The position numbers were made by a program, and so were the translations under genes. The notes beneath the pieces were generated by a model that saw only the letters and a program-made list of their open reading frames with translations, ran no database searches and was not told where the DNA came from. Positions 1 to 37,307 of a DNA stretch of 37,307 nt are shown here, in pieces. Positions within the stretch are counted from its first letter, which is position 1. Each line of letters opens with the position of its first letter. The DNA comes from Dysgonomonas sp. Marseille-P4677 (GTDB lineage Bacteria; Bacteroidota; Bacteroidia; Bacteroidales; Dysgonomonadaceae): positions 1 to 37,307 of the forward strand of contig NZ_JAEPKU010000028.1 of NCBI RefSeq assembly GCF_016652235.1, written 5' to 3'.

Positions 1-128
1 TAATTATATTGTTTTAAAAGAGGTAGAATATATATTGCGAAATGAAAAATTAATTAAAAACATCGTATTCTCCGTCTGAATAAAGAAAGGCCCATAATTA
101 AATCAATAAATTAGATAAATACTCTATC

Positions 129-2225
129 ATGAAACCACTTCTACATAGAAAGTTTCTTTGTATACTTTCAGCCCTTCTTTTATCTTTTAATTTATATGCT
201 CAAGTAACAATCGGCTCAGGAGAGCCACCCGTAGAGCATGCTATTCTACAGATAAAAGATATAGATAATGCACCTATAGGTGATGTAAATGTTAAGCATG
301 GCGGACTAATACTCCCTCGTGTACAACTCTTAAAAAAACACCATTTATTACCTTTCGTAAACATATCGGATACATTAACTTCCAGCCCGGAGTATCCTGA
401 ATATCAGAACACAAAGAAACCTGCACACAGAGGCATGATTGTATACAATATGCAGAAGGTGGATGATGAAGATTTATGCCAAGGGCTCAATCAGTGGGAT
501 GGTGAAAAATGGATTTGTTTTCAGCAACAAATTGGCTCTGCTGTAGCAACAATAAATTGTAACGATATTTCATTCACAGGACAATATATTGATAAAAAAA
601 GTCTGGATGGAGGACATACTATGCAAATCAAAGTTACTGTAACTAAAATAGGAGCATACACAATTTCAGCAACCGCCACACAGTCCGATACTTCCGGAAA
701 TAATACAGGAATAGACAACGGCTATTTTTTCACAATTTCGGGAATTTTCCTTAGTAAAGGAGAATATATTCTTACAGTACCGGGCGCAGGTACTCCAATA
801 AAACCGACTCTTCCAGACAACGGATCTAATGCAGGCGATTACATATCTGTAAAATTCAATGATAAAGAATTGTGTCAGCAACGGTTATTTATTGAAAACT
901 CTTCTGTAAAGCCTCTATACACCATGGACTGTAGAACTATTAAAGTCTTTGGTACATACATAATAAATCAATCACTCAATCCAAGCCTACCAACTCTGCA
1001 ACAATATATAACTATGAACATTGTGGCAGATGCTGCTGCTGAAGGGGCTTCTTATATAATTAAAACAAACACAATCGATGGCATCTATTTTGAGGCCAAA
1101 GGAAAGCTGGTGCCAGGAACTCAGACTATAACCCTAATTGGATATGGCACTCCGACAAACACCAATGACAAATATTTTACAATTACATCAAACAGCATTA
1201 AGTCTGTAGCAACATGTAATGCTAAAATCACAGTATTAATATCCAAGAAAAGAGTTATAGGAATCGGAACAAACGAAACAACTTTTGGCTGGTCTCCAAC
1301 TATCCCGGGAACAGGATCATACAAAGTTACTAAGTCGCCGAATAATTTTGGCCTATTAGAAAACAGCATAGTTAAGGTTGAAGAGATTGATTTAACTCAT
1401 CTTTCATTTACAGGAGATATAGCAGGTGGAATAAATACAATCAGAGGATATTTGGAAGGAACAAATGGCCAACCACCTGTAGATATTTGCATCATAGCCC
1501 AAGACGCATATCTAAGAGCCTCTGAAGCAGATTATTTTGCCAACTATGTCAATAAAGGTGGTATCCTTATAGTCTTCAATGAAGGGAATGGATACCTTGA
1601 TGCTGGATTGACATACCCTAGAGGTACTATTACTAATCTGATGAAAGCTATATGGGGAGCGCCGGCGAATACATCTATAGCAGACTTTGGTTTTAGCAGA
1701 CGTGTAAACTATGATGGGGATAGCTATCAGGGGTATCCCGGAGCTATTTATCCTTTGACTAGTGTAGATGATGAAATACTTAATGGTCCATTTGGTGATG
1801 TGAGAGGAAAACAATGGGGTGAAGATGCCTCATGGGCAAGAGGAGTGAAAAATATACCGACAGAGGATATTATAATATATTCATATGCTACAAACCTAAT
1901 GGTTGACAATCAGGATCCTGAGGCCAGTTCTTTAATTACAGGTTTTAGGCATCGTTACAAAAACTTTGTATACTTTGGTGACGGAGGTTTTGTTTCATCG
2001 ACTATTAACGCGACCAATAGCCCCACTAATAAAAGTATTACAATATGTCCTTTCTGGTGGCAAGCCGGGACTTTCACTCCTGCACCTAAACCCAATTATG
2101 GAGAAGCTAGGCCCATAGGGGGTGTAAGGCAACATTATTATGTATATAATTCCATTATATATTGCAATATTATGGCATGGGCTCTCAAACAAGCCGAGGA
2201 AAATGGAATAAACTCTGTGCTTTGA
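129..2225 (+). CDS. Large secreted protein of unknown function with tandem beta-sandwich-like repeats
   Basis: The 698-residue protein starts with a clear signal peptide (residues 1-25, ending LYAQ, then VTIG), so it is exported. The mature N-terminus (VTIGSGEPP...) has the look of many Bacteroidota cell-surface proteins. Two similar segments follow, about residues 143-254 and 268-370. Each has an early Cys, a GxY motif, a stretch ending in a GTP tripeptide near the middle, and a late Cys, which suggests duplicated beta-sandwich domains. The C-terminal half (about 375-698) contains a hydrophobic strand-helix-strand segment (VDICIIAQDAYLRA... and GGILIVF) reminiscent of glutamine-amidotransferase-like or flavodoxin-like folds, but I see no catalytic triad. 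The gene stands alone, followed by a possible terminator. The function is not recognised; the export call is solid and the fold remarks are inference. Confidence 0.8.
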   Translation: MKPLLHRKFLCILSALLLSFNLYAQVTIGSGEPPVEHAILQIKDIDNAPIGDVNVKHGGLILPRVQLLKKHHLLPFVNISDTLTSSPEYPEYQNTKKPAHRGMIVYNMQKVDDEDLCQGLNQWDGEKWICFQQQIGSAVATINCNDISFTGQYIDKKSLDGGHTMQIKVTVTKIGAYTISATATQSDTSGNNTGIDNGYFFTISGIFLSKGEYILTVPGAGTPIKPTLPDNGSNAGDYISVKFNDKELCQQRLFIENSSVKPLYTMDCRTIKVFGTYIINQSLNPSLPTLQQYITMNIVADAAAEGASYIIKTNTIDGIYFEAKGKLVPGTQTITLIGYGTPTNTNDKYFTITSNSIKSVATCNAKITVLISKKRVIGIGTNETTFGWSPTIPGTGSYKVTKSPNNFGLLENSIVKVEEIDLTHLSFTGDIAGGINTIRGYLEGTNGQPPVDICIIAQDAYLRASEADYFANYVNKGGILIVFNEGNGYLDAGLTYPRGTITNLMKAIWGAPANTSIADFGFSRRVNYDGDSYQGYPGAIYPLTSVDDEILNGPFGDVRGKQWGEDASWARGVKNIPTEDIIIYSYATNLMVDNQDPEASSLITGFRHRYKNFVYFGDGGFVSSTINATNSPTNKSITICPFWWQAGTFTPAPKPNYGEARPIGGVRQHYYVYNSIIYCNIMAWALKQAEENGINSVL

Positions 2226-2245
2226 CATTCAACCTATTAATATTT

Positions 2246-2287
2246 AAGGGGGGGGGTATCTAAGTCTAGGAAAGCCCCTTTCTTTTT
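2246..2287 (+). terminator. Possible terminator with a G9 tract in its 5' arm
   Basis: AAGGGG (from 2246) can pair with CCCCTT (2275-2280) across a loop of about 23 nt. A T-rich tract (2279-2287) follows. The 5' arm is part of a run of nine G (2248-2256), so several pairing registers are possible. It lies 20 nt after the stop of the secreted-protein gene. The long loop makes this a moderate call. Confidence 0.4.
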
Positions 2288-2374
2288 GCAATACTTAAAG
2301 TCTAAGACATTGCTAGATTCCTATATTTTACCTACCATTAACTCAATTAAGATAGATTATTATCTCATTTTACT

Positions 2375-2382
2375 TACTTTTG
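2375..2382 (+). promoter_or_regulatory. -7 promoter element of the permease gene
   Basis: TACTTTTG matches the Bacteroidota sigma-ABfr -7 consensus TAnnTTTG exactly. It covers the TTG at 2380 that would otherwise be the first possible start, so translation must begin at the ATG at 2398. The predicted untranslated leader is only about 10 nt. No clear -33 TTTG is visible. Confidence 0.6.
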
Positions 2383-2397
2383 CACAAATTTAATTTT

Positions 2398-3852
2398 ATG
2401 ATAGACCGCTTATTCAAGAAAAAAGATATTTCTTCTATCTTAAATGAATCGAAAAATTCGAACGATGGACTCAAAAGAAGTCTGAGCGCAACCAATCTTG
2501 TAACTCTCGGTATTGGTGCCATAGTAGGAACAGGTATTTTCGTTATTACCGGACAAGCAGCCGCTATGTATGCAGGTCCTGCACTTACTATTTCTTTCGT
2601 TATTTCAGCTTTAGGATGTATTATGGCTGGATTGTGCTATGCCGAGTTTGCTGCAATGATTCCGGTTTCGGGAGGAGTATATTCGTATAGTTACACTACA
2701 ATGGGAGAAGTACTGGCTTGGTTTGTCGGTTGGATTTTAATACTGGAGTATTTATTTGCCTGTTCTAGCGTCGCTGTAGGATGGTGGTCTGGCTACATGT
2801 TAAGTCTACTTAAAGATTGGGGAATAATGTTACCCGAACAAATAGCCGGAGCTACATTCGATCATCTTAAAGACGATAGTTGGGTATGGACCGGGCGTAT
2901 CATTAACTTTCCTGCTGTATTTATAGTTGCTGTAGTATCTTCATTCCTTATTGGAGGTATCAAACAATCAGCTTTTGTTAACAATATCATTGTTGTTATA
3001 AAAGTAGTTGTAATACTATTATTTATTGGATTTGGACTATCATACATAGACCTTGGAAATCTAACTCCATATATCCCCGAAAACACTGGTGAATTTGGTC
3101 ATTTCGGATGGAGTGGTATTTTGCGTGGAGCCGGAGTTGTTTTTTATGCTTATCTCGGATTTGACGCTCTTTCTACGGCTGCAGGAGAAGCTAAAAATCC
3201 TCAAAAAGATATGCCGAAAGGAATTTTAATATCCTTGCTTATATGTGCCGTATTGTATATTGCGGTTACGACAGTACTAACAGGAATCGTTAACTATACA
3301 GAACTAAATGTAGACGCTCCCATTGCACTAGCAATAGACAGTACAGGATCGGGGCTGGCCTGGCTAAGCCCGTTTATCAAGCTAGGAGCTATTGCAGGAC
3401 TTAGTTCCGTTATTCTGGTTATGATGCTTGGGCAATCCCGTATCTATTACGCTATATCTAAAGACGGGCTTCTCCCAAAAACATTTTCGAAGGTCCATGA
3501 TAAACATGGCATACCTCATAATGCAACGATCTTTGCGTCTATTGTTACAGGACTAATAGCCGGTCTATTTCCCCTACACGTTCTTAGCGAACTGGTGTCT
3601 ATAGGAACTCTAATGGCATTTACGATTGTGTGTATCTCTATTGTTGTACTTCGTAAAACACAACCTGATCTGAAACGTCCGTTCAAGACTCCGTTCAGCC
3701 CTGTTCTGCCTTTATTAGGCGCTGCTATATGCATTTTACAAATGTTATCGCTACCTTGGAATACATGGGTAAGACTTATCGGGTGGAGTGTACTAGGTTT
3801 CATTATTTACTTTACCTATGGTATTAAGCATAGCGAACTAAATAAAAAATAA
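2398..3852 (+). CDS. APC-superfamily amino acid permease (YfnA/CAT-like)
   Basis: This 484-residue polytopic inner-membrane protein has roughly 12 hydrophobic segments. The first carries the APC signature GIGAIVGTGIF (about residues 38-48), where the unwound helix binds the substrate backbone. A second family motif, YLGFDALSTAAGEAKNPQ, lies near residue 250 and is typical of the cationic amino acid transporter/YfnA branch. It probably imports an amino acid with cations; the substrate cannot be read from sequence. ATG 2398 is preferred over the upstream TTG at 2380 because that TTG lies within the -7 box. The gene is monocistronic, closed by a strong bidirectional hairpin. Length is normal for the family and no defects are seen. 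Confidence 0.92.
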   Translation: MIDRLFKKKDISSILNESKNSNDGLKRSLSATNLVTLGIGAIVGTGIFVITGQAAAMYAGPALTISFVISALGCIMAGLCYAEFAAMIPVSGGVYSYSYTTMGEVLAWFVGWILILEYLFACSSVAVGWWSGYMLSLLKDWGIMLPEQIAGATFDHLKDDSWVWTGRIINFPAVFIVAVVSSFLIGGIKQSAFVNNIIVVIKVVVILLFIGFGLSYIDLGNLTPYIPENTGEFGHFGWSGILRGAGVVFYAYLGFDALSTAAGEAKNPQKDMPKGILISLLICAVLYIAVTTVLTGIVNYTELNVDAPIALAIDSTGSGLAWLSPFIKLGAIAGLSSVILVMMLGQSRIYYAISKDGLLPKTFSKVHDKHGIPHNATIFASIVTGLIAGLFPLHVLSELVSIGTLMAFTIVCISIVVLRKTQPDLKRPFKTPFSPVLPLLGAAICILQMLSLPWNTWVRLIGWSVLGFIIYFTYGIKHSELNKK

Positions 3853-3892
3853 AGAAAAAAGGTTGTCTACTTCAGACAACCTTCTTTTTTAT
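3853..3892. terminator. Bidirectional intrinsic terminator between convergent genes
   Basis: A 10-bp stem (3859-3868 with 3874-3883, core GGTTGTCT/AGACAACC) with a 5-nt loop is flanked by A-rich sequence on the left and T-rich sequence on the right. It can therefore end the permease transcript on the plus strand and the sugar cluster transcript on the minus strand, whose last stop is at 3901. Confidence 0.9.
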
Positions 3893-3900
3893 TTATCTAT

Positions 3901-4884
3901 CTAAAAATTCTCATCAAAAGCAATATCGGAAGGTTTAAAATCAATCTGCTTTACAAATTGGCACGATTCGGCTGCACCTTGTTCTCTATCCATGGCACTA
4001 TCTTCCCACTCCACTGACAGAGGGCCTTTGTACCCGATCGAATTTAAGGCTCGTATAATCTCTTCAAAATTAACTTTGCCACGTCCTAAACTACGGAAAT
4101 TCCAAAATCTCCGCGGATCGCCAAATGTGGAATGCCCCCCAAACACCCCTATTTGTTTTGGCGTGTCGCTCCAATAAACATCTTTCATATGTACATGAAA
4201 AATCTTATCGGGAAAGGTATATATAAAATCAACATAGTCTACTCCCTGGTATGCCAAATGACTAGGATCATAATTAAACCCAAATGCCGGGTGATCGCCC
4301 AAAGCTTCAAGTGCCCGATGTGCAGAAAATGTATCGAATGCTATTTCTGTCGGATGTACTTCCAGTGCAAATTTAACGCCTAGTTTTTGATACTCATCCA
4401 AAATAGGGATGAATCGCTTAGCAAAATCCTTATATCCATCTTCTATCATTTCATCGGTTACAGGCGGAAATGAATAAAGAAAATGCCATATAGAACTTCC
4501 TGTAAAACCAACAACAGTATCAATCCCCAACATTTTAGCGGCATAAGCTGTACGAATCAACTCCCGTGCTGCACGCTGTCTAACACCTTCCGCATCACCG
4601 TCTCCCCATATATAATCGGGCAAAATTGCTTTATGACGTTCCGATATATTATCGCAAACAGCCTGACCAATCAAGTGGGTAGATATAGTGTAAAGGTCCA
4701 AGTTGTATGACTTCAACAGTTTTTTAATATTATCATAATAATCGGCATCAGTGTTCCTTACATCCAGATGATTTGGTAACCCGATTTCAACGCCATCATA
4801 TCCAAAATCTTTAGCTTTTTGACAAACTGTTTCGAGAGATAAATCTCCCCATTGCAATGTGTATAATGTTACAGGACGTGCCAT
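3901..4884 (-). CDS. Sugar phosphate isomerase/epimerase-like TIM-barrel protein
   Basis: The 327-residue soluble protein belongs to the xylose isomerase-like/AP-endonuclease-2 TIM-barrel family. The metal-site residues expected for this fold are visible: E175 in EVHPTE, D206 and H209 in YDPSH, H232 in HVHMKD, and E292 in SVEWED. Members with these ligands isomerise, epimerise or eliminate on (keto-)sugars. No signal peptide is seen, so it is cytoplasmic. It starts only 9 nt after the stop of the upstream Gfo/Idh gene, so the two are co-transcribed and presumably act in sequence on the same sugar intermediate. In the 3-keto-glycoside route described for Bacteroides, a protein of this kind accompanies the oxidoreductases and the DUF1080 protein. 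The precise reaction is inference. Confidence 0.85.
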   Translation of the reverse strand: MARPVTLYTLQWGDLSLETVCQKAKDFGYDGVEIGLPNHLDVRNTDADYYDNIKKLLKSYNLDLYTISTHLIGQAVCDNISERHKAILPDYIWGDGDAEGVRQRAARELIRTAYAAKMLGIDTVVGFTGSSIWHFLYSFPPVTDEMIEDGYKDFAKRFIPILDEYQKLGVKFALEVHPTEIAFDTFSAHRALEALGDHPAFGFNYDPSHLAYQGVDYVDFIYTFPDKIFHVHMKDVYWSDTPKQIGVFGGHSTFGDPRRFWNFRSLGRGKVNFEEIIRALNSIGYKGPLSVEWEDSAMDREQGAAESCQFVKQIDFKPSDIAFDENF

Positions 4885-4893
4885 AATATTCTA

Positions 4894-6048
4894 TTATTTA
4901 ATTATTTCTAACCATTTAGCGTTCGCAGCAGATGATGCGACAACTGTTTCTATAAACTGCATTCCTTTTACTCCATCTTTAACCGTTGGGAAGTTTTTAT
5001 TTTCTGCTGTCGGTTGCTTCCCTTCCAATATAGATTGCAACGATTGTGCAAAATTACGGTAGATGTTTGCAAATGCTTCAATATATCCTTCGGGGTGACC
5101 ACCCGGTGTACGTGAATGATATTGCGCCACAGGAGACATATATCCATTTGATGTACGAATTATTTCTTTTGGCTTATCGCCCCACTTCATTATCATTGTA
5201 TTGGGATCCTCCTGACACCATTCCAAGCCTCCCTTTTCTCCATAAACTTGAATTTTCAAATTATTCTCTTCTCCTACAGCAATCTGCGTTGCGGATAACA
5301 TCCCTCTGGCCCCATCTTTGTAACGAATAAGAACGACTCCATCATCATCAAGCAAACGGTTAGGCACAAACGTATTAAGTTCAGCTGATAATTCGGCCAC
5401 TTCCAGCCCTGTAATATATTCAGCCAAGTTAAAAGCATGCGTACCAATATCTCCCATACAACCGGCTTTTCCAGAACGTTTAGGATCTACACGCCATGAA
5501 GCTTGCTTGTTAGAGTCGGCAACATCGTCGGCAAGCCATCCCTGAGAGTATTGCACATAAACCCGACGTATCTTACCTAAGTCTCCTCGCAAGACCCTTT
5601 CACGAGCTTCTTTTATCATTGGATACCCAGTATATGTATGTGTTAGGGCAAATAACAATCCGGTCTCCTTGACTTTCTCTTCCAATTTATGAGCTTCGTC
5701 TAATGTAAAAGTCATTGGTTTATCCAATACAACATGAAACCCGTTTTCTAAAGCCAATAAAGCAGGTTCGAAATGTAAATGATTGGGAGTTACTATACTA
5801 ACAAAATCCATCCGTTCGCTCTCCGGTAATTTGGCCTCAACCTCTATCATTTCTTGATAAGTGGTATAAATACGATTGTCGGGAAGATATAAGTTTCGGC
5901 CACTATTCTTCGAATTTTCGGGTGAAGAACTAAAGCATCCACAAACTAATTCTATCTGTCCGTCAAGATTAGCTGCAATCCTGTGAACAGCTCCAATAAA
6001 GGAATCATAGCCACCGCCTATCATTCCCATTCTTATTTTCCTTTTCAT
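4894..6048 (-). CDS. Gfo/Idh/MocA-family oxidoreductase, cytoplasmic
   Basis: The 384-residue NAD(P)-dependent sugar dehydrogenase has an N-terminal Rossmann domain with a glycine-rich loop (GMIGGGYDSFIGAVH, residues 8-22). It has a DKP motif (109-111, the family's EKP lysine) and GDIGTH (199-204), which supplies the conserved acid and catalytic His. Family members oxidise or reduce a sugar ring hydroxyl, commonly C3. There is no signal sequence. It is tightly coupled to the downstream TIM-barrel gene (9-nt gap). The upstream gap of 154 bp contains a hairpin, so partial termination or RNA processing could separate it from the DUF1080 gene. It differs clearly from the second Gfo/Idh protein in this cluster, so the two likely have different substrates or opposite directions. 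Confidence 0.88.
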   Translation of the reverse strand: MKRKIRMGMIGGGYDSFIGAVHRIAANLDGQIELVCGCFSSSPENSKNSGRNLYLPDNRIYTTYQEMIEVEAKLPESERMDFVSIVTPNHLHFEPALLALENGFHVVLDKPMTFTLDEAHKLEEKVKETGLLFALTHTYTGYPMIKEARERVLRGDLGKIRRVYVQYSQGWLADDVADSNKQASWRVDPKRSGKAGCMGDIGTHAFNLAEYITGLEVAELSAELNTFVPNRLLDDDGVVLIRYKDGARGMLSATQIAVGEENNLKIQVYGEKGGLEWCQEDPNTMIMKWGDKPKEIIRTSNGYMSPVAQYHSRTPGGHPEGYIEAFANIYRNFAQSLQSILEGKQPTAENKNFPTVKDGVKGMQFIETVVASSAANAKWLEIIK

Positions 6049-6152
6049 AGATTTTCGATTAGATTGGTTTTAGAAATTTGGACATATTTTGATAGCCAAA
6101 ATACATATTTTTTATTGGATTAACAATTTATTCCCTACCCTTATTTTAAAAC

Positions 6153-6184
6153 AATGGCTCAGACAATGATTTTGCCTGAGCTAT
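6153..6184 (-). terminator. Hairpin between the DUF1080 and Gfo/Idh genes
   Basis: GCTCAG (6157-6162) pairs with CTGAGC (6176-6181), extended by two more pairs past a mismatch. It lies just after the DUF1080 stop codon on the minus strand. The following bases are only moderately T-rich, so it may be a weak terminator or an mRNA-stabilising hairpin. Confidence 0.35.
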
Positions 6185-6202
6185 TTATGAATAATATAAT
6201 AC

Positions 6203-7558
6203 TTATTCCAATTCTTTTATTTTTACATTCTTGAACCAAACCTCATCTCCATGATCTTGTAATAGTATATTGCCCTCGGCTCCATTTCCAAAATTAGGCC
6301 AATCACGATATTTACTATAATTCACTAAAGCTTGCCACATTTGGTTATTACGCTCATATTCTAATAGTTTTACACCGTTAAGCCAATGTTCTACCTTATT
6401 ATCCTTAACAATTACAACTGCCGTATTAAAGTCCTTCTTATTAAACGGTTTATTATCAGGTGCAGGAATCAGATCATACAGAGAACCTAACTTACGATTT
6501 CCTCTTACACCCAGCTTTGCATCCGGATGTTTATCATCATCCAATATCTGAAACTCGCATCCGATAGCAGAACCTTCGCCTTTATTCAAGCCTGGATTTA
6601 CAAAATATTTAATACCGCTATTGGCACCCTCTGTTATTTTAAAATCGGCACTCAATATAAAATTCTTATACATACGTGTAGTCACTATATCTCCGCCATT
6701 GGCAGATTCAGCTCCTCCGCTTTTCATTACTTTCAGAATTCCATTATCTATGACCCAACCTTTTGCCGGGAATGAGCTTATTCTGGCTCCTCTCCATCCA
6801 TTTGTCGTCTTACCATCCCAAAGTAAAGCCCAACCTTCTTTTGCTTCTTTTGGCGAAATTGTATTAATAATACAATTTACTTGAGGAGCATCATTATTCT
6901 CGGGAGTTTTATACTTCTCTACATCGGTAGTGCAAATACGAATATTTTTCCAACTGACAGTTTTACCCTCTTGCTCTTTATCTCCTATGGAATGTACCTG
7001 CAGAGCTATAAATCCACTAGGAGTCATATCATCCCAGATATTGGCACAAGGAATACCATTCACCCATGTACGGATAGAGTTACCGATAGCTTCGATTCTG
7101 GCTTTATTCCATTGTTCATTTTTAAATGCGGTGCGAGCCGATGGATTTACAGTCAGAGGATAAAGCCATCCCCGACGAGCTTCGTCATAGATTCCACCAG
7201 TCCATGCGCGAGCAGCAGGATCTATTTCGAACTGATATCCATGCACACGTCCTTTTTGATAATCGTTGAGGCTCTGACTACGAAACTGCACACCTGAATT
7301 CAATCCATTATCGACCTTAAAGTCGAATTCTAAGATAAAATCTCCATAATTCTTATTTGTAGATAAAAATGTATTGGGAGTGTTGAGCTTTGAGATACCT
7401 ACTATAGCTCCATCTTTTATTTTATATTCAGCTTTGCCGTTAAGCTTTTTCCAACCATTTAAGTTTTTTCCATTAAATAATGGTTCCCATTTTTCCTGAG
7501 CAAATACTCCTGTTGCAAGCAAGAAAAGAATGGCTAATACAATATTTTTATTCATCAA
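6203..7558 (-). CDS. Exported protein with two DUF1080 (3-keto-disaccharide hydrolase-like) domains
   Basis: The 451-residue protein begins with a signal peptide (about residues 1-20, ending GVFAQ), so it works in the periplasm or at the surface. Two tandem jelly-roll domains follow: about 22-212, opening with [13 protein letters not shown], and about 243-450, opening with [14 protein letters not shown]. Both are typical DUF1080 repeats. Some members of this family act on 3-keto-glycosides, as hydrolase or as the hydration step after elimination. Many single-domain relatives are about 200-280 residues, so this one is a duplication. Its place between two Gfo/Idh dehydrogenases supports a role in oxidative glycan cleavage. 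I cannot tell whether both domains are catalytic. ATG 7558 is followed directly by a second ATG; either could be the start. Confidence 0.85.
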
Positions 7559-7738
7559 TTTGAAATATTTAAGGACACAATCCTATTTTATTATCTATGT
7601 AAGTAATAACAGCCTACATAATTATCGGATGTATCATTTAGTACATTTACTACTTCTTAAAACCTTATTCAGAATATCATCCCAAGTGCAGCTAAGTATC
7701 CACTAAGTTCTTTTGCTACACTCAGAATGAACGGGCAT

Positions 7739-9157
7739 TTATACTCTGTAAAAATCCTCCCACCCTTTGCGTGGAGGTATACCTGTTAACATAGCGTTAG
7801 CAAAAGCATTATTCGTAATTTGTTTTGTACGACTGTCAAAATAGAATTTTGTATTCAGCCTCTGAGCCATTACACCCAAAGAGAATACTTGGCTTAGCGG
7901 ACCATGTATCTCGAACGGAGAGCGTGTCTTTTCTACTCCCGTACAGGCTAACAGGAAGTTTTGGAAATGGTTTGAAGGACTTTTAGGTACTTCCGGCAAT
8001 TTGGATGCCATATCTTTAGCCTTACTTTCCGGAATTATTGAAAGTGTACTTCCATGAGAAGCTCCTTTAAATGTCAATTCTTTACTATAAATAATTTTTC
8101 CTGGATTGAGACTTTGTTTCTTTATCTCTCCTGCACCGGAGGCCGGTATATTAGGATCGAGCGCAGATTCTCCATAACCGGCAGGGATAGGAGGTAAATT
8201 ATCTATTCCGTCGTACCATGTTACATCACATGCCGGCATTTCACCTCTTGGGCCGAACTTAAATTTGATAGTAGACGATGTAGGGAAGAAATAATCATTA
8301 TGTCCGACCAGATTTACAGGATCTATTTCATATGGTAAACCCAGATCAAGGAATTCATGCACTGTGTCTAAAATATGTGCCCCCCAGTCTCCTAAAGCAC
8401 CCATACCGAAATCGTACCATGAACGCCATTCACCATAGTGATACTTTTCATTATATTCGTGGTAAGGCGCTGCACAATGCCAAGTCATCCAGTCTAATGT
8501 ACTTGGTATTGGTTGAGCTTCCGGATATTTATAAATATTCACATCCCAACCATGCCATCTGCGAGGATTATTCATATGTGCTACGATTGAAGTCACATCT
8601 TTAATAATACCAGCATCCTGCCATGCTTTGAACTGAAAATAATTTGCTTCGGAATGCCCTTGATTACCAACTTGAGTAACTACATTAGGATATTTCCGCG
8701 CAGCCTTCATCATCAATTCAGCTTCAAGGAAAGTTCTGGCCATTGGTTTTTCTACATATACATGCTTACCATGAGCCATGGCCATCATACAAATAGGAAA
8801 ATGTGAGAAATCGGGAGTTGCTACAGTAACAGCTTCGAATTCATTACCTATTTTATCAAACATCACCCTAAAATCTTTAAACTGCTTTGCTTTCGGATAT
8901 TTAGCCATAACCTTTTGGGTATGCTTGGCACCCATATCTATGTCGCAAAGGGCTACGACATTGACCAGACCTGTTTTTTCGAAGTCGCTGATAATTTGCT
9001 CTCCTCGATTACCAATTCCAATATATGCAATATTTACCTTCCTATTTGCGCCAACAATCCTGTTATAGCTTTCGGCATTCATTGTACCTAAGCCACCAAC
9101 AGCAAGTCCGGCTGAAGCTAAGGTAGCTCTTTTCAAAAAATTTCTGCGTGTTACCAT
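7739..9157 (-). CDS. Tat-exported Gfo/Idh/MocA-family oxidoreductase
   Basis: The 472-residue protein begins with a twin-arginine motif (RRNFLK, residues 4-9) and a hydrophobic stretch to about residue 28. That indicates folded, cofactor-loaded export to the periplasm. The Rossmann glycine motif IGIGNRG lies at 46-52, the catalytic EKP at 136-138, and GDWGAH at 256-261. Long Tat-type Gfo/Idh proteins of Bacteroidota include NAD-dependent GH109 glycosidases as well as 3-OH sugar dehydrogenases, so either activity is possible. It is the first gene of the four-gene cluster. Since the DUF1080 protein is also exported, both could act together outside the cytoplasm, while the other two proteins act inside. 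No exact -7 box was found upstream. Confidence 0.87.
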   Translation of the reverse strand: MVTRRNFLKRATLASAGLAVGGLGTMNAESYNRIVGANRKVNIAYIGIGNRGEQIISDFEKTGLVNVVALCDIDMGAKHTQKVMAKYPKAKQFKDFRVMFDKIGNEFEAVTVATPDFSHFPICMMAMAHGKHVYVEKPMARTFLEAELMMKAARKYPNVVTQVGNQGHSEANYFQFKAWQDAGIIKDVTSIVAHMNNPRRWHGWDVNIYKYPEAQPIPSTLDWMTWHCAAPYHEYNEKYHYGEWRSWYDFGMGALGDWGAHILDTVHEFLDLGLPYEIDPVNLVGHNDYFFPTSSTIKFKFGPRGEMPACDVTWYDGIDNLPPIPAGYGESALDPNIPASGAGEIKKQSLNPGKIIYSKELTFKGASHGSTLSIIPESKAKDMASKLPEVPKSPSNHFQNFLLACTGVEKTRSPFEIHGPLSQVFSLGVMAQRLNTKFYFDSRTKQITNNAFANAMLTGIPPRKGWEDFYRV

Positions 9158-9372
9158 GATTTATATTTCGATTTTATATTAGGATTTGTATCGGTATTCA
9201 CTTAATACAGGCCATTCCTAAAGGCATTTTTTAATATTATTACTACTAACCTGTATGTCCAGCTAAAAACTATCAAGATATGCATTATACGATGAATACA
9301 TATATATTTTATAAAAGAAATAGCTCCTAAATTAAAGTTCCAACAAAATAACAAATATCTAATCAAATTTCA

Positions 9373-9396
9373 AAATGTGTGTGCGAACACACATTT
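9373..9396. promoter_or_regulatory. Candidate operator: 10-bp perfect inverted repeat
   Basis: The arms AAATGTGTGT and ACACACATTT are perfectly complementary, separated by GCGA, so the dyad is centred on a CpG. That is the layout of many LacI-type operators. It sits about 215 bp from both divergent starts. The regulator is unknown and is not encoded in this window. Confidence 0.5.
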
Positions 9397-9463
9397 AGGC
9401 ATACACACAATAAATTACTTAAATACAAATATTTAAGCACAAATCAAGCACTCCTTAAATAAT

Positions 9464-9481
9464 ATATGTTATACAACATAT
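9464..9481. repeat. Short inverted repeat in the divergent region
   Basis: ATATGTT and AACATAT (7-bp arms) are separated by ATAC. This could be a second protein-binding site. In such AT-rich DNA a chance occurrence is possible. Confidence 0.3.
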
Positions 9482-9548
9482 TTTACCCCATCTTATAAAA
9501 ATATTATACTATTAAAAAGTTAAATTACAGAATATTTTGATTTTATCT

Positions 9549-9556
9549 TAAATTTG
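9549..9556 (+). promoter_or_regulatory. -7 promoter element of the peptidase/MBL operon
   Basis: TAAATTTG matches TAnnTTTG exactly. The predicted transcript start is about 48 nt before the ATG at 9611. No good -33 match is seen at the expected distance. Confidence 0.5.
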
Positions 9557-9610
9557 TAGAAACTACATTTTAATAGAATCACCCCGTTTGTTATATTAAA
9601 ATCTTTCATT

Positions 9611-10918
9611 ATGAAGTTTAAAATAATTTTATTTCTCTTCAGTATTAGTTATATCAGTCCATCCCGGGGACAAAGCTCTATCCCTCTCGATTCTGCGCAG
9701 ATATATTACGAAGAAGTTAAAGCCATCTGTGACAAAGATCATGGTAAATTATGGGGCATCCATATCTACGCACCAACCTTATTAATATCGCCTAAAACTT
9801 TAGATGTTATATCTAATGAAATAGACAACGAAGGCTTGTTGCAGAAAAAGGAAAACCTATATATTGGGAAATTTCCTTCGGATAAGATTATAGCAAATTC
9901 AACGACTCGTTTTGGAGGTAAAGATTTTACTATGGTAAGTCTTCCTCTACCTAATGATAAATATAACAGAAATGTATTACTAATTCACGAAATGTTTCAT
10001 TATTACCAGCCGCAATTAGGGCTCTCTCTACCCGAAGGTATAAGCTATGATAATATTCACGCCGATGAAATGCAGGCAAGAGTATATTTCAAATTAGAAT
10101 GGAACGCTTTGGAAAAGGCTGTTATGGAGAGTAATCCTCAGTTAGTAAAACAATATATTAATGATGCACTCATATTTAGAGAATACAGGCAATCCCTTTT
10201 TGAGGGTTCAATAAAAAATGAGAACCTATTTGAACTACACGAGGGCTTACCTGAATACACAGCTCATAAACTCTGCTCAACATCGGATGATATGCTAAAA
10301 AAACAAATATTGCGAACAAAAGAAAGAATCGCAGCCAGCCCGTCCTACGTCCGTTCATTTGCTTATCTATCGGGGCTTATGTATGGCTATCTCTTGGATA
10401 AAGCAAACATTGAATGGAGAAAAGATATAAGATATGATAGTAACCTCAATAAAATATTGAAAACGGCTTATGCCATTGAAACATCAGAAGATCTCGATAA
10501 TGCGCAAATAGAAATAAGAGATAGGTACGACTATGTTTCTATCAATAATCTTGAGACCATAAGGAAAGCGGAAAAGAATAAAGTACTGGCACAATATACA
10601 GAAACATTTACCCAAAAACCTATTCTTACAATATCTTTGAGGAATCCGCAAATTGGGTTCGATCCCAGAAACGTTGTTGCAATGGGTGAGCCTGGATCTA
10701 TATATCCTAAAAACTTCGTTGCTGTAGACGAATGGGGAAAACTAACGGTATCGGATGGTGGATGCCTCCTTGCAAATAATTGGAAACAGATAACAATTCC
10801 TGCTGAAGAAATGATAATAAATAATAAATTGATAAGAACTTCAAACTGGTCGTTAGAACTAAACGACAATTATATTGTTGAAAAGGTAGGAAATAATTAT
10901 ATCATAATAAAAAAATGA
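9611..10918 (+). CDS. Exported putative zinc metallopeptidase (HExxH)
   Basis: The 435-residue protein has a signal peptide (about residues 1-21). It carries HEMFH at 126-130, a zinc-binding HExxH motif, and HEGLPEY at 210-216. The second motif resembles the NEGxAEY third-ligand segment of gluzincins, so E211 or E215 may complete the site. The spacing of about 80 residues is longer than in M1 peptidases. The region in between is helical and charged. The C-terminal 90 residues look beta-rich and contain no recognised domain. I do not know the named family. The stop overlaps the start of the next gene (ATGA), so the two proteins are translationally coupled. The metallopeptidase call rests on motifs only; the substrate is unknown. 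Confidence 0.65.
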   Translation: MKFKIILFLFSISYISPSRGQSSIPLDSAQIYYEEVKAICDKDHGKLWGIHIYAPTLLISPKTLDVISNEIDNEGLLQKKENLYIGKFPSDKIIANSTTRFGGKDFTMVSLPLPNDKYNRNVLLIHEMFHYYQPQLGLSLPEGISYDNIHADEMQARVYFKLEWNALEKAVMESNPQLVKQYINDALIFREYRQSLFEGSIKNENLFELHEGLPEYTAHKLCSTSDDMLKKQILRTKERIAASPSYVRSFAYLSGLMYGYLLDKANIEWRKDIRYDSNLNKILKTAYAIETSEDLDNAQIEIRDRYDYVSINNLETIRKAEKNKVLAQYTETFTQKPILTISLRNPQIGFDPRNVVAMGEPGSIYPKNFVAVDEWGKLTVSDGGCLLANNWKQITIPAEEMIINNKLIRTSNWSLELNDNYIVEKVGNNYIIIKK

Positions 10919-11628
10919 AACTTACATACATCTACCATAGCGGTTATGTTATTACGACAGAAAAAATTAGTGTCATAATAGATTACTATAAAGACTCTTC
11001 CGACAAGGACCCTATTGTAGACAAGTTACTAAAGAGAAAGGGTAAATTATATATTCTCTCTACTCACTCTCATGCCGACCATTTCAATCCTGAAATATTG
11101 AAATGGAAAGAAACCAAAAAAGATATCACATATATATTCTCTAAAGATATCCTTGACAACAATCTGGCTAAACCTAAAGATGCCATATATCTTGACAAGC
11201 TGGATATATATAAGGACAAGGACATATTTATCCAAGCTTTTGGTTCTACAGACTTAGGCGTTTCATACCTCATTCATATAAAGGATAAAACTATATTTCA
11301 TGCCGGAGACCTGAACAACTGGCACTGGAATGAAGAATCGACCCAAGAGGAAATTAAAGAAGCTGAAGATTATTATGAAAGCGAATTGAAGCTTCTTGCA
11401 GCTAATGTAAAACATATCGATCTGGCTATGTTCCCTATCGACCCACGATTGGGCAAAGATTATATGAAGGGTGCCGAGCAATTTATTGATACGATAAAAG
11501 TAAATACCCTTGTACCCATGCATTTTGACGAGGCATATGATAAAGTTGCCGCTTTCTCGGTATTAGCAGCACCGAAAGGATGCAACTTCATCAGTTGGAA
11601 ATATAAAGGAGAAAGTATTGAATTTTGA
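10915..11628 (+). CDS. MBL-fold metallo-hydrolase
   Basis: The 237-residue cytoplasmic protein of the metallo-beta-lactamase fold carries the metal motif HSHADH (H51, H53, D55, H56), then H129 and D132 in FHAGD, and H203 in PMHF. This is a full dinuclear zinc site of the UlaG-like/YycJ-like type. The opening (MKLTYIYHSGYVI) matches small MBL hydrolases of this branch. The start codon overlaps the stop of the exported HExxH protein by 4 nt, a strong sign of coupled expression. It might process a product of that protein or a phosphorylated/lactone metabolite. The substrate is not deducible. Confidence 0.85.
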   Translation: MKLTYIYHSGYVITTEKISVIIDYYKDSSDKDPIVDKLLKRKGKLYILSTHSHADHFNPEILKWKETKKDITYIFSKDILDNNLAKPKDAIYLDKLDIYKDKDIFIQAFGSTDLGVSYLIHIKDKTIFHAGDLNNWHWNEESTQEEIKEAEDYYESELKLLAANVKHIDLAMFPIDPRLGKDYMKGAEQFIDTIKVNTLVPMHFDEAYDKVAAFSVLAAPKGCNFISWKYKGESIEF

Positions 11629-11681
11629 TTTGCATGCTGATATAAAATTAGTATATTGCAACTCAGATAAATTTAACGATT

Positions 11682-12062
11682 ATGGAAATAAAAGGAAGAT
11701 TTGACCATTTCAACATTAATGTAACCGACCTCGACAAGAGTATTGCTTTCTATAAAAAAGCGCTTGGCTTACGGGAAATAAAAAGAAAAGAAGCCGGCGA
11801 CGGCTCCTTCATCCTTGTATATCTGGGTGATGGCGTAAGCCCTTTTTCTCTCGAACTAACATGGCTTAAGGATCATCCGCAACCATACGAACTGGGAGAT
11901 AACGAAAGTCATCTGTGCTTACGCGTAGAAGGAGATTATGACCAAGTGAGAGAGTTTCATCGTGAAATGGGTTGTGTATGTTACGAAAATCATAACATGG
12001 GACTGTATTTCATTAATGACCCTGACGATTACTGGATCGAAATATTACCTGTAATATTATAA
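11682..12062 (+). CDS. VOC-family protein, glyoxalase I-like
   Basis: The 126-residue protein has the paired beta-alpha-beta-beta-beta modules of the vicinal-oxygen-chelate fold. All four metal ligands expected of a glyoxalase I are present: H9 (FDHFN), E58 (SLELTW), H77 (SHLCL) and E120 (YWIEI). It could be a lactoylglutathione lyase that detoxifies methylglyoxal. Many Bacteroidota lack glutathione, so another thiol or another VOC reaction is possible. It lies 53 bp after the MBL gene and may be in the same transcript. MBL hydrolases act as glyoxalase II in other organisms, but the neighbouring MBL protein is not clearly of that branch. The stop is directly adjacent to the convergent aroB stop, with no gap. 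Confidence 0.85.
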   Translation: MEIKGRFDHFNINVTDLDKSIAFYKKALGLREIKRKEAGDGSFILVYLGDGVSPFSLELTWLKDHPQPYELGDNESHLCLRVEGDYDQVREFHREMGCVCYENHNMGLYFINDPDDYWIEILPVIL

Positions 12063-13118
12063 TTACAGGCCAACACTTTCCCTTAAGAAATCAATTGAAT
12101 CGAAGATGTCTTCTTTACCTGCGGTTTGATTGATTTCTACTTTTCCTACATCCGACAAGAAAGTAAAGTTAACCGTGTCGGACTCATTCTTCTTATCGTG
12201 CTTCATATACTCATACAAACGTTCGTAATGATCGCAATCGAAATAAAAGCCTTCATAGTTATCTTTTATAAAATAAACAGTCTTATATAACTTTTCCTTC
12301 GGAAAGTTACAAAACTTTTGAGATAAATATAACTCACATATTATGCCCCATGCAACTGCATACCCATGCTGTACAGGCTTATTGATTTCATAAGAAAGAC
12401 TCTCAAAAGCATGCCCGATGGTATGTCCCAGATTCAACGCCTTACGGATACCTCTTTCGAAAGGATCAATTTCCACAATACGTTCCTTTACCGCAACCGA
12501 ATCAACAACCAGTTGCTTCAATTTATCGTAGTCAATTTCCTCAGTATCGAAAGATAACGTCGCTTTCCATTCCTTATCACTATCAATCAATCCATGTTTG
12601 ATCATTTCGGCATAGCCTGACAAAAAATTCTGAGTATCGAGGCTACGGAAAAACGCCGAATCGATCAAAACCGTTTCTGCCGGAGCAAATGATCCTATCT
12701 CATTTTTCAACCCGTTAAAATTAATTCCGGTCTTACCTCCTACTGCTGCATCTACCGCACCAAGTAAGGTTGTGGGGATATTAATACACTTTATTCCACG
12801 CTTAAATGTAGCTGCGGCAAAGCCTCCTATATCTGTCAGCATTCCCCCTCCTAGATTGATAAGCAGAGAATGACGAGTAGCTCCATTCTCGGAAAGGTAT
12901 TTCCATATGGAAGACAATGCATCTATATTTTTATTTTTGTCTCCGGCTTTGATTATAATCTTACCAGCTTCGGAAATTCGCTTGTTTCCTTTCACTAAGG
13001 GCCAGCAAAGCTTTTCTGTATTCTCGTCAGTAAGAATAAACAGCCTGTCGAATGACAGTTGATCTAATATATATGATAAATCCTGATTCAGATCAGTTGA
13101 TTTAATTACTTTTTGCAT
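12063..13118 (-). CDS. aroB: 3-dehydroquinate synthase
   Basis: The 351-residue enzyme catalyses the second step of the shikimate pathway, DAHP to 3-dehydroquinate, using NAD and a divalent metal. Family motifs are all visible: GGGMLTDIGGFAAATFKRG, AVGGKTGIN, EMIKHGLI and NLGHTIGHAFES. The last carries metal-ligand histidines. Length is typical. A near-consensus -7 element (AACTTTTG on the minus strand, about 13158-13165) lies upstream, so it may have its own promoter as well as readthrough from the hydrolase gene 71 bp upstream. The gene is convergent with, and abuts, the VOC gene. Confidence 0.97.
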   Translation of the reverse strand: MQKVIKSTDLNQDLSYILDQLSFDRLFILTDENTEKLCWPLVKGNKRISEAGKIIIKAGDKNKNIDALSSIWKYLSENGATRHSLLINLGGGMLTDIGGFAAATFKRGIKCINIPTTLLGAVDAAVGGKTGINFNGLKNEIGSFAPAETVLIDSAFFRSLDTQNFLSGYAEMIKHGLIDSDKEWKATLSFDTEEIDYDKLKQLVVDSVAVKERIVEIDPFERGIRKALNLGHTIGHAFESLSYEINKPVQHGYAVAWGIICELYLSQKFCNFPKEKLYKTVYFIKDNYEGFYFDCDHYERLYEYMKHDKKNESDTVNFTFLSDVGKVEINQTAGKEDIFDSIDFLRESVGL

Positions 13119-13189
13119 TTTTATTACTTTATTTTTTAACTAAAAGGTGACAAAAGTTACAATTTTCAGTCTATTTTAGCTTGTTACTA

Positions 13190-13948
13190 TTAGTCTTCTA
13201 AAAAATCCAATATAAAATTATTTATCTTATCCAACTGGTATACAGAACCTTTATCATCCATACCCCCATGTTTTATATCATCAAGTTGAATCACTCGGAT
13301 TGAATATCTCTCCCGATCCGATACAGAAGGTAAAACACCCTTATCAGCTTCATAGTCACATCCTCTCAGTGAGTATAACCGAGGCTTTTTCTGTAATGGG
13401 ATCGGCATTCTTCTATGATCTAACGAAATTGCTCTTTTTGTGTACTCCGGATATCGTGTAGCAAATAACATTGTCATATCTCCTCCATTGGAATGACCTA
13501 TTAAGTTCAGATTCTCCCAGTTTAAGTCCGGTCGTATCTTTTTTATCTCATTTATAGTAAACAGAATATTCTCTACACCTCGTTGCCAGTTAGGCATTCT
13601 GGTTTCATACAGATTTCCATCCATCGCCAGAAGATCATCATCAGGTAGTTCGTGCTGAATACTTATTACAAAATAACCTTTTGATGCAAGCTTACGCGTA
13701 ATAGCAGAATATGTTTTATAAGACCCACCTTCATTCCTTCCATAGCCATGATTCATTATCACAATACCTGCTATTTTAATATCCTGCAATGGAGAATATA
13801 TAGCTAATGGTATCAGCCTTTCTCTGGAAATATCATAAATATCGAAAGTATACTCATCAATAGAGTCTTTCTTTATCTGAGAATATAATATATCAGAACT
13901 GAATATTATTAATAGAAATAGTAAAACTCTTAAACTATAATTATTCAT
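13190..13948 (-). CDS. Exported alpha/beta hydrolase (esterase/PAF-acetylhydrolase-like)
   Basis: The 252-residue protein has a signal peptide (about 1-24, ending LYSQ). An oxyanion-type segment NHGYGRNEGG is present near residues 66-75. The nucleophile elbow is GHSNGG (151-156, Ser153), and a late HGG supplies the likely catalytic His. The overall layout resembles bacterial platelet-activating-factor acetylhydrolase-like esterases. It lies between fmt (54 bp upstream) and aroB (71 bp downstream) on the same strand, and is probably co-transcribed with fmt without a functional link. The substrate is unknown. Confidence 0.8.
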   Translation of the reverse strand: MNNYSLRVLLFLLIIFSSDILYSQIKKDSIDEYTFDIYDISRERLIPLAIYSPLQDIKIAGIVIMNHGYGRNEGGSYKTYSAITRKLASKGYFVISIQHELPDDDLLAMDGNLYETRMPNWQRGVENILFTINEIKKIRPDLNWENLNLIGHSNGGDMTMLFATRYPEYTKRAISLDHRRMPIPLQKKPRLYSLRGCDYEADKGVLPSVSDRERYSIRVIQLDDIKHGGMDDKGSVYQLDKINNFILDFLED

Positions 13949-14002
13949 ATATCTTTTGGATAAAGTAATCTTACTGTATAGATAAATAAGACGTCACACG
14001 AT

Positions 14003-14974
14003 TTACTCAAAATAAGAACCTTCTTCAAACTTATATCCTCTCAGCAATTCATCTATCTTCATTGCCTTTTTTCCCGAAAATTGTATTTCGTCGACACTAA
14101 TGCACCCTCCTACACAGGCTATATAGAGGTATGATTTATTATCGGTACGGATACTACCTGTAGCTTGTTGAGAGTCTGTAACGATAATATCTGAAGCATA
14201 TATCTTTACCATTTGAGGCTCTTTTGCCTTGCTATGCAATTCTGTCCATGCAGCAGGATAAGGAGATAAACCCCGGATAAGATTATGTACTTTGTTTACA
14301 TCCTTATTCCAATCGATGCGGCACGTCTCCTTAAATATTTTAGGAGCAGCTTTCAAATCACTTTCATTTACATACAATTGATCTTGAGCCACAGCATCCG
14401 CTTTGTCCTCCAATATGAGGTCTACTGTTTCACGGACTAATCTAGCTCCAAGATACATTAACTCGTCATGTACTTTTCCTGCATTATCACTTTCTCCTAT
14501 TTTAATCTTTTCACGAAGTATTACTTTTCCCGTATCTATCTCGTGCGTAAGAAAAAATGTAGTTACTCCGGTTTCTTTTTCACCATTGATAATCGCCCAG
14601 TTTATAGGTGCAGCACCACGATATTGAGGCAACAACGATCCATGAAGATTGAATGTTCCTAAACGAGGCATATCCCACACAATTTCGGGAAGCATCCGAA
14701 AGGCTACTACTATTTGCAGATCTGCATTCCATGCTCTAAGATCGTTGAGAAAAACTTCATCTTTGAGCTTTTCGGGTTGCAACAATGGCAAGTTCTGTTC
14801 CAGTGCATATTTCTTTACTGCCGAGTATTGTATCTTATAGCCTCTGCCACTTGGTTTATCGGGCATAGTAATTACTCCGACAACATTATATTCGTTTTCT
14901 ACAAGCACACGCAAACTTTCTACTGCGAAGTCAGGCGTACCCATAAAAACTATACGTAAATCTTTCTTATCCAT
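14003..14974 (-). CDS. fmt: Methionyl-tRNA formyltransferase
   Basis: Formylates initiator Met-tRNA with 10-formyl-THF. With the start at 14974 the protein has 323 residues. The N-terminal domain opens IVFMGTPDFAVESL. The catalytic triad is visible as N109 and H111 (FNLHGSLLPQYRG) and D147 (IDTGK). The C-terminal OB-like domain follows from about residue 210. A longer reading from ATG 14998 is rejected, because that codon lies inside an exact -7 promoter box (15003-14996) and the extra eight residues are not family-like. It is the first gene of a probable fmt-hydrolase(-aroB) transcript. Confidence 0.96.
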   Translation of the reverse strand: MDKKDLRIVFMGTPDFAVESLRVLVENEYNVVGVITMPDKPSGRGYKIQYSAVKKYALEQNLPLLQPEKLKDEVFLNDLRAWNADLQIVVAFRMLPEIVWDMPRLGTFNLHGSLLPQYRGAAPINWAIINGEKETGVTTFFLTHEIDTGKVILREKIKIGESDNAGKVHDELMYLGARLVRETVDLILEDKADAVAQDQLYVNESDLKAAPKIFKETCRIDWNKDVNKVHNLIRGLSPYPAAWTELHSKAKEPQMVKIYASDIIVTDSQQATGSIRTDNKSYLYIACVGGCISVDEIQFSGKKAMKIDELLRGYKFEEGSYFE

Positions 14975-14995
14975 CGAAACTCTATTAATTACACA

Positions 14996-15003
14996 CAAAT
15001 TTA
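14996..15003 (-). promoter_or_regulatory. -7 promoter element of fmt
   Basis: TAAATTTG on the minus strand is an exact TAnnTTTG match. It overlaps ATG 14998 and so fixes the real fmt start at 14974, with a leader of about 15 nt. Confidence 0.6.
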
Positions 15004-15029
15004 AGTATAAATATTCTTAATGTAAAGAA

Positions 15030-15070
15030 AAGCAAAAGCGCAAAGATTCTTTTATTAATCATTGCGCTTT
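15030..15070 (-). terminator. Terminator after the small membrane protein gene
   Basis: A 14-bp stem with one mismatch (15035-15048 with 15057-15070, core AAAGCGCAA/TTGCGCTTT) has an 8-nt loop. It is followed on the minus strand by the T-rich sequence TTTTGCTTTTC. It separates this transcript from the fmt promoter. Confidence 0.8.
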
Positions 15071-15100
15071 TTTATTTCTTAATAAGAGATTTTCAACCTG

Positions 15101-15319
15101 TCAATTCTTATTTCCTTTATTCTGAAAAGGCTCTTTCTTGAAAAAAAGTATTTTTATAAGCCATAATACAACAAAGGTAACACATACAATAGCAATTGTT
15201 GCTCCTGAACGTAATATCATACCTAAAGAAATAGGTTGAATATCCCATAATGCCAGCACTGTCAATGTGGCCCCGGTAAGAATAATAACAGCAGATAATA
15301 TACCGATAAACAATTTCAT
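15101..15319 (-). CDS. Small two-helix membrane protein
   Basis: The 72-residue protein has two hydrophobic segments (about 3-25 and 34-59) and a lysine-rich tail (KKEPFQNKGNKN). That suggests two membrane helices with the tail in the cytoplasm. No family is recognised. It has its own exact -7 box (15354-15361) and a good terminator downstream, which supports a real gene rather than a chance ORF. It lies 95 bp after the ClC channel gene on the same strand; no functional link can be shown. Confidence 0.75.
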   Translation of the reverse strand: MKLFIGILSAVIILTGATLTVLALWDIQPISLGMILRSGATIAIVCVTFVVLWLIKILFFKKEPFQNKGNKN

Positions 15320-15353
15320 AGCTACTTACTTGTTAATTAAAATTCCACTATTA

Positions 15354-15361
15354 CAAAGATA
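15354..15361 (-). promoter_or_regulatory. -7 promoter element of the small membrane protein gene
   Basis: TATCTTTG on the minus strand is an exact match to TAnnTTTG, about 30 nt before the predicted transcript reaches ATG 15319. Confidence 0.5.
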
Positions 15362-15414
15362 AAAAACTCTATAAGACTCTACCTCGAAATTCATTTTTCT
15401 TAACACCACTATCT

Positions 15415-17214
15415 TTATTCTTCGGCAAAGTTTTCGACTAGAACCTCTCTATACACATCAAGAATATTTGATTTTGATATAAATCCCAGATAAACATCGT
15501 TTTCATCTACTACAGGAAGGTTCCAGGCCTTAGTTTCATCAAATATTTTCATAATAGAATCCATAGTCATGCCTACCACTACAACGGCAGGAGGTGATGT
15601 CATCACACGAGATATCTTAAACCGATTGTATAACTCGGGACGAAACATAATATTGCGTATATTATCTATCAGCACAATTCCTAAGAAGCGCTTTTTATCA
15701 TCCACCACAGGAAACACATTTCGTGATGAACGAGATATTACTTTAACCATATCTCCTAAAGTCATATCTGGACTCACTGCCTGAAAGTTTGTTTCTATCA
15801 AACGGCTTAGATTCATCAACGTAAGCACAGCCTTATCTTTGTGATGAGTGAGCAACTCTCCCTTCTTTGCTAAACGCATCGAATAAATACTATGTGGTTC
15901 AAATATTTTTATAAAAGCATATGAACAAACAGAAACAATCATCAATGGTAATAACAATTCATATCCCCCGGTTAGTTCCGCTATAAGAAAAGTTCCCGTC
16001 AAAGGGGCATGCATTACACCGGCCATCACTCCTGCCATTCCCATAAGAGCAAAATTTTCTTCAGGTAGAAAAGGCATATAAGATGCAAACTCGGAATGGT
16101 TCATCGCATAAGCAAAAATAAAACCGGCAATACATCCTAAAAACAAAGATGGAGCAAAGATACCACCAGTACCTCCCGCCCCATTAGTGGAACTGGACGC
16201 AAAGACTTTCATTATCAATACGGCAAAAAGAAACAGAATGATTGTCCAACGACTATCTTTAAACTGAAAAAACATACTATTATCCAGCAGTCCGTTATAA
16301 TCTTTAGCTCCATTGATAAGGGCATTTATAGTATCGTAGCCTTCCCCATAAAGAGGAGGTAATAAAAATATCAAAAGACTCAATATAGTAGCGCCTAAAG
16401 CAAATTTCTTCCAATATGTTAGTTTACGAAATATATTCTCTATCCAATTCATTGCCCTTGTAAAATACAAGGAAACAACTCCACAGAATATACCAAGTAA
16501 AATAACCATCGGTATACGCTCTAACATAAACATATCGGTATGTGCATAATTGAACATTGCCGTCTGTCCCATTGTCAGATATGAAATCGTAGCAGCTGTA
16601 ACTGAAGTTACAAGCAACGGAAGGACAGTAAATGTAGTCAAGTCGAGCATCAACACTTCCACCACAAAAACAAGTCCTGCAATAGGAGCTTTAAAAATAC
16701 CAGCAATAGCTCCTGCTGCACCACATCCTATGAGCAACATCAGAAACTTTTGTTCTACTTTAAAAAAACGACCAAGATTAGATCCTATAGCCGAACCGGT
16801 CAACACAATAGGAGCCTCAGCTCCAACTGATCCCCCAAACCCTATTGTAATAGAACTGGCTATAATAGACGTATAAACATTATGCAACTTTATAAAACTT
16901 TTCCGTTGCGAAATAGCATACAATATTTTAGTTACACCATGGCTTATATCATCTCTTACAACATATTTTACAAACAAGCCTGCAATAAGGATACCTACAG
17001 CCGGAGATATCAGATACATATAATTTGCGCCCTGAGTAAGAAAATTAGAGGCTAGTACATGTTGAATTAAATGAATAAGGCTTTTAAGAATATATGCAGC
17101 TAATGCCGTAAATATTCCTATAAGAAAACTTACGAATAAAACCAGTTGTTTCTCTTTTACGTTTTTGGTTTTCCAGACAAGAAAATTGCTGTATAGTTTT
17201 TTGAATGACATCAT
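15415..17214 (-). CDS. ClC-family chloride channel/transporter with C-terminal CBS pair
   Basis: This large polytopic membrane protein has the ClC fold followed by two CBS domains (about residues 470-600). Numbered from the longer frame at 17232, the gating glutamate is E139 in GAEAP (usual form GREGP). The selectivity motif GGIFAP is at 356-361 and the Cl-coordinating Tyr is Y424 (GGYELLLP). The usual GSGIP motif reads SHGVT (98-101), a divergence. The internal proton glutamate of H+/Cl- antiporters (the second E of an EE pair) is Val here (VVEV, 191-194), as in channel members. The CBS pair may sense nucleotides. The start is set to the double ATG at 17214/17211, because ATG 17232 lies in a -7 box. 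Confidence 0.92.
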   Translation of the reverse strand: MMSFKKLYSNFLVWKTKNVKEKQLVLFVSFLIGIFTALAAYILKSLIHLIQHVLASNFLTQGANYMYLISPAVGILIAGLFVKYVVRDDISHGVTKILYAISQRKSFIKLHNVYTSIIASSITIGFGGSVGAEAPIVLTGSAIGSNLGRFFKVEQKFLMLLIGCGAAGAIAGIFKAPIAGLVFVVEVLMLDLTTFTVLPLLVTSVTAATISYLTMGQTAMFNYAHTDMFMLERIPMVILLGIFCGVVSLYFTRAMNWIENIFRKLTYWKKFALGATILSLLIFLLPPLYGEGYDTINALINGAKDYNGLLDNSMFFQFKDSRWTIILFLFAVLIMKVFASSSTNGAGGTGGIFAPSLFLGCIAGFIFAYAMNHSEFASYMPFLPEENFALMGMAGVMAGVMHAPLTGTFLIAELTGGYELLLPLMIVSVCSYAFIKIFEPHSIYSMRLAKKGELLTHHKDKAVLTLMNLSRLIETNFQAVSPDMTLGDMVKVISRSSRNVFPVVDDKKRFLGIVLIDNIRNIMFRPELYNRFKISRVMTSPPAVVVVGMTMDSIMKIFDETKAWNLPVVDENDVYLGFISKSNILDVYREVLVENFAEE

Positions 17215-17229
17215 TTTCGAATTGAATCT

Positions 17230-17237
17230 CAAAAATA
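17230..17237 (-). promoter_or_regulatory. -7 promoter element of the ClC gene
   Basis: TATTTTTG on the minus strand is an exact TAnnTTTG match. It covers the upstream ATG at 17232 and implies a very short leader before the ATG pair at 17214/17211. Confidence 0.5.
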
Positions 17238-17404
17238 TAAAAAATTGCCCATATTCGTAAATAAAACAAGATCTATCATTATTTTATTTTTATTACATTA
17301 CATATACACTTCTGTTAATTTAACCAGTCTTGTTAAATTCGCATCATCATTAAACTGTCTTTTTGAACCCAATCCATTTCCAATGCATAGATTTTTTTAC
17401 TTTA

Positions 17405-17442
17405 TAGTAAAAAGAAAAGGTAAGACTCTAGATCTTACCTTT
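17405..17442 (-). terminator. Terminator of the leucine operon
   Basis: A perfect 10-bp stem (17416-17425 with 17433-17442, AAAGGTAAGA/TCTTACCTTT) with a 7-nt loop is followed on the minus strand by a T-rich tract. It lies 23 nt after the leuB stop. The remaining 170 bp up to the ClC promoter holds nothing I can identify. Confidence 0.88.
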
Positions 17443-17465
17443 CACTTTAATATACTGATTACAGC

Positions 17466-18533
17466 TTATCCTTTTATAAAATCTACTATCCAATCACCCA
17501 CTTCAGAAGTTCCGTATGCTTTACCACTAGCTGAAATATCTTCAGTTACTATACCTGCATCCATCGATGCAGCGACCGCATCACGTATAAGTTTACCTTC
17601 ATCGTGCAAGTTAAATGCATATTCAAACATCAGTGCAGCAGAAAGAATCGTAGCTAACGGATTGGCTATATTCTTCCCTGCGGCTTGCGGATATGATCCG
17701 TGTATAGGCTCAAAAACAGACGTATGAATACCAATAGATGCTGACGGAAGCATACCTAATGAACCTGTTATTACAGATGCTTCATCTGTAAGAATATCTC
17801 CGAATAGATTTTCAGTAACAAGTACATCAAAACGTTTAGGCCATTGGATTATCTGCATGGCAGCATTATCTACAAACATATATTCAGTCTCTACATCAGG
17901 ATATTGCTTCTCGATTTCCTGCGCAACCTGTCTCCACAAACGTGATGTACACAATACATTCGCCTTATCCACCACCGTCACTTTCTTACGACGCATGCGG
18001 GCATACTTATAAGAAAGGTGTAAGATGCGTTCTACTTCTTCACGTGTATAAACACATGTATCATAAGCTGTATCGCCATCTTCGCTACGTCCTTGAGGAC
18101 GGCCAAAATAAAGTCCTCCAGTAAGTTCGCGGATACACATAAAATCGGCACCATCTACAAGATCGGCACGCAAAGGTGATTTATGTATTAAAGAAGGGAA
18201 TGTAGAAACTGGACGAATATTTGCATATAATCCTAATTTCTTACGCATAGCCAACAAACCCTGTTCGGGACGAACCTTTGCCGAAGGGTTATTGTCATAT
18301 TTCGGATCACCGATTGCTCCAAAAAGAACAGCATCCGAAGCCATACATAATTCGTGAGTTCCGTCGGGATAAGGATTTCCAACCTCATCGATAGCTGTTG
18401 CACCAACAACCCCGTATTCATAAGAAAGTTCATGCCCGAATTTCTCACAAATAGCTTCTGTTACTCTCAAAGCCTGCCCGATTATTTCGGGACCAATCCC
18501 GTCTCCGGGAAGTACTGCGATGTTTAATTTCAT
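17466..18533 (-). CDS. leuB: 3-isopropylmalate dehydrogenase
   Basis: The 355-residue NAD-dependent enzyme oxidatively decarboxylates 3-isopropylmalate to 2-oxoisocaproate, the third leucine-specific step. Motifs include GDGIGPEI at the N-terminus, the substrate-loop segment [23 protein letters not shown] with the catalytic Lys, DNAAMQII, and the NAD/metal-site run [14 protein letters not shown]. It is the last gene of the leucine operon, 31 bp after the second synthase gene and just before the operon terminator. In organisms with a citramalate pathway the same enzyme also handles 3-methylmalate towards 2-oxobutyrate. That fits its neighbour here. Confidence 0.97.
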
Positions 18534-18564
18534 TATTATTATTTTTAGCTATATCGTTTAATTA

Positions 18565-20073
18565 TTACAAATCCTCTATCATATTCAACATCTTTTCGGT
18601 CGCTTTTACTGCGGCTTCAGTCTGGTCGGCGTCTAGACCTCTGGTTTTAAACGTCTTGCCATTAAACTCCCATGTTATAACCGTTTGTACTAATGCATCA
18701 GTACGACCTCCCGGTGGAATAAACACAGCATAATTAGTTAATGTAGGGGTTGGTTTATCCAGTTTCTTATATATTTTATACAATGCTTTGGAAAACGCAT
18801 GGTATTGTCCGTCTCCCGGTGCAGTCCATTCATGTTCCTGACCATCTATTTCTATTTTCACTGTAGCTGTCGGACGCAGACCTTTGGTAAGAACAAAAGC
18901 GAAAGAAAGTATTTTAATTCTCCTTTCTTTTTCGTTATTCTTTAATACATCTGAAATAATATACGGTAAATCATCTTGAGTAATAATTTCTTTTTTATCT
19001 CCAAGCTCAATTACACGGTTGGTTACTTTAGTCATATCCGATTCATCCAATTCGATGCCTAGAGCTTCAATATTCTTCCGTATATTAGACTTACCTGACA
19101 GTTTTCCAAGAGCATATTCTCTCACACGGCCAAAACGTTCCGGAAACAGATCATTAAAATACAGATTATTCTTATTGTCTCCATCAGCATGTATGCCTGC
19201 ACATTGAGTAAAGACATTATCTCCTACAATAGGTTGGTTAGAAGAAATTATTTGTCCCGAATAAGATTCTACGACTCTACTTACTTTATTTATATTCTCT
19301 TCTTTTATAGATGTCTTTAACTTCAATTGATCGTGAAAAACAGCAATTACACTAGCTAAAGACGTATTTCCGGCACGTTCTCCCAATCCATTCATCGTCA
19401 GATGTACTCCTTTAACTCCAACTTCTGCCGCAACCATTGTATTGGCTACAGCCAAATCATAGTCATTGTGTGCATGAAAATCGAAATGAAGTCCAGGATA
19501 ACGATTTATCATTCTACGACAACAGCGCCAAACACTATGAGGGTTCAGAATACCTAAAGTATCGGGGAGCATAAAGCGTTTTATAGGTAGATCTTTGAGA
19601 CCATCCATCATAAAATAGACATAATCTTCTGAGTTGATTATACCATTCGACCAATCTTCCAAATATAAATTTACGGTAATACCCATCTTCTGAGCTAATA
19701 TTACTTCTTCTTTTATATCCTGAAGATGTTGTTCTGGTGTTTTCCGCAATTGTTCAGTAACATGCTTATAAGAACCCTTGGTCAACAAATTAATAACATT
19801 GCAACCTGTGTCCTTAATCCAGTTGAGAGAAGCACCCTTATCTATAAAACCAAGTATTTCTATTTTATCTATATGTCCGGCTGACTTTGCCCATGTAGCA
19901 ATCCTCTTTACAGTCTCAAATTCACCATTCGAAACACGTGCTGAAGCTATCTCAATGCGGTTAACACCAAGTTCTCCAAGAAGCAAATGTGCTATGCTCA
20001 TTTTCTCCTGAGCCGAAAACGAGACGGTTGAAGTCTGTTCCCCATCTCTCAGGGTAGTATCCATTATTTCCAT
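18565..20073 (-). CDS. Second 2-isopropylmalate/citramalate synthase-family enzyme
   Basis: The 502-residue acyl-CoA-condensing HMGL-like TIM barrel is followed by a LeuA-type allosteric domain (about 385-500). The catalytic start DTTLRDGEQ (5-13), the metal-binding HAHND with [11 protein letters not shown] further on, and the GIHADG segment are present. It differs strongly from leuA in the same operon (for example TSTVSFSAQEK in place of [11 protein letters not shown]), so it is not a recent duplicate. Plausible activities are (R)-citramalate synthase (pyruvate + acetyl-CoA, towards isoleucine) or a second isopropylmalate synthase. The Ile-rich leader peptide of the operon favours a link to isoleucine. 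Sequence alone does not settle the substrate, so no symbol is given. It lies 31 bp before leuB. Confidence 0.85.
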   Translation of the reverse strand: MEIMDTTLRDGEQTSTVSFSAQEKMSIAHLLLGELGVNRIEIASARVSNGEFETVKRIATWAKSAGHIDKIEILGFIDKGASLNWIKDTGCNVINLLTKGSYKHVTEQLRKTPEQHLQDIKEEVILAQKMGITVNLYLEDWSNGIINSEDYVYFMMDGLKDLPIKRFMLPDTLGILNPHSVWRCCRRMINRYPGLHFDFHAHNDYDLAVANTMVAAEVGVKGVHLTMNGLGERAGNTSLASVIAVFHDQLKLKTSIKEENINKVSRVVESYSGQIISSNQPIVGDNVFTQCAGIHADGDNKNNLYFNDLFPERFGRVREYALGKLSGKSNIRKNIEALGIELDESDMTKVTNRVIELGDKKEIITQDDLPYIISDVLKNNEKERRIKILSFAFVLTKGLRPTATVKIEIDGQEHEWTAPGDGQYHAFSKALYKIYKKLDKPTPTLTNYAVFIPPGGRTDALVQTVITWEFNGKTFKTRGLDADQTEAAVKATEKMLNMIEDL

Positions 20074-20094
20074 TACTGCAAATATATTTAATAC

Positions 20095-21030
20095 TTAATT
20101 AAAAGCAGTTTTAATAAATTCGTTTATTCTGTCTATAAAACATTCAAAATTAAGTGTTATAGGGCCATTCAGACCACCATGATCCGCACCTTCTATTATC
20201 CATATATTTTTTATTATATTTTCGGGTAAAGCATTATATATATCTTCACTCATATATGGCAATGTTCTATCGTCCTTGTCTCCTACAATAAGAAATGTAG
20301 ATTTATTAAAATCAGGAGCTATATAAACAGGCATTTGATGAGACGGAAAGTCTTTAGGAATTATCACTTCTTCATCTTTTTTGTTCTGCACCTTTTTGAT
20401 AATGGGCATTACCTCTTCGAAACTTGAAGGTGTAGCAATACCTATATATGCGCTGACAAAAGAGCTATTGTAAGCTGCTATCATAGACAAATAGCTGCCA
20501 GTAGACCATCCCATCAATCCAATTCTGGAAGTATCGACAACATCTTCTTTAGCAACCTCGTTTATAACAGCATCGTAATCCCACAACATCTCTGTATAAC
20601 ACATATAATTAGTGTCCATATTCCATTCAGAACTTTCTCCAAAATCTCTCCAATCAAAGGTTACTACATTTACACCTAGTTTTGTGATTTCCTGAGCAAG
20701 ATGTAAATGTATCCATGACATATTGCCCGCATCACTGTCACAGATGATTAATGTAGGACGTTTTTCATCATTCAGTAGCTTATATTCTCTCTTCCTATTT
20801 TCAACCCATGCCCTATCTGATTCTTCTTTCGACAAAGCATTTTGGGCTGGAAAGAACCATGTTTTAATTTTTAGATTGTCTTTTGTAATAACATCAAGTT
20901 CTTTATATATTAAACCTAATTTCTCAGGATAGAATCGGTATGTTCTGTCTGGTTTAATTGCTTTTAATAAACAAAACTCGCCAGACAGAATAAGAAATAG
21001 TAATAAAAAGACAACTCTACATTTCATCAC
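20095..21030 (-). CDS. Exported alpha/beta hydrolase inside the leucine operon
   Basis: The 311-residue protein has an N-terminal hydrophobic segment (about 3-24), a signal peptide or anchor. The hydrolase domain is intact: the nucleophile elbow is GWSTG (174-178, Ser176), a likely acid sits in VGDKDDR, and the catalytic His is in GADHGG. It is closest in style to dienelactone/prolyl-oligopeptidase-like alpha/beta hydrolases. It sits 12 bp after leuD and 21 bp before the second synthase gene, so it must be co-transcribed with leucine genes despite being exported. As I recall the leucine loci of other Bacteroidales, leuD is followed directly by the synthase, so this looks like an insertion. 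No role in leucine synthesis is evident. Confidence 0.8.
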   Translation of the reverse strand: MMKCRVVFLLLFLILSGEFCLLKAIKPDRTYRFYPEKLGLIYKELDVITKDNLKIKTWFFPAQNALSKEESDRAWVENRKREYKLLNDEKRPTLIICDSDAGNMSWIHLHLAQEITKLGVNVVTFDWRDFGESSEWNMDTNYMCYTEMLWDYDAVINEVAKEDVVDTSRIGLMGWSTGSYLSMIAAYNSSFVSAYIGIATPSSFEEVMPIIKKVQNKKDEEVIIPKDFPSHQMPVYIAPDFNKSTFLIVGDKDDRTLPYMSEDIYNALPENIIKNIWIIEGADHGGLNGPITLNFECFIDRINEFIKTAFN

Positions 21031-21042
21031 AGAATAGATATT

Positions 21043-21633
21043 TCAAATGACAGAATTGGCCTCGTATTTTTCTGTCAAATCTTTTTTAGAGAGTAGATAA
21101 TCGATATCATCAAGACCTTTCATCAAGCATTCCTTTTTGTAAGGATTGATCTCAAAATCTTCCGATTTTCCAGTTGCATTATTTGTTATAGTCTGTTTGT
21201 CCAGATCGATAGTTAATGTCGTTTTAGAATCAGTCTCTACACAAGCAAAGAGCTCTGATAAAAATTCGGGTGTAACAACAACCGGGAGTACCCCGTTATT
21301 CAGAGAGTTATTTCTAAAAATATCAGCAAAAAAGCTTGATACTACAGCCTTAAATCCATAACCAGCCACAGCCCAAGCCGCATGTTCACGACTCGATCCG
21401 CTTCCGAAATTCTTTCCGGCTACTAGTATTTGACCACTATAAGTCGGATTATTTAGTACAAAATCAGCTTTGGGGCTACCATCTTTATTATAACGCCAAT
21501 CAGCAAAAAGGTTATCACCAAAGCCTTCCTTATCAGTAGCTTTCAGGAAACGAGCAGGTATAATCTGATCTGTGTCCACATTCTCGATAGGAAGTGGAAC
21601 GTATGTTGATGTAAGTGTTTGAAATTTTTCCAT
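21043..21633 (-). CDS. leuD: 3-isopropylmalate dehydratase small subunit
   Basis: The 196-residue swivel-domain subunit pairs with LeuC to form isopropylmalate isomerase. Hallmarks are VDTDQIIPARFLK near the N-terminus and GKNFGSGSSREHAAWA, the substrate-binding loop. Length is normal for the family. It starts 20 bp after the leuC stop. The same heterodimer can isomerise citramalate, so it could serve both synthases of the operon. Confidence 0.97.
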   Translation of the reverse strand: MEKFQTLTSTYVPLPIENVDTDQIIPARFLKATDKEGFGDNLFADWRYNKDGSPKADFVLNNPTYSGQILVAGKNFGSGSSREHAAWAVAGYGFKAVVSSFFADIFRNNSLNNGVLPVVVTPEFLSELFACVETDSKTTLTIDLDKQTITNNATGKSEDFEINPYKKECLMKGLDDIDYLLSKKDLTEKYEANSVI

Positions 21634-21653
21634 TTTGGTCTTCTTTTAAAAGG

Positions 21654-23045
21654 TTAGAAATTGCGAGGATCAGTAATTTTACCTGTAACGGCTGCCGCAG
21701 CGGCCACTAATGGTCCTGCCAATATAGTGCGTGCACCTGGTCCCTGACGACCTTCGAAATTACGGTTAGAGGTAGAAACGGCGTATTTACCTGCCGGAAC
21801 TTTATCGTCGTTCATTGCTAAACAAGCTGAACATCCAGGTTGACGTAGTTCAAAGCCTGCATCAGTCAAAATCTGATCTATACCTTCTGCTTTGATCTGA
21901 TCTACAACCATGTGGCTACCCGGTACAAGCCAAGCAATTACATTATCAGCTTTTTTCTTTCCTTTTACAAAGTTCGCAAAAGTCCGGAAATCCTCAATAC
22001 GACCATTAGTACAACTGCCTAAGAAAACATAGTCAATTTGCTTTCCTTCAACTTTTTCTCCAGGTTTGAATCCCATATAATCCATTGATTTCTGGAAAGA
22101 GATACGTCCGGCCTCATCTATTTGCTCTAAAGTAGGAATTGCATCATTAATACCCATACCCATTCCCGGATTTGTACCATATGTTATCATTGGTTTAATA
22201 TCGGCTGCGTCGAAAGTTAGTTCTTTATCGAATTTAGCACCATCATCAGTCTTCAATGTTTTCCAATAAGCCAGTGCTTTATCCCATTCTTCTCCTTTCG
22301 GAGCAAACTCACGACCTTTGACGTATGTAAATGTAGTTTCGTCCGGAGCAACAAGTCCTCCACGAGCACCCATTTCGATACTCAAGTTACACAAGGTCAT
22401 ACGCTCCTCCATCGACATATTACGAATTGCCTCACCTGCATATTCTACAAAATAACCAGTTGCGCCTCCCGTTGTCAATTTAGAAATCATATACAAAGCC
22501 AAATCTTTTGCAGTAACACTTTCACCCAATTTGCCGTTGAAAGTAATACGCATTGTTTTGGGACGAGTTTGTAATATACACTGAGTAGCTAGTACCATCT
22601 CTACTTCGCTGGTACCGATACCAAAGGCAATAGCACCAAAGGCACCGTGTGTAGAAGTATGGCTATCGCCACAAACAATGGTCATACCTGGTTGGGTAAA
22701 TCCATTTTCAGGGCCTATGATATGAACAACGCCATTCTTCTTATTACCCAAGGCATATAATGTAAGCCCGAAATCGCTTGCATTTTTAGATAATGTGTCT
22801 AGCTGATTCCTTGAAACAGGGTCTTTTACCGGTTGATCCTGATTGATAGTCGGTGTATTATGGTCGGCTGTCAATGTAGTCTTATCGGGACGATATACTT
22901 TTAATCCACGAGCACGAAGTCCGTTAAAAGCTTGCGGACTGGTCACCTCGTGACAGAAATGACGGTCTATATATAATTGTGTAGGACCGTTTTCTACAGA
23001 TGATACCACATGGGCATCCCAGATTTTGTCGAATAAAGTTTTCAT
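21654..23045 (-). CDS. leuC: 3-isopropylmalate dehydratase large subunit
   Basis: The 463-residue aconitase-family subunit binds a [4Fe-4S] cluster. The three cluster cysteines are in LGSCTNGR and in [10 protein letters not shown] (CxxC). [15 protein letters not shown] and the C-terminal [17 protein letters not shown] match the family. It works with LeuD on 2-isopropylmalate, and probably on citramalate here. It lies 31 bp after leuA in the operon. No anomalies. Confidence 0.97.
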
Positions 23046-23076
23046 ACTTATTTTTCTATTGAGTCTTTTAATTTTA

Positions 23077-24567
23077 TTACTTTACAAATTTATTCACTGC
23101 GTTTATAAAAGCTTCCGCCGAGGCAGCGACTATATCTGTATTGGCCGAAAAACCATAATAATTGACGCCCTCGTGTTCTACTTGCATATGTACTTTACCT
23201 ATATCATCACTACCACGATTGATAGCTTGAATCAAGAATTCTTCTATTACTGTCTGACGACGTATAATTTGCTTTATTGCTGAAATAGCAGCATCTACCG
23301 GTCCATTTCCCGATGCCGAAGCCTCAAATTTCTCCCCTGCGATATCTAAACCTACATTTGCCACATTGCGTACGCCCAAACCGGAAATAACCTGTAGATA
23401 ATCCAACTTGATACGATGCATTTTATCGGTTTCCTTACCTGCCAAAATTAAGATATCTTCATCAGTAATATCTTTTTTACGATCTGCTAGCTCTAGAAAA
23501 CGCTGATATAACTCGGCCAGTTTATCCTCATCAACCTCTATTCCTAATAAATTTAATCTATTTTTCAAAGCAGCCCGACCACTACGTGCCGTTAGTACAA
23601 TAGCATTATCATCAATTCCCACATCCTTAGGATCAATAATTTCGTATGTTGAAAGATTCTTCAAAACACCATCCTGATGAATACCTGATGAATGAGCGAA
23701 TGCGTTACGTCCAACAATAGCCTTATTAGGTTGTACCGGCATATTCATCAAACTAGATATCATACGGCTTACAGGATAAATTTTCTGAGTATTGATATTT
23801 GTTTCAATATCCAATTCTGTATGGCTTCTGATAGCCATAACCACTTCTTCCAGCGATGTATTCCCTGCGCGTTCGCCAATACCATTTATTGTCACCTCAA
23901 CCTGACGTGCTCCGTTCAACACTCCCATTATTGAGTTTGCAGTAGCCATACCCAAATCCTGATGACAATGTGTAGACAAAATAGCATTTTTCATATCCAC
24001 ATTATCTATCAAGTATTTGATTTTAGCTCCATACTCGGTTGGTAAACAATAACCTGTAGTATCAGGTATATTTACTACAGTAGCGCCTGCATTTACTACA
24101 GCCTGTACGACCCGTGCTAAATAAGCATTATCGGTACGACCTGCATCTTCTGCATAAAATTCTACATCTTCTACAAAACGTTTTGCATATTTGACTGCAG
24201 CGATAGCACGTTCTACAATTTCGTCTTGATTGGAATTGAATTTATGTTTAATATGGAACTCTGAAGTTCCAATACCTGTATGTATACGTTTCTTCTTTGC
24301 ATATTTCAGAGCTTCAGCCGCTACTTCAATATCCTTTTCTACTGCACGTGTCAAAGCACATATAGTTGGCCAAGTTACAGCTTTAGATATTTCAACAACC
24401 GAATTGAAGTCTCCTGGGCTAGACACAGGAAAACCAGCTTCAATTACGTCAACACCGAGTGATTCGAGAGCTTTAGCTACTTCTATTTTTTCGATTGTAT
24501 TCAATTGGCAACCGGGTACTTGCTCTCCGTCTCTCAATGTGGTGTCAAAAATAAATAACTTGTCCAT
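23077..24567 (-). CDS. leuA: 2-isopropylmalate synthase
   Basis: The 496-residue enzyme condenses acetyl-CoA with 2-oxoisovalerate in the first committed step of leucine synthesis. Visible are [13 protein letters not shown] at the N-terminus (catalytic Arg and metal Asp), HCHQDLGMA (metal His pair) and [14 protein letters not shown]. The C-terminal regulatory domain for leucine feedback spans about 390-496. It is the first structural gene of the operon. Its ATG lies 44 nt downstream of an attenuator hairpin, so its expression should depend on translation of the leader peptide. Confidence 0.96.
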
Positions 24568-24611
24568 AACTTTACTTTTCTAATTGAATTTCTAAATTGT
24601 TTGCATTACAT

Positions 24612-24651
24612 AAAAAAAGCCTTTCTCATCTATTCAAAAGTGAGAAAGGCT
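24612..24651 (-). terminator. Attenuator terminator of the leucine operon
   Basis: A perfect 11-bp stem (24651-24641 with 24628-24618, AGCCTTTCTCA/TGAGAAAGGCT) and a 12-nt loop are followed by seven U in the RNA (A7 at 24612-24618 on the plus strand). It lies between the leader ORF and leuA, upstream of all structural genes, so it can only act as a conditional terminator. Its 5' arm can instead pair with the end of the leader ORF. Confidence 0.92.
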
Positions 24652-24707
24652 CTAGTTTTTTCTTTATTATATTTATACTACATAGCAATGCTCACCCTAA
24701 ATTTCTC
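24642..24707 (-). promoter_or_regulatory. Antiterminator pairing of the leu leader
   Basis: In the RNA, GAGAAA (24707-24702, inside the last leader codons) plus GG (24697-24696) can pair with CC (24649-24648) and UUUCUC (24647-24642) of the terminator 5' arm, with a 4-nt bulge. This excludes the terminator. It is the 2:3 structure of classical attenuation. Confidence 0.6.
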
Positions 24708-24726
24708 CAGAGGATAATGAGTGAAC
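24690..24726 (-). promoter_or_regulatory. Protector hairpin of the leu leader
   Basis: In the RNA, GUUCACUC (24726-24719) can pair over 8 bp (two G-U pairs) with GGGUGAGC (24697-24690). This hairpin sequesters the upstream arm of the antiterminator and would favour termination. A ribosome stalled at the Ile triplet just before it would block it. Confidence 0.55.
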
Positions 24727-24763
24727 TAATAATAATACTGCTATATACTGACATAATTTCCAT
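24692..24763 (-). CDS. leuL: Leucine-operon leader peptide (23 codons)
   Basis: A short ORF starts at ATG 24763, shortly downstream of the leu promoter, and ends at TGA 24692-24694. Ten of its 23 residues are branched-chain: Ile at 3, 10, 11, 12, 16 and 17, Leu at 15, 18 and 22, and Val at 6. The central run reads SSIIISSLIIL. Two of the Leu codons are CTC, unusual for such AT-rich DNA. Its end overlaps both the protector and antiterminator RNA arms, and the attenuator terminator follows 40 nt later. The peptide itself is expected to have no function; stalling of the ribosome on Ile/Leu codons when charged tRNA is scarce would let the operon be transcribed. The symbol follows the enterobacterial name by analogy; homology is not claimed. 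Confidence 0.8.
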   Translation of the reverse strand: MEIMSVYSSIIISSLIILWRNLG

Positions 24764-24776
24764 TTTTTATGTTTGA

Positions 24777-24807
24777 CAAAGTTATTTCATTTTTTCACAA
24801 ATACAAA
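24777..24807 (-). promoter_or_regulatory. Promoter of the leucine operon
   Basis: On the minus strand TTTG (24807-24804) and TAACTTTG (24784-24777) are separated by 19 nt, matching the Bacteroidota TTTG-N19-21-TAnnTTTG promoter at both elements. Transcription should start near 24771, only a few nucleotides before the leader peptide ATG at 24763. Confidence 0.8.
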
Positions 24808-24974
24808 TAAAAAGATCATTTTTTTCGATAGTTAATGGCAATTTTAGATTTTAGATATCAAGCTAAAAAAGAAAATGACAGATCGTAAATGATTATTCTA
24901 AAAATTTGCTCTTTATGTTTAAAAATATATCTTTACTGTTCCTTAAATATTTTAACATTAATATAAAACAACAA

Positions 24975-25742
24975 ATGAAACTACTTAATTTTTTTCAAAC
25001 AATAGCAATCATGCTCTTTCTGTTTCTATCTATCTGCCTGTTTGTATCGTGCAGTAGTGATGATAACAAAGATGATACCTTAAAAATGTATGTACCATCT
25101 AAAATGATTCTGGCCTATGGAAGTGATGATCAATCAGAACTCAACATTAGATATGACAGTCAATGGCGAATTACATCAATGATTTTTAGCGACAAAGAGG
25201 GAAGCAAATCGCTGACCTTCGAATACGATGTACAAGGTCGTTGGACGAAATTGACAGAAATATATGAGGATGGTATTCCTAATATATATACGTACACTCA
25301 CAAAGCTGATTCTGTAATGGAAGATGACGGACATACCACTCAAGGTTGGGCTATAGATGAAAATTATCTGGCTGATTCTGTCTCGTACAATAACGGAAAG
25401 AACATAACAATCTTTGAATATGACAATAATAAACGTTTAGTAAAAGAAAGTTATAAAAGCGATTCATACTCATATCTTAATTCGTTTTCATACGATAACA
25501 ATATAGGTATAAGCAAATATGTAAATATGACAATGTGGCAAGCAATATGTCTACATAGTATAGATGATATTTATGACTTTCTGTTATTCAAAGAGAACAA
25601 CATCAATAAGGTAATAGAATCAGAAACGACTAAAAACATTATGTACGAACTAAATAATAACGGATATCCCACCAGGATGTCTTTCAAAAACTCAAGCGAT
25701 GAGACTATTACATGGGATTTCGAGTACACTGAAGTTAAATAG
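24975..25742 (+). CDS. Surface lipoprotein with YD/RHS-like repeats
   Basis: Starting at ATG 24975, the 255-residue protein has a lipoprotein signal peptide ending FVSC (Cys26). It is followed by SSDDNKDD, an acidic stretch that in Bacteroidota directs lipoproteins to the outer leaflet of the outer membrane. The body consists of repeated beta-strand units with Tyr-Asp and Tyr-Asn turns (FEYDVQGR, FEYDNNKR, FSYDNN), like DUF4595/RHS-type repeat proteins of this phylum. An upstream in-frame ATG at 24906 would place 23 residues before the signal peptide and is less likely. It is followed by a strong terminator. The function is unknown. Confidence 0.82.
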   Translation: MKLLNFFQTIAIMLFLFLSICLFVSCSSDDNKDDTLKMYVPSKMILAYGSDDQSELNIRYDSQWRITSMIFSDKEGSKSLTFEYDVQGRWTKLTEIYEDGIPNIYTYTHKADSVMEDDGHTTQGWAIDENYLADSVSYNNGKNITIFEYDNNKRLVKESYKSDSYSYLNSFSYDNNIGISKYVNMTMWQAICLHSIDDIYDFLLFKENNINKVIESETTKNIMYELNNNGYPTRMSFKNSSDETITWDFEYTEVK

Positions 25743-25763
25743 GCAATAATTGCTTTTTATAAT

Positions 25764-25800
25764 AAGGCGACCTAAACTAATAGAGTTGGTCGCCTTTTCT
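25764..25800 (+). terminator. Terminator after the lipoprotein gene
   Basis: A 9-bp stem (25764-25772 with 25788-25796, core GGCGACC/GGTCGCC) is continued by an inner AACT/AGTT pairing and followed by a short T tract. Confidence 0.85.
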
Positions 25801-25817
25801 ATGCCCGAAATATTGAC

Positions 25818-25825
25818 TATCTTTG
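25818..25825 (+). promoter_or_regulatory. -7 promoter element of the HAD phosphatase gene
   Basis: TATCTTTG is an exact TAnnTTTG match. It overlaps the TTG at 25823, ruling that codon out as a start and pointing to ATG 25847. Confidence 0.6.
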
Positions 25826-25846
25826 CGGCAACAACATTTATTGATA

Positions 25847-26581
25847 ATGACAACTGCATTCAAAGATTTTTTAACAAAGCACAATTATTCTAAGTTTGAT
25901 ATCAAAGCCATTCTATTCGATATGGATGGAGTCTTATACGACTCTATGAAGTGGCATTCCAAATCATGGAAAGACACCATGGACGAATTTGATATTCCTA
26001 GCACGGCCGAAGAGTTTTATTTATATGAAGGAATGATTGGAAAAAAAACAATCAATCATATAATAAAGAGAGAAAAAGGACGAGACGCAACAGACAAAGA
26101 AAAAGAAGATATATATAGGCGTAAAAGTGAATTATTTACAAAATACAACGATGGCAGCCTCATACCATATGCTTATGATTTTGTAAAAAAGGTACATGAT
26201 GAAGGTTTTACTTGTGTAGTTGTAACAGGATCGGGGCAGCCTTCTCTTATAAACAAATTGGAAGTTAATTTCCCCGAATTGTTCAATAAAAAAATGATGG
26301 TAACAGCATTCGATGTAAAACATGGTAAACCGCATCCAGAACCTTATTTGATGGGTTTAAAGAAAGCTGGAAATCTGAATTCAAATCAAGCCATAGTTAT
26401 AGAAAATGCTCCTCGAGGTGTGGAAGCTGCTGTTGCTGCCGGTATTTTTTGTATTGCGGTTAATACAGGGCCTATATCCGACAAAGTATTAATTGATGCG
26501 GGAGCCAATATTGTACTGCCTTCGATGGAAAGTCTACTAAATAATTGGAACGAATACTACCGAATAATAAATGGAATATAG
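25847..26581 (+). CDS. HAD-family phosphatase/phosphoglucomutase-like hydrolase
   Basis: The 244-residue HAD subfamily I protein has motif I FDMDGVLYDS (nucleophile D25, acid D27), an alpha-helical cap (about 35-105), motif II VVTGSG, motif III lysine in KHGKPHPEPY, and a divergent motif IV IENAPRGVEAA (where many members have EDS). The overall shape is that of beta-phosphoglucomutase-like sugar phosphatases. The substrate is not deducible. The start at 25847 is chosen because the upstream TTG lies in the promoter. The gene is monocistronic. Confidence 0.88.
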   Translation: MTTAFKDFLTKHNYSKFDIKAILFDMDGVLYDSMKWHSKSWKDTMDEFDIPSTAEEFYLYEGMIGKKTINHIIKREKGRDATDKEKEDIYRRKSELFTKYNDGSLIPYAYDFVKKVHDEGFTCVVVTGSGQPSLINKLEVNFPELFNKKMMVTAFDVKHGKPHPEPYLMGLKKAGNLNSNQAIVIENAPRGVEAAVAAGIFCIAVNTGPISDKVLIDAGANIVLPSMESLLNNWNEYYRIINGI

Positions 26582-26674
26582 AGATAATTCTTTTAACTTA
26601 AATATACTTTGTCCATTAAACAAATAAGCAGCTACTGTGTTAAATCTATAGTATTAACCTAAAGATTCACAATT

Positions 26675-27109
26675 ATGCTTGACGGTATTATAGACATTGT
26701 AAAGAATCAGGCTCTAGAAGCCATCTCACAAAACTCAGATGTGCCTACTAATAAGAAAGAAGCTGCAATAGAAACAACGACATCTTCTATCGTAGATGGT
26801 ATTAAGAGTCAACTTACAACAAGTAATCTACCCAATTTAATGAATTTATTTGGTGGAGGTTCAGACAGCAAGGCAATCACAGACTCAATCCAGGGATCGG
26901 TTGTCTCGGCACTGAGTGAAAAGGTTGGTTTAAATAAAGATACTGCAAACAGTATTGCATCCGTAGTAATACCAGCTGTAATAAGTCTTATTTCTAAAAA
27001 GAACAATGATTCGAACGATTCTTTTAATCTGGAATCTCTTGTAGAATCCGTAGCTGGGAAGAAAGGCGGAGGATTACTCGGTGCATTAAGCAGTCTGTTC
27101 AAAAAATAA
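26675..27109 (+). CDS. DUF937-like small protein
   Basis: The 144-residue protein has no signal peptide. It is rich in Ser, Ala and small residues, with amphipathic helices and two glycine-rich turns (NLFGGGSDSK and GKKGGGLLGALSSLF). The pattern resembles DUF937/YidB-like proteins, whose function is poorly known. It starts 93 bp after the HAD gene and ends at a bidirectional terminator. Family assignment is by general pattern only. Confidence 0.7.
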   Translation: MLDGIIDIVKNQALEAISQNSDVPTNKKEAAIETTTSSIVDGIKSQLTTSNLPNLMNLFGGGSDSKAITDSIQGSVVSALSEKVGLNKDTANSIASVVIPAVISLISKKNNDSNDSFNLESLVESVAGKKGGGLLGALSSLFKK

Positions 27110-27125
27110 TATATCATTATTATAA

Positions 27126-27160
27126 ATAAAAAAAGCAATTCATTCAGAATTGCTTTTTTA
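27126..27160. terminator. Bidirectional terminator between convergent genes
   Basis: The stem AGCAATTC/GAATTGCT (27134-27141 with 27147-27154) with a 5-nt loop is extended by an A run on the left and a T run on the right. It serves the DUF937-like gene and the radical SAM gene, whose stop codon follows at 27161. Confidence 0.88.
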
Positions 27161-28831
27161 TTATTCATAACTTACTGAATAAGGTAATACCAATCGGGTA
27201 CTACCCATAAATACAGTAAGTTGATAATCATTCTCTGAAATATGGTCTACTGCCGTTTGTTTCTCTATTATCCTACGATTCAGATTGTACTTAGATAAAA
27301 ATACTCTATCCTGCCCTATTTGATACAATAATTGTTTTCGTTTCTTCTTATCTATTTGCTCTTTCCAGAAACCTTGAGGTCTACGTGTAAAGTTATTGTA
27401 ATAATCAGATCGTAAATACTGAAATAGGTTAAGCCCCTTTGTCTGTAAGAAATTATCTAAATATCTGAATAAATCTTCGAGTTGATATCCCCTGTGAGGT
27501 AGTCTTTGTTGTTTATAATATTGTCCTATTTCATCAAACAATTCGAAATATCTACCTTTATAATATTTAGTAAAAATAACATCCATTGTTTGTGAAAACC
27601 GCCCGCTATTCCAAAACTTCTCGAGAGCATGTTCAGCCTCATGTATTCTATCCAATTCTACTCTTGATATATCTGCATTATATTCTATTTCATAAGGGGG
27701 CTCCTCATCGTATTTATAACCATACTTATCGGCATAGCGTCTGAGATTTGTTCCTCGCAGCATTTTCAGAAAACCAAGCTGTACTTCTTTTGCTCCAAAT
27801 TCAAACACATCGTTAAATGATTTTATAAAACGGTCTAATGTCTCATATGGCAAACCGGCAATAAGATCGAGATGTAAATCTACCTTCCCTCCAGCCATTA
27901 TTTTCCTCACATTATCGGCTAATAATGGAAAATCTTGTTTGCGTTTGACTGCTATATTAGTTGGCTCGTATGTAGATTGGATACCGATCTCGAAACGGAA
28001 ATAATTCTCAGGTAAATTCGTATTCAGATAATCAATCATTTCATCACTTAATAAATCAGCGTAGACTTCAAACTGACAACTCAGATTCGGACGATAGTTC
28101 TTAATTAAAAAGTCAAATACAGTAAGCGTATGATTTTTATTAAGATTAAATGTACGATCGAGAAATTTAATTTGTTTTACATCATTATCTATTAAGTATT
28201 TCAGATTGCTCAATATATAATTCTGAGGAAAATAACGTACTCCTTTTTCGAGTGACGATAAACAATATTGACATTGGTAAGGGCATCCTCGCGAAGTCTC
28301 AAAATAAACGAGTCTATTTTGCACATCAGTTCTGTCTTCGTCGAGCATATACGGAGATGGCAGAGATGCTAACCTCTCCATATCTGCTTGTACAATATGT
28401 CTGCTTATTCTATTTCGGGCAGATACTCCCGGCATGTCAGCAAGCTCATTATTCTCAATCGCATTAAGTAGCTCTCCAAAAACGAATTCACCCTCACCAC
28501 TTATCACGTAGTCAATATCCCAATTTTGCAAGAAGAACTCCGGTTCATACGATACTTCCGGGCCTCCTAGTATAATAATTAAGTCTGGATTCTCTTTCTT
28601 TAACAGAGCCACCAACATTCTTGTTTGCGATACATTCCATATAGAAACACTTAACCCTAAAACATCGATTTGCATAGCTAATAACTCATCTGATATTTTC
28701 GCCAGATCTTCCTTAATTGTATATTCTTTGAAAGAAATATCAAATTTATCTTTGTTTGCTACATATAGCCAGCGAAGAGCCAAAGATGTATGAATGTATT
28801 TAGCATTAAGCGTTGTAAGAATCGTTTTCAT
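27161..28831 (-). CDS. B12-binding-domain radical SAM protein
   Basis: In this 556-residue protein, residues 1 to about 135 form a cobalamin-binding-type Rossmann domain (LGLSVSIWN, IILGGPEVS). A radical SAM core follows with CPYQCQYC (C183, C187, C190), the [4Fe-4S] ligands. About 180 residues of helical C-terminal extension are consistent with DUF4080. Such proteins modify unactivated carbons, often by methylation; the substrate of this widely distributed group is unknown. No His of the DxHxxG type is obvious, so cobalamin could bind base-off without a lower His ligand. The -7 box lies directly before ATG 28831, suggesting a leaderless or nearly leaderless mRNA. Confidence 0.88.
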   Translation of the reverse strand: MKTILTTLNAKYIHTSLALRWLYVANKDKFDISFKEYTIKEDLAKISDELLAMQIDVLGLSVSIWNVSQTRMLVALLKKENPDLIIILGGPEVSYEPEFFLQNWDIDYVISGEGEFVFGELLNAIENNELADMPGVSARNRISRHIVQADMERLASLPSPYMLDEDRTDVQNRLVYFETSRGCPYQCQYCLSSLEKGVRYFPQNYILSNLKYLIDNDVKQIKFLDRTFNLNKNHTLTVFDFLIKNYRPNLSCQFEVYADLLSDEMIDYLNTNLPENYFRFEIGIQSTYEPTNIAVKRKQDFPLLADNVRKIMAGGKVDLHLDLIAGLPYETLDRFIKSFNDVFEFGAKEVQLGFLKMLRGTNLRRYADKYGYKYDEEPPYEIEYNADISRVELDRIHEAEHALEKFWNSGRFSQTMDVIFTKYYKGRYFELFDEIGQYYKQQRLPHRGYQLEDLFRYLDNFLQTKGLNLFQYLRSDYYNNFTRRPQGFWKEQIDKKKRKQLLYQIGQDRVFLSKYNLNRRIIEKQTAVDHISENDYQLTVFMGSTRLVLPYSVSYE

Positions 28832-28835
28832 ATTA

Positions 28836-28843
28836 CAAAGTTA
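28836..28843 (-). promoter_or_regulatory. -7 promoter element of the radical SAM gene
   Basis: TAACTTTG on the minus strand is an exact match. Only four bases separate it from the ATG at 28831, so transcription would begin at or next to the start codon. Confidence 0.5.
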
Positions 28844-28889
28844 ATAGTTTTAGGCTTTATATAAACCAAGAAAAGAAACAGTAGCCACA

Positions 28890-28925
28890 AAATAAAAAGA
28901 GCCGATAATCGAATATCAGCCCTCT
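28890..28925 (-). terminator. Terminator of alaS
   Basis: An imperfect stem (28914-28924 with 28899-28907, GATA/TATC core and GAG/CTC base) is followed on the minus strand by TCTTTTTATTTT. It lies 16 nt after the alaS stop. Confidence 0.65.
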
Positions 28926-28940
28926 TATCTGCTAAAGAGA

Positions 28941-31553
28941 TTATTTTATTTTATCTAATATTTCATCAAAAGCCTTGGCTAAGCCATCACGATTTTTACC
29001 TCCCGCTGTCGCAAAATGAGGTTGCCCACCGCCACCACCTTGTATATGTTTCGCTGCATCACGAATAATCTGAGATGCATTCAACTGATGATCATTCACC
29101 AAATCGTCACTTAACATCAAGGTCAGCAATGGCTTATTTTCGGCATCGGTAATTCCTACGAACGCTGCATTCTGCGGATATTGTCCTTTAATCTGAAATG
29201 CAATATCTTTTACCATGTCTGCCGGAATAGAACCTTTTAATATGAAAGTATCGATACCATTCACAACCTGTTTATTCTTTATCACAGAATCTTTTAATTG
29301 AACGATCTTTTCTTTCACATACTCTTCCATTTTCTTCTTCATCTCCGAATTCTCTTCAAAGAATTTGCGTAATGTCTGAGTCAGATTCGGTGCATTATTC
29401 AATAAAGAACGCATTTCGGATAAAATATCCTGCTGCATATAATAATGATCTTCACAAACTTCTGCTGTAATAGCTTCTATACGACGAATGCCTGCTGCGA
29501 TAGAACTTTCATTTATAATACGAAACGAACCTATTCGTCCTGTAGATGAAATATGCGTTCCCCCACAAAGTTCCACTGAATCACCAAAACGAATAACACG
29601 CACATCATCTCCATATTTTTCGCCAAACAGAGCCATAGCTCCCATAGCTTTAGCCTCAGAAATAGGGACATGTCGTTTTTCATCACGAACAATATCCTCG
29701 CGAATCTTAGCTGTAACAAAACGCTCTACTTTACGAATTTCGTCATCTGTTAGTTTCTGAAAATGGGAGAAGTCGAAACGTAACAACATTGGCGATACAA
29801 ACGAACCTTTTTGTTCAACATGAGAACCAAGTATCTCACGTAAGCCTTCGTGCAGTAAGTGAGTAGCTGTATGATTACATTCGGTAGCTGTACGATTTTT
29901 ACTATTGATGCGAGCCTGGAAAGTAGCAGTCACATCCTGAGGTAACACCTTCGCGATATGTACAGCCAGATTGTTTTCTCGTTTCGTATCTGTTATCTCT
30001 ATTTTTTCATCACCGTTTATCAACCAACCGCTATCACCTACCTGTCCTCCCATTTCGGCATAGAAAGGTGTATGACTAAGGACTAGCTGAAAGTACTCAT
30101 TATTTTTTTGTTTTACTTTACGATAACGTAAAATCTCAGTCTCACATTCAGTAGAATCATAACCAAGAAACTCCGGATCACCCTCTTTTAGCTGTACCCA
30201 GTCGCCGGTTTCAACGGAAGCCGCATTGCGCGCACGCTCTTTTTGCTTTTGCATTTCTGCATCAAAAGCATTATGATCCACAGTCATATCGTTTTCGCGA
30301 AGAATTAGCTCTGTTAGGTCTAATGGAAAGCCATATGTATCATACAGTGTAAAAGCATCGGCACCATTAAGTACAGTCTGACCTTTTGCTTTTGTTTCCG
30401 TAATTTGCTTATCCAATAGTTTTATACCTGTATCCAGTGTACGAAGGAAGGATTCTTCTTCTTCTTTTATTACTTTTTCGATGAGAGTTTGTTGTTGTAT
30501 AAGTTCAGGATAAGCATTGCCCATTGTCTCTATAAGTGCAGGGATTAACTTATACATAAATGCTTTATGCTGATCAAGGAATGTATAGCCATAACGCACA
30601 GCACGACGAAGAATACGGCGGATTACATAACCGGCCTTTGCATTCGATGGTAATTGCCCGTCGGTAATAGAAAAAGCTATAGTACGTATATGGTCGGCAA
30701 TAACCCGCATTGCAATATCCTTTTTAGCATCCTCGCCATAAGTATTTGCTGTTAATTCTCCAATAGCCTTTATTATTGTTTGAAAAACATCTGTATCATA
30801 ATTCGACACTTTACCTTGCACCGCCATACACAGACGCTCAAAACCCATCCCGGTATCGATAACCTTAGCAGGAAGCGATTCGAGAGACTTGTCTGCCTTA
30901 CGGTTAAATTGCATAAATACAAGATTCCATATTTCTATTACATCGGGATCTTTATTTACTAATAACGCTCCATCTACTTTTGCACGCTCTTCATCCGAAC
31001 GAATATCAATATGTATTTCGGAACAAGGGCCACAAGGACCTGTATCGCCCATTTCCCAAAAATTATCTTTCTTATTGCCGTTGATTATACGTTCTTTAGG
31101 AAGATATTTCTCCCAATAACCTGCGGCTTCGTCATCTCGCGACAAGCCTTCATCAGGGCTTCCTTCAAAAACAGTTACGTATAAACGGTTCTGATCTAAC
31201 TCAATCACTTCTGTCAAATATTCCCAAGCCCATTCGATAGCTTCTTTTTTGAAATAGTCACCAAACGACCAATTTCCTAGCATCTCAAACATGGTATGGT
31301 GATATGTATCGTGACCTACTTCTTCCAAATCGTTATGCTTACCGCTTACACGAAGACATTTTTGAGAATCCGCCACTCGTGGATATTTAATAGGAGCATT
31401 ACCCAAAATAATATCTTTAAACTGGTTCATACCTGCGTTTGTAAACATTAGTGTCGGGTCATCTTTAATAACCATAGGTGCAGATGGCACTATCTGGTGT
31501 CCTTTTGATGCAAAAAAAGATTTGAATGATTCACGAATTTCTTTAGAAGTCAT
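28941..31553 (-). CDS. alaS: Alanyl-tRNA synthetase
   Basis: The full-length 870-residue class II synthetase attaches Ala to tRNA-Ala and edits Ser/Gly mischarging. Domains in order are the catalytic core (opening with [32 protein letters not shown]), a helical tRNA-recognition region, the editing domain with HTATH near residue 560 and CGGTH near 660 (zinc ligands), a coiled segment, and the C-Ala domain ending [14 protein letters not shown]. It is divergent from the M23 peptidase gene across a 209-bp gap. A near-consensus -7 element (TACTTTCG, 31620-31613 minus) is the best promoter candidate. No T-box or riboswitch is visible upstream. Confidence 0.98.
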
Positions 31554-31693
31554 TTTATAGTTAAAAATTATAAGTTATGAGTAACATTTTAATGAACCAA
31601 TAAGCAAAAATGCGAAAGTAATAATTATATCAGACTATTTAAACCGACACAGCACTACATTTTCTCGTCTGCTCATTAATTAAATATAAACGA

Positions 31694-31725
31694 TTTGCAA
31701 AAATAGTTCAAAAACTTTACTTTTG
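31694..31725 (+). promoter_or_regulatory. Promoter of the M23 peptidase-MerR operon
   Basis: TTTG (31694-31697) and TACTTTTG (31718-31725) are separated by 20 nt, an essentially perfect Bacteroidota housekeeping promoter. ATG 31763 follows about 30 nt after the predicted transcript start. Confidence 0.8.
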
Positions 31726-31762
31726 TCGAACTCTCGAATATAAAATATCAGAGAAGTAAAAA

Positions 31763-32734
31763 ATGAAGCGTAAAGTATACTACCGTTACAATTCGCAAAC
31801 ACTCTCATATGAACGAATCTATCCCAGTTTAAAGGATAGAATTTTTGTTGTTTTCAGGCATCTGATTTCGGGCATAATAGTAGGTATAGCGGCACTTGTG
31901 GCTTTTATTTACTTTGTAGGGACACCTTGGGGTGAAGCCCAAAAGAAAGAAGATCAATTGATACGCACTCAGTATGAAGTATTATCGAAGCGAGCCAATG
32001 AAATGTCCAAAGTACTAAAAGATATACAACAACGAGACGATAATTTGTATCGAGCAATTTTCCATTCCGACCCTATTCCCAATTCTATACGTACATCGGG
32101 AGTTGGAGCTCCGGGAAAATACGACTATCTGAGCGATTTACCCAATCCTGATCTTATTATTCAAACTACAAAGAAGATAGATTATATTGCAAAGCAAATA
32201 TATATACAATCTAATTCTTTTGATGAAGTATTATCTATGGCTAAGACTCAAAAAGACCGACTTAAACATATTCCAAGCATACAACCGGTTTCGATGAAAT
32301 ATTTAAAACAAATGGCATCCGGTTATGGAACACGAATAGATCCTATTTATGGAACACTTCGCTTCCATGCCGGGATGGACTTTGCAGCCAACATAGGTAC
32401 TCCGGTATATGTAACCGGAGATGGTGTAGTTACCCTAGCCGATTGGAAACAAGGATACGGAAAGTGTATCATTGTTGACCATGGTTACGGATTCCAAACT
32501 CTATATGCCCATCTGAATGATTATAAAGTACGCATCGGCCAAAAGGTAACACGTGGCGAACAAATAGGAGAAGTAGGCAACACCGGAAAATCGACAGGGC
32601 CTCACCTACATTACGAAGTACATGTAAAAGGATACCCGGACAATCCGGCTAAATACTACTTTATGGATCTTTCTCCTGAAGAATATGATAAGATGTTGCA
32701 AATGGCCGCCAACCACGGGCAGGTAATGGATTGA
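31763..32734 (+). CDS. Membrane-anchored M23 family peptidase
   Basis: The 323-residue protein has a short basic cytoplasmic N-terminus, one transmembrane helix (about 35-56), a coiled-coil-like periplasmic segment (65-100), and a C-terminal LytM/M23 domain (about 190-300). The zinc motifs FHAGMD (HxxxD) and HLHYEVH (HxH) are intact, so an active peptidoglycan endopeptidase is expected. Proteins of this build act in cell-wall remodelling and division. It is the first gene of a two-gene operon with a MerR regulator 6 bp downstream, divergent from alaS. I recall a similar arrangement in other Bacteroidales. Confidence 0.94.
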   Translation: MKRKVYYRYNSQTLSYERIYPSLKDRIFVVFRHLISGIIVGIAALVAFIYFVGTPWGEAQKKEDQLIRTQYEVLSKRANEMSKVLKDIQQRDDNLYRAIFHSDPIPNSIRTSGVGAPGKYDYLSDLPNPDLIIQTTKKIDYIAKQIYIQSNSFDEVLSMAKTQKDRLKHIPSIQPVSMKYLKQMASGYGTRIDPIYGTLRFHAGMDFAANIGTPVYVTGDGVVTLADWKQGYGKCIIVDHGYGFQTLYAHLNDYKVRIGQKVTRGEQIGEVGNTGKSTGPHLHYEVHVKGYPDNPAKYYFMDLSPEEYDKMLQMAANHGQVMD

Positions 32735-32740
32735 TATCTT

Positions 32741-33091
32741 ATGAAAATAGACTTTGAAAATAGTAATCGATTATATTATTCTTTAAAAGAAGTAGCTGCT
32801 CACTTTGGAGTTAATGAGTCGCTACTTCGTTTCTGGGAAACAGAATTCAGCATTATCAAACCCAGAAAGACAGAGGGGGGAGCACGTCAATATACGAAAG
32901 AAGATATCGAAAATATTGCATTGGTATATCACCTTGTAAAAAATAAAGGGCTTACCCTTGAAGGTGCGCGACAAACTCTCAAACACAACAAAGATGAAGA
33001 GACTCGGAAAGTACAAATCATACAAAAGTTGGAAAAGATAAAGAAAGAGCTGGAAGACTTAGAACATGAGTTTGATTCATCCTTTGACTAA
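32741..33091 (+). CDS. MerR-family transcriptional regulator
   Basis: The 116-residue protein has an N-terminal winged helix (about 10-80: YYSLKEVAAHFGVNESLLRFWE, then the wing GGARQYTKEDIE). A short helical tail (about 85-116) would form the dimer coiled coil. There is no effector domain and no Cys pair, so it is not a metal or oxidant sensor of the SoxR/CueR type. It is tightly linked (6-bp gap) to the M23 peptidase gene, suggesting a role in cell-envelope control. The stop is 3 bp from the convergent NTF2-like gene, with no terminator in between. Confidence 0.92.
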   Translation: MKIDFENSNRLYYSLKEVAAHFGVNESLLRFWETEFSIIKPRKTEGGARQYTKEDIENIALVYHLVKNKGLTLEGARQTLKHNKDEETRKVQIIQKLEKIKKELEDLEHEFDSSFD

Positions 33092-33094
33092 ATT

Positions 33095-33481
33095 TCATAC
33101 AGGTTTAATCAAAGACCAGTGATTGTGAATAATCTTCCATTCGTTTGCCACTAACTTATAAACCTCAGTACAGTTCCACTTATAGACCGTTTCTTCTGTG
33201 TATGAAAGTAGATTATAAGTTAACACAGCCATTTCTCCTGTAGCCTGTACTCTAGGGTCTATCATTTCATAATTATCTACCCGTACTTTGCCACTCACCT
33301 CTTCATAAAGAGCTTCTATTTTATCGAAGCCGTCTAACCTTTTCTCCTGAAAAGGATCAAAATAAGTAAAGTCCGGAGTGTATAAATCCAGATAACCTGA
33401 CGGATTACCATTGTTCCATTTCTTTAAAGCGGCTGTTTCTAGTGCAATAATCTTTGTTGCAATGCTTTTTTCGTAATTCAT
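33095..33481 (-). CDS. NTF2/SnoaL-like protein
   Basis: The 128-residue protein has the cone-shaped NTF2 fold pattern: an N-terminal helix (IIALETAALKKWNNGNP), a FTYFDPF segment and long C-terminal strands ending WKIIHNHWSLIKP. It resembles DUF4440/SnoaL-like small enzymes or ligand binders. It has an exact -7 box of its own (33510-33517). It lies downstream of, and on the same strand as, the AraC regulator, which might control it. The function is unknown. Confidence 0.85.
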   Translation of the reverse strand: MNYEKSIATKIIALETAALKKWNNGNPSGYLDLYTPDFTYFDPFQEKRLDGFDKIEALYEEVSGKVRVDNYEMIDPRVQATGEMAVLTYNLLSYTEETVYKWNCTEVYKLVANEWKIIHNHWSLIKPV

Positions 33482-33509
33482 GTTTGTAATGATTTAAATT
33501 ATTTCATTA

Positions 33510-33517
33510 CAAAGGTA
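33510..33517 (-). promoter_or_regulatory. -7 promoter element of the NTF2-like gene
   Basis: TACCTTTG on the minus strand is an exact TAnnTTTG match, about 29 nt before ATG 33481. Confidence 0.55.
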
Positions 33518-33569
33518 TTACGTCACTGTAGAATGCCGGCAATGCATATGACGGAGAAAATAGCACTTT

Positions 33570-34439
33570 TTACGGTTTATCAGCGTTACGGTATTGTAAA
33601 GGCGTATAACCTGTTTGTTTCCTAAAAAAACGGATAAAGTATGATGTGTTTTCGTAATTGAGAGACGCAGCTATATCTGATATGGAAAAGGAAGAATATA
33701 AGAGCATTTTTTTTGCTTCTTGTATAACCTTATTCTGAATAACTTGTTTAGCGCTAATTCCGTTTGCCGATTTTACCAGTTCGTTCAGATAATTTGGAGT
33801 AATACAGAGTTTATCGGCATAATGACGGATAGAATGGTTTTGCTTGTATTCTATACCTACAAGTTTTATAAAAGTGTCGGCATATCTGTTTTTTGCATTT
33901 TCGGTATTAACGGAAGATGAATTTCTAAGGATATAAATTCTGTCCAATGATTTCAGTGTCTGATATAGTAACGCTCTCAGTATATGCTTATCTTTTTCCT
34001 TATAAGAGTCTATTTCCTGTTTAATTTCATTTATTAACCGGAGAGTGTGCTCAGAATCTTTATCAAGACTTAATTTACTAAAAGCATGTGAGCCTTTGAA
34101 ATATGATAAGTGCTCCAGAAAATCAGGATCATTAAAGAAGGTGAGTAGAAATTCCTTTTCAAATATAAGGGCATAGCCGTCTGTAATATTATTAATGTCC
34201 CACCAGCGTATCTGATTGGGTGAAGAAAATATTACATCCCCTTTTCGGACATAATATTCCTTTTCATCAATTCTAAATTTACCATGGCCATCTGTAATCA
34301 GGGTAATATCATGATAGCCCAATCTATGGACAGCATCCTCTTTCAGATATTTTTTTATATCTTTTAGCCGGACAACATCAATTAACAACTCTTCTCCATA
34401 TTTGGTTTTGTGGAAGGCATATTGTTTGATCCGGTGCAT
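33570..34439 (-). CDS. AraC-family transcriptional regulator
   Basis: From ATG 34439 the protein has 289 residues. The N-terminal cupin-like sensing domain (about 1-150; HGKFRIDEKEYYVRKGDVIFSSPNQ) is followed by a C-terminal double HTH (IRHYADKLCITPNYLNELVK and ISDIAASLNYENTSYFIRFFRKQTGYTPLQYR). It is typical of Bacteroidota AraC regulators that respond to small molecules. The frame is open back to 34523, but that extension overlaps the MBOAT gene and does not look like the family, so 34439 is chosen. It lies upstream of the NTF2-like gene on the same strand. Confidence 0.9.
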   Translation of the reverse strand: MHRIKQYAFHKTKYGEELLIDVVRLKDIKKYLKEDAVHRLGYHDITLITDGHGKFRIDEKEYYVRKGDVIFSSPNQIRWWDINNITDGYALIFEKEFLLTFFNDPDFLEHLSYFKGSHAFSKLSLDKDSEHTLRLINEIKQEIDSYKEKDKHILRALLYQTLKSLDRIYILRNSSSVNTENAKNRYADTFIKLVGIEYKQNHSIRHYADKLCITPNYLNELVKSANGISAKQVIQNKVIQEAKKMLLYSSFSISDIAASLNYENTSYFIRFFRKQTGYTPLQYRNADKP

Positions 34440-34473
34440 AGGATATACGTTTTTATAACTTTTGTGATACCAT

Positions 34474-36000
34474 TTAAAATTGGAAATAGATAAACGGTTG
34501 AGGGCCACTCGACATTGTGGCAAATATCAACCAAAATATCAATCCTGCCAAACCAGCTTTTAGTAATAAAGGGGTATTATTGAATCCGGCTTTTACCGAA
34601 TTTACAAATTTCTCAGGTAAAAAGTGCAATATATAACCGATAGCAATAAGTATAAATACATTCTTGTAGCCCTCAATGATCACCAACCACTCATCGGGAG
34701 CAAAGGTTAAGTTCCCAATATTTGAAATTACATCTGCCGCCAATTCAAAACTTCCTGCACGGAAGAATATCCAGCAGAATGCTACAAAATGAAACGTAAG
34801 CAATATACAGACTATACGCGTCAAACGGTTATCCGGTACTTTAACAAATTGTTTGAAGAATCGTTCTACAACAAGAATTCCACCATGTAATCCGCCCCAC
34901 ATTACAAATTTCCACGATGCTCCATGCCAAAGTCCTCCAATAAGCATTGTAAGAAAAAGATTTACATACGTCCTTATTTTTCCTTTGCGATTACCACCTA
35001 ACGATATATATAGGTAATCCCGCAGCCACGAAGATAATGAAATATGCCAGCGACGCCAGAATTCTGTTATCGACTGAGATTTATAAGGTGTCAGGAAGTT
35101 TGGTGGAATCTTAAATCCCATCAATAACGATAACCCGATAGCCATATCTGAATATCCGGAGAAGTCACAATATATTTGCAATGTATATCCATACACAGCC
35201 ATTAGATTCTCGAAAGCTGTATAACTCATAGGAGAATCAAATACTCGGTCTACAAAGTTTGTAGATATATAATCGGAAATTACAGCCTTTTTTATTAGAC
35301 CTATTAATATAAGAAATATAGCTGAGCTAGCTTCCTCTCGGGTCAAATGTAATTTCTTATACATCTGAGGAAGAAAATCCTTAGCCCTTATTATAGGCCC
35401 GGCAACTAACTTGGGAAAGAAACTTATATAAAAGCAAAAATCGAGAGTAGATTTTGCCGGTTCCATCTGTTTCCGATACAAGTCGACTGCATAACTAATG
35501 GCTTCGAAAACAAAGAAAGAAATACCAATAGGCAATATTATATTCTGAAATGACAAGTCACCATGAAATATGGCATTTATATTGTCTATTAAAAAATTTG
35601 TATATTTGTAATAAGACAACATTCCCAAATTTGCTATTACAATAAGAGCTAACAGTAGTTTCCGAGATGTTTGCCTCTCTATTTCATACATTTTTTTGGA
35701 AAGCAGATGCGTTACCACAGCACATATAACTAACAGGATATAATAATTCCCGCCAGCCTTATAGTAGAAAAATAGAGAGAATACAATTAAATATATCTTA
35801 CGAAAAAGCTCAAAGTTCTGTGATCTAACACCTACATATATTATATAAAATATAAAAAAAAGGCCTAAGAACAATGGACTATTAAAAAGTAGCGGATGAT
35901 TAGGATCATAAACAAACCATGAGGCTACATCTAAGTCTCCAAAAAGTTTAGTTATATAATCAGGAAAATATATTTCACCTATGTTGAGCAGTGTTTTCAA
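34474..36000 (-). CDS. MBOAT-family O-acyltransferase (AlgI-like)
   Basis: This polytopic membrane protein of about 509 residues transfers acyl (usually acetyl) groups across the inner membrane. Hallmarks are WRRWHISLSSWLRDYLYI (about residues 316-333 from this start) and the catalytic His in GLWHGASW, with many hydrophobic helices around. The frame has no ATG near the N-terminus: the possible starts are TTG 36051 and TTG 36000. The second gives a family-like N-terminus (KTLLNIGEIYFPDY) and is chosen. Either way the gene overlaps the 3' end of the SGNH hydrolase gene, so translation is coupled. Together they form an AlgI/AlgX- or PatA/PatB-like O-acetylation pair for a polysaccharide or peptidoglycan. 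Confidence 0.9.
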   Translation of the reverse strand: MKTLLNIGEIYFPDYITKLFGDLDVASWFVYDPNHPLLFNSPLFLGLFFIFYIIYVGVRSQNFELFRKIYLIVFSLFFYYKAGGNYYILLVICAVVTHLLSKKMYEIERQTSRKLLLALIVIANLGMLSYYKYTNFLIDNINAIFHGDLSFQNIILPIGISFFVFEAISYAVDLYRKQMEPAKSTLDFCFYISFFPKLVAGPIIRAKDFLPQMYKKLHLTREEASSAIFLILIGLIKKAVISDYISTNFVDRVFDSPMSYTAFENLMAVYGYTLQIYCDFSGYSDMAIGLSLLMGFKIPPNFLTPYKSQSITEFWRRWHISLSSWLRDYLYISLGGNRKGKIRTYVNLFLTMLIGGLWHGASWKFVMWGGLHGGILVVERFFKQFVKVPDNRLTRIVCILLTFHFVAFCWIFFRAGSFELAADVISNIGNLTFAPDEWLVIIEGYKNVFILIAIGYILHFLPEKFVNSVKAGFNNTPLLLKAGLAGLIFWLIFATMSSGPQPFIYFQF

Positions 36001-37307
36001 TGTTTTTCTTTTTCTTAAAATTGTTATAAGCGTCAATAAAATCGGAAGCAAATAATTGGCCTTGTGCCTGATATCCGGATGTTGTATAATGCACTTTATC
36101 GCGCGCTATCAGACGTGCATATTCGCCCTTAGGTGCAATTCCTGAGGCTCCGCCCATACGTGTATATAAATCCCATACAGGAAAATCGCTAAGTCCCATT
36201 AATGCTATACTATAACTAGATACATAGGTATTGGTACGCCCCCGACGAAACATGGAAGGCGGTGGAGTCATAACCAGTACCATAGTATTTGGATTCAAAT
36301 TCTTAATGTTACTAACAAACTCATTTACCTGATAGATATACTCTGAATCAGATAATTTTCCAAACGATTCATTTGTACCAAATGACAATATAACCATATC
36401 CGGATGAAGGATCGGTAATTGTTCAAAAAACAAAGGATATTTATTATAATCCGACAATTTTGCTCCATTTACACCAATAGAATGATATATAACTCCCGGT
36501 TGATCATTTTCTAAAACAAAGCCATTCAAATTGTACATAGGTTCTTTGACATCAGGCAAAATAGTAATACGATGCAATAATGTATCGCTTGTATATGAAG
36601 AATAGTAAGGCTTTGAAACTAAAGAAACATAATCGATACTATCCTTTTCTATATTCGATGCTACAACCTTCGGAGTCGAGACTTTTGCCCGTCTACCCTT
36701 TACAGGTATTTTCAGCGTCTGTTTAGGATGAATTGTATTTGATTTAAGACCACTCGATTTCTTAATCTGAGCTACTGTAACACCATATTTGCGGCCAATG
36801 GAAGACAAACTTTCTCCGCTTTTCACTTTATGGTATCTTAATCCTACAGTAGATGCAGTGACTGTTCCGGTTGAAGAAACCTCCAATGGTTCAGCTGTTA
36901 CAGACATTTTATATTGAGGTTCCTTGGTTGGATAAATTATCTTCACTTTATTAAACCCTACACCATCCGGAGTATATAGCTGTAGAACAAAATCCTCTGC
37001 TGATGTATAAAGAGCAATGCCACTTAGCCCTATGCCAACATCCGCAACAGGATATACATTTAATAAACTCTGCCATGTCGAATTGGAAATATACTTTACG
37101 TTACGAGGACCATTTGTCTTAACTAAACTATATGGAAAAGTAAAACCAATCCCTCCATTTCCAAATTTATATTGCAAAGATTCTCTAATAGCATCAGTAA
37201 AAAAATCAGCTTGAATATGAGAATCACCAATATGTACAATATTTATTTTTCCTTGCTTGTTTTTTTCCAGATTATATAGTTTCTCGAAAAGAGTAGACAA
37301 TAAAGCC
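35975..37307 (-). CDS. SGNH hydrolase with internal LysM domain (5' end outside the window)
   Basis: At least 441 residues; the frame is still open at the right edge, so the N-terminus (probably with a signal peptide or anchor) is missing. Numbered from TTG 37300, SGNH block I is IGDSHIQAD (nucleophile S27), the glycine block is VNGA (277-280), block III is FGTNES (Asn310), and block V is DKVH (D401, H404). The catalytic set is therefore complete. A LysM domain (155-200, YHKVKSGESLSSIGRKYGV) sits between blocks I and II, within a beta-rich insert. LysM binds N-acetylglucosamine polymers such as peptidoglycan, suggesting a wall-linked O-acetyltransferase or esterase working with the MBOAT protein. 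Confidence 0.88.
   Translation of the reverse strand, partial: ALLSTLFEKLYNLEKNKQGKINIVHIGDSHIQADFFTDAIRESLQYKFGNGGIGFTFPYSLVKTNGPRNVKYISNSTWQSLLNVYPVADVGIGLSGIALYTSAEDFVLQLYTPDGVGFNKVKIIYPTKEPQYKMSVTAEPLEVSSTGTVTASTVGLRYHKVKSGESLSSIGRKYGVTVAQIKKSSGLKSNTIHPKQTLKIPVKGRRAKVSTPKVVASNIEKDSIDYVSLVSKPYYSSYTSDTLLHRITILPDVKEPMYNLNGFVLENDQPGVIYHSIGVNGAKLSDYNKYPLFFEQLPILHPDMVILSFGTNESFGKLSDSEYIYQVNEFVSNIKNLNPNTMVLVMTPPPSMFRRGRTNTYVSSYSIALMGLSDFPVWDLYTRMGGASGIAPKGEYARLIARDKVHYTTSGYQAQGQLFASDFIDAYNNFKKKKNIENTAQHR

Follow-up and report, generated by a model that had tools for sequence, protein, structure and literature searches.

A predicted leader-peptide attenuator upstream of the combined leucine/isoleucine operon of Dysgonomonas sp. 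Marseille-P4677

The leu operon and its leader region

The window, by which we mean the whole 37,307-nucleotide stretch of DNA analysed here (contig G000:C190 in our set of own-genome contigs), contains leuA, leuC, leuD, a hydrolase gene, a cimA-like gene and leuB in one minus-strand row (Table 1). Between leuD and the cimA-like gene lies a gene for an alpha/beta hydrolase. The cimA-like gene itself scored 646 bits with the CimA family NF042433, which is below the family cut-off of 950. LeuA is at least 91% identical in five genome contigs, four of them named Dysgonomonas and one Prevotella sp. A second LeuA match of the cimA-like type (29–34% identity) lies on the leuA contig in at least 56 of 80 LeuA-matching genomes. 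A model search of the host genome for threonine deaminase gave no match above the cut-off, the top match being cysK and the next trpB.

Upstream of leuA the initial annotation had placed a promoter, a 23-codon ORF with 6 Ile, 3 Leu and 1 Val codons, and a terminator ending in U7, and each of these was recovered at the positions given in Table 1. The promoter motif is also found upstream in 27 of the 28 leaders kept from loci L001–L030, against 9 of 4000 random 120-nt windows of the contig. The leader ORF was found exactly as described; it has an alternative in-frame start at 24754, and its stop codon lies 124 nt from leuA. Taken as a single sequence the ORF is only moderately surprising, since an ATG ORF of at least 18 codons that is equally rich in Ile, Leu and Val arose in 24 of 2000 sequences made by dinucleotide shuffling of this leader; the relatives have to decide. 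The RNA from 24771 to 24612 folds at -41.5 kcal/mol (z = -4.3), and none of 200 dinucleotide shuffles was equally stable.

The isoleucine codons of the leader fit the operon, in which a cimA-like gene is present, and the genome, in which threonine deaminase was not found by that search. In the citramalate route the same LeuCD and LeuB enzymes can serve both leucine and isoleucine synthesis, and because of this a mixed Ile/Leu sensor suits the operon. Such a combined sensor would represent a regulatory logic matched to the citramalate route of isoleucine synthesis.

Table 1. Positions of the genes and predicted regulatory features of the window, and of further leaders discussed in the text
Feature	Position	Strand	Basis
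Promoter, Bacteroidota-type, TTTG-N19-TAACTTTG	24777..24807	-	motif at these positions
Leader peptide ORF, MEIMSVYSSIIISSLIILWRNLG then stop	24692..24763	-	23 codons; ORF conserved in relatives
Ile codons 10–12 (ATT ATT ATT), predicted main stall site	24728..24736	-	folding model
Second control run, codons 15–18, Leu-Ile-Ile-Leu	24710..24721	-	codon composition of 75 leaders
Outer protector stem, 5' arm AUAUAGCAGU	24737..24746	-	MFE; swap test on 76 leaders
Outer protector stem, 3' arm AUUGCUAUGU	24680..24689	-	MFE; swap test on 76 leaders
Inner protector stem, 5' arm GUUCACUC	24719..24726	-	90.7% of cells paired, 26 close relatives
Inner protector stem, 3' arm GGGUGAGC	24690..24697	-	90.7% of cells paired, 26 close relatives
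Antiterminator 5' strand AGGGUGAG, holds leader stop codon UGA	24691..24698	-	conserved pairing, covariation
Antiterminator 3' strand CUCACUUU, overlaps terminator 5' arm	24637..24644	-	conserved pairing, covariation
Terminator stem, 5' arm (core)	24641..24650	-	96.4% of cells paired, 76 sequences
Terminator stem, 3' arm (core)	24619..24628	-	same 76-sequence pairing
Terminator U7 run	24612..24618	-	read in sequence
leuA, 2-isopropylmalate synthase	23077..24567	-	NF002086 719 bits, TIGR00973 652 bits, both above cut-off
leuC	21654..23045	-	TIGR00170 above cut-off
leuD	21043..21633	-	TIGR00171 above cut-off
Alpha/beta hydrolase	20095..21030	-	Pfam Peptidase_S9 and Abhydrolase_1 above cut-off
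Citramalate-synthase-like gene (isoleucine entry enzyme)	18565..20073	-	best family NF042433 CimA
leuB	17466..18533	-	TIGR00169 above cut-off
ilvD leader MTNCFLHVLILNILLVGLNK (Val/Leu/Ile), L128	G000:C274:12095-12234		own genome, terminator follows
hisG leader ...NKAHHHHLLLLPKGE (HHHH), L140	G000:C244		own genome, terminator follows
pheA (prephenate-dehydratase gene) leader MKNFSYTYFFFFYFYFFRR (Phe/Tyr run), L151	G000:C66		own genome, terminator follows
Bacteroid-trp element leader ...MSFLLTNTFWWWHSQLKKS (WWW), beside trpB, L268	G000:C113:36665-36797		terminator follows
Tandem loci L270–L272	G789:C68:23721-24069, G727:C26:16048-16345, G658:C429:632-906		
Tandem loci L273–L274	G698:C25:18244-18548, G734:C140:6258-6550		

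Conservation of the leader and its helices

The comparative sample comprised 110 leuA loci, 30 from whole genomes and 80 from genome contigs; once five duplicates, recognised by their last 200 nt, are removed, 105 distinct upstream regions remain. A leader was scored where the scan found a terminator preceded by an ATG ORF of 10–50 codons with at least 30% Ile, Leu and Val. Where several ORFs qualified the richest in these residues was kept, and the shuffled control was given equal freedom. A terminator was present in 89 of the 105 regions, and 76 of these 89 also have an ORF rich in branched-chain amino acid (BCAA) codons, compared with a mean of 22.9 and a maximum of 35 in 40 sets of shuffles of the 89 segments. 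Under a stricter rule (at least 17 codons, at least 35%) 66 were observed against a shuffled mean of 6.4 (maximum 14). The window and its relatives thus share a short ORF with a cognate codon cluster (76 of 105 regions) followed by an intrinsic-type terminator before leuA, as had been predicted from the window. Among the names carried by the 76 are Proteiniphilum, Bacteroides, Phocaeicola, Parabacteroides, Tannerella, Candidatus Azobacteroides and Apibacter.

The remaining 29 regions fail the filter, 16 lacking a terminator by the scan and 13 having one. Some failures have technical causes: L027, L065 and L079 run into the end of a contig, and the ORF of L003 opens further upstream. The scan found no BCAA leader with terminator upstream of leuA in L084, L096, L097, L104, L106 and L108 (Muribaculaceae, Duncaniella, Paramuribaculum), nor in L083, L093, L101, L107 and L109 (Prevotellaceae or Prevotella). 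In the Muribaculaceae and several Prevotellaceae loci the attenuator has apparently been lost or replaced. Terminator-like hairpins were seen by eye upstream of leuA in L106 and L109. In a metagenome-assembled genome named Tannerella sp. a tRNA-Glu(CTC) gene (L049:2808-2880) occupies the place upstream of leuA where the leader would be and directly precedes a terminator-like hairpin; a second tRNA-Glu(TTC) lies at 2353-2425.

LeuA matches were found in 232 of 296 genomes, and 40 upstream regions were hand-picked, non-randomly, from the better-scoring rows. Both regions from the same order have a leader directly upstream of leuA; none was seen there in the 38 from outside the order (33 of the same class, 5 of the same phylum).

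Alignment of the 76 leaders identified the conserved antiterminator as AGGGUGAG paired with CUCACUUU, with 91.8% of cells paired. Its covariation was 0.276 compared with a shuffled value of 0.165 (sd 0.009; 0/500) and 0.032–0.109 for versions slid along the sequence, values which, like all our covariation counts, are inflated by the relatedness of the sequences. Two of five covariation measures were not above the shuffles, namely pairs changed on both sides (4 versus 3.0; 156/500) and further pair types (11 versus 9.9; 79/500). Variants of the helix include GGAAGUGAG/CUCACUUCC in L067 (Bacteroides), GGGUGAG/CUCACCC in L046 (Proteiniphilum) and GAAGCGAG/CUCGCUUC in L043 and L055. A swap test, which involves no pairwise arm alignment and permutes partners across clades, so that independent events are uncounted, gave energies of -12.36 kcal/mol for the antiterminator with its own partner and -10.01 kcal/mol with swapped partners (0/5000 permutations, n = 76). 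The corresponding values for the outer protector stem were -9.84 and -7.15 kcal/mol (0/5000, n = 76). Antiterminator and terminator are mutually exclusive, as nucleotides 24644-24641 are common to both.

The initial annotation had drawn a different antiterminator, GAGAAA plus GG (24707-24696) with CCUUUCUC (24649-24642), and an alternative is that the mechanism is right and this helix is the functional one, at least in the genus. Its arms do exist in the window, and GGAGAAAUUU is frequent among close relatives, an observation that is neutral because the pairs are constant there. Over the 76 leaders GAGAAA/UUUCUC is paired in 70.0% of cells, and its covariation of 0.135 is close to the shuffled mean of 0.130 (33/500) and below the slid control (0.147). 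Forced into the pre-terminator transcript it is also weaker than AGGGUGAG/CUCACUUU (-12.7 versus -14.6 kcal/mol). We therefore reject it as the conserved antiterminator and regard it as unlikely to be the functional one; it may act as a local helper in the genus.

The protector hairpin proposed earlier, 24726-24719 with 24697-24690, was present and proved incomplete, since an outer stem (24746-24737/24689-24680) encloses it. In the MFE structure the protector is predicted to exclude the antiterminator. In a 26-row alignment of the genus and family only 64.9% of the cells of the outer arm are paired, and pairs in which both partners differ show no excess over shuffles (181/500); shifts in the register of the arm account for part of this. 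Protector covariation is thus weak among the 26 closest leaders. The proposal nevertheless survives the comparative checks set by the initial annotation, a BCAA-codon ORF being kept ahead of the terminator in relatives and the pairings holding through sequence change. Overall, the architecture of the leu leader is kept while its sequence drifts.

Codon geometry, proposed mechanism and alternatives

In 68 of the 76 leaders the last pair of BCAA codons ends 13–17 nt before GUGAG. Like the window, 40 of the 76 have their stop codon within GUGAG; in the others the stop falls 3–6 nt before GUGAG (10), 5–18 nt after it (25) or is misassigned (1). We modelled a stalled ribosome as a mask with an assumed footprint, -15 to +12 relative to the first A-site base, and computed the probability of the antiterminator at every codon of 75 leaders (L073 dropped), kinetics being ignored. 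With the A site 27–21 nt before GUGAG the share of Ile, Leu and Val is 97–99% and the modelled probability 0.77–0.82; at 18 nt the values are 64% and 0.70, at 15 nt 5% and 0.46, and at 12 nt the probability is 0.03. The control codons thus give out at the point beyond which a stalled ribosome would begin to mask the antiterminator strand.

The model also agrees with the earlier proposal that a stall at Ile codons 10–12 would free the antiterminator of the window, the modelled probability being 0.92–0.94 there, 0.66–0.79 at codons 15–16, 0.13–0.15 at codons 17–18 and 0.00 at the stop codon. Ribosomes at the control codons are thus predicted to open the protector and leave the antiterminator strand free. 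Mean antiterminator occupancy in 73 leaders (L052, L054 and L073 dropped by a spacing filter) was 0.19 without a ribosome, rose to 0.71 when one was placed on the last BCAA pair and was 0.00 when it stood on the stop codon. In this set the modelled probability is at most 0.5 at the last BCAA pair in 22 leaders and exceeds 0.5 even without a ribosome in 13; some Ile, Leu or Val codon gives a value above 0.5 in 69 of the 75 leaders.

From these data we propose, with a probability of about 0.93 and on the basis of sequence comparison and modelling, that the leuA leader is a ribosome-mediated transcription attenuator of the classical type, as the initial annotation had suggested: the BCAA ORF and terminator recur in relatives, the pairings are conserved and the codon geometry fits. 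RNA polymerase would initiate a short way past 24777, and a ribosome would translate the leader ORF while the polymerase proceeds. When Ile- and Leu-tRNA are charged, the ribosome is expected to reach the stop codon and cover the antiterminator strand that contains it; if it is released or absent, the outer and inner protector stems would sequester the 5' strand. With the strand covered or sequestered, the terminator and its U7 run would form and leuA remain untranscribed. A shortage of either amino acid would stall the ribosome on codons 10–12 or 15–16, opening the protector and leaving AGGGUGAG free to pair with CUCACUUU, so that no terminator would form and readthrough into leuA would rise. 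On this model leucine and isoleucine synthesis should be switched on only when the ribosomes lack enough of these amino acids.

Leaders with other cognate codons occur in the same genome upstream of ilvD, hisG and pheA and beside trpB (Table 1), and their composition follows the pathway. His makes up 25% of his leaders (7 of 10 loci, the other three having no terminator by the scan), Phe and Tyr 56% of phe leaders (9 of 9 loci), and Trp 15% of trp leaders (8 loci of 26 matches). Val accounts for 12% of ilv leaders (15 of 16 loci, the ORF being picked for its resemblance) versus 3% of leu leaders (26 of the 28 from L001–L030). Leu alone does not discriminate, because trp and his leaders are also 17–19% Leu. 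R1, a covariance model built from leuA leaders alone, reported two matches in this genome, the leuA and ilvD leaders.

It is improbable, somewhat more so than the genus-specific helix discussed above, that the leader ORF acts otherwise, with the ribosome altering Rho access, mRNA stability or leuA re-initiation and the hairpin serving as a processing or 3'-end site. Other kinds of uORF control are known and the leader stop lies within 124 nt of leuA; such control predicts neither the competing, covarying antiterminator and terminator helices nor the spacing from codons to antiterminator, and the hairpin carries a terminal U7 run, as intrinsic terminators do.

A tRNA- or metabolite-binding RNA, with the leader ORF incidental, is very improbable. 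BCAA operons in other phyla use T-boxes, but no Rfam 15 family reached its gathering score in the window, Leu_leader (which we take to be RF00512) included, and no T-box family appeared even at E-values up to 10 in 24400-24950. PyrR, at 25.1 bits (cut-off 54), and Bacteroid-trp, at 21.4 bits (cut-off 49), fell far short. Moreover, the cognate codon runs change with the pathway within one genome, against either a T-box or a riboswitch.

We consider it scarcely credible that the ORF is fortuitous and the terminator an ordinary one belonging to an upstream transcript. The AT-richness of the region and the 24 of 2000 shuffles yielding such an ORF might be cited in favour; the leuA upstream regions (76 of 89 against 22.9) and the codon positions fixed relative to GUGAG contradict it.

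Spread of the leaders and comparison with known systems

RNA-model genome searches over 40 genomes were run with strict filters and few candidates scored per genome. With these filters R1 matched at E ≤ 0.001 in 67 of the 198 sampled genomes of the order and in 34 of the 296 of the class. Sixteen matches from the class search were inspected. Five (L250–L252, L254 and L255) precede aspartokinase genes, whose best match is bifunctional aspartokinase/homoserine dehydrogenase I, and have Thr/Ile leaders such as MTTNNTIIITIITTGINLGGR with a terminator. Four precede ilvE-type genes, two of which are under the family cut-off, two precede ilvB and two ilvD; for one the gene was not identified, and one looks false.

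L263 (G404:C39:25875-26009), the last of the sixteen, has the leader MKAKKSNMKMMNNGMCCCCAFLWRG, in which four codons specify Cys, followed by a terminator; the downstream gene is sulfite/nitrite-reductase-like, with matches under the cut-off. This leader is a candidate cysteine attenuator, judged from its sequence. L258 (G406:C37:47644-47765) has the leader MNTKNNNIIVVVVSSLG and a terminator between ilvD and ilvB, apparently internal to the operon. No leader was seen in 12 of 13 upstream regions of ilvD from 12 genomes of the class, several of these regions being apparently operon-internal. In L196, from the same order, a leader-like ORF (..HIIRVVVV.., by eye) and a terminator lie upstream of ilvD.

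Five genomes of the order carry two consecutive R1 matches ahead of ilvD, ilvB or ilvE, each match with its own BCAA leader, for example MRNLNNIILSIIIILVVVIP then MNTTLIIIVVVIILILIRT. Four of the five have both terminators and, in each unit, pairing between the leader end and a terminator arm, a pairing counted without a control. In L273 the scan finds the first terminator only. Tandem attenuators are reported for Salmonella mgtCBR (PMC3641672).

We lean towards the view that the Bacteroidia possess a class-wide, nearly complete set of attenuators (leu, ilvD, ilvB, ilvE, thr, his, trp, phe and perhaps cys), in some genomes with two complete BCAA attenuators in series. If they act as proposed, the first ribosome must advance together with RNA polymerase over the 5' end of each such operon, in a phylum whose translation starts are described as lacking Shine-Dalgarno sequences. 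As attenuation needs translation to keep pace with transcription, the leaders would be a natural reporter of coupling in Bacteroidota.

Vitreschak et al. 2004 (FEMS Microbiol Lett) reportedly may name Bacteroidetes/Chlorobi among candidates. A 2013 survey limited to Rfam motifs considered that amino acid attenuators might be gamma-proteobacterial in origin with few transfers (PMC3766115); in the present data one genome of another phylum has leu, ilv, his, trp and phe leaders with pathway-matched codons. Our literature search, with few subscription journals within reach and some sources accessible in part, found no paper on a leu attenuator in Bacteroidota. Small ORFs reminiscent of leader peptides are reported from the transcriptome of B. 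thetaiotaomicron, with no leu example in the accessible text (PMC7366714).

The initial annotation knew of no described example in this group, a claim that does not stand, since Bacteroid-trp (RF01692) and Flavobacterium psychrophilum already provide examples within the phylum. The former, which Rfam describes as 'Bacteroidete tryptophan peptide leader RNA', is entered as a probable cis-regulatory element in the accessible part of Weinberg et al. 2010 (PMC2864571), and its match in the present genome scores 50.8 bits against a cut-off of 49. The leu leader resembles it in phylum and in combining a leader peptide with a terminator and differs in operon and codons; at 21.4 bits it is not a member. 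In F. psychrophilum strong clues to leader-peptide attenuation upstream of amino acid operons are reported, and 5' elements upstream of pheA and hisG are conserved in Flavobacteriaceae; the accessible account names no leu operon and gives no base-pairing anatomy (PMC9723704).

The principle of attenuation is textbook knowledge and examples from the phylum are known; the leu leader matches no Rfam family at cut-off. Some of our loci presumably come from insect-gut Bacteroidota. Termite-leu (RF01730), of which the accessible source gives a name suggesting leu genes (PMC2864571), was considered as the same element and gave no match in the window, in 20 loci chosen from the 110 (cut-off 51) or in 61 relatives, a weak test in which no positive control matched either.

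In its working the leu leader would resemble the classical attenuators: it too has an ORF with cognate codons, mutually exclusive protector, antiterminator and terminator, and a cognate biosynthetic operon. Such leader-peptide attenuators govern the enterobacterial leu, ilv, his, thr, trp and phe operons. Unlike these, the leu leader has a Bacteroidota promoter, a two-tier protector, a stop codon which in the window lies inside the antiterminator strand, a start taken as a premise to lack a Shine-Dalgarno sequence, and mixed Ile and Leu codons suiting an operon that joins leu genes with a citramalate-synthase-like gene.
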